Origin: Clostridia bacterium
GTDB taxonomy: Bacteria; Bacillota; Clostridia; Christensenellales; UMGS416
Direction: 5' to 3'
DNA length: 64,000 nucleotides
Assembly: GCA_016938675.1 (NCBI GenBank)
Contig: JAFGUF010000001.1
Span: 1-64,000, forward strand
Position numbers and translations under genes: made by a program. Of this stretch, positions 1-64,000 are shown piece by piece; the stretch's first letter is position 1; every line of letters begins with the position of its first letter. The notes beneath the pieces are model-generated. The model was not told the DNA's origin, made no database searches, and worked only from the letters and a program-made list of their open reading frames with translations.

Positions 1-86
1 AGAGATAGGGATTCGAACCCTAGATAGGTTTAACCCTATGCCGGTTTTCAAGACCGGTGCATTCAACCAGACTCTGCCATCTCTCC
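1..86 (-). tRNA. tRNA-Ser(UGA), 3' end truncated by the window edge
   Basis: Reverse complement GGAGAGATGGCAGAG...CCGGTCTTGAAAACCGG...TAGGGTTCGAATCCCTATCTCT: acceptor 5' strand, anticodon loop CTTGAAA (TGA), long variable arm and T-arm TTCGAAT. The last acceptor bases and CCA fall before position 1. Confidence 0.93.
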
Positions 87-173
87 ATAAAAATATTCAA
101 ATTTAAAGCGCCGTACTGACGACGCTTGTATATTTTATCAAATGAAAAGTGATATGTCAATAACTTTATTATG

Positions 174-2117
174 CTACCACGATTTGCTTCCGCCGCCGGA
201 AAAACCGCCTCCGCTAAAGCCCCTGGACGAGGAAGAAAACGACCGCGAAGAGGCAGAAGAGTAGGATCGGGTAGGGCGATAGCTATAGGTAGATGAAGGC
301 CTGGAATAGGAAGAACTACTGGTTCTGTATACTGATTTTTTTGCATTTATGCCCAGCCGCGTGAAATCAGATACAGTATTATAGGCGAATGACCTGCTGC
401 TGAATTTTCTATTTCCCGCCTCTGAATCGTACCATTCAGGCGGAGCGGTGATTGCTTTTGCGAACTTGCCAATCCATACTCTGGATACTCCCAGCACCAA
501 TGCATAAGGCAGCACCTTATAGAAATATTCCGGTGTGTCATTTGCCAGCTCTTCCAGCCAGTCCTTTTCCGCTGTAATGATAAAATGCCTGAATCCTAGA
601 ACGCGTTCATATAGAGTATGCCCGTACTCTGATAATTTCTGCGTGTAGTAGGCAAGTCCGGCCAAAAGGCATGATGAGGAAATAATGAGCAGCGTTTGCC
701 GGAGATTAAGAGCCCAAGTACGAGAGATGATGTCTGCAATGCTGGCATAGAGCAAAACCAAAATTGCATAGAAAACTATACGTATGCCATTTTTGAAGGC
801 TGTTCTTTTGCTCCAATTTTTTAATATCCTCAAAAGCCAGAAATATAGCGGCAGGAAGGCAATTGGAGAGATAATGGCCAGAAATATACCCAGCCCAATG
901 TTGGAATACATCCCGGTAAAAAATGTAGAAAGCGAAAAGCACAAAAACGCCAAGAAAGCATTTAATCGCGACATCTTTTTGCTTTTCTTCTCTATTAAGC
1001 TTACTTCTTTATTATTAAAGTTTTTCGTAACGCCGGTCTTGAAGGAAAAAATATTTTGGCCAAGCCGTGTTTTTATCGTATCAGCGCTTATGTATGCGTT
1101 CTGTTCACCTTCCTTAAAAAGATTGTTGAAAATCAACGTTTCATAATTTGGCCTGCCTTCGGGGCTTTTTAACCTGCAGAATTCATACTTGCCTTTTTTG
1201 GGCTGCTTTATTTTTATAAAACCGAGCGAAGCCCAATATATTATCATGGATGAAATGTCTTCATCATTAACTGTACCGTCAATTATATATCCCGCTTCAA
1301 TAGGGCTGACGTCCGGCAGAGAGACCTCGACAGGTACTATAATGCTTTCATCATTGCCGAATACTGCCCATATTATAACACCGACTAGAAGCAATAGCAG
1401 GGGAAGAAACCACTTGAGGAATTCATCCAAAAAGAACGGGCTTTTTACATTTTGGAAATATCCCTCCGGCAGATTGATTTTTGCAGTAATTCCTTCATAA
1501 GTATCAAGGGGCTCTTTCAAAGTAATCGTAAGCACTTGTCTATCGGTGTATTCATATGCTACTTTTTCTTCAGTTCCGGATTCGAAATAGTAGCCTGAAA
1601 TAACTGAAATACTAGTTGGATCAACTTTTTTAGGCAATGTTATTTTCATAGTTGAGTTATATGTTTCAGTAGGATGGTCATGGCCGATTAAATTAATATA
1701 TACGGCGTCCAGCTCGCTGCTTGAGTCCTTAGGAAGGCTTACAGTGTATGAAATTTTGTATATAATTTTGCCTTCTACTGTACTGTTTGCATCACCAATT
1801 CTTATTGATGTTGAGTATGTGCTGTTTTCAATTATATAAGGTGCGCCATCAACTGAAATGTCAGAATATTTCAGCCGTGTATCTCCCCAGTAATTCGGGA
1901 GTTCGCGATATATTCCGTGCCGTTCCTCAGTGAAGAAGGTATCCAGTGTTTCGGTTATGTGGAAGGTATAGTCTTCGTCAACTACTACATCAACATCATA
2001 GTTGTCGAAGTAGTACGCCTCATAGGATGCATTGGCTGTGATGGCGTGTACTGCCGAAAATGCAACGAAAAAAACTGCAAGCATACAAAATATTTTCTTA
2101 ATCATACTCTGCCTCAA
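174..2117 (-). CDS. DUF2207 domain-containing membrane protein
   Basis: 647 aa; signal peptide, 'HGIYRELP' motif, TM segments, Ser/Gly-rich C-terminus ending GGGFSGGGSKSW; same architecture as ORFs 58939-60954 and 60977-62968. Confidence 0.85.
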   Translation of the reverse strand: MRQSMIKKIFCMLAVFFVAFSAVHAITANASYEAYYFDNYDVDVVVDEDYTFHITETLDTFFTEERHGIYRELPNYWGDTRLKYSDISVDGAPYIIENSTYSTSIRIGDANSTVEGKIIYKISYTVSLPKDSSSELDAVYINLIGHDHPTETYNSTMKITLPKKVDPTSISVISGYYFESGTEEKVAYEYTDRQVLTITLKEPLDTYEGITAKINLPEGYFQNVKSPFFLDEFLKWFLPLLLLLVGVIIWAVFGNDESIIVPVEVSLPDVSPIEAGYIIDGTVNDEDISSMIIYWASLGFIKIKQPKKGKYEFCRLKSPEGRPNYETLIFNNLFKEGEQNAYISADTIKTRLGQNIFSFKTGVTKNFNNKEVSLIEKKSKKMSRLNAFLAFLCFSLSTFFTGMYSNIGLGIFLAIISPIAFLPLYFWLLRILKNWSKRTAFKNGIRIVFYAILVLLYASIADIISRTWALNLRQTLLIISSSCLLAGLAYYTQKLSEYGHTLYERVLGFRHFIITAEKDWLEELANDTPEYFYKVLPYALVLGVSRVWIGKFAKAITAPPEWYDSEAGNRKFSSRSFAYNTVSDFTRLGINAKKSVYRTSSSSYSRPSSTYSYRPTRSYSSASSRSFSSSSRGFSGGGFSGGGSKSW

Positions 2118-2159
2118 TTATTTATTTTCCCTTTATTATAGCAGATAGTAATAAAAATA

Positions 2160-2186
2160 GGAATCAGCCATAAAGTAGCTGATTCC
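2160..2186 (-). terminator. Rho-independent terminator downstream of the M56 gene
   Basis: GGAATCAGC...GCTGATTCC stem followed on the minus strand by TATTTTTATT. Confidence 0.7.
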
Positions 2187-2214
2187 ATATAAAAAGTTAA
2201 GCCAATATTTATCC

Positions 2215-4382
2215 TTACGGAATTATTGTTCCGTCAAGGGCGTTGATCCTGACTATGCATACATCTTTCTGCTCTGTCATTTCATAATTGCCTTCCAGAT
2301 ATACCGGTTCATCAAATTTCATATTGCCTATGAATTCCCACACAGGAGTTGCTATGTAGCTTGTTGCATCTTGATCATCAGGAACCATGACTACATTTAG
2401 CCGTACGTTATTGATATAAAGAGTTGCAGATGCACCCAAATTGGTTTGCGCATTTTCGCCAGAATTCCAGTAGAAATCATTTTTGATATATTCTTCGAAT
2501 GCATTTATGATTTCAGCTGAGTCTAGAAAAGCAGCATCGTTTTCAATGATTTCAGGTTTATCTATGCTGTTTAGCCACCATACTTCGAATATGCCCTCAT
2601 CATCTACAAATATATTTGCAAAGTTGCTGTATGTATAGTGGTTTTCCTCGCCTGCCAGCAAACTGGATGGACTGGATAAAATCCCGTAGTATTCTCTGTA
2701 GAAGAAGAAACGATACATTGGATAAGAGCTGTCAGAATAGCAGAGAGTCTTTTCAAGCTTGTAATTATTATCTGAACCATATAATTCTTCTATCAATTTC
2801 TCCGCAATTTCAAGGCAATCATCATATGATTTTTTCATTCCCTTAATATCGCTGCCTGTATAATCTGATGGCTTGCCAAACTGATAGCCGTCATCAAATC
2901 TCCAGTAGGCAAGTTGTGTATCCAGTTCGTTATCGGACTGAGTCAGCTCCAAAAAAGAATTCTTGCTATCACTTGTGGATGCTGAAACTTCTGTATACGT
3001 AGTGCTTGGATGTTCTGAATTTAAATCACCATCAATTCTGGTGGTTTCTCCGCTGCTCATTACTTTAATATCACCGTTACTGACCATATCACCATTATTC
3101 GAAACGTAGTCTATGAAACTGTCCAGCTGTTCATTTGAAATATTTTTGGGCACTACACGAACAAGATCAATAGTCTTGTCAACAGGCATATCCAAATCAG
3201 CATCAACATAAATTTTCACGTTTACACTGGGCTGAGCTTCAAATTCAATATGTGTGCTTTCTGTAGGTTCAGATACTGCTGTGTCTGAGTTGTTTGCCGG
3301 CAGGCATGCCGTTGTGAAACATGCGATTGAAATGATTGCAGCGGAAAATATTGCTGCAATACTTACACCTTTTAGTTTTTTAGTTGGTTTTATCATGTTT
3401 TCTACTCGCTTTCGCAGGTTACTCCTATCCTCGCAGAAGGACAGGGCAATGGGTAATTTGATTACACCGTTTGAAAGCTTGACTACATCCAGCAGGCTTT
3501 GAGAATAAAGCCTACATTTATCGTCTTTAAATGCTCTTAACACCAAAGTGTCGCAATGTAGTTCTGTGTCATTTATATATTTACTATGTGCGTAGGCCAC
3601 CAATGGATTAAACCAGTATAGTATTGCCGCCATCAGCCATAGATAGTTTTTTGCTATTTCCAGCTTTTTTATATGATATAGTTCATGAAGTATTATAAGT
3701 GATTGCTTGTCTTTGACAGTGTATCTATGAAACCAAAAGGAAGAATTATTTTCGGATACATAATTCCGTATGTGGCAGGTGCGTCAATATATGGGCATTC
3801 CTGAATAATAACCTTTCTTCTTAGCTTTATTAGTTTCCTGTTTGACTCCATCATTTGAATGATTTCCGCATCATTAATTGTCAGGCTAAGGGAAATTTTC
3901 TTTTTGAAGCGTATTATACTATACATTTTTATAAAAAGAGTAATGAGTATGCCTGCTGCCCAAATATATGAAAGATACAGCATTATATTTGCTTTATGAT
4001 AAATTGTTCTTAATTTATCCCAAACTGGCAGCTGCTGAAAAGCATTTGTATTTGTTTCAGGGGCCTTAGAAGTATTCGGCGCAGCTGCTGGGTTATCGCC
4101 TGGCAATTCCTCACTATAGTTTGTTTCTGGCTTTTCTTGAAGTGCTGCAGTATCAGGTGCAACAATTATATCTGACCTGAAGGCGGGGATAAACGAATCT
4201 GCATGGATTCCGATTTCCGGAGTAATCGGAACAGCCAGCCGTAAAACTACTAGCAGCCAGAGAAAAGAAAGAATCTCTATGTGTAGTTTCTTGGAAAATA
4301 GTTTTCTTATAATAAGAATGGCTATTATCATTATTGTAGATAACATCGTCGATATTAATATGCTTTTAAAAAGGGGAATCAC
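2215..4382 (-). pseudogene. BlaR1-like M56 family metallopeptidase, split by a frameshift into ORFs 3693-4382 (N-terminal TM part) and 2215-3633 (C-terminal part)
   Basis: ORF 3693-4382 ends ...PKIILPFGFIDTLSKTSNHL*. The adjacent frame continues TVKDKQSLIILHELYHIKKLEIAKNYLWLMAAILYWFNPLVAYAHSKYINDTELHCD, which carries the HExxH motif (HELYH) upstream of the annotated Met at 3633. One frame change near 3715-3722 restores a continuous protein. Could be a real mutation, a sequence error or recoding. Confidence 0.75.
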
Positions 4383-4383
4383 T

Positions 4384-4770
4384 TTATTTCTCCTTATAAT
4401 GTTTAATTAGATTTTCAAGCTCTTCAATTTCTTTATCCGTTACTTTTTCATTATTGATAAGGCCGGCAACCATATACGAAAGATTTTTGTAATTATCTCG
4501 AAGATGATTGCTGGTTGCGTTGGCAAGGTATTCATCTTTGGACAGAATAGGGTAATATTTCATTTTGCGAGGGCTCTCCTGATTTATTCCCAAAAGGCCC
4601 TTTTCAGAAAGGCTGTAGGTATATGTTTTTACAGTATGGCGGGACCATTCAATATCTTCTGACAACAGCTCAACTATTTCGTTGTTGCTCAGCTCACCTT
4701 TATTCCATATTATTTCCATTATTATTCTTTCTGCATTTGTAAGATGTATTTCTGACATATTAATCTCCAT
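4384..4770 (-). CDS. BlaI/MecI/CopY family transcriptional regulator
   Basis: 128 aa; 'LTNAERIIMEIIWNKGELSNNEIVELLSEDIEWSRHTVKTYTYSLSEKGLL' winged helix; directly upstream of the M56 gene. Confidence 0.9.
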   Translation of the reverse strand: MEINMSEIHLTNAERIIMEIIWNKGELSNNEIVELLSEDIEWSRHTVKTYTYSLSEKGLLGINQESPRKMKYYPILSKDEYLANATSNHLRDNYKNLSYMVAGLINNEKVTDKEIEELENLIKHYKEK

Positions 4771-4775
4771 AAAAA

Positions 4776-4829
4776 ACGGTGAAATTTATTACCCGTAAAT
4801 AGGTTATAACATTTCACCGTATTTGTCAA
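4776..4829 (-). promoter_or_regulatory. Perfect 10-bp inverted repeat overlapping a promoter-like element upstream of blaI; also resembles a terminator for the ABC operon
   Basis: ACGGTGAAAT (4776-4785) / ATTTCACCGT (4811-4820). Minus strand: TTGACA (4824-4829), 15 nt, TATAAC (4803-4808). The stem is followed on the minus strand by TTTTTT. Confidence 0.55.
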
Positions 4830-4837
4830 GTTAATTT

Positions 4838-5644
4838 TTACATTCTGGTAACAATTAAATTTCCTGATTCATATTTCCTAAGTCCTCTGTAAAAGAAAAC
4901 AAATGATAAAACGAGAAATCCAATAGCGAAGGCAAGCCAGATAGCGAGCGTACCAATATTGAAATCCTTAACAAGCCTCAGCGGAATATGTGAAATAAAA
5001 GCCGCAGGAAGCAGGGAATAGATAAGAATCCTCACTATACCGCTGAATATTTTATCAGGGTATATTGAAAAGCTAATCATAAATTCAAAAACAGTCGACG
5101 CTATCATTTCGGCATTTCCGATATAGAATGTAAGGGTATGCGCAAGAATATTAACACAGGTAAATATAACAGCGCCTAGCATTACAGCCAAAACAAAAAT
5201 AATCCAGACTTTTGCTGATAGGCCCCATACAATAGCCAAAAGCACAACACCGTATACCAAGTCGCCCCATGCGCTGACGGACGTTCCGGCACCTAGAATA
5301 TTTGGCAGCACAGGCACAGGCTGCAGCAGGAATGTGTCCAGTTCGCCGGTTATTATAAGGTTGCTTATCCTGTGAACATTATAAAATAGTATATGTGCTA
5401 GGCCGAATGCTGAGCTGGTGACAGCCCATAGAAACATAATATCCTTGAAAGTATAGCCAGCTATATACTCACCTGCGACTCCAAAAGCCAGCCACCAGAA
5501 AAATATAAATGTTGCGTTATTTATTGCCATTCCGAACACCTGAACTAAGAAGCTAGCTCTGTATTCCATCTGTGATGATAAATTAAGCTTAAAGTAGCGC
5601 GTGAATAGCCGTAATATTTTTTTAGCCTCCGTGTACATGAACAT
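4838..5644 (-). CDS. ABC-2 type transporter permease
   Basis: Multi-TM protein; likely start at MFMYTEAKK (5644), overlapping the upstream permease; adjacent permease and ATPase. Confidence 0.85.
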   Translation of the reverse strand: MFMYTEAKKILRLFTRYFKLNLSSQMEYRASFLVQVFGMAINNATFIFFWWLAFGVAGEYIAGYTFKDIMFLWAVTSSAFGLAHILFYNVHRISNLIITGELDTFLLQPVPVLPNILGAGTSVSAWGDLVYGVVLLAIVWGLSAKVWIIFVLAVMLGAVIFTCVNILAHTLTFYIGNAEMIASTVFEFMISFSIYPDKIFSGIVRILIYSLLPAAFISHIPLRLVKDFNIGTLAIWLAFAIGFLVLSFVFFYRGLRKYESGNLIVTRM

Positions 5645-6410
5645 TCCTGACTCCTTTCTTAAATACAAAATAGCATATAGCGGCAAGAACAACTGCCCAA
5701 GTCGTCTGCATCATGATAGTGTTGGTTGCCTGGCTGATATTGAATGCTACAAATATCTTTGCAGGCCCCCATGTAACAAGCGAAAACGGCAGGTATTTTA
5801 AAGGTTTCTGCAGCCATGAAGGGAAGAATTCAATAGGTACAAAAGTACCAAGCATCAGGATGAACTTTGAGTAGATAAAGAAGAATGGCCTGCTTTCCTC
5901 CACAAAGAACGCGCTTAATGCTATTGTCATCAGCATTGAAAACTGCATAATGATAGATAGCACAAAAGATAGAACAAAGTAAGGAACCATTACTGCGCTT
6001 TCTATATTAGGTATGCCAACAAGTACTGTTCCTAATATGCCTCCTGTCAGTATATACAGACAGAACTTAACAAAAGAGGCACCCATGGTATTCGAGAAAA
6101 CATACATCAGGTAATTATACGGCCTTCCCAACTGATACGCGATATCTCCGTTTTTAATATCCTGCGATATTTTATATAATGTAGTCGTCCCAATAGTAAG
6201 GCTGGTCATCTCCGTGATGCACACATACCATATCATTTGGCTGTATGTATAGTTCGCTATTGTGTTGCTGCTATATATCACTCCCCAAAGGCGAAAGAAA
6301 ACATAGATAAACAGTGTGTACATTATTACTCCGCCAAAGAGGTTTTTGTTATAGTACACGGCATTTCGCAGGCTGATATTAAATATTGTTAAGTATTTTC
6401 TTATTTTCAT
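5622..6410 (-). CDS. ABC-2 type transporter permease
   Basis: 262 aa multi-TM protein; overlaps the ATPase gene by 4 nt. Confidence 0.85.
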   Translation of the reverse strand: MKIRKYLTIFNISLRNAVYYNKNLFGGVIMYTLFIYVFFRLWGVIYSSNTIANYTYSQMIWYVCITEMTSLTIGTTTLYKISQDIKNGDIAYQLGRPYNYLMYVFSNTMGASFVKFCLYILTGGILGTVLVGIPNIESAVMVPYFVLSFVLSIIMQFSMLMTIALSAFFVEESRPFFFIYSKFILMLGTFVPIEFFPSWLQKPLKYLPFSLVTWGPAKIFVAFNISQATNTIMMQTTWAVVLAAICYFVFKKGVRNVHVHGG

Positions 6411-7405
6411 GGTGCACCTGCCGCTGTCTTTTTGAATATATCTAGTATGATCTCTTCCATGGGAGGATCGTTGATTGTTATGTCTGCTAGATTGCCATCT
6501 TTGCTTATCATTGATATAACCTCATTTATTGATACTTTTTCAGTATCCACATGCAATGAAGCTGCATAGTCAGTTGATTTTATTATTTTTACGCCGTCCA
6601 TTGAAACAGGTTTTTGCTTTTCGAAGAATCTCGCCGAAATGATTTTCATATTCAGATAATCGTATTTTAACTTTTTAACCGATTCATCCAGTACAATTTT
6701 TCCATGGTCTATTATCATAGCTCTTTTGCAGATTTTTTCGATATCCCCCGCGTCGTGGCTGGTTAAAAATATCGTTGTATTATACTCTTTGTTTATGTGC
6801 AGTATCAGCTCACGTATCTTTTGCTTTACTACTACATCGAGCCCTATAGTCGGCTCATCAAGGAATAGAATTTTGGGCTGGTGCAGCAGCGATGCAGCTA
6901 TCTCACAGCGCACTCTTTGCCCAAGTGATAGCTTGCGAACGGGCGTTTTCAGCAGATCGCCGATATCAAACATTTCCACCAGATAATTTAGCCTGGAAGT
7001 ATACTCATCCTTTGGCACTTCATATATATCTGCAAGCAGGCGGAAGCTATCTGTAGGAGGCAGATGAAACCAAAGCTGAGATTTCTGGCCAAAGACTGTT
7101 CCTATCTGCGCAGCTAGCTGGCGGCGTTTTTTTGCCGGATCCAGCCCAAGCACGCTGATAGATCCATCAGTGGGGTGCAGAATGCCTGTCAGCATTTTTA
7201 TAGTTGTGGATTTGCCTGCCCCGTTTGGGCCGATGAAAGCCATTATTTCGCCTTCATCCACAGTAAATGAGATATTGCTGACGGCTTCCACGGTTGCATA
7301 CTCCGGCTTAATCATTGACTTAAGGCTTTGCTTAAATCCTTCTTGTTTTACCTTTGTAGTGAACGTCTTTGTTAAGTCTTTTACCTCTATGCAGCGCATT
7401 TTCAT
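6407..7405 (-). CDS. ABC transporter ATP-binding protein (ABC-2/NatA-like)
   Basis: Walker A GPNGAGKST, signature LSLGQRVRCEIAASLLHQPKILFLDEPTIGLD. Confidence 0.95.
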   Translation of the reverse strand: MKMRCIEVKDLTKTFTTKVKQEGFKQSLKSMIKPEYATVEAVSNISFTVDEGEIMAFIGPNGAGKSTTIKMLTGILHPTDGSISVLGLDPAKKRRQLAAQIGTVFGQKSQLWFHLPPTDSFRLLADIYEVPKDEYTSRLNYLVEMFDIGDLLKTPVRKLSLGQRVRCEIAASLLHQPKILFLDEPTIGLDVVVKQKIRELILHINKEYNTTIFLTSHDAGDIEKICKRAMIIDHGKIVLDESVKKLKYDYLNMKIISARFFEKQKPVSMDGVKIIKSTDYAASLHVDTEKVSINEVISMISKDGNLADITINDPPMEEIILDIFKKTAAGAP

Positions 7406-7454
7406 TCTCCTTATAGTAATGTTGATATAATTGTAGAAAAATATATAAAAAAAT

Positions 7455-7499
7455 AAAGCCTCGAAAAAGAATCCGTATAGGACTCCATTCTCGGGCTTT
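7455..7499 (-). terminator. Intrinsic terminator forming the expression platform of the ykkC-family riboswitch
   Basis: Minus strand AAAGCCCGAGAATGGAGTCC-TATA-CGGATTCTTTTTCGAGGCTTT then ATTTTTTTATATATTTTT; its 5' arm reuses aptamer nucleotides AAAAGCCCGAGAA. Confidence 0.75.
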
Positions 7500-7583
7500 T
7501 ATCCCAAATAGTGTACATCAATCAGATGCTGCGCCGCTTTGACCAGTCTGCTCAATCAAGCACGGAACCATAGGCGCACTCCT
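7488..7583 (-). ncRNA. ykkC-family riboswitch aptamer (subtype unresolved: guanidine-I versus ppGpp/PRPP-like)
   Basis: Minus strand AGGAGTGCGCCTATGGTTCCGTGCTTGATTGAGCAGACTGGTCAAAGCGGCGCAGCATCTGATTGATGTACACTATTTGGGATAAAAGCCCGAGAA. Matches the ykkC core (CTAkGGTTCCG / ACTGGTC / GGGAtAAAAGCCCG); P1 GCGCC/GGCGC and P2 TGCT/AGCA pair. Confidence 0.8.
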
Positions 7584-7595
7584 AAAATTTTTACG

Positions 7596-7624
7596 ATTAT
7601 AACATCCATGGATATTAGTGTCAA
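7596..7624 (-). promoter_or_regulatory. Sigma-A promoter of the riboswitch/ABC operon
   Basis: Minus strand TTGACA (7619-7624), 17 nt, TATAAT (7596-7601), about 13 nt upstream of the aptamer. Confidence 0.85.
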
Positions 7625-7814
7625 TTTTTGTTAGATATCTTTAAAATAATTAACTTTTTTATATTTATTAGTTTATAATATAAAGTGAAATAATGTTAAA
7701 TGTAACAAAGTTACTGCCTGAAAGGAGTGATATGTGGTAAAAAATATATATAAAACTAATATTAATATGAGTATAATAAAAAGATATAATTCGATATAAA
7801 AGCGAGGTACTTTT

Positions 7815-7980
7815 ATTCGAATCGGAATTATTAGCTATGGCCTCTGGATCGTTGAGGAAGCCCTGAAAAGAAAAGTGCCTTGTCATGCAGCCTTATTCTT
7901 GCGTGACCATTCACAGCAAGATGAGAGCTTTTCAGGCAGGCAGCAGCCCTTCGGAACGAATTCGGTGAACATGCTGTAGA
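7815..7980 (+). ncRNA. Candidate structured RNA upstream of zwf (unassigned)
   Basis: Unannotated ~170 bp with nested complementarity: CCTGAAAAG (7862-7870)/CTTTTCAGG (7928-7936), GAAG/CTTC, CGTT/AACG, ATTCG/CGAAT. Not matched to a known family by eye. Confidence 0.3.
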
Positions 7981-8013
7981 GAAGAAATAAGAGTGTGAAG
8001 GAAGTGTAGACAC

Positions 8014-9492
8014 ATGAATAAAATTGAAGCAAACGCATTTGTGCTCTTTGGCGGTACTGGCGATTTGACGAAGAGAAAACTGATACCGGCTATTTACAAC
8101 CTTTATATTGATAATCTGCTTCCCGAAAATTTCTTTGTTGCGTCAGTAGGCAGGCGCGAAAAGACGGAAGACGAATATAAAAAAGAGCTGGAAGATGCGA
8201 TAAAAAAATATTCTAGAAATTCATTTGAGCAAAAAAAATGGGACAAGGTTAGCTCAAGAATTTATTACTATAAACTGGACTTTGCTGTTGAAGATGGCTA
8301 CCGTGATTTTGATAGCTACCTAAAGTCACTAGAGAGCATACACGAGACACAGGGTAACAGGCTGTTCTATCTTGCTGTCGGGCCGGAGCATTTCGCGACA
8401 ATTGTTGAAAACCTTCATAAAAACAGTATGACCAAGCAGAGCACGGGAAAGAAGAGCGTTATAATAGAAAAACCCTTCGGTAAAGATTTGGAATCGGCAA
8501 TCAGGCTGAATGAAGAGATAACCAAAGTATTTGATGAAGAAAATATTTTTCGTATAGACCACTATCTCGGCAAAGAAATGCTTCAGAATATTATGGTGAT
8601 ACGATTTGCAAATGCAGTATTCGAGCCTATCTGGAATAGCAGCCATATTGACCATGTACAGATCACATCATCTGAACAGATGGGCGTAGGCGACAGGGCA
8701 GGGTATTATGAGAAGGCAGGCGCACTAAAGGACATGGTGCAAAACCATCTTCTGCAGTTTCTTTCATTGATTGCAATGGAACCGCCGAAGAAAATAAGCA
8801 CGGAATCCATAAGGGACGCTAAAGTGAAAGTCCTTAAGGATTTGCAGATATATTCTAATGAGCAAGTATATGAAAATGTAGTGCGGGGCCAGTACGGCGC
8901 TGATAATGAAGCCAATATTAAGGCATATAGGGATGAAGACAGAACAGATGATAACTCTGAGACCGAAACATTTGTCGCGCTAAAGCTGAATGTAGATAAT
9001 AAAAGGTGGAAGGGTGTGCCTTTCTACATAAGAACAGGAAAAAGGCTTAAGTACAAAGGAGTGCAGGCAGTTATCGAATTCAAACCTAATTATCCCAGTA
9101 ATTATAATGAGTACAGCGGAAATATTGAGCCAAATCAATTGATAATAAGGATTCAGCCGCAGGAAGGCGTCAACTTCCGCTTCAACGCAAAAAAGCCCGG
9201 TGAGGGCAATGACATACTGCCGGTGAACATGGACTTCTGCCAAAACTGTGAAATAGGCTACAACAGCCAGGAAGCATATGAAAGGCTGCTGCTAGATGCT
9301 ATGAAAGGCGATAAAACGCTATTCACTAGATGGGATGAGGTTATGTATTCCTGGAAATTTGTCGATGCAATAAGCAATGCATGGCGCAAAGAGAAGCCTG
9401 ACTTTCCCAACTACAATCCGCATAGCTTCGGCCCTGATGCAGCCAATCACCTGATGGAGCGAGACAAAAGGGAATGGGTAAATGAACTTTAG
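8014..9492 (+). CDS. zwf: Glucose-6-phosphate 1-dehydrogenase
   Basis: FGGTGDLTKRKLIPAIYNLY, RIDHYLGKE active site, 492 aa. Confidence 0.97.
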   Translation: MNKIEANAFVLFGGTGDLTKRKLIPAIYNLYIDNLLPENFFVASVGRREKTEDEYKKELEDAIKKYSRNSFEQKKWDKVSSRIYYYKLDFAVEDGYRDFDSYLKSLESIHETQGNRLFYLAVGPEHFATIVENLHKNSMTKQSTGKKSVIIEKPFGKDLESAIRLNEEITKVFDEENIFRIDHYLGKEMLQNIMVIRFANAVFEPIWNSSHIDHVQITSSEQMGVGDRAGYYEKAGALKDMVQNHLLQFLSLIAMEPPKKISTESIRDAKVKVLKDLQIYSNEQVYENVVRGQYGADNEANIKAYRDEDRTDDNSETETFVALKLNVDNKRWKGVPFYIRTGKRLKYKGVQAVIEFKPNYPSNYNEYSGNIEPNQLIIRIQPQEGVNFRFNAKKPGEGNDILPVNMDFCQNCEIGYNSQEAYERLLLDAMKGDKTLFTRWDEVMYSWKFVDAISNAWRKEKPDFPNYNPHSFGPDAANHLMERDKREWVNEL

Positions 9493-9501
9493 GAGGAAGA
9501 A

Positions 9502-10134
9502 ATGAAAATATACGATATTTCGATGATGGTAGAGCCGGATATAATGGTTTATAAGGACAATCCAGCGAAAAAACCTGTATTTAAAAATGCAGCTAACCAC
9601 GCTAAAGACAACATGCATGAAACGAGAGTGGATCTGGATATTCACTGCGGCACGCATATAGACATGCCCCTTCATATGATTGAGGATGGCAAGACAATGG
9701 ATGATTTTGATTTCACGCGGCTATACATGGCGAAGGCAAAGGTATACGATATGACTGGCCTTGAGAAGAACTATATTTCCGCTGAAGATATTGAACTGCT
9801 TGACATTGAAGAGGGCGATTTTGTAATCTTTAAAACAGTGAACTCATTCTACGATAAGTCCAATGGATTTGACAATGAATTTGTATTTGTTGATGAGTCA
9901 GCAGCAAAGTTTCTAACGGATAAAAAAATAAACGGAGCAGGTATAGATGCTTTAGGAATAGAGCGAAGCCAGCCGAGCCACATGACGCATAAGCTTCTCT
10001 TAGGTGCCGATATAATTATACTTGAAGGTTTGGAACTTAAAAGCATAGAGCCCGGTGAATACAAATTGACTGCTCTGCCCATTAAGCTGAAAGGAACAGA
10101 AGGCAGCTGGGTAAGAGCAGTACTTTCAGAATAA
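9502..10134 (+). CDS. Cyclase family protein (kynurenine formamidase-like)
   Basis: HCGTHIDMPLHM motif; 210 aa. Confidence 0.85.
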   Translation: MKIYDISMMVEPDIMVYKDNPAKKPVFKNAANHAKDNMHETRVDLDIHCGTHIDMPLHMIEDGKTMDDFDFTRLYMAKAKVYDMTGLEKNYISAEDIELLDIEEGDFVIFKTVNSFYDKSNGFDNEFVFVDESAAKFLTDKKINGAGIDALGIERSQPSHMTHKLLLGADIIILEGLELKSIEPGEYKLTALPIKLKGTEGSWVRAVLSE

Positions 10135-10138
10135 ACAG

Positions 10139-10174
10139 AAAAAATCTCCAAAATAATTTTTTTTGGAGATTTTT
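10139..10174. terminator. Bidirectional intrinsic terminator
   Basis: AAAAATCTCCAAAA...TTTTGGAGATTTTT between convergent genes. Confidence 0.8.
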
Positions 10175-10201
10175 ATGAATGCTATTTAATTAATAAAAGA
10201 T

Positions 10202-10726
10202 CTATCTTTCTCTGTCTTCTTTTAGCTTTTTCCTTTGTTTATTTCCAATCACCATTAATACAGTACCTGCAATCAGCAGAAACGCGGCCGGGAAGAAGTC
10301 AACTATAATATCAAGGTAATACCTGTCTATTATGTTAAAGGCAAATTTGTCAAATAAATTTGCGATAAAAACGACAGCTCCAAAGACTATCAGGACTACG
10401 CCTATCCAATAGCCGTTAGCAAATATTTTCTTCACACTATCAAAGGTTTCGACGAATGCCTCGTCTTCCACTACTTGGCCGGATTTTATATTTCGGTAAA
10501 TGCTGTATCCGTCAAAGAAGCTGTAAACATATAATACAACTATTACAGGCACTAGTATAAATTCGAGCCCATATATTGTTGCAGCAATTCCGATTAGGAA
10601 CAGGAAAGCTAGAAGCAGCTGTATTCCGCGCTTCATTAATCCCATATACATATGTGCGCATCCCGGCAGAAGCGAACACAAAAACATGGAAGTGGGCTTT
10701 ATGTTTTGATTATTTTCTCTATTCAT
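10202..10726 (-). CDS. Small multi-TM membrane protein (TM2-like)
   Basis: MNRENNQNIKPTSMFLCSLLPGCAHMYMGLMKRG...; likely start 10726, overlapping the preceding gene. Confidence 0.55.
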   Translation of the reverse strand: MNRENNQNIKPTSMFLCSLLPGCAHMYMGLMKRGIQLLLAFLFLIGIAATIYGLEFILVPVIVVLYVYSFFDGYSIYRNIKSGQVVEDEAFVETFDSVKKIFANGYWIGVVLIVFGAVVFIANLFDKFAFNIIDRYYLDIIVDFFPAAFLLIAGTVLMVIGNKQRKKLKEDRER

Positions 10727-11096
10727 TATTTTCTCCTTTATTGTCAAATATATTAAAATCAATAGTTTCTTTTATTTCGTCTAAGAGATTGCCTATTCCA
10801 TAGATTGCCTTATGGAATATATTTTCGTGCTGCTCAGGATAAATATCTATGTCTTTACCCTGAACAATTTTTTCAGCAGGGAAAATATTAAGGATGATAA
10901 GAAGTACAGCAGCCGCTACAAAAATCTGCCCAATCCTTGATATGGAGTATTCAATACGTACGCTTGATTTTTGATTTTTCTTTTCTTCAGCAGCCAATAT
11001 GTATTCCATAGTTGTTTTGCTGAAATTCTCAGGCGCATTCATTTTGTTTTGTTCAAATAAGTTTTTTTCATAATCCATATTATTGTTCCTCCGCAC
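10719..11096 (-). CDS. Single-TM protein, putative anti-sigma factor
   Basis: Overlaps the end of the sigma factor gene; cytoplasmic N-terminus, one TM; no obvious zinc anti-sigma motif. Confidence 0.45.
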   Translation of the reverse strand: MRRNNNMDYEKNLFEQNKMNAPENFSKTTMEYILAAEEKKNQKSSVRIEYSISRIGQIFVAAAVLLIILNIFPAEKIVQGKDIDIYPEQHENIFHKAIYGIGNLLDEIKETIDFNIFDNKGENNE

Positions 11097-11652
11097 TGTA
11101 ACCCAGGCCTTTAAGTCTTTCTTTTAGCTGTGAACGTGCTCTGTAGAGCTGTGTTTCAACTGTCTTTTCCGGCAGGCTAAGAATTCTTCCGATTTCTTTT
11201 ACGCTTAAATCCTGCATATACTTCAAAATCATTACCGCCGAATATTTCGGGCCTATCATATGAAGAGCTTCATAGAGCAATTTTTTGTTATCGTTTGCAA
11301 TAACGTCTGTCTCTGTACCTTGTCCATCAGAATAGCTTTGTGATACTTCATCTGTTAGGGGCATAACTTTTGCGATTGTACTTCGTCTTTTTTCTTTTCG
11401 CTTATACATCAGGCATCGGTTTATCGCCACTGTATACACCCAGGTTGAAAACTTCGAACTGAACTGGAAGGTAGGCAGATTCTGATAAATAAGCAGAAAA
11501 ATCTCCTGAGACAAGTCCTCGGCATCATGGCGATTTCTGGTGAAGCCGTAAGCCGTTGAATATACGTTGTTCTTGTATGCATCAATTATATTCTCGAAGC
11601 TCTCGTAGCCCAGTTTTTTTATTATGTCGTTTTTTGCTATGCTTTCTGCCAT
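11080..11652 (-). CDS. RNA polymerase sigma factor, ECF subfamily
   Basis: Region 2 'TAYGFTRNRHDAEDLSQEIFLLIYQNLPTFQFSSKFSTWVYTVAINRC'; region 4 'LKYMQDLSVKEIGRILSLPEKTVETQLYRARSQLKERL'. Confidence 0.93.
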   Translation of the reverse strand: MAESIAKNDIIKKLGYESFENIIDAYKNNVYSTAYGFTRNRHDAEDLSQEIFLLIYQNLPTFQFSSKFSTWVYTVAINRCLMYKRKEKRRSTIAKVMPLTDEVSQSYSDGQGTETDVIANDNKKLLYEALHMIGPKYSAVMILKYMQDLSVKEIGRILSLPEKTVETQLYRARSQLKERLKGLGYSAEEQ

Positions 11653-11693
11653 GAATTATCCTTCCTGAAGATATTTTACCATTTTCTATGCTG

Positions 11694-12035
11694 CTAATAC
11701 AATCTTAAATCCATTGCCATCATCCAAACTTGTGAGCATGCTACAAGAAAACAGCAGATAAGAATAATTGCCCAGGAAGGCTTCAGGATATAACCGGGAT
11801 TTTTGATGGATGTAATGGCCTTTGTAAGAATTATTTCCAGGCCAAGCAGAATCATCATAACAGGCCATAGGATATACACCCCATCATAAACTTTATAGTT
11901 CAGCTGATTCAGAACCAACAAAACTCCGGCAAGAACTGACGATAAGCCCATGGAATAATAACCAATCTTCACTTCCTTAGCACTCTGTAATTTATTTTCG
12001 CTCAAAAAATTCACCTCTTTCATATTAATTTGCAA
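11694..12035 (-). CDS. Small hypothetical membrane protein
   Basis: 113 aa with several TM segments; RBS before ATG. Confidence 0.5.
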   Translation of the reverse strand: MQINMKEVNFLSENKLQSAKEVKIGYYSMGLSSVLAGVLLVLNQLNYKVYDGVYILWPVMMILLGLEIILTKAITSIKNPGYILKPSWAIILICCFLVACSQVWMMAMDLRLY

Positions 12036-12164
12036 TTGCTTTTGATTACTTAGATGCCATGTATGCTAAAAATCACTTCATTTAATTCAAAATAAATTTT
12101 GGTTGTATTGATAATAAAACAAAACTGCGTTAAAATAAACTAAACAAAGGGGGCGATATAGAGA

Positions 12165-13169
12165 ATGGAGAAAGTAAAATTCGGCGTTATTGGACTAGGC
12201 AGGATAGCCCATGAATTCTGCAACGACCTATTGCGCAGCGATAAGGCAATGCTATATGCTGTAGCTTCAAATTCTGAAGACAGAGGGAAAGAGTTTGCTG
12301 AAAAGTACGGTGCAAAGAAAGTATACAGCAGCTATGAAGAATTGGCAAAAGACAGTGATGTCGAAATAATATATATTGCAACTCCCCATGTATTCCACAA
12401 AGAGAATGCGATTCTCTGCATGGAAAACGGAAAATCCGTACTGTGCGAAAAGCCTGCGGGAATAAACAAGCAAGAACTCACAGAGATGATTAACTGCGCT
12501 AAAAAAAATGATGTTTTTTTCATGGAAGGAATGTGGACGCGGTTTTTCCCCATAAGCAGCCAGATTAAGAAGATAGCTGAAACCGGAGAGCTGGGCAAAG
12601 TGAGGCATATTGAGGCTGACTTCGGATTCGGCTCATGGGAAGATGCCGAGGCAGAGGGCAGGTCAGCGAGGCATTTCGAGCCAAACCTTGCAGGTGGCGC
12701 AATACTGGATCTGGGGGTTTATTCAGTTGCATTTGCATCATGGCTCAAGGGGAAATCTCCCGATAGAATTGCCGCGTTTGCGGACATGACTAAAACAGGA
12801 GTAGACGGAAATACTGTATGTGCATTTCAATATGATGACAGGACAACTGCACTTTTGCAGTGCAGCATATGCGTAAATACTTCAATACAAGCGAGAATAT
12901 ATTTTGAAAGAGGAAGGGCAGAAATAAATACTTTTATTAAGCCTGACTTGATGAAGATAATTTACGCTGATGGCAAAGAAGAAATTATAACAGATGAGTA
13001 CGCATCGAAAGGACTTCGTGGATTCATATATGAAATAGATCACGTTTCAGAATGCATAAGAAATGGGCTAAAAATGAGCCCCATTCACAGTTGGGACGAA
13101 TCGATGGAGATTATAAAAACTTTGGATGAAATCCGGTCTCAGGTCGGGCTTAAATACCCGTTTGAATAA
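12165..13169 (+). CDS. Gfo/Idh/MocA family oxidoreductase
   Basis: N-terminal Rossmann GVIGLGRIAHEF, CEKPAGINKQE motif. Confidence 0.93.
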   Translation: MEKVKFGVIGLGRIAHEFCNDLLRSDKAMLYAVASNSEDRGKEFAEKYGAKKVYSSYEELAKDSDVEIIYIATPHVFHKENAILCMENGKSVLCEKPAGINKQELTEMINCAKKNDVFFMEGMWTRFFPISSQIKKIAETGELGKVRHIEADFGFGSWEDAEAEGRSARHFEPNLAGGAILDLGVYSVAFASWLKGKSPDRIAAFADMTKTGVDGNTVCAFQYDDRTTALLQCSICVNTSIQARIYFERGRAEINTFIKPDLMKIIYADGKEEIITDEYASKGLRGFIYEIDHVSECIRNGLKMSPIHSWDESMEIIKTLDEIRSQVGLKYPFE

Positions 13170-13189
13170 AAATTAAAGAGGGAATAAAA

Positions 13190-14611
13190 ATGGACGATAA
13201 CAAAGCAATAAGCATAGGGAAAAAGTCATTTATAATTTCACTGTCTATCCTGCTGGCGCTGATGATATTTGTCGGCGTACTGTCAAGAGTAATACCGGCA
13301 GGGGAGTACGACAGGGCAATAGTAGACGGCAGAGAGATCATTGATGAGAACTCATTCCGGTTTATAGAATCTACTGATAAGCTGCCTGTTTACAGATGGT
13401 TTACCGCGCCCTTTGAGGTGCTGGCAGGTGAAGACAGCCTGGTGATAATTGTAATAATTATTTTTCTGTTGTTTATCGGAGGCTCAATAAATATTCTTAA
13501 TCAGTCAAATGTACTGCAGGCTATCATAGGAAAGATAGTAATCAGATTTTCTGAAAATAAATATCTGTTTATGGCCGTGATGCTATTAATATTTATGTCA
13601 TTCGGCGCTTTTGTAGGAATGTTTGAAAAGGTTATACCGCTTATTCCGATTGTCATAGCTTTATGCCTGCTTTTTGGATGGGACAAGAAGGTAGGGCTAG
13701 GGCTTGTGCTGCTTGGTTCAGGGTTTGGCTTCACGGCAGCTGTATCGAACCCTTTCACAATTGGTGTCGCTCAGGAAATTGCGGAGCTGCCTATTTTCTC
13801 AGGCGCTTTATATAGATTGCTCATTTTCGTTGTTGTTTACACAGTTTTATTCATTTTCCTAAGGAACTATGCTAAAAAAACAGAAGATACAGCTGCTATT
13901 ACAGGCAACAATGCGACAGCAAAGTATCAAGAGCACGCAAACAATAAAAAGCTTAACAGAGCTGTTATCTGGTTTGCATCCATGCTTGCGGTGTTGTTTG
14001 CGGTTCTGATATCAGGCTCTTTTATACCGGGAATTTCCGATATTGCGCTCCCGTTAGTCGGAATAGTTTTCTTTATAGGTGGAGTAGGGGCGGGGCTCTT
14101 TTCAGGGATAGGAGCAAAAAAGACATTTGGTTCGTTCCTTAAGGGTGCATTGGAGATTGCGCCTGCAATACTGCTTATTCTGATGGCGTCAAGCATAAAA
14201 TTTATAATAGCCGAAGCAGGGGTTATGGACACGATACTGTATTATGTTGCGCAGACCGTAAAAAGCAGCAATCCATACGCAGCAGTTGCTGTTCTTTTCG
14301 GAGTGGTCTTCATGATGGATTTTTTAATAGGCTCAGGCAGTGCAAAGGCATTTCTCATTATGCCGCTCATTGTTCCGCTCGCTGATATCATAGGGGTCAA
14401 CCGTCAGGCTATGGTTCTGGCCTTCCAGTTTGGCGACGGATTCAGCAATGTTGTATTCCCTACAAACCCAGTTCTTTTAATAAGCCTTGGGCTGGCTTCC
14501 TTAAGCTATACTAAATGGATAAAATGGATATGGAAGGTGGAGCTTGCGGTGCTGCTGGTCAGCCTTGCGTTCCTAGAGCTTGCAGTGCTGATTGGCTATG
14601 GCCCATTTTAA
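13190..14611 (+). CDS. YfcC family transporter (C4-dicarboxylate/arginine-type carrier family)
   Basis: 473 aa, multi-TM, SRVIPAGEYDR N-terminal motif and DFLIGSGSAKAFLIMPLIVPLAD. Confidence 0.85.
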   Translation: MDDNKAISIGKKSFIISLSILLALMIFVGVLSRVIPAGEYDRAIVDGREIIDENSFRFIESTDKLPVYRWFTAPFEVLAGEDSLVIIVIIIFLLFIGGSINILNQSNVLQAIIGKIVIRFSENKYLFMAVMLLIFMSFGAFVGMFEKVIPLIPIVIALCLLFGWDKKVGLGLVLLGSGFGFTAAVSNPFTIGVAQEIAELPIFSGALYRLLIFVVVYTVLFIFLRNYAKKTEDTAAITGNNATAKYQEHANNKKLNRAVIWFASMLAVLFAVLISGSFIPGISDIALPLVGIVFFIGGVGAGLFSGIGAKKTFGSFLKGALEIAPAILLILMASSIKFIIAEAGVMDTILYYVAQTVKSSNPYAAVAVLFGVVFMMDFLIGSGSAKAFLIMPLIVPLADIIGVNRQAMVLAFQFGDGFSNVVFPTNPVLLISLGLASLSYTKWIKWIWKVELAVLLVSLAFLELAVLIGYGPF

Positions 14612-14635
14612 AAGCCAAGAATATTAAAAATAACG

Positions 14636-14662
14636 AAAGAGCAGATAATTTATCTGCTCTTT
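14636..14662. terminator. Bidirectional intrinsic terminator
   Basis: AAAGAGCAGATAatttTATCTGCTCTTT between convergent genes. Confidence 0.8.
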
Positions 14663-14689
14663 AATATTATTGTTGTTTTGCTATAAAGC

Positions 14690-15241
14690 TTATTCTATGC
14701 TGTCTGTTACATTCATGCCAAGTGTATTTTTGAAGTGTCCCAGCGCAAATTTATGCCCGGCTTCGCTGAATGATGCAGTGCAGCTAGAAAGCACCGCCGC
14801 CTTAACATCCAGATTGTATGCGTCTACTGCCGTGTGCAGCACGCATATATCCGTACATACTCCTGCAAGGTATACCATATCAACCTTGTTTTTATCAAGT
14901 ATTTTCTTCAGTTTTGTTTTGTGAAATGCTGAATACCGTGTCTTGTCGATATATAGTACTTTTGCTTTTGATTGATCAATTTCATCCTGCATCACGTTGC
15001 TTCGGCCCTTTGTTCCCTTCAGTGCATGTGGGGGGAACAGTTTGGTCTCAGGGTGGTCTGCAGCCGCAGGGCCTTCCTCGTGGCAGTCATTAGCGATAAT
15101 CAAAAGGTCGTTTTCATTTAGGGATGCAATAGCCTGCGCTATATTTGCCTTTATCTCCTGTGCGGGTTTTCCGCAGGTCAGTGCTCCGTCGTCCTCAACG
15201 AAATCATATATATAGTCTATTAGTAATAATGCTCTTTTCAT
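14690..15241 (-). CDS. Isochorismatase-family cysteine hydrolase (nicotinamidase-like)
   Basis: ALLLIDYIYDF, DKTRYSAF, VYLAGVCTDICVLHTA motifs. Confidence 0.88.
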   Translation of the reverse strand: MKRALLLIDYIYDFVEDDGALTCGKPAQEIKANIAQAIASLNENDLLIIANDCHEEGPAAADHPETKLFPPHALKGTKGRSNVMQDEIDQSKAKVLYIDKTRYSAFHKTKLKKILDKNKVDMVYLAGVCTDICVLHTAVDAYNLDVKAAVLSSCTASFSEAGHKFALGHFKNTLGMNVTDSIE

Positions 15242-15250
15242 TTTTTTCTC

Positions 15251-15979
15251 CTATCTCATGGCTTTGAAGTCCACATAGGGGTTAACATATGTTTTTCCTT
15301 TAAAGCCTCTGTAAAGTATAGCCTCGCATCTATTGTAGCATGCGTGGCAGGCTATGCACCTATCGCTGAATACAATAGTGCCGTGGCTTTCCTTGATATT
15401 CTTTGTAGGGCATATTTTTGCGCATTCGCCGCATTTTGTGCAGCTATCGCTTACTGAAAGGTGCGCCGAGAATGCACTGTATCCTACATATCTCTTTATT
15501 TTGCCGACGCGCCTTAATTTGAGGTTTTTATTTTCATTTTTGCTTATGTTATTCGCTGCTCTCTTTATCTGCCCGGAAGCAATCGAAATAATTGCTTTGG
15601 CAAGAAACCGAGGAGTGAATCCAACGGTTGAATGGCTTGACGGCATAATGACTCTTTTGATGCAGCCTAAATTAAGATGGCATTGCCGGAAAAGCCTTTT
15701 TACATGGCGTGCTGAGCCGCCAAACATGCCCGCACTGCATAAAACAACATAAAAGCGCCCTTCAAATTTAAGCCGCCTTATGAAATCCTGCACGATTTTG
15801 GGAATATTCAGGCTGTATACTGGTGTTACAATTATTATTTCATCGTAGTCATGGAGTTTACTGATATCAAAATTCGGAATATAATATGCCGAATGTATGT
15901 TGATATACTTACTTAGCTCCAGCGCCACATAGAAGGAATTTCCTGAACCTGAAAAATAGCAAACAGCCGTTTTTAGCAT
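15251..15979 (-). CDS. EFR1-type flavodoxin-ferredoxin fusion protein
   Basis: N-terminal YFSGSGNSFYVA flavodoxin-like motif; C-terminal CTKCGECAKICP and CIACHACYNRC clusters. Confidence 0.85.
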   Translation of the reverse strand: MLKTAVCYFSGSGNSFYVALELSKYINIHSAYYIPNFDISKLHDYDEIIIVTPVYSLNIPKIVQDFIRRLKFEGRFYVVLCSAGMFGGSARHVKRLFRQCHLNLGCIKRVIMPSSHSTVGFTPRFLAKAIISIASGQIKRAANNISKNENKNLKLRRVGKIKRYVGYSAFSAHLSVSDSCTKCGECAKICPTKNIKESHGTIVFSDRCIACHACYNRCEAILYRGFKGKTYVNPYVDFKAMR

Positions 15980-15989
15980 AATTTTGCGC

Positions 15990-16733
15990 CTATATCCTTA
16001 ATGCTGTTTCAAGGCCGAGTTCCATCATTTTTGTGAAGGAACGCTGCCTTTCTTCTGATGTTGTTACTGTGCCTTTTACTATAGAATCAGATACCGTAAG
16101 TATGCATGCTGCGTGCTTGCCCAGAACCCTAGCATTAGCAAAAAGGGCAAAAGACTCCATCTCAACAGCTGAAATATTCTTCTCGTTTACAGTATCCATC
16201 AGCTCCTGAGCGTATTCAGCCTCAGCATAGAATACATCTGATGAATGGATATTCTCAAGATGCAGATCAATGTCCAGCTCGCTGGCCATTTCAATTGCCG
16301 CTGTGTTTATTTTCTCACTGGGGTATATGAATTCGCCTTCGTGCCCCTGTTGGCAGAGAGCATATGTTGAGCGGCTCCATGCTGCCTTGCAGAGTATAAC
16401 ATCATATACATCCAAATCCATGGAGTATGCGCCGCATGAGCCTACACGTATAATGTTTTCAACGTCATAGAATTTGAAAAGCTCGTATGAATATATGCCG
16501 ATTGAGGGCATGCCCATTCCGGAGCCCATAACGGAGATTTTTTTGCCTTTATATGTGCCTGTATAGCCCAGCATGCCGCGCACATGGTTAAAGCATGTTA
16601 TGTCCTCTAAAAAGGTTTCAGCGATGAATTTCGCGCGCAGTGGATCACCGGGCATAAGTACGGTTTTTGCTATTTCTTCCTTGGATTTAGCTTCTATATG
16701 AGGTGTAGGAATTGATGATGAATGTTCACTCAT
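15990..16733 (-). CDS. deoD: Purine-nucleoside phosphorylase, DeoD type
   Basis: MPTPHIEAK-like start, VLMPGDPLRAKFIAE, GMGMPSIGIYSYEL, VGSCGAY. Confidence 0.95.
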   Translation of the reverse strand: MSEHSSSIPTPHIEAKSKEEIAKTVLMPGDPLRAKFIAETFLEDITCFNHVRGMLGYTGTYKGKKISVMGSGMGMPSIGIYSYELFKFYDVENIIRVGSCGAYSMDLDVYDVILCKAAWSRSTYALCQQGHEGEFIYPSEKINTAAIEMASELDIDLHLENIHSSDVFYAEAEYAQELMDTVNEKNISAVEMESFALFANARVLGKHAACILTVSDSIVKGTVTTSEERQRSFTKMMELGLETALRI

Positions 16734-16797
16734 ATTCTGTCTCCTTAATTTTATTGTTATAAATTTATATTATCATATATTAAGGGAGCAGACAATA

Positions 16798-17283
16798 TCA
16801 AATAAAAGGAACAGCGAACATATCAACGTGATTCGAGATAGCCTTAAGAAACCTTAAGAGATCTTCATCCTTTGCTAAGTGAGTTAAGGCTTTTTTAACT
16901 TTTTCAATAAATTCAGGGTTGAGCGAAGACATGCTTTTGTGGCAAAGAGGGCAAGTGGGCCTTCCGCGAACATCCAGCCGCACAAATAATTCTTCACCAA
17001 TGAATTTAGGCGCTAATGGGTATATTCGGCAGGAAAGCGGACGATAATCTCTGTTGCAGGTGCCATCGCATGTAACTGTTTGTATTCTGCCATAGGATAT
17101 CAAATCCTTGCTGCCAAACATATAATTATTATTTTTAAGAAGATTTATTTCACCAGGAAACACCATCATATAGCCTTCGCCTACGCAGCAGGCTCTTTCG
17201 CAAAGGGTTCCGCAGTCAAAGTTGAGGGGAGAGGCATCCCCCATAATTTCAAGTGCTTCTTTAATTAGTTTTTCGGCTGACAT
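16798..17283 (-). CDS. Cysteine-cluster hypothetical protein
   Basis: 161 aa with multiple Cys (CGTLCERACC, CDGTCN, CPLC); overlaps the upstream DUF362 gene. Confidence 0.6.
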   Translation of the reverse strand: MSAEKLIKEALEIMGDASPLNFDCGTLCERACCVGEGYMMVFPGEINLLKNNNYMFGSKDLISYGRIQTVTCDGTCNRDYRPLSCRIYPLAPKFIGEELFVRLDVRGRPTCPLCHKSMSSLNPEFIEKVKKALTHLAKDEDLLRFLKAISNHVDMFAVPFI

Positions 17284-18406
17284 TTTGTTTCTTTCCGATT
17301 ACTATTGCCTTTGCAGGGCAAAGTTCCTGGCAGCAGTAGCATTTAATGCACTTTGAGTAATCAATTACTGCCCTGTCTTCAATGGTAATAGCATTGGGCG
17401 GGCAAGCCTCGGCGCATACTCCGCAGGAAACGCAGTTTGGCTGCACATAAGGCTTTTTCTTGGCTTTCATAAATAAATCCATAGGAAGCAAAAAGGCCAG
17501 CACCTTCCAATAGGAAGCGGAACTTAAAACAGCGTCTTTAAATGGGGTATAGCTGCTCTTTATGTTTTTTAGGTTTGTTCCTAAAATCTTGATATTTTCT
17601 AATTTCTCTGTAAGCCCTCTTGAACGAGCAAGGTTTATTTGCTCAATCTTGCCTTTTTTGATGCCCATCAGTTCAATCACCACTTCATCCACTGCATATG
17701 GATTAGTACCTGCAACAATAGCGCCCAGCTTTTTCGGCATGCCGGAAGATGGTCCCGGGCCTTCCATTCCGATTACAGCGTCTACTATATGCAGGTCAGT
17801 TTTTACAGTCTCGCATATATCAATCAATACGTTGGTAAAGGATTTTGCGTTAGGGTGTGTGAGATGCAATTCGGGCTTTGCAGGCCCGGGTATTACGCCG
17901 AAAAGATTCTTTACTGCGCCTGTATATCCAGTAAATGAATGAGTTTTTGCCTTAGCAATATTAATTACGATGTCGGATTCAAGTATATTGGTGAGCATTT
18001 TAAATTCCGGCAGGTATACACCGCCTTTTACTGAAGTACCCTGAGCGGAGTTATCCATAGTCCCTCCTGCTTCCTCAATTGCCTTGGGTATGCCGGAAGT
18101 TTTATATATGGAGTTTATCATTTTTTTAGCTGTGATAAAATTGGGCGAGTCACCGCATTTGACGTCGCAGCCAGCATCCGAAAAATACTTAGCAGCGTGG
18201 TAAATAACTTCAGGATGAGTTACAGATGCCTTTTCCGGAGCGTCGCCTTTTAAAATGTTAGGTTTGATGTATACTGATTTGCCGTCAAATTTATCTTTAT
18301 TAAAATACTTAAATATCTCTGCATAGGCGGCAGCGACTTCTTCTCTTTCGTAGCTTTTGCATGGCACTACTATTACTTCATTACTTTTAATTGAAAACAT
18401 ATCCAA
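17261..18406 (-). CDS. DUF362 domain-containing protein with C-terminal 2x[4Fe-4S] ferredoxin domain
   Basis: YIKPNILKGDAPEKASVTHPEV, NIAKAKTHSFTGYTGAVKNLFG; CVSCGVCAEACP, CIKCYCCQELCP. Confidence 0.92.
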   Translation of the reverse strand: MDMFSIKSNEVIVVPCKSYEREEVAAAYAEIFKYFNKDKFDGKSVYIKPNILKGDAPEKASVTHPEVIYHAAKYFSDAGCDVKCGDSPNFITAKKMINSIYKTSGIPKAIEEAGGTMDNSAQGTSVKGGVYLPEFKMLTNILESDIVINIAKAKTHSFTGYTGAVKNLFGVIPGPAKPELHLTHPNAKSFTNVLIDICETVKTDLHIVDAVIGMEGPGPSSGMPKKLGAIVAGTNPYAVDEVVIELMGIKKGKIEQINLARSRGLTEKLENIKILGTNLKNIKSSYTPFKDAVLSSASYWKVLAFLLPMDLFMKAKKKPYVQPNCVSCGVCAEACPPNAITIEDRAVIDYSKCIKCYCCQELCPAKAIVIGKKQNVSRKTN

Positions 18407-19085
18407 TTACTCCACATCCTATCGCAATTATTAAGTACACTATTAAAGCAGGGTAGAGCCTGCGCTTGTTGACCTGCCTGATAACGCCGAAAATAGCCGC
18501 TGCAAGAAATCCTCCTACAAGGCCAAACAAGTGTGCCATGTTATCAATATTGGGGAGAATGAATCCATAACCCAATGAAATTGCAGCTAAAATAAAAATC
18601 TGCTTACTGAATACATGCAAAAAGAACTGCTTATTGTATAGGTACACATAGAAGATTGCGCCTAAAATGCCGTATATCGCACCGGAGGCTCCAAGGCCGT
18701 TAGCAGAGCTGAAAGCATATGAGCCGAGGCTGCCTAATAGCCCTGCGAGAAGATAGATGAACAGGTAGTTTTTCCTGCCGTAGAGTGCCTCAGCGTGCTT
18801 GCCCCATATATAAAGCGCAATCATATTGAATCCGATATGTCTGATGTCAAGGTGCAGAAATACGCTCGTCATCAGCCGCCAGACTTCTCCTGATGAAATA
18901 AGGTCGTTGTTTTTAACGCCCAAATATGTAAGAATGCCTGTGTTGAAATATCCGTAAATAAGCTTGCCCGTAATCTGATCTGCCAGAAATATTACTGTAC
19001 ATATTGCGATGAGTATATATGTAACTATTGGCTTTTTACGATTAATATAGATAATATCTTTCGGCTGGTTTAAATTTTCTGTCAT
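18387..19085 (-). CDS. Rhomboid family intramembrane serine protease
   Basis: HIGFNMIALYIWG, GASGAIYGILGA catalytic Ser motif, NIDNMAHLFGLVGGF His motif. Confidence 0.93.
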   Translation of the reverse strand: MTENLNQPKDIIYINRKKPIVTYILIAICTVIFLADQITGKLIYGYFNTGILTYLGVKNNDLISSGEVWRLMTSVFLHLDIRHIGFNMIALYIWGKHAEALYGRKNYLFIYLLAGLLGSLGSYAFSSANGLGASGAIYGILGAIFYVYLYNKQFFLHVFSKQIFILAAISLGYGFILPNIDNMAHLFGLVGGFLAAAIFGVIRQVNKRRLYPALIVYLIIAIGCGVIGYVFN

Positions 19086-20269
19086 TTTTTTATTTCTTCC
19101 AGGAATTTTTCTATTCTGTCTAGTGCTTTATTGATGTTTTCTATGGATGAGGCGTATGAACAGCGAATAAAGCCCTCTCCACAGCTGCCGAAAGCAGTGC
19201 CGGGAACAACTGCGACCTTATGCTGCTTAAGAAGCATCTGGCAGAAATCCATACTTGAAAGCCCTGTGCTCTTTATGCAGGGGAAAACATAGAATGCTCC
19301 CTCAGGTTCAAAGCATTCAAGACCCATATCATTGAACCTTTTCACTATCAGTCTTCTTCTGCGGTTATATGAGCGCTTCATTTTCTCCACGCTGTCGAAA
19401 TTATCCTTAAGCCCCTGAGACATAGCCTCAGCAGCAGCTTTTTGTGATGTTATTGGCGCACAGAGCATAGTATACTGATGTATTTTCACCATAGCGGCGA
19501 CTATATCGGGATGCCCGCATGCGTACCCCAGCCGCCAACCTGTCATAGCAAATGCCTTTGAAAAGCCGGATAAAAGTACGACCCTGTCGTGAAGTGAAGG
19601 CCTCTGCGCTAGGCTTACATGCCTTGCCTCGGTGTAGGAAAGCTCTGCATAGACTTCATCAGATATTATAATAATATCTTTGTATTTTTCAAATACAGGG
19701 ACGAGCTTATCCAGGTCTTCCTGCGTCATAACGGCGCCTGTAGGGTTATTGGGGTAGGGCATTATTATTGCCTTCGTTTTTGGGGTTATGGCACTCTCTA
19801 AAGCCTGTGGTGTAATTTTGAATTTATTTTCCATTCCTGTTACTACTGGCACAGGTATGCCTCCCGCCAAAGAAACACCAGGAGCGTAGCTAACATATGA
19901 AGGCTCCGGGATTAAGATCTCTTCACCGGGGCGGACTATGGAACGAAGCGCCACGTCTATTCCTTCGCTGGCACCTACCGTTATAAGTATCTGGTCGGTG
20001 GGCGAATAACTAAGAGCAAAGCGTTTTTTTAGGTATTTTGACACTTGATTTCTAAGCTCAAGGGTTCCCCAGTTGGAAGTATAGTGCGTTTCTCCCTGCT
20101 CAAGTGAATAAATAGCAGCCTCTCTTATATTCCAAGGGGTTACAAAATCCGGCTCGCCGACGCCAAGGCTTATTGCGCCTTCCATCTGCGTAACTATATC
20201 GAAAAAGGCGCGTATTCCGCTGGGAGGCAGGTTAACAACCGTCTCATTTAAATATTTCGTCATACTCAA
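19082..20269 (-). CDS. Class I/II PLP-dependent aminotransferase
   Basis: SLGVGEPDFVTPWNIREA, PYPNNPTGA, SGFSKAFAMTGWRLGY. Confidence 0.94.
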   Translation of the reverse strand: MSMTKYLNETVVNLPPSGIRAFFDIVTQMEGAISLGVGEPDFVTPWNIREAAIYSLEQGETHYTSNWGTLELRNQVSKYLKKRFALSYSPTDQILITVGASEGIDVALRSIVRPGEEILIPEPSYVSYAPGVSLAGGIPVPVVTGMENKFKITPQALESAITPKTKAIIMPYPNNPTGAVMTQEDLDKLVPVFEKYKDIIIISDEVYAELSYTEARHVSLAQRPSLHDRVVLLSGFSKAFAMTGWRLGYACGHPDIVAAMVKIHQYTMLCAPITSQKAAAEAMSQGLKDNFDSVEKMKRSYNRRRRLIVKRFNDMGLECFEPEGAFYVFPCIKSTGLSSMDFCQMLLKQHKVAVVPGTAFGSCGEGFIRCSYASSIENINKALDRIEKFLEEIKK

Positions 20270-20754
20270 GGCGAAACAACCAGCCTTTCGTCAGTATTGT
20301 CATCCAGCACTACGCCGTCTTCCTTGTAGCGCTTCAGTACGAAGTGAGTGGCAGTTGAAAGCACACCGTCTATTGTAGAGAGCTTTTCAGAAACGAAGGA
20401 CGCCACCTGTCTTAGATTATCGCCGGAAATCAAAACCATTAAGTCATATGTACCTGACATAAGGTATACGGATTTGACCTCGTCAAATTTATATATACGT
20501 TTTGCGATTGATTCAAATCCTCTGTCTCTTTGCGGAGTCACTTTGACTTCAATAATCGCTTCAACGCTGTGGCTGTCTGTCTTGTCCCAGTTGATCATGG
20601 CGTGATATTTAACAATTATATTGTCGCTTTTTAGCTCTGCGATGTATTTTTCGACTTTCTTTTCCTCTATACCCAGCATAAGGGCTATCTTATCGGTAGG
20701 GGTAAGTGCGTCTTCATACAATATTTCGAGGATTTCTTCTTTTATACTGTTCAT
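20266..20754 (-). CDS. Lrp/AsnC family transcriptional regulator
   Basis: N-terminal HTH plus AsnC ligand-binding domain; overlaps the aminotransferase gene by 4 nt. Confidence 0.88.
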   Translation of the reverse strand: MNSIKEEILEILYEDALTPTDKIALMLGIEEKKVEKYIAELKSDNIIVKYHAMINWDKTDSHSVEAIIEVKVTPQRDRGFESIAKRIYKFDEVKSVYLMSGTYDLMVLISGDNLRQVASFVSEKLSTIDGVLSTATHFVLKRYKEDGVVLDDNTDERLVVSP

Positions 20755-20826
20755 ATCATCTGCCTCTCATTTTTTATTAATTTTTTTATTATAACCGAAT
20801 TAACCCCTGTGTTCAATCATTTATTA

Positions 20827-22089
20827 TTAATTATCTTTTGGCTTGGGCGGGACAGGATAATCATACTCATCAAGTAATGTGCGTGACAAAACGCCTCCAG
20901 TATCATTGGCGTACACTCTGTATACCTTTACATTATAGACCAGATCGTGCTGCTCAATGACGCTTTTAACATAAGTATAATTAATTGGTTCAGAATTATA
21001 TATTTTGCACACAAGCTGGTTTGTGCCGTTTAAATCACTATAGGAAAGAGCAAATATAACCGGATGGTCAAAATTATTGGTAATAACTAAATCCTTGCCG
21101 CTGTCAAGCACAGCCTCCTGCCCATATGGATAAATTGCCATGTCACTGTTTATATATGTCGATGTATGATGCTCAGTTACTTCCAGCCCAAGCTGCAGAG
21201 CGCAGCCATAGATCACGGAAGATATGTGAATCTTTTTAATGCTGTTCACTATGGAGTTGTATTCATCGAAATGAATAAATTCTTTTATACTTATGCTTTG
21301 ACCCGGCATAACCAAAGCTGGCTGAGCAAGCTCGGCTGCGCGAGGCAGGTCAATTGTGGAATAATAGAACTTCCCATCCTCAATAACAGGGAAAAACTGT
21401 GCGTATTCAGCGGGGGCGTTTGCCATCTTTTGCAGGCTTTCTGTTGATATGACGGGCTCAATAACCTCCATAACTGCATATATTGAGGATTCTCCGTTCG
21501 CCAGAGCATGCTGAAGCAGTGTTGCAGTCTCCCGAATGTTAATCTGGTATCCTATCTGGCTTGGGGATATGGTAAGCATCAGCTTATCATCTTCTATGCT
21601 GTAGTCAATCAGCTGTGCATCTACTGGCGCAGTATAGAAAAGGTGCTGGTTCATTTCAATTAAGTTATATATTTTCTGCCAGTTAATAATAACAGATGTT
21701 TCTATGTTTACCGGAGAAAACTTCATTTTAAGAAAGTCGAAATATGTTATTGGAAGGTTTTCTCTATTGGCATTGTATATCTGTTCTGTTATTTTATCTA
21801 CATCCACATCGGCAACATCTTCAGCAAAGATTTCAATAATTGTATCGCCGTTTATTATTTTTGCGCTGTTATTAAGTAAATAGGAGGACAACTCATCAGA
21901 AATTTTCTGTGCAGCCTCTTCTTTTGCCATGCCGCCCAAATAAAAACCGTCCGCATATACACCGGGCATTATTTTGTCGCCGGATATCTGATAGGAGAAT
22001 AATACTATCTGTGACAGCACAGAAACGAGTATAACAAAAACCATAAGTGTGGAAAAAAGAATGATTTTTTTAATGCTGCTCATTTTCAT
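20827..22089 (-). CDS. VanW-like/peptidoglycan-binding-4-like exported protein
   Basis: N-terminal TM, 'PGVYADGFYLGGMAKEEAAQKISDEL' repeat, C-terminal VanW-like 'LVITNNFDHPVIF'. Likely start MKMSSIKK (22089). Confidence 0.6.
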   Translation of the reverse strand: MKMSSIKKIILFSTLMVFVILVSVLSQIVLFSYQISGDKIMPGVYADGFYLGGMAKEEAAQKISDELSSYLLNNSAKIINGDTIIEIFAEDVADVDVDKITEQIYNANRENLPITYFDFLKMKFSPVNIETSVIINWQKIYNLIEMNQHLFYTAPVDAQLIDYSIEDDKLMLTISPSQIGYQINIRETATLLQHALANGESSIYAVMEVIEPVISTESLQKMANAPAEYAQFFPVIEDGKFYYSTIDLPRAAELAQPALVMPGQSISIKEFIHFDEYNSIVNSIKKIHISSVIYGCALQLGLEVTEHHTSTYINSDMAIYPYGQEAVLDSGKDLVITNNFDHPVIFALSYSDLNGTNQLVCKIYNSEPINYTYVKSVIEQHDLVYNVKVYRVYANDTGGVLSRTLLDEYDYPVPPKPKDN

Positions 22090-22207
22090 AAGGCTATTAT
22101 ATAGTAAAATAGATTTTATTGGAAGATAATATTGGATTAAGCGAAATATATTTGTTTGCATGAAAATGTCGCAGATGCTATAATCAAAGCTGATTTTAAA
22201 AGTTAGA

Positions 22208-22600
22208 TTGAATAAAGCAGGTGTTTTTATTAAAAAATTTGCTAAAAAAAAGGATATACTTATAGCATCGCTGATTCTAATAAGTGCGTTTATTTTGGCG
22301 ATTATTTTTTGGTTCAGTCCATTTGAGGGTCAGCTGTATGCCTGTATATATATAGATGGCGAATTTATTGAAAGCATTCCCTTGCAGGAAGAGCTATTGC
22401 AGGAAGAGATAAAAACACAGTATGGCACAAACGTACTGATGATACTTGACAACAAAGTGTATATTAAGGAGTCTGACTGCACATATCAGCAGTGTGTAAA
22501 TTCAGGCTCAATATCCCGTCCGGCTCAGGCTATTGTATGCGCTCCTCATAGCTTGGTTATCACCATTGAGGACGCTGAAAGCGTAGGAAGACACAGATGA
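22208..22600 (+). CDS. NusG domain II-containing protein
   Basis: TM then 'ACIYIDGEFIESIPL...CTYQQCVNSGSISRPAQAIVCAPHSLVITI'. Confidence 0.85.
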   Translation: MNKAGVFIKKFAKKKDILIASLILISAFILAIIFWFSPFEGQLYACIYIDGEFIESIPLQEELLQEEIKTQYGTNVLMILDNKVYIKESDCTYQQCVNSGSISRPAQAIVCAPHSLVITIEDAESVGRHR

Positions 22601-23136
22601 GCAAAAACGCCAGAAACCATACGGGAACAAATAGGAAAGCAGCGATTTTAGGCATCCTTGTAATAGTGTTTTTTCTGCTAGAGCACTTTTTGCTGGGCGG
22701 AATCAAAATGACAGAAGGTGTCAAAATCGGCTTATACAATGCATTTATTATCCTGGCTATCATAAAATTCGGGCCTAAATACGGATTTATATTATTTTTT
22801 TTAAAGCTGTTGACGGGGATAGTTGCAACATCTGCGGCACTTTTATATCCGCTTTGCGGCGGGATAATAAGTGTGGCTGCTATGTCAGCAATAAATAGCA
22901 TCTTCAAGGAGAAAATCGGATATCTGGGTATAGGAATAACGGGAGCTGCAGCATATAACATCACTGTATACATTGCCGCTGCTGTTTCATTATCCAGTGC
23001 TGCTATATTATATAATCTGCCTGCCGCTCTTTTATTGAGTGTTTTATTCGGCTCTGTGACCGGTGCAATTGCATACCTTACGAGCAAAGTGATGAATTTG
23101 AGCAGGACAAACGGAGGAAAAAATGAAGAAATTTAA
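22597..23136 (+). CDS. Gx transporter family protein (heptaprenyl diphosphate synthase component I-like)
   Basis: Multi-TM; overlaps the NusG-II gene; G-rich TM segments, 'FGPKYGFILFFLKLLTG'. Confidence 0.8.
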   Translation: MSKNARNHTGTNRKAAILGILVIVFFLLEHFLLGGIKMTEGVKIGLYNAFIILAIIKFGPKYGFILFFLKLLTGIVATSAALLYPLCGGIISVAAMSAINSIFKEKIGYLGIGITGAAAYNITVYIAAAVSLSSAAILYNLPAALLLSVLFGSVTGAIAYLTSKVMNLSRTNGGKNEEI

Positions 23137-24064
23137 AAAAGCATCAGTAATTATTCTGACGGTATTGATTGTAATCTTCTCAATTACTTCTTATCTGACA
23201 GGTGTTGTAAGGCTAGGGCTTTTAAGCCCGGGTGCATACGCAAAGGTAATGCCTGCATTCAATGCCTATAACAGCCTTTATGATGGGTTTACAGATTATC
23301 TGCTCAGTCCGCTTGAAGCTATGACAATACCGGAGGAAATTCAGGGTGTACCTGAGGATTTGGTAGCGACTGCAATACCGCGGAAAGAATTCAACAAATT
23401 AGTAGGCAGGACAATAGGCGGAGGGCTGGGATGGCTGCTCTACAATCATGACGATGTCGATCTGCCGCTTAAATATTTTGCTGACAGTCTTTATACCACC
23501 ATAGCGAATGACGAAAGAGTAACAAACAGCTCAACAAATATAAAAGCAACGATGGAGGCCATTGTATCCCAGAGGATAGAAATATTTGTTCCTAATGACG
23601 AATACGAGCAGAACTTCAGAGGATACTTATACTATTTTTTATCAGCCGGAGATCAGAAGCTAAAAGACTGGTATGATTATTGGGTGGATGTATTTTTCTA
23701 TTACTATGGCATCAGGCTGAGCATCGGAACTATAATATCCTTTGCGCTGCTATTGCTGCTTCTTACCGGGCTATTTTTCCTGACAAAAGAAAACAGGAGC
23801 ACCTTTTATGGCTTGGTTAAGAGGTTATGCTTCGTATACGCCATAATCAACGTAGTTATTGCACTGGTATTGCTTGTTTTGCCTCTGCTTGCCAAAATAA
23901 TCGGCCCAATGCAGAAGTATTCGGACTATATTCAGTTTGCAAAGGGCATTACTAATTCTTTTGCACTGATTGCTGTTTTCTACGCGCTTATACTTGGCGC
24001 TCTTGCTGTTGGAGCTGGAATCCTTAAAAACAAGGAAGTAAAGAGTAAATCGGTCTCTGAATAA
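23123..24064 (+). CDS. Hypothetical membrane protein
   Basis: 313 aa, N-terminal TM, extracytoplasmic domain, C-terminal TMs; overlaps the upstream gene. Confidence 0.7.
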   Translation: MKKFKKASVIILTVLIVIFSITSYLTGVVRLGLLSPGAYAKVMPAFNAYNSLYDGFTDYLLSPLEAMTIPEEIQGVPEDLVATAIPRKEFNKLVGRTIGGGLGWLLYNHDDVDLPLKYFADSLYTTIANDERVTNSSTNIKATMEAIVSQRIEIFVPNDEYEQNFRGYLYYFLSAGDQKLKDWYDYWVDVFFYYYGIRLSIGTIISFALLLLLLTGLFFLTKENRSTFYGLVKRLCFVYAIINVVIALVLLVLPLLAKIIGPMQKYSDYIQFAKGITNSFALIAVFYALILGALAVGAGILKNKEVKSKSVSE

Positions 24065-24165
24065 CAAAGTATAAAAAACATCTTGAAATGATTCAGCTTT
24101 AAAATTAACAGTTTGTTCATCTGTTATTCGACACTAAAGATCATATAATCGACAAGCATCGACAC

Positions 24166-24197
24166 AAAGCTCCGCAATATTAGATTGCGGAGCTTTT
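24166..24197 (+). terminator. Intrinsic terminator
   Basis: AAAGCTCCGCAATattagATTGCGGAGCTTTT. Confidence 0.8.
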
Positions 24198-24264
24198 ATT
24201 GATATTGAAGTATAATCGTTCATTCTATACAATTGAATTATCTGTTAGAATTGAGTGAACTATT

Positions 24265-24966
24265 GTGAATAAAAATGAGACAAAAACAAAAATAAAAAGT
24301 ATTGCTGATAAAAAAGATGAAGGCCCAGGGCTAAGTGAAGACAGCAAAAGACATAAAATAATTGAGCATGAAATCAAGAATCATATCACAGTAATTGCTT
24401 CACTTATTGAGAAAATAGAAAATTATTCTCTCAATGTAGATTTCAAAAAAGATATTAGCTACATAAAAACTGCGTTGAATGCGTGTGAAAACCTGATTAC
24501 TGCTTCTAGTCAAAATAGCGATACGAGAAATACTATTATAAATGTTCATTGGCTGCTAAAAGAGACAGCTGATATTTTTTCGGGCAACAAAAGAAGACTT
24601 TTCAAAACAAAACTTCATGCAAAAAGCCATTTATTTTTTGGAAACAGAGACATAATAAAAAGTGCACTGAATAACATCATTATTAATGCTGTGCAGGCTC
24701 AACGCAAAAAAGGCAGTATAATTATAAAAACATACAATAAAAAAGAAGAAATGTATATAGAGATAAAAGACAAAGGGACGGGCATAAAAGCAGAACTATT
24801 GCAGGATATTTTTCTGCAGGGATTTACGACAAAAACAGGCGGGAGCGGCATTGGGCTGTATTCTGTAAAGCAAAACATTGAATCCTGCGGAGGCAGGATA
24901 ATGGTGATATCAAAAGAGGGCAAGGGGACAAAGTTCACAATAATATTGCCCGTCTATATTGAATAG
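24265..24966 (+). CDS. Soluble sensor histidine kinase (GTG start)
   Basis: H-box 'EHEIKNHITVIASLIEKI'; 'NIIINAVQAQ', 'DKGTGI', 'GGSGIGLYSVKQNIES'; no TM or recognisable sensor domain. Confidence 0.9.
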   Translation: MNKNETKTKIKSIADKKDEGPGLSEDSKRHKIIEHEIKNHITVIASLIEKIENYSLNVDFKKDISYIKTALNACENLITASSQNSDTRNTIINVHWLLKETADIFSGNKRRLFKTKLHAKSHLFFGNRDIIKSALNNIIINAVQAQRKKGSIIIKTYNKKEEMYIEIKDKGTGIKAELLQDIFLQGFTTKTGGSGIGLYSVKQNIESCGGRIMVISKEGKGTKFTIILPVYIE

Positions 24967-24987
24967 ATGGTGAAATAGGTATACAAT

Positions 24988-25452
24988 TTGTATGTAATAG
25001 AAAAGGAAAGATATAATATGTTACATGCAAGTGATCTGGATATGGCAATAGACCTTAGGGATAACCACGGCTATACCCTTGCTATTGTACGAGATGGAAA
25101 TATTCTTTTTAAAAGCAAGGAGAAGGGCATTCTTCCCCTATATCTTGCTTTCAATACAGCACACAACTATTCCGATGCCTGTGCGGCAGACAAAATAACG
25201 GGGAAAGGCGCTGCAATGTTTATAAAAGCACTTGGCGTTACTGACCTTGACACGCTTGTTATCAGCCAAAGTGCGTTCGATTATTTACAAGCATCCGAAG
25301 TTGTGGTATCATATACCAAGCTTGTTGAGTATATTTCAAACAGGACAAATGACGGAAAGTGCCCGGTCGAAACCATGGCAGAAAATTCGTCGGACTTTGA
25401 TATGCTTTTATATGATGTTAAAAGATTTTTGAAAAAATTGGAGCTCATATAA
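24988..25452 (+). CDS. DUF1893 domain-containing protein
   Basis: 'TLAIVRDGNILFKSKEKGILPLYLAF..DKITGKGAAMFIKALGV'. Confidence 0.85.
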   Translation: MYVIEKERYNMLHASDLDMAIDLRDNHGYTLAIVRDGNILFKSKEKGILPLYLAFNTAHNYSDACAADKITGKGAAMFIKALGVTDLDTLVISQSAFDYLQASEVVVSYTKLVEYISNRTNDGKCPVETMAENSSDFDMLLYDVKRFLKKLELI

Positions 25453-25866
25453 ATGGGGATTAAAATTGCTGTAATTGACGGAAAAGGCGGAGGCCTCGGC
25501 AAGGCAATCTGCGAAAAGATATCAGAGGTTATGAAGGAAGACACTAGGCTTTATGCCCTTGGAACCAATGCGGCCGCTACAATGGCAATGATGAAAGGCG
25601 GAGCAGGGGACGGAGCAACGGGCGAGAATGCAATTTGCCACATGTCCGGCCAAGTAGATATTATCGTAGGTTCAGTTGCGGTGCTGGTTGCCGACTCCAT
25701 GATGGGCGAAATAAGCCCGAAAATCGCCGCTGCTGTAGCAGGCAGCGAGGCTGAAAAGCTTCTGCTTCCGCTTCAGAAATGCGGAATTAACGTAGTCGGC
25801 GTAAAAGAAATGAGCATGAATGACATGCTTGCTGAAATTAAAAAAGAAATTTCGAAGAGATTGTAA
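25453..25866 (+). CDS. DUF3842 family protein
   Basis: MGIKIAVIDGKGGGLGKAICEKI; directly abuts the DUF1893 gene. Confidence 0.85.
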   Translation: MGIKIAVIDGKGGGLGKAICEKISEVMKEDTRLYALGTNAAATMAMMKGGAGDGATGENAICHMSGQVDIIVGSVAVLVADSMMGEISPKIAAAVAGSEAEKLLLPLQKCGINVVGVKEMSMNDMLAEIKKEISKRL

Positions 25867-25892
25867 AAAAATAAATATATAACGAATTACTG

Positions 25893-25934
25893 ACCACGAA
25901 GGTTGACGAAAATCAAAAACCATCGTGGTTTTTT
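25893..25934 (+). terminator. Terminator-like hairpin between the DUF3842 and ECF S-component genes
   Basis: ACCACGA...TCGTGGT followed by TTTTT. Confidence 0.6.
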
Positions 25935-25964
25935 ATTTGCTTAACTATTGTATTAGGAGAAGAA

Positions 25965-26516
25965 ATGAAAGAAAAAACTAAAAATTCGATTAAATTTACT
26001 ACACTTGCAGGATTGTTTATTGCACTCGGAATAGTCCTTCCTATAGCTTTCCATGCGCTGCCGGACGGAGGGAAGATATTTCTGCCTATGTTTTTGCCAG
26101 TTGTAATTGGTGCACTTTTTCTGCCTTGGCAGTACGCTTTGGCGGTAGGAGTCATCACTCCGATGCTCTCATGGTTGATTACCGGTATGCCTCCAATGGC
26201 ACCTTTGCCAATGAATATTATGCTGGCTATGCAGCTTGGAGTAACGTCATTATTGATAGCAGTATTTAAGAGCATGAAATGGTTCAATGAAAAGAGGCTT
26301 ATGATAATTATTGCGCTTATTCCATCATTGCTTATTGGCTTTGGCATAAGCGGCTCGGTGCTTAAGGCCGCCGTGGAGCTTTTCGGAGTAAAAGGCCCCG
26401 GTATGTGGGCATATATATCTGGTGCAGTGATTACAGGGCTGCCTGGAATAGCCGTACTGACTGTACTGGTTCCGGCAATTTACCTGATAATCAGAAAAAG
26501 AACACAGCTTAGTTGA
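25965..26516 (+). CDS. ECF transporter S component
   Basis: 'KFTTLAGLFIALGIVLPIAFHALPDGGKIFLPMFLPVVIGALFLPW', six-TM-like layout, 183 aa. Confidence 0.8.
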   Translation: MKEKTKNSIKFTTLAGLFIALGIVLPIAFHALPDGGKIFLPMFLPVVIGALFLPWQYALAVGVITPMLSWLITGMPPMAPLPMNIMLAMQLGVTSLLIAVFKSMKWFNEKRLMIIIALIPSLLIGFGISGSVLKAAVELFGVKGPGMWAYISGAVITGLPGIAVLTVLVPAIYLIIRKRTQLS

Positions 26517-26536
26517 GATAGATACTAAGGAGCAAA

Positions 26537-26581
26537 ATGATAAAAGGCCTGATTTGATTATTCAGATTGGGCCTTTATCAT
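26537..26581 (+). terminator. Intrinsic terminator
   Basis: ATGATAAAaGGCC...GGCCTTTATCAT. Confidence 0.65.
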
Positions 26582-26796
26582 ATTTAGAGGAAAACGATTT
26601 AGAAATTTTCTCTGATAAGGGGAACAACGATATAAGCTTATTATGGCATTTTCCATTGCTCTGTGTTAAAATATCAATCAATGGAAGATAAATAGATTTA
26701 CGCAGCCTTTGTTATTCAGAATATGTTTGCTCGTAGTACTCAAAAATAAATATATTGGGTTAGTGTATATTATATAAAGATGGAGAGAAAAATAAT

Positions 26797-27804
26797 TTGG
26801 GAAAAGATTTTACAAAAAGGCAGATTGAAGTAAGCTCAATTCAGGAGCTTACAGCAATGTTTGGCTCTTTTGATGAAAACGTAAAAATAATAGAAGAGCA
26901 GACAGGAGTAGTAATTAAAGCGCAGGACAGCACAATACAGATTGAAGGTGCTGACGAAGACGTAAAGGCCGCCTGTGATGTGCTGGCACAGCTGCAGGAG
27001 ATGCTGCGCAATAATCACGCAATAGAGAAGGAACGTATCCATTACGCCATAGAGCTGGCTAGGGAGGGCAACGCGGAGATGATATCCAAAATCATGTCCG
27101 ATGTCGTTCTAGTAACCCACAGAGGAAAGCAGATAAAGCCGAAAACTGTCCGCCAGCAAAGCTATGTGAAGAAAATGGAGAAGGATACAATTGTTTTTTC
27201 GGTGGGGCCAGCAGGAACCGGCAAAACGTATCTTGCCATGGCTATGGCTGTGCTTGCACTGAAAAATAAAGAAGTCTCCAGAATAATATTAACAAGGCCG
27301 GCAGTTGAGGCGGGAGAAAAGCTAGGTTTTCTTCCGGGAGACCTCCAGAACAAAGTCGACCCTTACTTAAGGCCATTATATGATGCGCTATATGATATGA
27401 TGGGCGCGGAAAAATACCAGTCATTGAGTGAAAAGGGGATAATTGAAGTTGCTCCGATGGCCTACATGCGCGGTAGAACCTTAAACGACGCATTTGTAAT
27501 ACTGGACGAGGCGCAGAACACCACCAAAGAGCAGATGAAAATGTTTCTTACGCGCCTAGGAGAAGGCTCAAAAATGGTTATAACCGGGGATATTACTCAA
27601 AGAGACCTGCCGGACGGAAAGGTCTCTGGACTGAGTGATGCTATTGAAGTACTGAAGGATGTTGAGGATATCGGAGTCGTATTCCTTACCGCGCAGGACG
27701 TGGTAAGGCACAATCTTGTAAGAAGCATAGTAAAAGCATACGATAAAAGGGAGAAGAAAGACCAATACAGGCAATCCCAGGGCAAACAGCAGCATAAAGG
27801 ATAA
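26797..27804 (+). CDS. phoH: PhoH family protein (TTG start)
   Basis: SVGPAGTGKTYLAMAMAV, LTRPAVEAGEKLGFLPGD, ILDEAQNTT, GDITQRDLP. Confidence 0.95.
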   Translation: MGKDFTKRQIEVSSIQELTAMFGSFDENVKIIEEQTGVVIKAQDSTIQIEGADEDVKAACDVLAQLQEMLRNNHAIEKERIHYAIELAREGNAEMISKIMSDVVLVTHRGKQIKPKTVRQQSYVKKMEKDTIVFSVGPAGTGKTYLAMAMAVLALKNKEVSRIILTRPAVEAGEKLGFLPGDLQNKVDPYLRPLYDALYDMMGAEKYQSLSEKGIIEVAPMAYMRGRTLNDAFVILDEAQNTTKEQMKMFLTRLGEGSKMVITGDITQRDLPDGKVSGLSDAIEVLKDVEDIGVVFLTAQDVVRHNLVRSIVKAYDKREKKDQYRQSQGKQQHKG

Positions 27805-27836
27805 TAATATATACTTATATTAAAGAGGATAATAAG

Positions 27837-29990
27837 ATGTCACGCACTACAAAGGCGAAGAAAACAAAAAAAAGCAAAAAGCAGAGGCTAGGAACAGGCA
27901 TATTGATCATATTGCTTGCGTTAGTTATAATATACGGAATTTTTGCAGCGATATTAATCGGCCCGAAGACTACACTGGATGTAGGAGAGGCGGCAGAAGA
28001 AACTGTTACAGCGCCTAGGGCTATAGAAGACACATATTCAACTGAGATTGCCAAGCAGGATGCGAGAAATGCGGTTGGCCCAAGCTATAGCAGAGATGAA
28101 CAGATATCTGAGCAGGTAGTTGCCGATTTAGCAGCCGCATTGACTGCTATTGATGCGGTGCGAGTATTAGGCAAAGAAGAATACAACAGAATGCGTGATT
28201 CAGGCGAAGAGATCAAGTATACTGTTGAATTCTACGAAGAGTGCCTAAAGGAATTGCCGGAAGGCTTTATTACAGGTGATGTTGTAAATATCATTCAAAT
28301 CGAAGACGAAGAAGAATATATAAGGCTTAAAGAAGAAGTGACAAATATTATACGGTCAGAAATGGACTCCGGAATAGTGGAAAGTGCATTGGAAGCCAGA
28401 AAAACTGATCTGCAGAGCCAACTAATATTATCAGGATTTAACAATGAAGTCAGGAAACTGGGCTCCACGCTTATTGACATTTACCTTACAACAAACATGA
28501 TATTTGATGTTGAAGGCACTGAAGAAGCAAAGGAGAAGGCAGCAAGCCTTGTGGAGCCGATTATTTATAATGAAGGAGACATCATTGTTAAAGAAGGAGA
28601 AGAAATAACAGCAGCTCAGCTTGAGATGCTAAAGGTTATAGGGTATGTAGAGGATAAAAACGCCGGATGGATTGACTATACTGCAATTGGCATAATAGTT
28701 CTTATACTTTGTTTTCTGGCTGTATGCTATCTCACCAGTTTCAACAAGGATATTGCCTTTACAAACAAAACTCTTTCTCTAACTTTGCTTATAATAATTA
28801 CAGATTTATTGCTTCTTTGGCTGATAAGGAAGATAGAAATTGACGTATACTTCGTGCTTACAGCATATGTACCGCTGATGCTATATATTTTGCTGGGGGA
28901 TAAAAGGCTTTCAATCTATATGAATGCACTGGTTTCGCTTATGATGGGCTTTATGTACATACGCGTCGGTGAAGGCATACTTCTTCCTATCGTACTTGCT
29001 GCTGTCGTTTCCGGAACATTCAGCGTATACCTAATGAAAAATGATTCTCAGCGCTCATCTATGTTCTTTTCGGGGATTATTTCGGGAATCATTATGGGTA
29101 CTGTATATGTCGCATTTGACTTAATGAACCACGCGACATACAAAAAGATGCTGCTTGATTTTCTATGGGGTACAGGCTCTGGCGTAATAGTGGCAGTGCT
29201 TGCACTGGGCACTCTGCCGTTTTTTGAGGCGGCATATAAGGTGGTTACGCCGATGAAGCTGATGGAGCTGGCCAACCCCAACCAACCGCTGCTTAAAAAG
29301 CTGCTATTAGAGGCTCCAGGAACATACCATCACTCAATTATGGTTGGAAACATGGCTGAAAGGGCTGCGGACGCAATAGGAGCCAACGGACTGCTAGTGA
29401 GGACTGCGGCATACTACCATGATGTAGGCAAGACAAAGAGGCCGGCTTTCTTTGTGGAAAACCATATGGACAGCAGAAATCCTCATGACAACATCAACTC
29501 CAAATCATCAGTAGATGTAATAACATCACACTTGAGTGACGGTGTTGACATGCTGAGAAGGGCAAACATACCGCCGATAGTGCAGGAAATTGTCAGCCAG
29601 CATCACGGCGACACAGCAGTAATGTATTTTTACAGTAAGGATAAAGAAGAGACAAACTATCCTGAAAACATTAAAATAGACAACTATAGATATAAGGGCG
29701 AAAGGCCGACATCCAAGGAGGCGGGCATACTGATGCTGGCAGATTCCTGCGAGGCGGCAGTTCGCAGCATGGAAAACGCAACAAGAGACATGGTAGAAGA
29801 CAGAATTGACGCAGTTGTAAAAGGGAAATTTGACGACGGGCAGCTTGATTACTGCGACCTGACGCTGCAGGAGATAACAACAATTAAGGAAGCATTTCTA
29901 GTAGCGCTAACGGGGCTATTCCATGAAAGGATAGAATACCCGGACAGCCAGAAGCTGATCGGGCAGGGGAAAAATGAAGATTCAGATTGA
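27837..29990 (+). CDS. 7TM-HD (PgpH/YqfF) family HD phosphohydrolase
   Basis: 7TM N-terminal extracellular and TM regions; HD domain 'TYHHSIMVGNMAERAADAIGANGLLVRTAAYYHDVGK'. Confidence 0.95.
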   Translation: MSRTTKAKKTKKSKKQRLGTGILIILLALVIIYGIFAAILIGPKTTLDVGEAAEETVTAPRAIEDTYSTEIAKQDARNAVGPSYSRDEQISEQVVADLAAALTAIDAVRVLGKEEYNRMRDSGEEIKYTVEFYEECLKELPEGFITGDVVNIIQIEDEEEYIRLKEEVTNIIRSEMDSGIVESALEARKTDLQSQLILSGFNNEVRKLGSTLIDIYLTTNMIFDVEGTEEAKEKAASLVEPIIYNEGDIIVKEGEEITAAQLEMLKVIGYVEDKNAGWIDYTAIGIIVLILCFLAVCYLTSFNKDIAFTNKTLSLTLLIIITDLLLLWLIRKIEIDVYFVLTAYVPLMLYILLGDKRLSIYMNALVSLMMGFMYIRVGEGILLPIVLAAVVSGTFSVYLMKNDSQRSSMFFSGIISGIIMGTVYVAFDLMNHATYKKMLLDFLWGTGSGVIVAVLALGTLPFFEAAYKVVTPMKLMELANPNQPLLKKLLLEAPGTYHHSIMVGNMAERAADAIGANGLLVRTAAYYHDVGKTKRPAFFVENHMDSRNPHDNINSKSSVDVITSHLSDGVDMLRRANIPPIVQEIVSQHHGDTAVMYFYSKDKEETNYPENIKIDNYRYKGERPTSKEAGILMLADSCEAAVRSMENATRDMVEDRIDAVVKGKFDDGQLDYCDLTLQEITTIKEAFLVALTGLFHERIEYPDSQKLIGQGKNEDSD

Positions 29991-30462
29991 GTTTATTAAT
30001 TTTGAGCAAAACAAAGAATCCCTGCACCTGATAAAGAAAGTTTTAAAAAAAGCAGAGAAGGAATGCTGCAAAAAAAATAAATGCGGCGTGTTCGTCGGAA
30101 TATGCGGAAATGAATACATAAAAAAGGTAAATGCAGAGCAGAGGAAAATAGACAAAGCAACGGATGTGCTATCCTTTCCTATGATTGAATGGGAAAAGCC
30201 ATGCGGCTGGGATACGATAAAAATAGAAAATGAGATAAGCCCGGAATCGGGAAGAGTTGAACTGGGAGATATCCTGATTTCCCTTGAGAAAGCAAAGGAG
30301 CAATCCGAAGAGTACGGGCACAGCACACAAAGAGAAATTGCATATCTTGCACTGCATGGGTTTCTTCATCTGATGGGCTATGACCACATGGAAGAAACAG
30401 ACAGGAAAATAATGCGTGAACAAGAAGAAAAGATAATGGGTTTACTGGGTATTGGGAGGTAA
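29974..30462 (+). CDS. ybeY: rRNA maturation RNase YbeY
   Basis: 'TDVLSFPM', 'HGFLHLMGYDHMEETD' zinc motif. Confidence 0.96.
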   Translation: MKIQIEFINFEQNKESLHLIKKVLKKAEKECCKKNKCGVFVGICGNEYIKKVNAEQRKIDKATDVLSFPMIEWEKPCGWDTIKIENEISPESGRVELGDILISLEKAKEQSEEYGHSTQREIAYLALHGFLHLMGYDHMEETDRKIMREQEEKIMGLLGIGR

Positions 30463-30466
30463 GTAA

Positions 30467-30853
30467 ATGTACGAAATAATAGAGAAAGCTAAGCAGGCAA
30501 AAGAAATGGCATATGCGCCGTACTCTCACTTTAAGGTAGGTGCATGTATAGAGGGCGACAACGGAAAGCTTTATTCAGGGTGCAATATAGAAAGCGTTTC
30601 ATTCACGCCGACAATCTGCGCCGAGAGGAACGCTATTGGACAGGCTGTGATGGACGGGTGCAAATCATTCCGAAAAGTGGCTGTGGCGTGCAGTGGGGAA
30701 GGATATGCATGGCCATGCGGAGTGTGCAGGCAGATGCTATCTGAGTTTGGGCTGGACATGATGGTGATAGTGGTGGACAAAGACGGAAATACAAAGAGCA
30801 GGACGCTTAGAGATTTGCTTCCGGAAGCTTTTACAACATATGAAGAAGGATAA
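30467..30853 (+). CDS. cdd: Cytidine deaminase
   Basis: 'APYSHFKVGA', 'CAERNAI', 'PCGVCRQ'. Confidence 0.96.
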   Translation: MYEIIEKAKQAKEMAYAPYSHFKVGACIEGDNGKLYSGCNIESVSFTPTICAERNAIGQAVMDGCKSFRKVAVACSGEGYAWPCGVCRQMLSEFGLDMMVIVVDKDGNTKSRTLRDLLPEAFTTYEEG

Positions 30854-30856
30854 TTA

Positions 30857-31747
30857 ATGGGCAGTTACAAATCAGGATTTATAGCAATAATTGGCCGTTC
30901 CAATGTAGGCAAGTCAACATTGATGAACGAAATTATAGGAAACAAGGTAGCCATAGTATCAGACAGGCCTCAGACTACGAGGAACCAGATAAAGGGCATA
31001 TTCACAACCTCTGATTATCAGATGGTCTTTATGGATACGCCGGGGCTTCACCTTCCTAAAACGAAACTGGGTAAGTTCATGCTGCAGGCAGTCACTGACT
31101 CTTTAGAGGAGGTTGACGCCGTAATAGTGGTGATAGATGCAAGCGAATATATAGGCGCCGGAGATATGGCAGCCATTGAGAAGCTGGAATATATTAATAC
31201 TCCTGCTGTGCTTGTATTAAACAAAATTGACCTTATCGAAAAAAATGCGCTGCTTTCAATCATTGACCGCTTCAAGGATAATAAACATATAAATAATATT
31301 ATTCCTATTTCAGCGCTTACGGGCGATGGGATTGAGGAGCTCGTAGATGTGCTGGCAGGCTATCTTAAGGAAGGGCCAAAGTTTTTCGACGATGACATGA
31401 TAACTGACAGGCCGGAGATGTTCATTGTGCGAGAAATAATCCGCGAGAAGGCGCTGCAGAATATAAAGGAAGAAATTCCTCACGGAGTAGGAATAGAGAT
31501 ACTAAGGATTCAGCAGACAGGCCCAAATATGATTGAAATACACGCAAATATTGTGTGTGAAAAGCAATCTCACAAGCCGATAATAATTGGCAAGCAGGGG
31601 AGCATGATTAAAAAGCTTGGAACAGAGGCAAGGCAGGACATCGAAAAGCTTTTCGCGAACAGAGTGAACCTTCAGCTGTGGGTAAGGGTTAAGCCGCATT
31701 GGAGAGACAATATAGCTCTTATGAAAGACTATGGGTATGATGAGTGA
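30857..31747 (+). CDS. era: GTPase Era
   Basis: 'GRSNVGKSTLMNEIIGNKVAIVSDRPQTTR', 'DTPGLH', KH domain C-terminus. Confidence 0.97.
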   Translation: MGSYKSGFIAIIGRSNVGKSTLMNEIIGNKVAIVSDRPQTTRNQIKGIFTTSDYQMVFMDTPGLHLPKTKLGKFMLQAVTDSLEEVDAVIVVIDASEYIGAGDMAAIEKLEYINTPAVLVLNKIDLIEKNALLSIIDRFKDNKHINNIIPISALTGDGIEELVDVLAGYLKEGPKFFDDDMITDRPEMFIVREIIREKALQNIKEEIPHGVGIEILRIQQTGPNMIEIHANIVCEKQSHKPIIIGKQGSMIKKLGTEARQDIEKLFANRVNLQLWVRVKPHWRDNIALMKDYGYDE

Positions 31748-32486
31748 TGAAAAAGTAAGCGGAATTGTAGTAAGGTTCGCAGACTATAAGGATTACCACA
31801 AAATGCTTACGATATTTACTCCAAAGTACGGCATGCTGTCCGTTCTGTCGCCTGCAAGCAAGAGGCCGAAGTCGCCGCTTAGGGCCGGCAGCGAGACGTT
31901 TGTATTTGGCAACTTCATCATTAAGTCAAAAGGTGAATATAAAACGCTTACAGAGGTCGAAATTATTGATTCATTTTATGACCTGAGGATGGATATTGAG
32001 GCACTGTCCTGCGCATACTACATGAGGGATTTCTGTGAGTTTGCATCACAGGAGGATCAGGACAGTCCTGAAATATTCTCGTTATTTATAAGATGCCTCA
32101 CAATACTTTGCCATAATGGCGTCGATCCCATCGTTGTGCGGTATGCATTTGAAATAAAGATGATGGGGGTTCTTGGCCTTGCGGCAGCCCTAAATAAATG
32201 CATAGAATGCGGAAAAGACAGTGAGAAAACTCACTTCAATATTGAAGAGGGCGGAGCAGTTTGCCAAAGCTGCAGCCATAACAAAGCAGCGACAATAAAA
32301 GTTTCACCTCAGGCCGTAAATACGCTCAAAATTATTAGTGAGCTTCCGCTTGATAAGCTGGGGGTAGTAAAACTGAAAGCTAACATAAAAACAGAGATAG
32401 ATGATTTCTGGTCAAAATATTTAAGGTGGCATCTTGATAAAAATTTCAGGACTGCTGACTTTATGGATAGAAGCAAAAGCTTCTAG
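31731..32486 (+). CDS. recO: DNA repair protein RecO
   Basis: OB-fold N-terminus and Cys motif 'CIECGK..CQSC'; overlaps the end of era. Confidence 0.93.
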   Translation: MGMMSDEKVSGIVVRFADYKDYHKMLTIFTPKYGMLSVLSPASKRPKSPLRAGSETFVFGNFIIKSKGEYKTLTEVEIIDSFYDLRMDIEALSCAYYMRDFCEFASQEDQDSPEIFSLFIRCLTILCHNGVDPIVVRYAFEIKMMGVLGLAAALNKCIECGKDSEKTHFNIEEGGAVCQSCSHNKAATIKVSPQAVNTLKIISELPLDKLGVVKLKANIKTEIDDFWSKYLRWHLDKNFRTADFMDRSKSF

Positions 32487-32519
32487 GTAAAAAAAGAGAA
32501 GAAGGAATAGAGGTAAGTT

Positions 32520-33401
32520 ATGTATTCGATGACAGGATTCGGACGTGCTGCTATGGAGATAGACGGGCGCAAAGTTACAATAGAATTAAAGTCGGTAAAC
32601 CACAGATATTTAGATATCAACATGAGGCTGCACAGGACTGTATCATTTGCAGAGGATAGCTTGCGCACACAGCTCAAAGACAACTTCGACAGAGGGCACA
32701 TAGATGTATACCTGTTTTACGAAAACCTGCGGGAAGACGTAAGGGAAGTATCCGTAGATGTGAACTTGGCGAAATCGTATTTTGAAGCAGTAGAAAAAAT
32801 AAGAAGCACAATAAAGAATAAATCAAGAATTTCAGCACTAGAAATAGCAAAAATGCCGGACGTTTTAAGCGTGCAGACAAAAGATGACGATGAAGAGGCG
32901 ATTATTGACCTTATCGGTCAGACTGCCGCGGCAGCTATAGAGCAACTGCTTTTGATGCGAAAACAAGAAGGTGAAAAGCAGAAAGAGGATTTCTTCGAAA
33001 AAGCAGGGCAGCTTGGGATATCTTTAGAGCAAATTCAAAAATTAGCGCATACAGTAGTCGATGAATACAGGACAAAGCTCAACCAGAGGATAAATGAGCT
33101 TTTAAGTGATACATCAGTAGAAATTGACCAGAACAGGCTGAGCACGGAGGTCGCTCTGTTTGCTGATAAAAGCTCTATTGATGAGGAGATTACAAGGCTT
33201 ATAAGCCACCTTCAGCTGCTAAAAGAAATACTTAATAAAGATGAGCCTGTAGGAAGGCAGCTGGATTTCGTTGTTCAGGAAATAAACAGGGAAGTAAACA
33301 CAATATGCTCAAAATCGAGCAATACGGAAATCACAAGGAATGCGCTTGAGATGAAAAATACCGTAGAAAAGATAAGAGAACAAGTTCAGAACGTAGAGTA
33401 G
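32520..33401 (+). CDS. YicC/YloC family endoribonuclease
   Basis: 'MYSMTGFGRA', 'KSVNHRYLDI', C-terminal 'GRQLDFVVQEINREVNTICSKS'. Confidence 0.95.
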   Translation: MYSMTGFGRAAMEIDGRKVTIELKSVNHRYLDINMRLHRTVSFAEDSLRTQLKDNFDRGHIDVYLFYENLREDVREVSVDVNLAKSYFEAVEKIRSTIKNKSRISALEIAKMPDVLSVQTKDDDEEAIIDLIGQTAAAAIEQLLLMRKQEGEKQKEDFFEKAGQLGISLEQIQKLAHTVVDEYRTKLNQRINELLSDTSVEIDQNRLSTEVALFADKSSIDEEITRLISHLQLLKEILNKDEPVGRQLDFVVQEINREVNTICSKSSNTEITRNALEMKNTVEKIREQVQNVE

Positions 33402-33437
33402 AAAATAGGTTATCATCAAATTTTCAAGGAGAAAGAA

Positions 33438-34046
33438 ATGGCAAAGGATAATGTATTAATAGTAGTCGCAGGCCCATCAGGAGTAGGAAAGGGCACGGTG
33501 TGCTCAAAAGTATTTAAGCATATGCAGGATATAGAATTTTCGGTATCAGCTACTACTAGGCAGGCAAGGAAAGGCGAAAAGGAAGGCGTCAACTACTTTT
33601 TTGTCTCAAGAGAAAAATTTGATGAAATGGCGGCTAATGATGAATTTTTAGAGTATGCGGACGTATTCGGCAACCGATACGGAACACCAAGGAAATATGT
33701 GGAGGAAAAGCTGAACTCGAAAAGAGATGTACTGCTGGAGATTGACATACAGGGAGCTATGATGGTAATGGAGAGGTGCCCTGAAGCGCTGTTTATCTTT
33801 ATACTGCCGCCGTCTTTTGACGAACTGAAAAAAAGACTGGTAAAGCGGGGTTCAGAAAGCGAAGAACAGCTGGCTATGAGGCTGAGCAAGGCAAAAGAAG
33901 AGATGAGCTATGCACCTAAGTTTGATTATATAGTTGTGAATGATGATCTAGACAGCGCTGCGATAGAAGTGATTAGCATAATAGTTGCGGAAAAGTGCAG
34001 CGTTAAAAGAAACACTCATTTTATTGACGGGCTAATAAAGTCATAA
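33438..34046 (+). CDS. gmk: Guanylate kinase
   Basis: 'VVAGPSGVGKGTVCSKV', 'FSVSATTRQARKGE', 'LLEIDIQGA'. Confidence 0.97.
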   Translation: MAKDNVLIVVAGPSGVGKGTVCSKVFKHMQDIEFSVSATTRQARKGEKEGVNYFFVSREKFDEMAANDEFLEYADVFGNRYGTPRKYVEEKLNSKRDVLLEIDIQGAMMVMERCPEALFIFILPPSFDELKKRLVKRGSESEEQLAMRLSKAKEEMSYAPKFDYIVVNDDLDSAAIEVISIIVAEKCSVKRNTHFIDGLIKS

Positions 34047-34059
34047 TTTCCCGCTAAGA

Positions 34060-34104
34060 GCACCTACTTTTAATTACATATGATATTTGCTATAATGTAG
34101 GTGC
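34060..34104 (+). promoter_or_regulatory. Inverted repeat flanking a TATAAT element upstream of the GH18 gene
   Basis: GCACCTAC (34060-34067) / GTAGGTGC (34097-34104), TATAAT at 34091-34096. Confidence 0.4.
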
Positions 34105-34126
34105 AGATTAAATAACAGGAGACAAC

Positions 34127-35479
34127 ATGAAGAACAGAAAACACAATCCTGATGTTTACATGGTGGACGTTTTTTACGAAAAGAATAAAAAAAGAACAGT
34201 ACCTGAAAAAGAAGAAAGCAGAAATGTTAAGGTGTTCAGGTTTGCTCTGAAGCTGGTTATAGTGATTGCTGCTATATTGCTCGTGGCAGCTTTGCTGCCC
34301 GGCAGGATAATAAAACCGTCGCAGGATTCACAGGGAAGCACTGTGCTCATAAACGCTGCCCCGGATGCTGAGCCGGTTGAAGAGGACGGAAGCATTCCTG
34401 ATGAAGCAATATGGAAAGAGAACATAAGCCCTGTGGCCATAGAAGAAAAGATATATCTTGCATGGGATGATCCGAGCAACAAAAACTGGACACTTACTGA
34501 AATGCCCCCTAATATAAACGTGCTGGCACCTGTATGGTTTAAGCTGGTGTTCACAGCAGACGGGAAATCATTGGATCTTACCGCGTCGGACATATCAAAT
34601 TCTGCATTTGACTACGTAAAGACATGCCATGACAATGGTGTAGAGGTTTGGGCTACAGTACAGTGCATCGACTATGATTTATCCGAGCTTATAGTTGAGA
34701 ATTCTGATGAGTCGCAAAAACTGATAAATCAGATTCTTCTCTGGATTACATCCTATGACCTTGACGGCATAAATCTGGACTTTGAGAACATGAACCCTGA
34801 CAATAAGCAGAAATTCAATAATTTCTGTGCTAAATTAAAGGCAGCCATGCCTGTTGACAAGCCGCTTTCTGCCTGCGTAACTGTAGAACTCATATCAGAA
34901 AGCGCAGCAGATAATCCTTGGCAGGCATACGACAGAGGCGGGCTGGCTCAGGTAATTGATTATATTACTGTAATGACATATGATGAGCATAAAGATTCAA
35001 CTAAGAGGCCCGTAGCAAGCATTGACTGGGTGGATTTGCACATAAGAAGGCTGCTTGAGGAAATACCTTCTGAAAAGCTTATAATGGGAATACCTTTCCA
35101 CGGTGTTGACTACAGAGCCGAAGTTATTGATTCGCAGACTATGACTGTCAGCCCTATATGGAACGACAGCGGGCACACGACCACAGTATTTATGCTTAAT
35201 CTTCTTCTTGAAACAGGACGATATGACTACCGGGGAACAGAGATAGTTCTTGATTACTGGATAAACAAAGGCGGATGGGATGCTGAGCTAGGAATCTCTG
35301 ATTATTCATTTGTTGATACTGAAGGTATCCAGCATACTATCTGGATTGACGATGAAAACTCTATTTATCAGAAGGCAAGGCTCGCATATGACTACAACCT
35401 TGCAGGCATAGCAATATGGAAGAAAAATCTAGGCACAGAAGCTATGTTCGAAGCAGTTGCAAGGGCAGGCGAGGGGTAA
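34127..35479 (+). CDS. Membrane-anchored glycosyl hydrolase family 18 protein (YaaH-like)
   Basis: N-terminal TM; 'DLDGINLDFENMNP' active-site region (DxxDxDxE-like), 'LSACVTVEL', 'VMTYDEH', 'IMGIPFHG'. Confidence 0.88.
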   Translation: MKNRKHNPDVYMVDVFYEKNKKRTVPEKEESRNVKVFRFALKLVIVIAAILLVAALLPGRIIKPSQDSQGSTVLINAAPDAEPVEEDGSIPDEAIWKENISPVAIEEKIYLAWDDPSNKNWTLTEMPPNINVLAPVWFKLVFTADGKSLDLTASDISNSAFDYVKTCHDNGVEVWATVQCIDYDLSELIVENSDESQKLINQILLWITSYDLDGINLDFENMNPDNKQKFNNFCAKLKAAMPVDKPLSACVTVELISESAADNPWQAYDRGGLAQVIDYITVMTYDEHKDSTKRPVASIDWVDLHIRRLLEEIPSEKLIMGIPFHGVDYRAEVIDSQTMTVSPIWNDSGHTTTVFMLNLLLETGRYDYRGTEIVLDYWINKGGWDAELGISDYSFVDTEGIQHTIWIDDENSIYQKARLAYDYNLAGIAIWKKNLGTEAMFEAVARAGEG

Positions 35480-35629
35480 ACATCAAACAATTGTGTCAAG
35501 CCTGTAAACAGAATATAAAAATCTTGCACAAGAATAGACATATTGCAAAAATAGTGATATTATATACTTGATTAAGTATGTATATATGTAAATAAATGTA
35601 TGTAAAAGGTATGGTATAGGGGAAACAGA

Positions 35630-36448
35630 ATGATATATTTCATGGGAGCTTTTGTTTTTATATTTGGGCTTTTTATTGGATCTTTTTTGAATGTATGTAT
35701 TTACAGAATTCCGAAAAAGAAATCCATCGTCAGCCCGCCTTCGACATGCCCGGAATGCGGCACAAGAATAAAATGGTATGACTTGTTTCCCGTTCTAAGT
35801 TTCCTTATATTAAAAGGAAAATGCCGTAGCTGCAAGGTTAAGATTTCGCCTAGGTATATGATGGTTGAACTTTTAACCGGTTTGTTGTTTTTGGCGTGCT
35901 TTGCGTTGTTTGGACTTAGCGGGCAATTCCTTGCTTACATAGTGTTTACGGGAATTTTGATAACTATAACTTTTACTGATATTGATGAAATGATTATTCC
36001 TGACTCGATTATGATTTTCGGAGTGATAACTGGTATACTGTTTGTTGTTTTAGGCTTTGTTCCTGAAGCAGGGGCTTCAATTAAAGAGAGCTTATTAGCT
36101 GGCCTTTTCGGCATGCTGGCAGGCGCCGGGCCGCTTATTATTATAAATTTGCTTACTTTGCTTTTTATCAAGAAAGCAGGCGTAGGCGGCGGAGATATGA
36201 AACTTATGGGAGTTGCCGGAATATATCTGGGAGCTACAAAAGTGCTTTTTGCTCTTGTGCTCGGTGTTGTAATAGCAGGTATTTTTTCAGTGATTTCCTT
36301 GAAAAACAAAAAGAAGAACGACGACGAAGCAAAAAGCGGAACGCTTAAACTGCACGAGATTCCCTTTGGTCCATATCTTGCTGTGGCATGCTTTGTAAGC
36401 ATGCTTTACGGTAAGCAGATAGTCGACTGGTATTTAAGCTTTTATTAG
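35630..36448 (+). CDS. pilD: Type IV prepilin peptidase (A24 family)
   Basis: 'GLFIGSFLNVCIYRIPKKKSIVSPPSTCPECGTRIKWYDLFPVLSFL', CxxC pairs, 'FTDIDEMIIPD', 'GVGGGDMKLM'. Confidence 0.95.
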   Translation: MIYFMGAFVFIFGLFIGSFLNVCIYRIPKKKSIVSPPSTCPECGTRIKWYDLFPVLSFLILKGKCRSCKVKISPRYMMVELLTGLLFLACFALFGLSGQFLAYIVFTGILITITFTDIDEMIIPDSIMIFGVITGILFVVLGFVPEAGASIKESLLAGLFGMLAGAGPLIIINLLTLLFIKKAGVGGGDMKLMGVAGIYLGATKVLFALVLGVVIAGIFSVISLKNKKKNDDEAKSGTLKLHEIPFGPYLAVACFVSMLYGKQIVDWYLSFY

Positions 36449-36461
36449 GAGTTGATTTAAA

Positions 36462-37295
36462 ATGCGTAATAATATGAAAGAAAACTTTTTCAATGAAAAA
36501 GGATTGACATTAATGGAGGTGCTTATTGCTATTGTGCTGCTTAGCCTTATTGCAATGACATTTCTTAATGTTTTTATGAGTGCTTTTGATAATTCTATAA
36601 AAGCACAGGAAATAACTAATTATACTTATTCTGCACAGGGCGTCATGGAAGAACTCAGGACTATGGACTTCCTTAGCTTGGTTTCAGCTTCCATGAATCA
36701 GGACGGAAACATGCCGTTTGATATAAATGGCGATGGTACAGACGACTGCTATATGCATTTCAAGGTTTCGCCATACGGAATTATGAACGAAAAAGGCAAC
36801 GGCAAGCAGGGTTCTTTTGTATATATGGTTTATGTCGGTGATAAAATTCTAGCGGTAGATAATGACGGAAATATCATCTACACAAGTGCAACAGTTAATC
36901 CAACCATTGTACTTTATATGCAGCCGGGCGGAACGCAGTGCTATCTTACAATCAACGGAAAAACAATATACTTTGACAGGCCGGGCCCGGACAGAGACGT
37001 ATATATGTTTGCTAACCTCAATTACAAGGATTATGGATACACCAATACAGTAGATGTATTGGGATCAGTGGGACACGCCTATATCAAAGCATACGGAAAT
37101 GAAGCAATAGTTGATGACTTAAGCGTAAAAGGGCCGCAGGGGCATATTGAAAATTTGTTTGGCCTTCAGAATAATTTCTCACTTCTTACTAAGATTACTG
37201 TTGAATTGTTCCACGAGGAAGACGATACAACACCGTTTTATGACCTGTTTGATATTTTTGAAGTGACCATAGGCGATTTGGACTCCCTTGAATAG
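36462..37295 (+). CDS. Type IV prepilin-like protein (PilV-like)
   Basis: Class III signal 'NEKG|LTLMEVLIAIVLLSLIAMTFLNVF'. Confidence 0.85.
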   Translation: MRNNMKENFFNEKGLTLMEVLIAIVLLSLIAMTFLNVFMSAFDNSIKAQEITNYTYSAQGVMEELRTMDFLSLVSASMNQDGNMPFDINGDGTDDCYMHFKVSPYGIMNEKGNGKQGSFVYMVYVGDKILAVDNDGNIIYTSATVNPTIVLYMQPGGTQCYLTINGKTIYFDRPGPDRDVYMFANLNYKDYGYTNTVDVLGSVGHAYIKAYGNEAIVDDLSVKGPQGHIENLFGLQNNFSLLTKITVELFHEEDDTTPFYDLFDIFEVTIGDLDSLE

Positions 37296-37322
37296 AAGAC
37301 TATAAACATTATAGGTATTTGT

Positions 37323-37796
37323 ATGAAAAGGAATAAAGGCTTTACATTAATTGAGCTGATAATTACATTGGCAATTATCGCTATTATATTTACTCTTCTT
37401 GGTCCATTATTTTTTACGGGCGTTAATTTCTTTGCCGATAGCAACGGCAGGGTAATGGATCAGGTTAATCTGCGCAAAATTATGACAGACATGAGCAGGG
37501 AAATAAGAGACGCCGGCGGAGTGAAATTAAATGAAGAAGGATTTGAAGTCGGCGATTGGACATACATGTATTCTGAAGAGACAAGAGAGCTGACAAAAAG
37601 CTTTGAAGATGAGGATACCGGAACTGTAACAACTGTTGTACTCGCGCAAAGAGTCGCTTTATTTGAAATAGTAGTAACTGGCGAAGATGATAACCTTGTG
37701 GAACTAAGAGTCAAGGCTGAAGGTGCAGGCTCAACGATTATAACTAAAGTAAGCCTAAGGGGAAGCAAAGCGTTACTCCCCCCCCCAATTGGGTAA
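37323..37796 (+). CDS. Type IV prepilin-like protein (PilW/GspJ-like); contains a C9 tract just before the stop
   Basis: 'MKRNKG|FTLIELIITLAIIAIIFTLLGPLFF'. Confidence 0.88.
   Translation: MKRNKGFTLIELIITLAIIAIIFTLLGPLFFTGVNFFADSNGRVMDQVNLRKIMTDMSREIRDAGGVKLNEEGFEVGDWTYMYSEETRELTKSFEDEDTGTVTTVVLAQRVALFEIVVTGEDDNLVELRVKAEGAGSTIITKVSLRGSKALLPPPIG
37778..37786 (+). repeat. Homopolymeric C9 tract (candidate slippage site)
   Basis: gttactCCCCCCCCCaattgggtaa at the 3' end of the prepilin ORF. Confidence 0.95.
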
Positions 37797-37816
37797 ACGC
37801 TTCGGAGGATATTAAG

Positions 37817-40408
37817 ATGAAAGACATCCTAAAAAAAATGATAGTGTTTTTTAAAAATGAAAAAGGGTCGGCGCTGCTAACGGTGCTGATTTTGTTGTTT
37901 ATTTTTGCGGTTATAGGCTCCTCAGTGCTGCTAACAACAATAAATAATATGTCAGTTTCCATGAGAATATCGGAGTATGAGGATACATACTATATTGCAG
38001 AGGCCAATGCTCAGTATGCGCTTACATTTATAAAGGAAGAAGTCGGCGAATACTATATGGAAATGAAAGGACACAAGCAAGTAAGTGAAGAGGAATACAT
38101 AGAAGCACTTGAGAACTTCTATCCAAGCCTTATTGAAAGAATATCAACCAGTGATAATTTTATAAATACAAGCAGATTCAATCCTATTGATTTCAGTGAT
38201 TTGGGTATAACTACATCTGTAACAATTGAAATGGATCCAAATGCAGAGCTTCCTACAGGATACTATGGTACCTCAGGGAATCCTGTTGCTTTCTACATTG
38301 AAAGCATAGCAGAATCCGACAGCAGCAGGAGAGTTGTCAATGCTGTTCTTTATATTGATGACCCGGGAATTGAGTGGCACTATACATCTGTACCGCCTAT
38401 GACTGACAGGCGAATTCTAGCGGGAGATGATATTCTTTCTGCCTCTCAAAACACATATCTTGAAAATGCAATTATCTGCAGAGGAAATGTAACTACCGGA
38501 AACTCGCTTACTGATGAATTTCTTGACAATCACCAAAGCCTATCAGATACATTTACATATGATTCAAATAACTCAATACCGTATTTTCTTAAATGGGAGC
38601 TTCAATTTGAGAAATTCCCTACAAATATTGTATATGATGATTTTACTTCATTGTTTGAAGCATCAACAATAAATTCAACCACATATAATGCCATTGAAGA
38701 CTGGTATTATGAGACTGTAAGCTATAACATTCTTGGATACGAGCCGGGATATGGGCCGGGAGAGTACAGCAGCCAATACATAATTGATAGTTCTGCTAGA
38801 AAAAATGATGTCCCTAAGTATCTCGATTACTATTATGACCAGTCTGTTATAGTTGACTCCAGGCCGTCAACAAAATATGTGGGCACAGAAGATGATCAGG
38901 TCAGAATATATGCAATAGGAAGCCTAGAATTATCCGGAACAAAAAATATAGAGCATTGTTATATTTTTGCAGAAGGCGATATTAAAATTAATATAAATGG
39001 ACATATAGAAGATAGTATCATTATTTCTAATGGAGGTTCTGTTACAATAACCTGTGACTACATTACTAACACAAAAAATAAACATAAGATCATTAAGGCA
39101 AACAATGATGTAAAAATAACACTTGACGAAGACTCGGATTTGCATTATGCCGTAATTAGGTCAGTTACTGGCGGCATTGACATAAAACATTCAAGCTTTG
39201 ACGTTACAAAAAACAAAGTTGAAATGAAAAACTGCTATCTTTATACTGACCCTTCATATGTTGGCGCGATGATAGTACTGAATAATATCTATGTCAATAA
39301 CTCCTTTGTTAACGCGGGAAAGGATCTTGTACTTAGAAACTGTTCCGGTTTAAGCTCTGGTTTTTATGCATATGGGCTTACTGACGCAGATTTGGCGCTC
39401 AATAGTAATCAAGGTTATAAATATCTATATACAGGTACAACCAGTACCGAAAGACAGCTGGACTATTTAAACTATATGCAGATTTCTATTGACAGGGATT
39501 ACGCCAAGTACTTCCGCGGCATAATATTTATTACTGAGCTTATTCAGGCAAATGGTACAAATAATTTAACTGAAAATACATTTACAAAGTGTGACTTTAC
39601 GACGCGGGAAGACATATTCATGGCTAGCCCAAGGTATACTATTTCAACCGGAAACCAAATGATTGACTTCAGTGACTGCAGATTAATAGCTGACAGGGAA
39701 GTGATGATAGAACATGTTACAATGAATCATTGTTATGTCTTTGCCGGCATTAGAGGATATGAAAATGAAAATAGCTATTATTATATCGATGGTGCCATTC
39801 GTTATGGAGTGGCAAGGGGAATATACCTGCGTATGGATTATAGTAAAACCCAGCTGAACAACTCGGTGTTTTATTCAAGAGGGAAAATTATATACAGTCA
39901 GCATACTCCGGAATCAGATGGTTTCTTGATTACGGAGCAGGGCAAAAAACGTATAGGTATAGATTCAACATATCCAAATGAACCAGGACCATGCTTATTC
40001 TATTCAAAAGATAATTTTGAATATAATGGGCTAGTAACGTCAGTGAGCGTAGACTCTAGCCTAATGAAATACAACAATAGTCTCTGCAATGATATGATAA
40101 TAATGACTGAAGCGAGTGTGGCGCCGCATGAATTCTACCCCAGTGCTGAGGACGTACTCTTTATTGGCGGAGATATGCAAATTGTTACTGATCCAGACGT
40201 TCCTTATACAAGCAATCGCCTTATAACTTTGTACGGCGATGCCGGCACTTCGCTTTCAGATCTTGAAGTGCAGTCAAGAACCCTATTTGAAAATTACTTT
40301 GAGCAAAAGCTGAATAAAGATGAAATATTGCTTTTTACACCCGGATTCACGGATGTATTTAGATATGAGGACATATATGAGAAAACACAATCGGAAAATG
40401 GAGGTTGA
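37817..40408 (+). CDS. Large PilX-like pilus protein with predicted repetitive beta-rich C-terminal region
   Basis: N-terminal 'NEKGSALLTVLILLFIFAVIGSSVLLTTINNMS...YYIAEANAQYAL' (PilX-like); 863 aa rich in short beta-like Asn/Gly/Ser repeats; inside the T4P cluster. Confidence 0.75.
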   Translation: MKDILKKMIVFFKNEKGSALLTVLILLFIFAVIGSSVLLTTINNMSVSMRISEYEDTYYIAEANAQYALTFIKEEVGEYYMEMKGHKQVSEEEYIEALENFYPSLIERISTSDNFINTSRFNPIDFSDLGITTSVTIEMDPNAELPTGYYGTSGNPVAFYIESIAESDSSRRVVNAVLYIDDPGIEWHYTSVPPMTDRRILAGDDILSASQNTYLENAIICRGNVTTGNSLTDEFLDNHQSLSDTFTYDSNNSIPYFLKWELQFEKFPTNIVYDDFTSLFEASTINSTTYNAIEDWYYETVSYNILGYEPGYGPGEYSSQYIIDSSARKNDVPKYLDYYYDQSVIVDSRPSTKYVGTEDDQVRIYAIGSLELSGTKNIEHCYIFAEGDIKININGHIEDSIIISNGGSVTITCDYITNTKNKHKIIKANNDVKITLDEDSDLHYAVIRSVTGGIDIKHSSFDVTKNKVEMKNCYLYTDPSYVGAMIVLNNIYVNNSFVNAGKDLVLRNCSGLSSGFYAYGLTDADLALNSNQGYKYLYTGTTSTERQLDYLNYMQISIDRDYAKYFRGIIFITELIQANGTNNLTENTFTKCDFTTREDIFMASPRYTISTGNQMIDFSDCRLIADREVMIEHVTMNHCYVFAGIRGYENENSYYYIDGAIRYGVARGIYLRMDYSKTQLNNSVFYSRGKIIYSQHTPESDGFLITEQGKKRIGIDSTYPNEPGPCLFYSKDNFEYNGLVTSVSVDSSLMKYNNSLCNDMIIMTEASVAPHEFYPSAEDVLFIGGDMQIVTDPDVPYTSNRLITLYGDAGTSLSDLEVQSRTLFENYFEQKLNKDEILLFTPGFTDVFRYEDIYEKTQSENGG

Positions 40409-40412
40409 TTGA

Positions 40413-41456
40413 ATGGGAGTAAAACAGCAGAAAATAGTAGCTGTTGATGTTGGCCAGCACTCGCTTAATATGGTATTAGGCTCCGGACAGGGATTGATAA
40501 CAAAGGCCGCGACCGTTAAACTGCCGGATGGAGTTATAACAAGTACAAGGCTAAGCTCACCGGATATGCTGGTTACCGCATTAAGAGAAGCAAAAAGCAT
40601 GGCAAAGATAAGCGACCGGAACTGTGTGTTGGTGGTTGGCGGCAGGGAAGTAATTATAAGGTATTTTAATCTTCCGAAAATGAGCCCTGTACATTTATAT
40701 GAAAACTGTATAAGTGAGTTGTCACCGTATCTTCCTTTCAGTGCGGATAATTATACGATTGATTACTCCATAAAGGATGTTATTCAGCAGGATAAAAGCA
40801 CTGAGTATCGTGTGATGGTAGTTGCTATTCATAATGATGTAATTATACCTTATGTTGAGGCGTTTAATCAGGCAGGCTTCAGGCTTAGCCGTGTTGACAT
40901 AAAGGATAACAGTATTGAAAAGCTTATTAAGGTACTGGCGCAGAGTAGCACAAGACCAAAGAATAATTACTGCGTTATTGATATTGGGGCTTCAATGACA
41001 ACAACATCGGCTTATGCTGATGGGAAGTTTTATATAAACAATACTAATAATATTGGCGGCAACTACCTGCGAGATGCAATTGCTGATTTATATGGCCTTG
41101 ATGTGATAAGGGCAGAAGAGAAAAAAATAGAAATAAGTAAAATAAACTATACAAGCCAGAACAAAGAGGTTATGAACGTACTCAACGCCTTCTTTGAGAA
41201 AATAGTCACCGACGCGGCAAGAGTTATAGAATTTTTTAAAGCAAACAATGAGCAGAAAAGCATTGAAGAGATTTATCTTTGCGGAGGTGCATCTGCTGTG
41301 AAGGGTATGTCGGCATTTGTTGAGTCAAGCAGCGATATCCCGACAACGGAATTAAAAGACCTTGTTAAAAATCTTTTCTCAGGTAAAATAGTAGGCGAAC
41401 TTAATCTTGAGCGGTATATAGGCGCAGTAGGCGCAACATTCATGGAGGTCGATTGA
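40413..41456 (+). CDS. pilM: Type IV pilus assembly protein PilM
   Basis: 'VAVDVGQHSLNMVLG', 'CVIDIGASMTTTSAYADG', 'IYLCGGASAVKGM' actin-like ATPase motifs. Confidence 0.92.
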   Translation: MGVKQQKIVAVDVGQHSLNMVLGSGQGLITKAATVKLPDGVITSTRLSSPDMLVTALREAKSMAKISDRNCVLVVGGREVIIRYFNLPKMSPVHLYENCISELSPYLPFSADNYTIDYSIKDVIQQDKSTEYRVMVVAIHNDVIIPYVEAFNQAGFRLSRVDIKDNSIEKLIKVLAQSSTRPKNNYCVIDIGASMTTTSAYADGKFYINNTNNIGGNYLRDAIADLYGLDVIRAEEKKIEISKINYTSQNKEVMNVLNAFFEKIVTDAARVIEFFKANNEQKSIEEIYLCGGASAVKGMSAFVESSSDIPTTELKDLVKNLFSGKIVGELNLERYIGAVGATFMEVD

Positions 41457-42073
41457 TAATGAAAAGAGATATTAATTTACTTCCATCGAAGAATTTTGGG
41501 CCAAAGAAAACAGGAAGCGCTGTAGTAGCGCTTGCAGTGATTCTCGTTTATGTTCTTGTGTTCGGAATAGGCATTTTAATTCCTAAAAACATTAAAGAAG
41601 CAAAAACCATATTAATCAAGGGCTTGGATAATCAAATAACTCAGCTTGAACCGTTGGTGCAGGAGTATGAAACACTGAAAGAACAATTGGATATACTACA
41701 GGTTTCTATTAACAGCACTGGTTCACTAGATTACAGCAAGTATAACGCTGAAGACGCATTGGATATAATTGAGAGCACATGCCCTTCGGGGGTAATGATT
41801 AAAAGATTGTCAAATAACAACGGAACGCTTAACATGGAAATAGTTGCTGCTAACAATTATCTTATTTCGCAGTTTGCTTTGGAGTTAGAAAGATCAAAAT
41901 ATTTCACTTCAGTTTTTATTTCCGGTTCTTCACCTGCAGGCATAGAAATTGACGAGAACGAACAGACGCAGGTAACTGACGCAGTAAGGGCGACATTAGT
42001 TTTGGAGTATGATCTGTCTATTCCTGAAGAAGAGACAGCAGATGCGGAAGGCACGGAAGGAGGCGGAGAATAA
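41453..42073 (+). CDS. pilN: PilN-like assembly protein
   Basis: 'RDINLLP' start and one TM; follows pilM. Confidence 0.85.
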   Translation: MIMKRDINLLPSKNFGPKKTGSAVVALAVILVYVLVFGIGILIPKNIKEAKTILIKGLDNQITQLEPLVQEYETLKEQLDILQVSINSTGSLDYSKYNAEDALDIIESTCPSGVMIKRLSNNNGTLNMEIVAANNYLISQFALELERSKYFTSVFISGSSPAGIEIDENEQTQVTDAVRATLVLEYDLSIPEEETADAEGTEGGGE

Positions 42074-42720
42074 TGAAGTTCGGAAAGAAAGAATTAATTA
42101 TTGTCGTAGCTCTGATTTTTGTTGTATCCGCACTGGCTTATTATGGGTATTATCTTACTCCTGCTTTAGCAGATATAGATGGGTTGAATTCGTCAATTGA
42201 GCAAAAAAAGCTTAAAATACTTTCTATGCAGACTGCAATTGATGAAATTGATAACATTAAAAACGAAATTACGACATTGGAAGCGGAACTTGCTTTGCAG
42301 TCAGAAGATATTCCAAGGGGAATAAGCCTACCGCTTCAATTAGTAGATATAACCAATGTTCTGAATGACAGGTGTCGTAGTCAGCTTATTATATTTGATG
42401 AGTCGAATTTAGAATTTGAAAGTTATCAAAAGAACGAAGTTAATTTGAGCTTTGTAACGTCCTATGAAAACCTCAGACTGATTTTAAACGAATTCCAAAA
42501 TATGCCAATAAAGAATCAGGTGGTTACAATGAGCGTTACGCTATCATTGGACGACACGGTATTTTATTCGGGAATTCTTAATGGCGACTACCTGCTTGTA
42601 GGATTAAATGTTGAATTCTATGCATTCTATCCGGACCCTGAAGCAGAACCTTTAGAGAAGCAGCCATTCGAAGACGGGCCTATTGAAGGCAAAAATCCAT
42701 TCAGAGCCACAAAGAATTAG
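42073..42720 (+). CDS. pilO: PilO-like assembly protein
   Basis: Single TM, coiled coil and alpha/beta domain; position after pilN. Confidence 0.78.
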   Translation: MKFGKKELIIVVALIFVVSALAYYGYYLTPALADIDGLNSSIEQKKLKILSMQTAIDEIDNIKNEITTLEAELALQSEDIPRGISLPLQLVDITNVLNDRCRSQLIIFDESNLEFESYQKNEVNLSFVTSYENLRLILNEFQNMPIKNQVVTMSVTLSLDDTVFYSGILNGDYLLVGLNVEFYAFYPDPEAEPLEKQPFEDGPIEGKNPFRATKN

Positions 42721-42735
42721 AATATTATAGAATTG

Positions 42736-42764
42736 AAAAAGCACCCTACAAGGTGCTTTTTTTT
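42736..42764 (+). terminator. Intrinsic terminator of the pilus operon
   Basis: AAAAAGCACCctacaaGGTGCTTTTTTTT. Confidence 0.88.
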
Positions 42765-42853
42765 ATATTAATTCATAGATTATTTTTGATTCATTATTTT
42801 AATAATGTAAGAGTTTTTATATGTCTGTGTATGACCACTTTATTATAAATAAA

Positions 42854-42879
42854 AGAGTTCTCATATATGTGAGAACTCT
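42854..42879 (-). terminator. Intrinsic terminator downstream of tRNA-Ser
   Basis: AGAGTTCTC...GAGAACTCT followed on the minus strand by TTTTATTTAT. Confidence 0.75.
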
Positions 42880-42885
42880 GTTATA

Positions 42886-42973
42886 TGGCAGAGAGAGGGG
42901 GATTTGAACCCCCGGTGCCTTTCGGCACAACGGTTTTCGAGACCGCCACAATCGGCCGCTCTGTCATCTCTCC
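42886..42973 (-). tRNA. tRNA-Ser(CGA), CCA encoded
   Basis: Reverse complement GGAGAGATGACAGAGCGGCCGATTGTGGCGGTCTCGAAAACCG...GTGCCGAAAGGCAC...GGGGGTTCAAATCCCCCTCTCTCTGCCA; anticodon loop CTCGAAA. Confidence 0.95.
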
Positions 42974-42985
42974 ATAATATATAAA

Positions 42986-44683
42986 CTACATTTTATCCGG
43001 TGCTTTTACTCCAATTAAGTACAATGCAGTGTTTATAACTTGCTTTGTGCACTGAGCTAATATTAGCCTTGCACGGACTTTTTCTTCGCCGTCATCGTCG
43101 ATGATTCGATGCTCAAAATAATATTTATTGAAAGTCTTTGCCAAATCAATGCTAAAACGCGTGATGAAAGAAGGTTCATACCTTTCAGCCGCGCTTTTTA
43201 TAATTTCAGGGAAATCACGTAGAAGGGTAATAATTTTACCTGCGTCTTCATTGTCCAATGTTGAGAAGTCTGTTTTGCCATCCAGCGAAATATCGGACTT
43301 TGTAAGCACAGATGAGCAGCGTGCGTGAGTATACTGCACATATGGCGCTGCTTCTCCTTCAAAGCTAAGCGCGCTTTCCCAGGAAAAGACCATATCTTTA
43401 ATTCGGTTATTTTTAAGGGCTGCAAAGATTATAGAGCCTATTCCGACGATCGATGCAACCTCTTGTTTGTTTTCCAATTCAGAGTTTTTCTCTTCAATTA
43501 TATTCAAAGATTTTTCAATAGCTTTGTTGATTAAATCTTTTAGCTCAACTGCTGTTCCCTTACGGGTGGACATTGAGCCGTCTTCCATCCTTACCCAGCC
43601 ATAGTTAACATGGACTAAGTCTTTCGAATAATCTTTTCCCATCAGCTCAAGAACCTTGAAGAATTGCTTGAAATGAAGGTTTTGCTCATATGCAGTTACA
43701 TATAAACATTTATGAAAATCGTATGTATCTTTTCTGTATTGTGCTGCTGCCATATCGCGAGTGGCATATAAAGACGCACCGTCTTTTTTAAGAATCATGC
43801 ATGGGGGCATATCGTATTTGTCTAGCATAACAACCTTTGCGCCCTGATCCTCTACAAGTAATCCCTTTTCTTCTAATTCATCAATAATCGGCTGCATTTT
43901 ATCTTGGTAGAATGCCTCGCCATTATAGCTGTCGAACTTGACATCAAGCATTGCATATATTTTGCTGACTTCTTCTATTGTAAGAGCGCGGAAATATTCG
44001 AAGAGCTCTAAAGCTTCAGCATCGCCATCTTCTATTTTTTTGAACCAGGCACGTGCGTCATCGTCCATTGTTTCATCGTTTTCGGCATCAACATGGTACT
44101 GAACATAGATACGCGCAAGCTCTGCTATTCCGCCTTCTTCAACCTGCTTTTTTGAAGAATACATCTTATAGCCAACGATAAGCTTGCCGAATTGAGTTCC
44201 CCAGTCACCGAGATGATTGATAGAAACGGTATTATAGCCGAGGTGCTTATATATTCTGCTTAATGAGTTGCCGATTGCGGTGGTTGAAAGATGGCCTATA
44301 TGCATCGGCTTGGCGATATTTACGGAGGAGTAGTCAAGGCAGATAGTCTTATCTTTGCCTTCTGCGCTTTTGGAGTAATTCTCGCCTTCACTTAGTATCT
44401 TGCTTAATACATCCGCACTGGCGTTTTGTTTATTTAAATAGAAATTCAGGTATCCGTTTACGCTTTGCACTTTCTCAATGGCGTTGTCTGTCTCGAACTG
44501 CTCTGAAAGCATATCGGAAATCATGGTTGGTGCTTTTCTTAATATTTTTGATAGCTTAAAGCAGGGCAGGGCAAAGTCGCCCATTTCAGCCTTAGCCGGT
44601 ATTTCCAGCATATCTTCAATCTGGCTTGTTTCCAGTTCAATTGATTTACTTAGTTTATCTGCAATTAATTTTTTATAATCCAT
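42986..44683 (-). CDS. argS: Arginine--tRNA ligase
   Basis: 'SSVNIAKPMHIGHLSTTAIGNSLSRIYKHLGY' HIGH motif, 'GSMSTRKGTAVEL', C-terminal anticodon-binding DALR domain. Confidence 0.97.
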   Translation of the reverse strand: MDYKKLIADKLSKSIELETSQIEDMLEIPAKAEMGDFALPCFKLSKILRKAPTMISDMLSEQFETDNAIEKVQSVNGYLNFYLNKQNASADVLSKILSEGENYSKSAEGKDKTICLDYSSVNIAKPMHIGHLSTTAIGNSLSRIYKHLGYNTVSINHLGDWGTQFGKLIVGYKMYSSKKQVEEGGIAELARIYVQYHVDAENDETMDDDARAWFKKIEDGDAEALELFEYFRALTIEEVSKIYAMLDVKFDSYNGEAFYQDKMQPIIDELEEKGLLVEDQGAKVVMLDKYDMPPCMILKKDGASLYATRDMAAAQYRKDTYDFHKCLYVTAYEQNLHFKQFFKVLELMGKDYSKDLVHVNYGWVRMEDGSMSTRKGTAVELKDLINKAIEKSLNIIEEKNSELENKQEVASIVGIGSIIFAALKNNRIKDMVFSWESALSFEGEAAPYVQYTHARCSSVLTKSDISLDGKTDFSTLDNEDAGKIITLLRDFPEIIKSAAERYEPSFITRFSIDLAKTFNKYYFEHRIIDDDGEEKVRARLILAQCTKQVINTALYLIGVKAPDKM

Positions 44684-44964
44684 ATTGTTCCTTAATTAAG
44701 TCTTCGTAAAAATACTCTATGTAGTATAACTGATTTTATGTGGTAAGACAAGAGGGTTTAGTAAGTTTATGTTGCTTAAGGCATTAGAAAATTAATTCAC
44801 TCTATAAATAAAATGAATTTTTTTCGGAATTAATATTTAATAAATATTATAAGGAGAAATTAAATTAATCCAATTAATATAATTAGATAAATATGGTATA
44901 ATATACATATAAAAAATGGTGTGATGAGAAATCCAGATAAATTTGTTTTAGAAGAGTTTTAAAT

Positions 44965-45429
44965 ATGAAAAAAATTAGAATACTGATATTAATATTGTGC
45001 CTTTTACTTCTTGCTTCATGTGATATAGGGAAGGTAAATAGGTTTAGTGTAGGAAATAACGTGAATGTTGAAAAAAGCACTAAAGATATTCAAAATAGCA
45101 ACAATAACATCGTGATGACAATTCTCGAAAACACACTAACAACAAATGGTGCAAATTTGAGTATTCGCAACGAAGGTAATCAAGATATATCATTTGGGAG
45201 CCAGTACTTTATCCAAGTGTTGATAGATGATAGTTGGTATGACATAATAATTCCACAAGTCGATTGGACGATGGAGTTGATAACGCTAGAACCGGGGCAG
45301 GAGCAAACTTTTGAACTCAATTGGTCTTCTGTATATGGAAATCTTTCTACAGGGACTTATAGAATTGTTAAAGAGTATCGAGCAGAATCTGTAAGTTCAT
45401 ATGTTTTCTGTGAATTTGAAATTAATTAA
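44965..45429 (+). CDS. Lipoprotein with bacterial Ig-like domain
   Basis: Lipobox LLLASC; 'LTTNGANLSIRNEGNQDISFGSQYFIQVLIDDSWYDI...LEPGQEQTFELNWSSVYGNLSTGTYRIVKEY'. Confidence 0.78.
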   Translation: MKKIRILILILCLLLLASCDIGKVNRFSVGNNVNVEKSTKDIQNSNNNIVMTILENTLTTNGANLSIRNEGNQDISFGSQYFIQVLIDDSWYDIIIPQVDWTMELITLEPGQEQTFELNWSSVYGNLSTGTYRIVKEYRAESVSSYVFCEFEIN

Positions 45430-45476
45430 AGTATTCTGGAAGAAAAATAATAAGTAGTATTTAATATATTTGAATT

Positions 45477-45504
45477 AAAATGGCCTTAATCAGGTCATTT
45501 TTTT
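45477..45504 (+). terminator. Intrinsic terminator
   Basis: AAAATGgCCttaatcaGGtCATTTTTTTA. Confidence 0.7.
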
Positions 45505-45570
45505 ATGAATTGTATTTTAGCGATTAATTTAAAAATAGATTGAATACTTGTTAACTCTGCGTAAATTACA

Positions 45571-45623
45571 TTGACATTTTTAAAGCAAAGTAGTATTATT
45601 GTATTTGCGTGAAAGCGCAAATA
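45571..45623 (+). promoter_or_regulatory. ars operon promoter and putative ArsR operator
   Basis: TTGACA (45571-45576), 17 nt, TATTAT (45594-45599); immediately followed by perfect IR TATTTGCG-tgaaag-CGCAAATA (45602-45623). Confidence 0.8.
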
Positions 45624-45642
45624 AGAAAATGCGGTAAAGTAT

Positions 45643-46029
45643 ATGGAAAAAATATTTAAAGCAATAGGGGATTTCTCCCGCGTAAGAATAATAAGCCTTC
45701 TTACAGATGACAGCCTGTGCGTAACAGAATTAAGCAACATTCTGCAGATGTCGGTTTCAGCCGTATCACGGCATTTAACTAGGCTTAACCTGCTTGGAAT
45801 TATTGACGACAGGCACGACGCGCAATGGGTATATTATACGGTTTCAGATGAATTTAAAAAAGAAAACGGGTTGCTGCTTGAATATATAAACAATTCATCA
45901 AAGAAAGACAAAACAATGGTTGAGGACGCTGTTCGCAAGGACAGATATAAAGGCAGTGAATACTGCTGCAGAGATTTATCATCCTGCAAAACAGAAGTTG
46001 AGAAAGTGATGAACGGCGAAAATGAATAA
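45643..46029 (+). CDS. arsR: ArsR/SmtB family transcriptional regulator
   Basis: 'IFKAIGDFSRVRIISLLTDDSLCVTELSNILQMSVSAVSRHLTRL'; C-terminal Cys 'YCCRDLSSC'. Confidence 0.93.
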   Translation: MEKIFKAIGDFSRVRIISLLTDDSLCVTELSNILQMSVSAVSRHLTRLNLLGIIDDRHDAQWVYYTVSDEFKKENGLLLEYINNSSKKDKTMVEDAVRKDRYKGSEYCCRDLSSCKTEVEKVMNGENE

Positions 46030-46426
46030 AAAGAAAGTAGCATTTATATGCGTGCATAATTCGTGCAGGTCGCAGATGGCAGAAGGCTTCGCAAGGCACA
46101 TTGCAGATGACGTGATAGACGCATACTCAGCAGGCAGCGAAAGATATGCGGAGGTTAAGCCTTTTGCTGTAGAAGTGATGAAAGAGAATGGAATTGACGT
46201 AAGTGGTCAATATCCTAAATTAATCAGTGAAATTCCGCAGGATTTGGATTATGTCGTAACAATGGGCTGCGGAGTGCAGTGCCCCATTATAAAAGGTGCG
46301 CACAAGGAAGACTGGGGACTGGATGACCCATCGGGCAAAGGCATTGAAGAATTCAGAAAAACGAGAGATTTAATTGAAATTAAGGTAAAGGAGCTGGCAG
46401 AGAGAATAAAGAATTCTGCCGAGTAG
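46022..46426 (+). CDS. arsC: Arsenate reductase ArsC (LMW phosphatase-type)
   Basis: 'CVHNSCRSQMAEGFARH' CX5R loop; 'VVTMGCGVQCP'; 'WGLDDPSGK'. Confidence 0.93.
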   Translation: MNKKKVAFICVHNSCRSQMAEGFARHIADDVIDAYSAGSERYAEVKPFAVEVMKENGIDVSGQYPKLISEIPQDLDYVVTMGCGVQCPIIKGAHKEDWGLDDPSGKGIEEFRKTRDLIEIKVKELAERIKNSAE

Positions 46427-46430
46427 TAGT

Positions 46431-47399
46431 ATGTTTAATTGGCTAGATAATTTGGTAACACTGCTTGTTGAAGGGGTATTTAAAATATCGGTGGACTCTA
46501 GGCTGGGAAGCAGCATCCACTTTTTTATATACGACAGCGTAAAAATTGTAATACTTTTAAGTATTATGATATTTGCGATATCATTTATCAGGTCGTACTT
46601 TCCGCCGGAAAAAACAAAAAAAATACTGACGAAGTTTAAAGGAATACAAGGCAATATAGTAGCTTCACTGCTGGGTGTTGTAACACCATTTTGCTCATGC
46701 TCATCTGTTCCGATATTCATTGGGTTCGTAGAGGGCGGCGTGCCGCTGGGTTTGACATTTTCATTTCTTATAACTTCCCCCATTGTTAATGAGGCTGCAA
46801 TAGCGCTGCTTCTCGGTATGTTCGGCTGGAAGGTGACTCTTATCTACGTATTAAGCGGAATTTTTGTAGGTGTAATAGGCGGCATTATAATAGGAGCGCT
46901 CAAATTAGAAAAGTACGTAGAAAGCTATGTTTACGAGACGCATCTTGCCGATGTTGAGCAGGCAAAGATGACATTTAAGCAGAGATTAAGCTATGCATTG
47001 GGTGAAGTGAAAGCCATTGTAAAAAGGGTGTGGATATTCCTTCTTATCGGCATAGGCCTTGGCGCTGTGATACATGGATATGTGCCGGAAGATTTCTTAA
47101 TAAAGTTTGCCCACGAAAATAACCCGTTTGCGGTAATAATCGGCGTAATTGCAGGTATACCACTCTACTCAAATGCAGTAGGCACTATCCCGATTGCTCA
47201 GGCACTTATAGCAAAGGGGATCAATCTTGGCACGGCACTTGCATTCATGATGGCAGTTACAGCTATGAGCCTGCCGGAGATGATACTGCTGAAAAAAGTA
47301 ATTAAGCCGAGACTTATTGCGGCATTCGTTGCAATAACAGGAGCTGGAATTATCTTCGTAGGTTATTTGTTTAATTGGATTGAACATCTGATAATATAA
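46431..47399 (+). CDS. Permease, ArsP/DUF318 family
   Basis: 'VTPFCSCSSVPIFIGFVEGGVPLGLTFSFLITSPIVNE', 'AGIPLYSNAVGTIPIAQALI'. Confidence 0.92.
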   Translation: MFNWLDNLVTLLVEGVFKISVDSRLGSSIHFFIYDSVKIVILLSIMIFAISFIRSYFPPEKTKKILTKFKGIQGNIVASLLGVVTPFCSCSSVPIFIGFVEGGVPLGLTFSFLITSPIVNEAAIALLLGMFGWKVTLIYVLSGIFVGVIGGIIIGALKLEKYVESYVYETHLADVEQAKMTFKQRLSYALGEVKAIVKRVWIFLLIGIGLGAVIHGYVPEDFLIKFAHENNPFAVIIGVIAGIPLYSNAVGTIPIAQALIAKGINLGTALAFMMAVTAMSLPEMILLKKVIKPRLIAAFVAITGAGIIFVGYLFNWIEHLII

Positions 47400-47425
47400 A
47401 ATTTAAAATAAGTGAGGTATTTCAA

Positions 47426-47662
47426 ATGGAAGTAAAAGTATTAGGCGGCGGATGCGCAAACTGCATCAAGCTGGCGGACAACACAAAGAAGGCATTGGAA
47501 GAAATGAATATTGAAGCTGACATAATAAAAGTAACAGAAATGTCAGATATATTAAAGCACGGCGTTATGTCCACTCCGGCACTAGTAATTGACGGTAAGA
47601 TTGTTGCGTCAGGAAGAGTATTAACAAAAAGAGAAGTAGTTAGTTATATAGAATCTCTATAG
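47426..47662 (+). CDS. Small thioredoxin-family redox-active disulfide protein
   Basis: 'VLGGGCANCIKLADNTKKALEEMNIEADIIKV...VMSTPALVIDGKIVASG'. Confidence 0.92.
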   Translation: MEVKVLGGGCANCIKLADNTKKALEEMNIEADIIKVTEMSDILKHGVMSTPALVIDGKIVASGRVLTKREVVSYIESL

Positions 47663-48151
47663 TTATTTTTGAGTCAGATGCCCTTCGTGCGAAAGCCCAG
47701 GGAAACCAAGCTGGCGGAGGGCCTCATACAATACAATGTTGGCACTGTTTGCGAGGTTTAGCGACCTTGTGACAGGTTTCATTGGTATGCGCAGGGCTTT
47801 ATCATAATTGTCCTTCAGTAGGCTCTCGGGCAGTCCTTTAGTCTCTGCGCCGAACAGGAAATAATCGTTGTCCTTAAATTGCACATCGGAATAGAGCAAT
47901 TTTGCTTTGGTGGTAAGATAATAGAAATTACCGCTCTTATTTTTTTGAAGGAAATCATCAAGATTATCATAAACCATTACATCAACTAAAGACCAGTAGT
48001 CAAGGCCGGCTCTTTTTAGATGTTTATCATCAATTGAAAACCCAAGCGGCTTAACGAGATGAAGCACTGCTCCGGTTATCGCGCAGGTTCTTGCAATGTT
48101 GCCAGTGTTTGATGGAATTTCAGGATTTACTAGTACTATATTAAGCGCCAT
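47663..48151 (-). CDS. trmL: tRNA (cytidine(34)-2'-O)-methyltransferase
   Basis: 'NIVLVNPEIPSNTGNIARTCAITGAVLHLVKPLGF', 'FGAETKGLPESLL', 'IPMKPVTRSLNLANSANIVLYEALRQLGF' SPOUT motifs. Confidence 0.95.
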   Translation of the reverse strand: MALNIVLVNPEIPSNTGNIARTCAITGAVLHLVKPLGFSIDDKHLKRAGLDYWSLVDVMVYDNLDDFLQKNKSGNFYYLTTKAKLLYSDVQFKDNDYFLFGAETKGLPESLLKDNYDKALRIPMKPVTRSLNLANSANIVLYEALRQLGFPGLSHEGHLTQK

Positions 48152-48339
48152 TTTATCTCCAATAGATTTACTTTTTGTTTGAATATTATATCATGCTGCA
48201 GTCAATCACACAATAAGAAGGAAAACACTATATTGTCAAATTAACTGTTGCGAACAGCTATCTAATAATATATACTTGTACTAGATTTTAACACTTTATA
48301 GATTTGACTGTAAATCTAAATTCATTTAAGGAAACAAGC

Positions 48340-49338
48340 ATGATTAAATCCATACAGAATTTTTTTAAGGGAATGATTATAGGAATTGCCAACATAATTC
48401 CCGGTGTATCCGGCGGCACATTAGCACTGATTTTGAATATTTATGAGCCCTTAATTGAGGGTATTCACAATATATCGTGGCAGACGGTTATAAAATTCTT
48501 TAAGCTATTCACATTCAAGAAACAGGCATTTACCGATTTTAAAGAAGAGCTTAAAAGCATAAGGTTCGGGCTGCTCATACTTGTACTTGCTGGTGCTGGG
48601 CTTTCTATATTGCTGTTCTCAAGGCTCATGACATATCTTATCCAGAATCATCAGGCGCCTACATTCGGCTTCTTCTTTGGGCTTATTATTATTTCAATAA
48701 TAATTCCGCTTAGGATGATAAAGAAGATTAATTTTAAGGTTATTCTGGCTTTAGTAATCGCAATAGCGTTGATAATGGGGCTCTCTATGCTGGAAACCGA
48801 CGAAGGAAAAATACAAAAAGAAGAGCAGAAAATTCTGATGGATGAAGAGGGTATTGAGGATACGGCGGATAATTCAGCTCTTGACTATGCGTATCTGGTG
48901 CTATGCGGTGCGGTTGCAATGTCCACAATGATTATTCCTGGCGTCAGCGGATCATTTGTGCTGCTTATGATGGGGCGCTACTTTGATGTGCTAGAAGCTG
49001 TCAGCTCATTAAATTTTGCGATTTTAGGAGCGTTCGCTATTGGCGCAATATTAGGCTTGCTGCTTTTTTCAAGGTTTTTAAATTATCTGCTAAAAAGCCA
49101 TCACGATATAACGATGGGCTTTTTAACAGGGCTTGTAATAGGCTCACTTTGGGCAATATGGCCGTTCAAAGAACTTCACACATTGTCAAGCGGAGAAGTG
49201 ATCACGTTATCCAATGTTATTCCTGAGGCAATAGGGAAGGGTGAACTGATAACAATCGGTACAACTTTGGCAGGGATGGTAATAGTGGTAATAATGATAT
49301 TGCTTGAGAGACGAAATAAAAAAACTCAGGAAAATTAA
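48340..49338 (+). CDS. DUF368 domain-containing membrane protein
   Basis: 'GMIIGIANIIPGVSGGTLALILNIYEPLI' and 'MIIPGVSGSFVLLMMGRY'; start MIKSIQNF. Confidence 0.92.
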   Translation: MIKSIQNFFKGMIIGIANIIPGVSGGTLALILNIYEPLIEGIHNISWQTVIKFFKLFTFKKQAFTDFKEELKSIRFGLLILVLAGAGLSILLFSRLMTYLIQNHQAPTFGFFFGLIIISIIIPLRMIKKINFKVILALVIAIALIMGLSMLETDEGKIQKEEQKILMDEEGIEDTADNSALDYAYLVLCGAVAMSTMIIPGVSGSFVLLMMGRYFDVLEAVSSLNFAILGAFAIGAILGLLLFSRFLNYLLKSHHDITMGFLTGLVIGSLWAIWPFKELHTLSSGEVITLSNVIPEAIGKGELITIGTTLAGMVIVVIMILLERRNKKTQEN

Positions 49339-49349
49339 TTTAAAATACT

Positions 49350-49381
49350 AAAAGAGCCGGTATGAAAACCAGCTCTTTTTT
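49350..49381. terminator. Bidirectional intrinsic terminator
   Basis: AAAGAGCcGGTatgaaaACCaGCTCTTTTTTT between convergent genes. Confidence 0.78.
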
Positions 49382-49386
49382 TATGC

Positions 49387-49785
49387 TTAATCTCGTTGAG
49401 TCAGCTCAATTAATACCTTGGTCTCCTTTGGGTGGACAAACGCTATTTTTGCGCCGCCTGCGCCGTAGCGCGGAGTTTCGTCAATCAGCCGGATGCCCTT
49501 GTCTTTTAGCTCTGCGAGAGCCTTTTCAATATTATCAACCCTAACTGCAATATGATGCATGCCTTCGCCTTTTTTTTCGATAAACTTGCTTACAGCGCTG
49601 TCCTCTGAGGTTGGCTCTAGTAGCTCCAGTTCGCTTTCTCCGCAGGGCAGAAAGGCGACCTTTACCTTTTGGTCGTCAACGGTTTCTATGCCTGTGCATT
49701 CTAATCCAAGAAGTTTGTATATTTCAAGAGATTCTTCAATGTTTTTTACCGCAATACCGATGTGGTCAATCTGCTTAATATCCAT
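49387..49785 (-). CDS. mce: Methylmalonyl-CoA epimerase
   Basis: '[22 protein letters not shown]', '[18 protein letters not shown]', VOC fold. Confidence 0.93.
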
Positions 49786-49822
49786 ATTACTTTCTCCCTA
49801 ATTTTTTTTGTAATTTCAATGA

Positions 49823-50743
49823 CTAAATATCTGTGACATTGCTGTCTATTATATCAGTTATATTTGTTTTGCCTGATAAAATGCCATCCAGCAGAGTATC
49901 TATATCTGTGAGGCTGTTTATTCTGTTTTCTATTATTTTATTCGCCTTACTTTGTGCAAGCTCAATTAATTGTGTTTTGATTTTGCTATGTTCATTCTTA
50001 TTTTTTTTGGCTTTGGATTCTTCTATAAGATATTCAATTAATGAATCAAAGCCGTTCCCATTGATGCAGTCTGTCCTGAAAATATGGATGCAGTCAGTAT
50101 CTTCATTCACTGACTTAAGCATATCAATAAGCTCAACTTCCAGTCTTAAAGAGTCCGGCTTATCTGCTTTATTTACTATGAAAACATTGCCGATCTCCAT
50201 AATACCCGCTTTATTTGCCTGTATGTCATCACCGAAGCCAGGAGCGAGAACCAGCATAGCAATATCCGAAATATCCTTTACTTTGATTTCCGATTGACCG
50301 GCTCCGACTGTCTCAATAAATATAAATTCATATTTACAGGCTTCCAATATTTTCGTAACAAAATAGGCTGAAACTGCTATCCCGCCTGTTGCGCACTGAT
50401 TGCCGATACTTCTTATGTATACGTCGCTTAAATCATCCATGCGTATTCTGTCGCCCAGCAATGCGCCGCCCGTCAGATGACTGTTCGGGTCAATAGCAAG
50501 CACGGCGACTTTCTTATTAAGAGATGAAAGGTGCCTTGCCAACTGAAATATTACGGAGCTTTTTCCTGCTCCCGGAGGGCCGGTTATTCCGATAATAAAC
50601 GATGGTTTGCAGTGCGGAAAAATATGCTGCATTATTTCGCCGGCATTTATAGGGTCAGTTTCTGCCATGCTTATAACCTTTGCAAGAGAGTATATATTGC
50701 CATCCAGCATTTTTGCGATGTGTTCTTTATATCCCGTTTGCAT
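49823..50743 (-). CDS. meaB: Methylmalonyl-CoA mutase-associated GTPase MeaB
   Basis: 'GITGPPGAGKSSVIFQLARHL', 'AIDPNSHLTGGALLGDRIRM', 'ETVGAGQSE'. Confidence 0.95.
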   Translation of the reverse strand: MQTGYKEHIAKMLDGNIYSLAKVISMAETDPINAGEIMQHIFPHCKPSFIIGITGPPGAGKSSVIFQLARHLSSLNKKVAVLAIDPNSHLTGGALLGDRIRMDDLSDVYIRSIGNQCATGGIAVSAYFVTKILEACKYEFIFIETVGAGQSEIKVKDISDIAMLVLAPGFGDDIQANKAGIMEIGNVFIVNKADKPDSLRLEVELIDMLKSVNEDTDCIHIFRTDCINGNGFDSLIEYLIEESKAKKNKNEHSKIKTQLIELAQSKANKIIENRINSLTDIDTLLDGILSGKTNITDIIDSNVTDI

Positions 50744-51141
50744 TATTGCTTTACGTTTGCCCTGATAAAATCAACTACTTGGTTTGTGGGCGTGCCGGGA
50801 GTGAAGATGCCCCTTATTCCGTTTTCTTCAAGGAAGGCAAAGTCCTTTTCTGGTATAACACCGCCGGCTGTGACTAGGATATTGTCAGCGCCGTTTTCTT
50901 TTAGCAGGGATGCAATTTTAGGCAAAAGGTGATTGTGTGCCCCTGAAAGTATGCTAATTGCAACGACGTCCACATCTTCCTGAAGCGCAGCGTTGACGAT
51001 CTGCTGAGGCGTGCGCCTAAGCCCCGTATATATCACTTCCATGCCTGCATCACGCAGCGAGCGTGCGATTATCTTTGCGCCTCTGTCGTGTCCGTCGAGG
51101 CCGGGCTTTGCTATTAAAACACGTATTTTTTTATCACCCAT
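50743..51141 (-). CDS. Methylmalonyl-CoA mutase, cobalamin-binding small subunit
   Basis: 'RVLIAKPGLDGHDRGAKIIARSLRDAGMEVIYTGLRRTP' (DxHxxG). Confidence 0.96.
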   Translation of the reverse strand: MGDKKIRVLIAKPGLDGHDRGAKIIARSLRDAGMEVIYTGLRRTPQQIVNAALQEDVDVVAISILSGAHNHLLPKIASLLKENGADNILVTAGGVIPEKDFAFLEENGIRGIFTPGTPTNQVVDFIRANVKQ

Positions 51142-51220
51142 AATATACTCCTTGTATAATGTAGTGCTATTTAAAAGTTTATCGTTTATTGTATCGGAGA
51201 TTTATTGTTTTAAAATCTTC

Positions 51221-52888
51221 CTATAGAATTTCAACGGACTTATATTCGCCGAAAACATCCCTTAATACATTGCATATTTCGCCTAGTGTTGCATAATTTT
51301 TAACGGCCTCTATCAAAGCCGGCATCAGATTTTCATCTGACTCGGCAGCAGCCTTAATTGCAGCAAGTGAATTTGATACTGCAGCCATATCGCGCCTCTG
51401 CATCACCTCTTTCAGGTTAGCTATCTGCTGGCGTTCTGTTTCAAGATCGATAGTAAGCAGCCCTTCAACAGGAGGTTCATCCACATGAAATTTATTAACA
51501 CCGACAACTATGCGCCTGCCGGATTCGATTTCTTTCTGGTATTTATAGGCGCTGTCTGCAATTTCTTTTTGCACATATCCCATTTCAATAGCCTTTACAG
51601 CTCCGCCAAGCTCATCAATCTTGTTAATATAGTCAACCGCCAGTTCTTCAATTTTGTCAGTCAGGCTTTCGACGTAATATGACCCGGCAAGAGGATCAAT
51701 TGTGTCGCAGACACCGGATTCGTTGGCTACAATTTGCTGTGTGCGCAGAGCTATCTGCACAGATTCCGTTGTAGGCAGTGCAAGAGCCTCGTCCTTGGAA
51801 TTTGTATGCAGAGACTGCGTTCCGCCAAGGACTGCAGCCAAAGTCTGAATAGTAACACGTGCAATGTTGTTGTCCGGCTGCTGTGCAGTAAGAGTTGAGC
51901 CGCCGGTCTGCGTGTGGAAACGAAGCATCATTGAGCGAGGATTTTTCGCATGGAAGCGTTCTTTCATGATCTTTGCCCATAGCCTTCTGGCGGCACGGAA
52001 TTTGGCTGCCTCTTCAAAAAGGTCATTATGAGAGTTGAAAAAGAATGAAAGCCTGCCTGCGAAATCATCTACATCAAGGCCTGTTTTTATTGCGGCATCA
52101 ACATAGGCTATTCCATTCGCAAGAGTAAACGCAACCTCCTGTGCAGCGGTAGAGCCAGCCTCCCTGATGTGGTATCCGGATATAGATATTGTATTGAAGT
52201 TTGGCATATTCTTTGATGCGAAATCAAATATGTCAGTTATAAGGCGCATAGAATGAGCAGGAGGAAATATGTAGGTTCCTCTGGCAGCATACTCTTTTAA
52301 AATGTCGTTCTGAATTGTACCGTTTAGTTTATCCATGCTTACGCCTTGCTTTTCAGCTACTGCAATGTACATTGCAAGCAGGACTGCGGCGGGTGCGTTA
52401 ATAGTCATGGATGTGCTTATTTTATCAAGAGGCAATCCGTTAAATAAAATCTCCATGTCATGGAGCGAATCTATAGCAACGCCGACCTTGCCGACTTCGC
52501 CTTCTGCTATCGGATCGTCGGAATCGTAGCCTATCTGTGTGGGAAGGTCAAACGCTATGGATATGCCGGTCTGTCCCTGAGTGAGAAGAAATTTATATCT
52601 TTCATTGGACTCTTTTGCCGTAGCGAATCCGGAATACTGGCGCATTGTCCAGAATCTGCCGCGATACATCGTGGGCTGAACTCCGCGTGTAAACGGATAC
52701 TCGCCGGGGAAGCCCAGCTTTGATATATAATCATTGCTGTCTGCGTCCATGGGAGTATAGAGCCTGTTTACAGGGATATCAGAGCCATTTAAAAACTCTT
52801 CTTTGCGCTCTTTATATTTTGAAAGAGTCTTAGCAACGGAGTTTTCTTCCCACGCAGCCTTTTTTTCACTGATATCTTTATTGTTCAT
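51221..52888 (-). CDS. Methylmalonyl-CoA mutase large (catalytic) subunit
   Basis: '[51 protein letters not shown]'; ends before a B12 domain. Confidence 0.96.
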
Positions 52889-52899
52889 AAAAACTCCTT

Positions 52900-54435
52900 T
52901 TATAGCGGAATATTCCCATGCTTTTTAGAGGGGAGGCTTTCTGATTTATTCCTTAAAAATTCTAATGATTTTGCTAGCTTGATTCTGGTGTCATGGGGCG
53001 CAATTACATCGGTGATATACCCAAGCTTTGCAGCCACATATGGATTGCAGAGCTTATCTTTATACTCTTCAACTTTTTCTTTTCTTGTCTGCTCAGGGCT
53101 AGAGGAGGACTTGATTTCGCGTGCGTGTATTACATTTGCAGCGCCTTCAGCGCCCATAACAGCTATTTCCGCATTTGGCCAGGCAAATACAAAATCTGCG
53201 CCTAAATGCATGCTGTTCATGGCAACATAGGCGCCGCCGAATGCCTTTCGCACAATAATATTAATTTTCGGCACTGTGGCCTCTGCAAAAGCGTATAGCA
53301 TTTTAGCTCCGTGGCGGATTATTCCGTTGTGCTCCTGCGGAACGCCGGGCAGGTATCCTGGCACATCAGTGAAGGAAATGAGAGGAATATTGAAACTGTC
53401 GCAGAACCTGACAAACCGTGCTGCCTTATCAGATGAATTATAATCCAGGCATCCTGCCATATATGCGGGCTGGTTGGCAACTATACCAATAGTTTCACCC
53501 ATAAGCTTCGCAAAGCCCACGATAATATTCGGCGCATAGTCTTTCTGAACCTCTAGGAAGGAATTCCTATCAAATGTCCTGTCAATTAAGATTTTCATAT
53601 CATATGGCTTGTTGTTATCGTCCGGAATCAGGATGTCAAGCTCTTTTACCTGATTGATTACAAGACGGTTATAATATGTTGAAGGTGCTTTTTCTTTGTT
53701 ATTGCTTGGAATATATGATAGAAGCCTTCTTATGGATTTAATGCAATCTTCATCGGATTCGCACTTGAAGTGTGCAACTCCGCTTGTCTGATTATGCACG
53801 TTTGCTCCGCCTAATTTTTCTATAGTGACATCTTCGCCCGTAACCGCCTTTATTACGCTTGTGCCTGTGATGCACATATAGCTGGTTTTATTGACCATAA
53901 ATGTAAAGTCCGTGATAGCAGGAGAATAAACAGCTCCGCCTGCGCATGGGCCCATTATAGCTGAAATTTGCGGGATTACGCCGGAATACCTTGCGTTGCG
54001 ATAGAATATATCACCGTAGCCTTTAAGCGACCTAACGCCTTCCTGAACCCTTGCTCCGCCGGAGTCATTTAGTGATACAAAAGGAGTGCCGTTTTTATAG
54101 GCATGGTCCATTAATGCTGAAACCTTTTCGCCGTTTTTTTCACCCAGAGCACCGCCCATAAAAGTGAAATCCTGCGAAGCAGCGCATACAAACCTACCAT
54201 AAACTGTGCCATAGCCTGTTATTACGCCGTCAGTAGGGAATTTCTTATCATCCATGCCGAAATCGCTAATCTGTGACTCCACAAAAAGCCCGGTTTCCAC
54301 AAAGCTTCCTTCGTCAAAAAGCAGCTCGATTCGTTCCCTAGCTGTCAGTTTGCCTTTCTCGTGCTGCTTTGCCTTTCCGCTTTCACCTGAACCCTCAAGG
54401 GCTCTTTTTCGTTGCTCAATAAAATCAGCTCTCAT
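52900..54435 (-). CDS. Acyl-CoA carboxylase/methylmalonyl-CoA decarboxylase carboxyltransferase subunit
   Basis: '[20 protein letters not shown]', '[11 protein letters not shown]', '[37 protein letters not shown]'. Confidence 0.94.
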
Positions 54436-54468
54436 ATCTGCCTCACTTATTTGTTTTTTACAATAAAT

Positions 54469-55011
54469 CTATTGCAGGATTAAACTCTGTGCTATTCTCT
54501 GGCCTTCCTGCAGGGCTTTCTTGTTCTGTTCAGCTGCATGGCTGGGAACGTATTTAAGAACTGCTTTTTCGAGAGCCTCATAACCTACCATAGGTACAAG
54601 TGTGTTTATTGCGCCGAGGGCGACAATATTCGCTGTCTGCTGATTATGGATCACGTTGCGTGCAGTTTCAATTATAGGAACACTCATAACTTTGTTTTTA
54701 GTATTTGGAATCTCAAGGCTTGAGTCTGCAATGATCATACAGTTTTCATTTGTATCGTTGCAGTATTTATCCAAAGATGACTGCGAAAGTGCCAGAAGAA
54801 CATCAGGATTTTCAATTTTCGGGAAATCTATTTCATCCTTGCCGATTATAACCTCTGCCTTGCACATGCCGCCTCTTGCCTCAGGGCCGTAGGATTGGGA
54901 CTGCACCGCATAATTGTCATTCTCAAGAGCCGCTTCAGCCAGAATAATTGCTCCTAATATAACTCCCTGGCCGCCTGAACCTGCAAGCCTTAATTCCATT
55001 TTCTCTTTCAT
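54469..55011 (-). CDS. 2-oxoacid:acceptor oxidoreductase gamma subunit (KorC-like)
   Basis: 'LAGSGGQGVILGAIILAEAAL', 'SYGPEARGGMCKAEVII'. Confidence 0.92.
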   Translation of the reverse strand: MKEKMELRLAGSGGQGVILGAIILAEAALENDNYAVQSQSYGPEARGGMCKAEVIIGKDEIDFPKIENPDVLLALSQSSLDKYCNDTNENCMIIADSSLEIPNTKNKVMSVPIIETARNVIHNQQTANIVALGAINTLVPMVGYEALEKAVLKYVPSHAAEQNKKALQEGQRIAQSLILQ

Positions 55012-55832
55012 TTTATGCCTCCCACAAATCTGTCTTTTATCTTTTGATATTTTGCTGTGTATTCTTCTCTGTTGTCGTGGTGTGTTTCACCAATAATTAT
55101 TTTTCCTGTCAGCTCTTCATCTGTCATTGTTTCTGCTTTTTTTGAGTCAACCGCGTTGTCTTTCTGCCAGCGTATCATGTCCGGTGCCTTTCCCTTGTGG
55201 TTTTTACGCCCATAGTATGTTGGGCAGTTGCTCATGCAGTCAACTACTGAAAAACCTTTATGCAGCATGGCCCTTTCCATTAAGCGGATTGTTTTGTCCA
55301 CGTGGTACACTGACCCTCTGGCAACGAATGTAGCTCCTGAGTATTTAGCCAGGTCTGCTATATCGAAATCCTGGTCAATGTTTCCATATGGCGCTGTTGT
55401 GCCATAATCGTCCGTGGGCGTAGTGGGGGAGAACTGGCCGCCTGTCATGCCGTATATATTATTGTTAAATACAAAAACGGTAAGGTCTATGTTCCTGCGA
55501 GCAGCATGGATAAAATGGTTGCCGCCGATTGCCGCCGCATCGCCGTCTCCTGTTATAACTATGACCATAAGTTCGGGATTTGCCATCTTGATGCCTGTAG
55601 CTACAGCTATTGCACGACCGTGAGTAGTATGAATGGTGTTAAAGTCCATATACCCTGTTGCCCTTGAGGAACATCCAATGCCTGAAACTAGGCATATCTT
55701 GTCTTTATCAACATCTAGCTTATCAATAGCGCAGGCAATATCTTTCATCAATACGCCGTGGCCGCAGCCCGGGCAAAAGATGTGAGGCATCATATCCTTG
55801 CGGAAATATTTTTCGATAATTTCATGTGTCAT
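55008..55832 (-). CDS. 2-oxoacid:ferredoxin oxidoreductase beta (TPP) subunit (KorB-like)
   Basis: 'FCPGCGHGVLMKDIA', 'VITGDGDAAAIGGNHFIHAARRNIDLTVFVFNNNIYGMTGGQ'. Confidence 0.95.
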   Translation of the reverse strand: MTHEIIEKYFRKDMMPHIFCPGCGHGVLMKDIACAIDKLDVDKDKICLVSGIGCSSRATGYMDFNTIHTTHGRAIAVATGIKMANPELMVIVITGDGDAAAIGGNHFIHAARRNIDLTVFVFNNNIYGMTGGQFSPTTPTDDYGTTAPYGNIDQDFDIADLAKYSGATFVARGSVYHVDKTIRLMERAMLHKGFSVVDCMSNCPTYYGRKNHKGKAPDMIRWQKDNAVDSKKAETMTDEELTGKIIIGETHHDNREEYTAKYQKIKDRFVGGIK

Positions 55833-55833
55833 A

Positions 55834-56970
55834 TCAAATTACCTCTTTTATTTTTGCGAGTATCTCATCGGGCATCAGGATAGTACCGTCAATTTTGCCT
55901 ATATGATGAACGCTGCAGCCATGCCTTGCGCAGCGCTTTACTTCATTTACTATTTGTCCGTTGTTAAGCTCGGCTACAAGTATGTGGTCAACCTTTTCTG
56001 ACAGTTTAGCTATTTGCTTTTCAGGGAAGGGCCAGATGGTAATCAACCGGAATAAACCAACGTCAATATTTTCTTCTTTTGCTTTGGTTATTGCCCTTTT
56101 TACGCTCCTTGCAGGGCCGCCAAAACATACAACGGCTATTTTTGCATTTTCAGGGATGCTTTCTTCAAAGGTTATTATATCGTCTCTGTTGTTTTCTATT
56201 TTATTAATAAGCCGATTTATCAGCTTGTTTGTTTTTTCGGAATTGGACGTCGGGTATCCGTGCTCATCATGAATAAGGCCTGTTATATGATATTTTCTTC
56301 CTGTGCCAAACGGAGGAATTGCCGGGGTCATTTCCTTGCCGTCTGCCTCATAGGGAAGCCACGTATCATCTCCTTCATCAGGGAGCTTGCGGTCAATTAT
56401 TTCTATGGATGATTTATCGGGGATCTCTATTCCTTCACGCATATGGCCCACCGATTCATCCATGAGGAAAATAACAGGTACTCTATACTTTTCAGAAAGG
56501 TTAAAACACCTGATTATAAGCTGATATGTTTCAAGCACGGAAGTAGGGGATATTACGATAATCGGATGGTCGCCGTGGGTTCCCCACTTAGCCTGCATCA
56601 CATCGCCCTGTGAAGGCGAAGTCGGAAGCCCGGTGGATGGCCCGCCGCGCTGAACATTGACGATAACACATGGCGTTTCGGTTATAGCAGCGTATCCGAT
56701 ATTTTCCTGCATTAAAGAGAACCCAGGGCCGCTTGTAGCAGTCATTGATTTAACACCGGCTACAGAACCGCCGATAATTGCGGCGATTGAGGCAATCTCA
56801 TCCTCCATCTGTATAAATGACCCCTGCTCCATAGGAAGGCGCAGAGCTGCAAGTTCGGCGATTTCCGTTGAAGGCGTAATTGGATAACCGGCATAGAACC
56901 TCATTCCGGCGACAAGAGCGCCTTCAAGGCATGCTTCATTCCCCTGCATAAGTACGCGTTTGCTGCTCAT
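55834..56970 (-). CDS. 2-oxoacid:acceptor oxidoreductase alpha subunit (KorA/VorB-like)
   Basis: 'GNEACLEGALVAGMRFYAGYPITPSTEIAE', 'MTATSGPGFSLMQENIGYA'; likely start MSSKRVLMQG at 56970. Confidence 0.95.
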   Translation of the reverse strand: MSSKRVLMQGNEACLEGALVAGMRFYAGYPITPSTEIAELAALRLPMEQGSFIQMEDEIASIAAIIGGSVAGVKSMTATSGPGFSLMQENIGYAAITETPCVIVNVQRGGPSTGLPTSPSQGDVMQAKWGTHGDHPIIVISPTSVLETYQLIIRCFNLSEKYRVPVIFLMDESVGHMREGIEIPDKSSIEIIDRKLPDEGDDTWLPYEADGKEMTPAIPPFGTGRKYHITGLIHDEHGYPTSNSEKTNKLINRLINKIENNRDDIITFEESIPENAKIAVVCFGGPARSVKRAITKAKEENIDVGLFRLITIWPFPEKQIAKLSEKVDHILVAELNNGQIVNEVKRCARHGCSVHHIGKIDGTILMPDEILAKIKEVI

Positions 56971-56971
56971 A

Positions 56972-57178
56972 TCACTTACCTTCCTTCTCATTGAGATATA
57001 TGGCGTAATCGGGACAGAGCTTTTCACACATGCCGCAGCCAATGCAAAGAGTTTCATCAATAATATTTACTTTTTCATTTGATATATTTAAAACTGATTT
57101 AGGGCAAAATGCTACGCAGATTCCGCAGCCTTTGCATAAAGATTTATCCACAAAAAGTGTTTTTAACGTAGATGCCAA
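56972..57178 (-). CDS. 4Fe-4S ferredoxin subunit (KorD-like)
   Basis: 'CKGCGICVAFCPKSVL', 'CIGCGMCEKLCPDYAI'. Confidence 0.94.
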   Translation of the reverse strand: MASTLKTLFVDKSLCKGCGICVAFCPKSVLNISNEKVNIIDETLCIGCGMCEKLCPDYAIYLNEKEGK

Positions 57179-57219
57179 GATACCAGCACCTCCTACAAAT
57201 ATGTTATTTGCCTTTCCAC

Positions 57220-57247
57220 GTGATATATTGTATCATTATATTATCAC
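57220..57247. promoter_or_regulatory. Candidate LysR operator in the divergent kor/lysR intergenic region
   Basis: GTGATA-16 nt-TATCAC inverted repeat between divergent genes. Confidence 0.35.
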
Positions 57248-57307
57248 AATCGATAACATCTATTAAGTCTACATAGGCACAACCTCAAGGTTGTGGCAGG
57301 AGGCAAT

Positions 57308-58282
57308 ATGAATTTCCTTACTCTGGAGTATTTTACTGTAGTAGCAGAGGAGCTAAATATCACAAAAGCAGCCGAAAGGCTCTACATTTCGCAGCAATCC
57401 CTTAGCAAACAAATAATAAGGCTTGAAGAGGAACTGGATGTAAAATTGTTTTACAGAACTCCTGTTTTTTCGCTGACTTTTGCAGGAAAAAGCTGCCTTA
57501 ACTGGTCCAGAAAAATTCTGGATATGAAGCGGCAGTTGGAAAGGGAGATGAGCGACATCAGCAACCACAAAACAGGCGACTTAAGAATAGGAGTGTCCCA
57601 CACAAGAGGCAGGGTGCTGCTGCCAAAAGTTTTGCCGGAGTTTAAACGGGACAACCCCCTTATAGATGTAACCATAAAGGAAGGTAACTCCAAGGAACTG
57701 GAGGAGTGGCTGCTGCATGGGCAGATAGACCTGCTTATAGGATTTTCACCTGTTACACTGGATGTTGCAGAGAGCGTTGATATACTTAAAGAGAGGCTCT
57801 TGCTTGTCGTACCTGAAAAATATTTTATGGAAGTTTTTCCTGATAATTATAATGAAAAGATAATGGAATTTGAGCACGGCATTGATGTAGAAGTCTTCAG
57901 CAAATTTCCATTCCTTATGATGACTCCCGGAAACAGGGTGCGCACACTGTTTGACAGGTATGTAAAAAGGCACAATCTGGACATCAATATTGTGCTGGAA
58001 ATTGAGAGCATAGAAACACTGCTGGCACTTGCATGCAAAGGCATGGGGATAACAGTGTATCCTGAAATGTTCGCCAAAAACCTATCGCCTCTATTGAATC
58101 ATGAAAAGACACTGGGAGCTTTGCTATTTCCCTTCAATGACAAACTAACCACGGGAAAGCTGGTTGTTGCATATCATAGGGAAAGGTACCTTCCTGAGGC
58201 AGCGCAGGATTTTATCAGGCTTTGCAGGGAAATAAAGAAAGAATTGAAGGAAAACAACATAGAAAACGGGCATCCGTTATAA
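57308..58282 (+). CDS. LysR family transcriptional regulator
   Basis: 'MNFLTLEYFTVVAEELNITKAAERLYISQQSLSKQIIRLEEELDVKLFYR'; RBS AGGAGG before ATG at 57308. Confidence 0.95.
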   Translation: MNFLTLEYFTVVAEELNITKAAERLYISQQSLSKQIIRLEEELDVKLFYRTPVFSLTFAGKSCLNWSRKILDMKRQLEREMSDISNHKTGDLRIGVSHTRGRVLLPKVLPEFKRDNPLIDVTIKEGNSKELEEWLLHGQIDLLIGFSPVTLDVAESVDILKERLLLVVPEKYFMEVFPDNYNEKIMEFEHGIDVEVFSKFPFLMMTPGNRVRTLFDRYVKRHNLDINIVLEIESIETLLALACKGMGITVYPEMFAKNLSPLLNHEKTLGALLFPFNDKLTTGKLVVAYHRERYLPEAAQDFIRLCREIKKELKENNIENGHPL

Positions 58283-58387
58283 AAATATTGTTTTATAAGG
58301 CTCTACAAATATTAAATTATAGACATGAATATAAAATAATATATAATAGTATATATGTGTTAAAACACACATTTAAGGAGGAAGATT

Positions 58388-58933
58388 ATGTACATAGCAA
58401 TAGGTATAGCAGTAGTTGTTTTAGGATGGGTTATGCTGTCATATAACGGCTTTATAAAGGGCAGGAACAAGGTAGAAGAGGCCTTCGCCACAATGGACGT
58501 ATACTTGAAGCAGCGTTATGACCTGATACCGAATCTTGTAGAGACTGTAAAAGGATATGCCAAGCATGAAGCTGACACATTGCAGAAAGTCGTGGAAGCG
58601 AGAAGCAAGGCAATGAACGCGAAATCATCAGACGAAACGATAGAAGAGGAAGCCAATCTGACACAGACATTGAAGTCGCTTTTTGCGCTTGCGGAAAACT
58701 ATCCTGATTTGAAGGCAAACTCTAGCTTTTTAAACCTTCAGAGCCAGCTGCAAAATATAGAGACAGACATTGCGCAGGCAAGGAAGTACTATAACGCTAT
58801 AGTAAGGAGCTACAATACAGGGGTTGAGTTATTCCCACAGTCTATAATTGCCGCTCTTTTCAAATTTGAAAGAAAGAAAATGTTTGAGGTATCAGACGAT
58901 ACTCAAAGAGAAAATGTAGCAGTTAAGTTTTAA
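58388..58933 (+). CDS. lemA: LemA family protein
   Basis: 'YNGFIKGRNKVEEAFATMDVYLKQRYDLIPNLVETVKGYAKHE', 'ARKYYNAIVRSYNTGVELFP'. Confidence 0.97.
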   Translation: MYIAIGIAVVVLGWVMLSYNGFIKGRNKVEEAFATMDVYLKQRYDLIPNLVETVKGYAKHEADTLQKVVEARSKAMNAKSSDETIEEEANLTQTLKSLFALAENYPDLKANSSFLNLQSQLQNIETDIAQARKYYNAIVRSYNTGVELFPQSIIAALFKFERKKMFEVSDDTQRENVAVKF

Positions 58934-58938
58934 TTGCG

Positions 58939-60954
58939 GTGTACATAATGAAAAAATCGATTAAAATTTTTGCGACACTCTTTATAATGCTGGTTCTTTT
59001 TGCGGGGCTTGGCACCACAGCCCATGCGGATGATAACTTTGTAATTGAAACATACCTTGTTATGATTGATGTTAACGAAGACAATACAATGGATATTGAA
59101 GAAATAATCTATGCTAATTTTGAGTACGCAAGCCACGGAATATACAGGCAGATTCCCTTGAAGGGCTTTTTTGAAAGATATGTTGATGATGAGCTGCTAA
59201 GCACTAAATACAATGCAAAAATTTCAGACATCGAAGTAATCAATCAAAAATATACTTCAAAAAGAGACGGCAATTACCAGAACATTAAAATCGGAGATAA
59301 AGACATACTCGTTGAAGGAATGCAGAAATATCACATAAAGTATACTTTGGATTTCGGAGATGACGGCATAGATGACTTTGATGAGTTCTATTTGAATATT
59401 ATAGGCACTGACTGGGGAACATATATAAATAAAGTCGGCGTTGTGATAAATATGCCGGATGAATTTGACGCGGAAAACATAGGAATAAGCACAGGCTATG
59501 CAGGCGAAAGCGGCAGTAATATAGTAAAATACAAGGTTGAAGATGAAAAGATAGTGATACATACAACCGATATATTATATCCCTATGAAGGCCTGACGGT
59601 GAGGATTGAACTGCCGGAAGGATACTTCATCAATGAAAGGCAAGGCATAAACTGGACAAGCATTTTCTATTACGGCACTTTGGCGTTGATTCTTTTGGTT
59701 ATATTTACGTGGCTGATTTACGGAAAAGATGAGAAACTATACCCCACAGTTGAGTTCTATCCGCCAAACGGGCTCTCGCCGGCGGAGGTGGGATATATTG
59801 TCGATGGATACGTGGACACGAAGGACGTGCTCAGTCTGCTTATATATTGGGCGGACAAAGGCTATATTAAGATTGCTGAAGCCAAAAAGAATGATTTTTA
59901 TATCATTAAGCTGAAACAGCTTGAAGGCGGAAGTGATTACTACGAGCAAAAACTTTTTTCAGGATTATTCAAAAGCAAGGTTAAAAGCGACTACGGCAAG
60001 CTGATAAAGCTGGCAGAGCAGAATGAAAATCTTAATTCTCTGCATAGTTACCTAATAGAAAAGCGGGCAAAAGGTGAGGAACTGGCATATATCAGGGTAA
60101 AAGACCTGCAGAATGTATTCTACTCAACAGTTGACGCAGTAAAGAGAAGCATCAAGGAAAAATACTCCAAAAAGTCGGGAAGCCGAATTTTCACAAGTGA
60201 ATCAATTTTGGCTAAGGTTCTTTCGTTTGCAGTGTCTACTTTGCCGGTTTTTATAGGCAACATTATTGTTAAATCAAAAAGTTCAATATATATGCAAGAC
60301 CATGTTATGGGAGGCCTGTTCTGGTGTGGTATGCTTCTGACGCTATTTATAATATTCGACCAGATAAACGCCCGCAGAAAAAGCATGAAGGTGACCGGAG
60401 TGTTAGCAGCAGGATTGGTGTTTACATTTCTATTTGCAGCATTTGGATTTGTAACAATTGCTATAATAGGGGACTACGCAGAAGGCGGAATGATAGGAGT
60501 AACAGCAACAGCTGCGACATTCATAATAGCGCTTTTCGCGTCCTTTATGGAGAAACGCACGCCTCAGGTGAGCAGGCTGCAGGAGAAGATATTGGGATTA
60601 AGGATGTTTCTTGTAGATGCTGAGCAGGACAGGATAGAAATGCTTGTTAATGAAAATCCGGACTATTTTTTCAATATTTTATCCTACGCCTATGTGCTTG
60701 GAGTAACCGACAAGTGGGCTAAGCAATTCGAAAAAATAATTATGGATAATCCGGACTGGTACTATAGTACCTCGATGAACACATATTTCAGGCCGACTGC
60801 ATTTACACGAAGCTTTACCAACAACGTAAACACAATGAGAACAACAATGACGTCTAGGCCGTCGTCATCCTCGTCAGGAGGCAGCGGAGGCTATTCAGGA
60901 GGCGGTGGTTTCTCAGGCGGCGGAGGCGGAGGAGGCGGCGGCGGAAGCTGGTAA
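58939..60954 (+). CDS. DUF2207 domain-containing membrane protein
   Basis: Signal peptide, 'HGIYRQIPLKGFF', 'YPPNGLSPAEVGYIVDGYVDTKDVLSLLIYWADKGYIKI', Gly-rich end GGGGGGGGGSW. Confidence 0.93.
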   Translation: MYIMKKSIKIFATLFIMLVLFAGLGTTAHADDNFVIETYLVMIDVNEDNTMDIEEIIYANFEYASHGIYRQIPLKGFFERYVDDELLSTKYNAKISDIEVINQKYTSKRDGNYQNIKIGDKDILVEGMQKYHIKYTLDFGDDGIDDFDEFYLNIIGTDWGTYINKVGVVINMPDEFDAENIGISTGYAGESGSNIVKYKVEDEKIVIHTTDILYPYEGLTVRIELPEGYFINERQGINWTSIFYYGTLALILLVIFTWLIYGKDEKLYPTVEFYPPNGLSPAEVGYIVDGYVDTKDVLSLLIYWADKGYIKIAEAKKNDFYIIKLKQLEGGSDYYEQKLFSGLFKSKVKSDYGKLIKLAEQNENLNSLHSYLIEKRAKGEELAYIRVKDLQNVFYSTVDAVKRSIKEKYSKKSGSRIFTSESILAKVLSFAVSTLPVFIGNIIVKSKSSIYMQDHVMGGLFWCGMLLTLFIIFDQINARRKSMKVTGVLAAGLVFTFLFAAFGFVTIAIIGDYAEGGMIGVTATAATFIIALFASFMEKRTPQVSRLQEKILGLRMFLVDAEQDRIEMLVNENPDYFFNILSYAYVLGVTDKWAKQFEKIIMDNPDWYYSTSMNTYFRPTAFTRSFTNNVNTMRTTMTSRPSSSSSGGSGGYSGGGGFSGGGGGGGGGGSW

Positions 60955-60976
60955 TTAAGATAGCGAAGGAATACAT

Positions 60977-62968
60977 ATGTACTACATAAAGATTAAGAAT
61001 ATAGTAATTGCTGCGCTTTGCATTATGATTGCTGCGATTCCATTAAGCAGCACCGCAAAAGCAGATGAATTTTTCACAATAGACGAGTATTACGTAAACG
61101 TTGAAGTGCTTGAAAACAATACAATGAAAATAGAAGAAATACTCTTTGTTAATTTCAGTTCATTAAGGCACGGTATATACAGAGAGATACCCCGAAGCGG
61201 ATATATGACAAGGACAATAGACGGCGAGGAAATGAGAACTAAGTACAGCGCTGTAATTTCTGATATATATGTTGAAGGATTCAATTACAAAGTATACAAC
61301 GAAGGAACAAACAAAGTAATAAAAATCGGCGATGAAGACAAAATGGTAAGCGGCATCCAGAAATATAGAATACTATATACTATGGATTTCGGCGATGACG
61401 GAATTGCAGACTTTGATGAAGTGTACCTAAACATAATAGGCAATTACTGGGATACTGTCATAAGAGAAGCATATATGACTGTAAAGATGCCTAAAGAATT
61501 TGACCCCGCAAAGCTTGGCGTATCAAGCGGATATGAGGGGATTGAAGGCAGCAACATAATTGACTACAAAGTTCTGGATAATAATTTTGTTTCAATGAGA
61601 ACAACCGATGCGCTTCATCCCTTTGAGGGCGTAAATATAAGAATAGAGCTTCCTGAAGGATACTTTACCGGAGAGAGAGTGCCATATGATTGGAGCAGAG
61701 TATATTACATAGCGACAGGAGCTCTGTTTTTGCTGATATTCTCATTATGGCTCGCATTCGGAAAGGATGAAAAAATATATCCGTCGGCAGAATTCTATCC
61801 GCCTGAGGGCATGACGCCTGCCGAGATAGGATACGCAGTTGATGGAACGGTTGATTCCAAAGATGTTCTCAGCCTGCTTATTTACTGGGCGGACAAAGGT
61901 TACATAAAAATAGAGGAAAGAACCAAAAGGGACTTCTACCTGATTCAGCTTAAGCAGCTGCCTCCCGATGCAGAGTATTATGAGCATGTAATGTTCGGCG
62001 AACTCTTCAGAAACAGATCTGTTATGCGAATATCCGATTTGCTAGGCGTATTTACAGGAAAAAATAATGTTAAAGATTTTGAAGAGGCACTTGATAATCA
62101 GGCAGCCAATAATGAATTATTGTCATATGTCAGGGTAAAAGACCTTGAAAATGTATTTTATACAACGATAAATTCAGTCAAATCCATGATCAGGGATAAA
62201 TATAAAGATAAAAGTGGCAGCAGAATATTTACACGCAAGTCAATTTTCGCGAAAGTAATTACCTTCATCCTGTTTGCGCTTCCGATATTCTTTGGAGTAA
62301 TTTTGATTAAGGGACGCAGCGTGGCAGACACCAGCTCGCTTTCCGCGGGAGCAATGTTTTTGACCATTGCAGTCATTATAGTTTTTGTTGTGCTGGATGC
62401 ACTAGTTAGAAGCTGGCACAGCACGAAAAAGGGAGTTAGGGCGTTAAAAGTTATTGTCATTGTTTTTGTTCTTCTGTGTCTATATGTAGGAGCAATGGCA
62501 GCTATTGTGTCATCGCCGGATGATGTGCCTTCAGGCTTTCTATCGGTTAGCGCATCATTCATAATGGGCATTATGGGGCTTTTCATGCATAAAAGAACGA
62601 CTGAGATGAACAAACTGCAGGAAAAGATACTGGGGCTAAAAATGTTCTTAAACAATGCTGAAAAGGACAGGATCAATACGCTTGTGAATGAAAACCCGGA
62701 GTACTTCTACAACATCCTTCCATATGCTTATGTGTTGGGTGTAACGGACAAATGGGCAAAGCAGTTCGAACATATATCTCTTCAGTCGCCGAGCTGGTAC
62801 AGCGGATATGTACCTATTGCTCATTTTTCAGCAACGGCTTTTGAATCATCATTGACCAGAGGCATTGGCTCAATGTCCAGCACAATGTCTTCGAGCCCGA
62901 GCTCATCGGGCGGAGGCGGAGGTTCATCAGGCGGCGGCGGAGGCGGCGGAGGCGGCGGAAGCTGGTAA
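60977..62968 (+). CDS. DUF2207 domain-containing membrane protein (tandem paralog)
   Basis: 'HGIYREIPRSGYM', 'YPPEGMTPAEIGYAVDGTVDSKDVLSLLIYWADKGYIKI', C-terminus GGGGGGGGGSW. Confidence 0.93.
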   Translation: MYYIKIKNIVIAALCIMIAAIPLSSTAKADEFFTIDEYYVNVEVLENNTMKIEEILFVNFSSLRHGIYREIPRSGYMTRTIDGEEMRTKYSAVISDIYVEGFNYKVYNEGTNKVIKIGDEDKMVSGIQKYRILYTMDFGDDGIADFDEVYLNIIGNYWDTVIREAYMTVKMPKEFDPAKLGVSSGYEGIEGSNIIDYKVLDNNFVSMRTTDALHPFEGVNIRIELPEGYFTGERVPYDWSRVYYIATGALFLLIFSLWLAFGKDEKIYPSAEFYPPEGMTPAEIGYAVDGTVDSKDVLSLLIYWADKGYIKIEERTKRDFYLIQLKQLPPDAEYYEHVMFGELFRNRSVMRISDLLGVFTGKNNVKDFEEALDNQAANNELLSYVRVKDLENVFYTTINSVKSMIRDKYKDKSGSRIFTRKSIFAKVITFILFALPIFFGVILIKGRSVADTSSLSAGAMFLTIAVIIVFVVLDALVRSWHSTKKGVRALKVIVIVFVLLCLYVGAMAAIVSSPDDVPSGFLSVSASFIMGIMGLFMHKRTTEMNKLQEKILGLKMFLNNAEKDRINTLVNENPEYFYNILPYAYVLGVTDKWAKQFEHISLQSPSWYSGYVPIAHFSATAFESSLTRGIGSMSSTMSSSPSSSGGGGGSSGGGGGGGGGGSW

Positions 62969-63059
62969 ATATTACAGCAGCAAGTTATATTCTATCATTG
63001 ATAATTTTCGTTCACATGATATAATTAGAATTGTATTTTTTGAGAATCAGGGGTAATTA

Positions 63060-64000
63060 ATGACGCACACTGCACTATACAGAAGGTTCAGGCCGGATAA
63101 TTTTGATGATGTTGTCGGGCAGGACGCATTGGTAAGGACGCTGAAGGGACAGATTATTAGCGGCCGGATTAACCATGCGTATTTATTCTGCGGCCCGCGA
63201 GGCATAGGGAAGACAACAGTGGCCAGAATCCTTGCAAAATCAATTAACTGCAAAAGCCCTGAAAACGGGAACGCCTGCGGGAAATGCAGCGCATGTGCGG
63301 CACTTAACAACCAAAATAATTTTGATATAATTGAAATCGACGCAGCGTCAAACAACGGCGTTGACAACATACGTGACTTAAGAGAAAATATTAAGTTCAT
63401 GCCGGCGGCAGGCAGGTACAGAGTATATATAATTGACGAAGTCCACATGCTTAGCACAAATGCATTCAATGCGCTTCTTAAGACATTGGAAGAGCCTCCT
63501 GCGCATATCGTATTTATCATGGCTACTACAGAGCCGGATAAACTACCTGTAACGGTACTATCCAGGTGCCAGAGATTTGATTTTAACAGAGTTAAGGCTG
63601 CAGATATATCAATGCTGCTTAAAAAGGTTGCTTCAGAGGCCGGAATAAAAATTGACAGCAAGGCGGTCGAATCCATATCAAGGGCCAGCGAAGGAGGCGT
63701 GCGCGACGCTCTATCATTGCTGGATCAAAGCAGCGCGTTTTCAGAAGGCGAGATAACTCAGGAACACGTCTACGCAATACTAGGGTCTGCTAACAGGCTG
63801 ATGTATTTTGCTCTGGCAGACAGCATCCTAACGCAGGATACGCCGCGCGCTCTTAGCGGCTTTGCGAAAATGCTGGATGAAGGCTGCAATACGCTTTCTG
63901 TTGCGCGGGATTTAATGGGCCATTTCAGAGACCTTTTTATAGCGAAGAATGTTAAAAATATTACTGAGACACTTTCGATAGACGATGTAATGGCGGACAG
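63060..64000 (+). CDS. dnaX: DNA polymerase III subunit gamma/tau, N-terminal part (runs off the window; absent from the ORF track)
   Basis: My translation from ATG 63060: MTHTALYRRFRPDNFDDVVGQDALVRTLKGQIISGRINHAYLFCGPRGIGKTTVARILAKSINC...CGKCSAC...IIDEVHMLSTNAFNALLKTLEEPP; open to the end. Confidence 0.97.
   Translation, partial: MTHTALYRRFRPDNFDDVVGQDALVRTLKGQIISGRINHAYLFCGPRGIGKTTVARILAKSINCKSPENGNACGKCSACAALNNQNNFDIIEIDAASNNGVDNIRDLRENIKFMPAAGRYRVYIIDEVHMLSTNAFNALLKTLEEPPAHIVFIMATTEPDKLPVTVLSRCQRFDFNRVKAADISMLLKKVASEAGIKIDSKAVESISRASEGGVRDALSLLDQSSAFSEGEITQEHVYAILGSANRLMYFALADSILTQDTPRALSGFAKMLDEGCNTLSVARDLMGHFRDLFIAKNVKNITETLSIDDVMAD

Follow-up and report, generated by a model that had tools for sequence, protein, structure and literature searches.

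The ykkC RNAs linked to natA transporters have been placed in subtype 2a, the ppGpp class (PMC5912903). In ppGpp aptamers a C within a conserved ACAC pairs with the guanine of the ligand (PMC10687018, PMC6031431). For a Clostridiales ppGpp riboswitch it has been described that the residues G10-A68, C69, A70, G48, C49 and G98 respond to ppGpp and that the ligand holds the outer helix against a terminator (PMC10687018). A Clostridiales natA aptamer is stated, with reference to earlier work, to bind pppGpp about tenfold better than ppGpp (PMC12373219). A useful subtype marker is the position that holds A46 in guanidine-I aptamers; both the ppGpp and the PRPP class have a pyrimidine there, which in the PRPP aptamer is C49 (PMC6031431).

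With these systems we have compared a leader in a stretch of 64,000 nucleotides from a Clostridia bacterium (contig JAFGUF010000001.1), the whole of which is called the window; all window features described below are on the minus strand. Very probably the leader belongs to the natA-linked riboswitches of ykkC subtype 2a, with (p)ppGpp as the ligand assigned from the published relatives. It is a slightly unusual additional copy of a described type of (p)ppGpp switch, neither a new type nor an orphan.

The leader is preceded by a sigma-70-type promoter (7624-7596) with a -35 element TTGACA (7619-7624) and, after a 17-nt spacer, a -10 element TATAAT (7596-7601); all 12 consensus positions are matched and a TG precedes the -10 element. 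Transcription is expected to start near 7590, just upstream of P0. The aptamer is complete from P0 to P0' (7476-7585); of 200 shuffled versions of the leader, 199 fold less well than the leader itself (z = -2.86). P0 is formed by UAGGA (7580-7584) and UCCUA (7478-7482), the latter shared with the 5' arm of a terminator, and P1 by UGCGCC (7573-7578) and its 3' strand at 7535-7530. Then follow the P2 hairpin CAUC/GAUG (7516-7528, with 7528-7525 pairing to 7519-7516), the ACAC junction block (7511-7514), which is invariant in the group alignment, and P3 with its AUAAAAG docking loop (7490-7508), seen both in the fold and in the match to the Rfam family RF00442. By analogy with the ppGpp aptamers the first C of the ACAC at 7514-7511 is expected to be the partner of the ligand's guanine. 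The block GGAG (7483-7486) in front of the P0 3' strand is a signature of the natA type according to a tally of the sorted relatives. Covariation in P0, P1, P2 and P3 far exceeds that of shuffled and slid controls; in P0 five of the six pairs are altered on both sides among 36 distinct sequences, most relatives having GAGA/UCUC where the window has UAGGA/UCCUA. Two helices must be reassigned compared with an earlier note made from the sequence alone. The TGCT/AGCA pairing taken there as P2 is a hairpin on P1b, and the AGUG/CACU outer pairing proposed as P0 is wrong, P0 being the covarying UAGGA/UCCUA. A version of the AGUG/CACU pairing is present in the minimum-energy fold of the leader; it draws its bases from P1, from the conserved G in front of P1 and from the conserved ACAC.

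The intrinsic terminator hairpin (7455-7500, -22.2 kcal/mol) is followed by an A and seven U (U tract 7453-7447). It excludes P3 and P0. Its 5' arm takes in the AAAAGCCCGAGAA segment together with the 3' strands of P3 and P0, and the aptamer and the terminator are therefore mutually exclusive. As a nearest-neighbour estimate, which ignores tertiary contacts, the terminator state has -46.4 kcal/mol and the aptamer-constrained state -31.7 kcal/mol, a gap of about 15 kcal/mol, and since the terminator state is the lower in energy OFF should be the default without ligand. A terminator re-using the P3 3' strand was found in 21 of the 22 natA-type leaders tested. The switching could be pictured as follows. 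As long as no ligand is bound, P3 and P0 would give up their 3' strands to the sequence downstream, and the terminator so formed would stop transcription. Binding of (p)ppGpp at the junction of P0, P1, P2 and P3 would hold P0 and P3 and block the terminator, which would allow transcription of a three-gene ABC-2 exporter operon. The switch is probably an ON switch, a direction expected from the ligand-held outer helix of the Clostridiales ppGpp riboswitch (PMC10687018). The promoter and the overlapping terminator with its T-rich run had already been described in the earlier note and stand after consensus comparison and folding; its reading of an ON switch is supported as probable by the mutual exclusion and by the published relatives.

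Rfam RF00442 matches the leader across all 107 model positions at 7584-7486 with 51 bits (E 1.9e-8), which bears out that it is a complete member of the ykkC family. The curated threshold is 63 bits and a default scan for this reason shows no ykkC match at the leader. The covariance search proposed in the earlier note consequently has two outcomes: nothing at the default 63 bits, and the 51-bit RF00442 match when the threshold is relaxed. Low RF00442 scores are common among subtype-2 RNAs generally, so that the single ykkC model in Rfam misses subtype-2 members at its default cut-off. RF00442 has no second match in the 2.6-Mb genome, and the other genomes of the same family that were searched have none.

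To place the leader within the ykkC family, 390 genomes of the class were screened with RF00442; the matches, and one more from the order, were sorted by the downstream gene, and the resulting groups separate cleanly. The marker is C in all 36 subtype 2a/2b relatives and A in all 19 guanidine-I relatives, and the window has a C at 7536, that is, the pyrimidine of subtype 2. As in subtypes 2a and 2b the ends of the RNA form a P0 helix, and the ACAC with the ligand-pairing C of the ppGpp class is present. RNAs in front of the same ABC exporter have marker C and mostly ACACU with CGAG or GGAG; the window has ACACU and GGAG and the same exporter operon downstream. It shares with this natA-linked 2a group the P0-P1-P2-P3 four-way junction, the ACAC, the docking loop, the GAG before the P0 3' strand, the overlapping terminator and the downstream genes for an ABC ATPase and two membrane proteins. 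The ppGpp-responsive residues of the Clostridiales riboswitch, mapped by published numbering and not by sequence, fit the AGUG, AGC, ACAC and GAG of the group. A natA-type covariance model which includes the window gives the leader 89.6 bits; a model built from 17 natA-type RNAs with the window left out still gives 80.4 bits (E 6e-17), where the less typical genuine members of the group score 75-82. The ligand subtype, left unresolved in the earlier note, is hereby assigned to 2a from the marker C, the covarying P0, the leave-one-out model and the gene context. A presumed orphan becomes an assigned and testable (p)ppGpp switch. The 2a RNAs linked to branched-chain amino acid (BCAA) genes have the marker C, P0 and the fold in common with the window. 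They precede ilvB/N/C and have ACACC and CAGG where the window has ACACU and GGAG, and because of this difference at the junction blocks the natA type is regarded as a subgroup.

The core of the aptamer deviates from its relatives in having CUAUGG for CUAGGG and GGUCAAAG for GGUCCGAG. These deviations include both partners of RF00442 pair 15-48, which is G-C in 58 of 58 sorted relatives and U-A in the window (U7570 pairing with A7540). Both sides of one pair have thus changed from G-C to U-A, the fold is kept and the core is intact. Many relatives also have the G-to-A exchange that is the other change in GGUCAAAG. The sequence changes pointed out in the earlier note are real; their reading as divergence is replaced by that of one compensatory pair change, and this shows that a pair conserved in all sorted relatives can be exchanged as a pair. 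The window further differs from the natA-linked group in its P0 sequence and in reading AGAAUG where an RGGAC-like stretch is usual; the U-A at pair 15-48 and the AGAAUG before GAG are absent from all natA-type relatives.

That the leader could be a guanidine-I riboswitch (ykkC subtype 1) inducing a guanidine exporter is suggested by the name of its best Rfam match, RF00442, and by the GGGAUAAAAGCCC which they have in common. They also share P1, P1a/b, P2, P3 and the docking loop. The resemblance to guanidine-I seen in the earlier note is not supported, however. Low scores with RF00442 are usual for subtype-2 RNAs; the guanidine-I relatives carry A at the marker where the window has C, they are without P0 blocks and mostly stand before SMR/SugE genes, which leaves this reading a negligible chance. 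A PRPP riboswitch (subtype 2b) would account for the marker C, for P0 and for the overall fold, and yet is extremely unlikely: a PRPP covariance model gives the window 48.5 bits against 81-109 for PRPP RNAs, and the PRPP RNAs have a P0 of GAAA/UUUC and lie before purine genes and a purine permease, whereas an exporter follows here. Their ACACC and UAGG are invariant, in contrast to ACACU and GGAG in the window. It should be noted that these PRPP blocks were taken from invariant alignment columns, as a tally of the base after CAC has mis-hits in CACAC contexts. The ppGpp class is distinguished by having no counterpart of G96 of the PRPP aptamer. In this stretch, after P3, the window reads GAGAAUG after CCC; the alignment is ambiguous there, and the PRPP-type GG and UAGG are absent.

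Among the remaining subtypes, 2d, an orphan to date, has transporters among its linked genes (PMC7266159); these are EamA/TauE transporters and not ABC-2, and guanidine-I is described as its nearest relation (PMC5912903, PMC7266159). As to 2c, the nucleoside diphosphate class, the NUDIX-linked RNAs that we found have G at the marker, as have those linked to thiamin genes; with the natA model the NUDIX-linked RNAs reach 26-31 bits. An assignment to 2c or 2d is therefore highly improbable. The suspicion of a divergent or orphan variant raised in the earlier note is likewise removed by the 80.4 bits with the leave-one-out natA-type model compared to the 48.5 bits with the PRPP model, and by the shared gene context. 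One might finally suppose a decayed riboswitch, in which the fold is kept by descent and binding is lost, as two invariant core bases are altered and the RNA is isolated within its own family. The two core changes are compensatory, though, and no damage is seen in the promoter, the junction bases, the docking loop or the terminator, so decay is very unlikely. The preferred reading is the natA-linked 2a riboswitch.

The operon downstream consists of an ABC transporter ATPase gene (6407-7405, PF00005, start at 7405 or 7399), a gene for a membrane protein presumed from its operon position to be a permease (5622-6410), the product of which has no significant family in Pfam and NCBIfam searches, and an ABC-2 permease gene (4838-5692, PF06182). 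The ABC-2 exporter operon of the earlier note is thereby recovered. The best NCBIfam match of the ATPase, the DrrA subfamily, falls below the cut-off, and for this reason the name "natA" is to be taken loosely. A RelA/SpoT protein is encoded in the genome. As (p)ppGpp is an alarm signal of starvation, its assignment as the ligand would link this uncharacterised ABC-2 exporter with the response to starvation.

The covariance model which includes the window finds related RNAs at 36 of the 80 ATPase relatives fetched (E <= 1e-3, the last few being weak), with strong matches in Clostridia and weaker ones in Paenibacillaceae. The Paenibacillaceae copies upstream of the ATPase (L055, L056, L064, L068-L070, L072, L075 and L081) have P0 GGAA/UUCC, ACACC and CAAG and thereby resemble the ilv group more than the natA group of the Clostridia. 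At L132 a natA-type 2a RNA precedes a GNAT acetyltransferase gene instead of an exporter. An RNA with the NUDIX-type marker G at L161:300-417 lies before a thiC-like gene (named by sequence inspection), not before a NUDIX gene.

At the exporter leaders of L009 and L042 the window-including model gives a weak match or none, but these leaders do carry a shorter RNA (L009:2339-2448; L042 near 2695-2800). This compact RNA also stands upstream of genes at L215-L218, L220-L225 and L227. It is about 85 nt long and has a P0-P1-P2-P3 junction with GAGC, UACAC and GGAG blocks, without the P1a/P1b core and docking loop of ykkC, and it is accompanied by a promoter and an overlapping terminator. The orthologous exporter follows it in L009, L042 and L215; elsewhere the genes are for GNAT acetyltransferases, methyltransferases, a dCTP-deaminase-like protein and an HD-domain protein. 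A pattern built on the shorter RNA hit 7 genomes out of 390 in the class and 5 out of 399 in the phylum, at 13 places of which two (L219, L226) are without the flanking motif; a reversed control pattern gave none in the listed genomes. Eleven aligned compact RNAs share AGUGA-G-UAUGC ... GAGC-NGCAUA-P2-ACACG-P3-GGAG-UCACU, after which the leaders have a terminator-like hairpin re-using the 3' part. Taken jointly P0, P1, P2 and P3 covary above all shuffled and slid controls.

No family of Rfam 15 matches the compact RNA, and a text search of the literature for its core string returned no relevant paper, which is weak evidence of novelty. Guanidine-IV and its variant were considered and set aside, as guanidine-IV is described as hairpins with a pseudoknot and the terminator and not as a four-way junction. 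The compact RNA agrees with the natA type both in the succession of its junction blocks and in the invariant G-U pair that closes P2; this suggests that the two descend from one RNA or have converged on the same pocket. The compact RNA is a candidate riboswitch. We tentatively consider it an undescribed compact sister of the natA-linked switch, which may be a second aptamer, without the dock, for (p)ppGpp or for a ligand related to it, though we would put this at somewhat under an even chance. The sequences are few and the pattern preselects some of the conserved bases, and it is accordingly a lead and not a result. If real, the compact sister raises the question of how much of the ykkC scaffold the pocket needs.

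Two further observations concern the surroundings of the exporter. In other Clostridia with the same exporter (L031, L035, L043, L046, L050 and L065) a GC-rich conserved block, GCGCCGGTAGC .. GCCGGTGCGGGCGC .. GCGTTGCATCGGC, lies in the last 200 nt or so before the ATPase gene, and an Rfam search at the block gave no match. In the window itself a BlaR1-like M56 peptidase gene (2215-4382), preceded by a BlaI-like repressor gene, is split by a frameshift near 3690, with the HELYH zinc motif in the downstream frame just past the frameshift; either a pseudogene or an error in the assembly may account for this.
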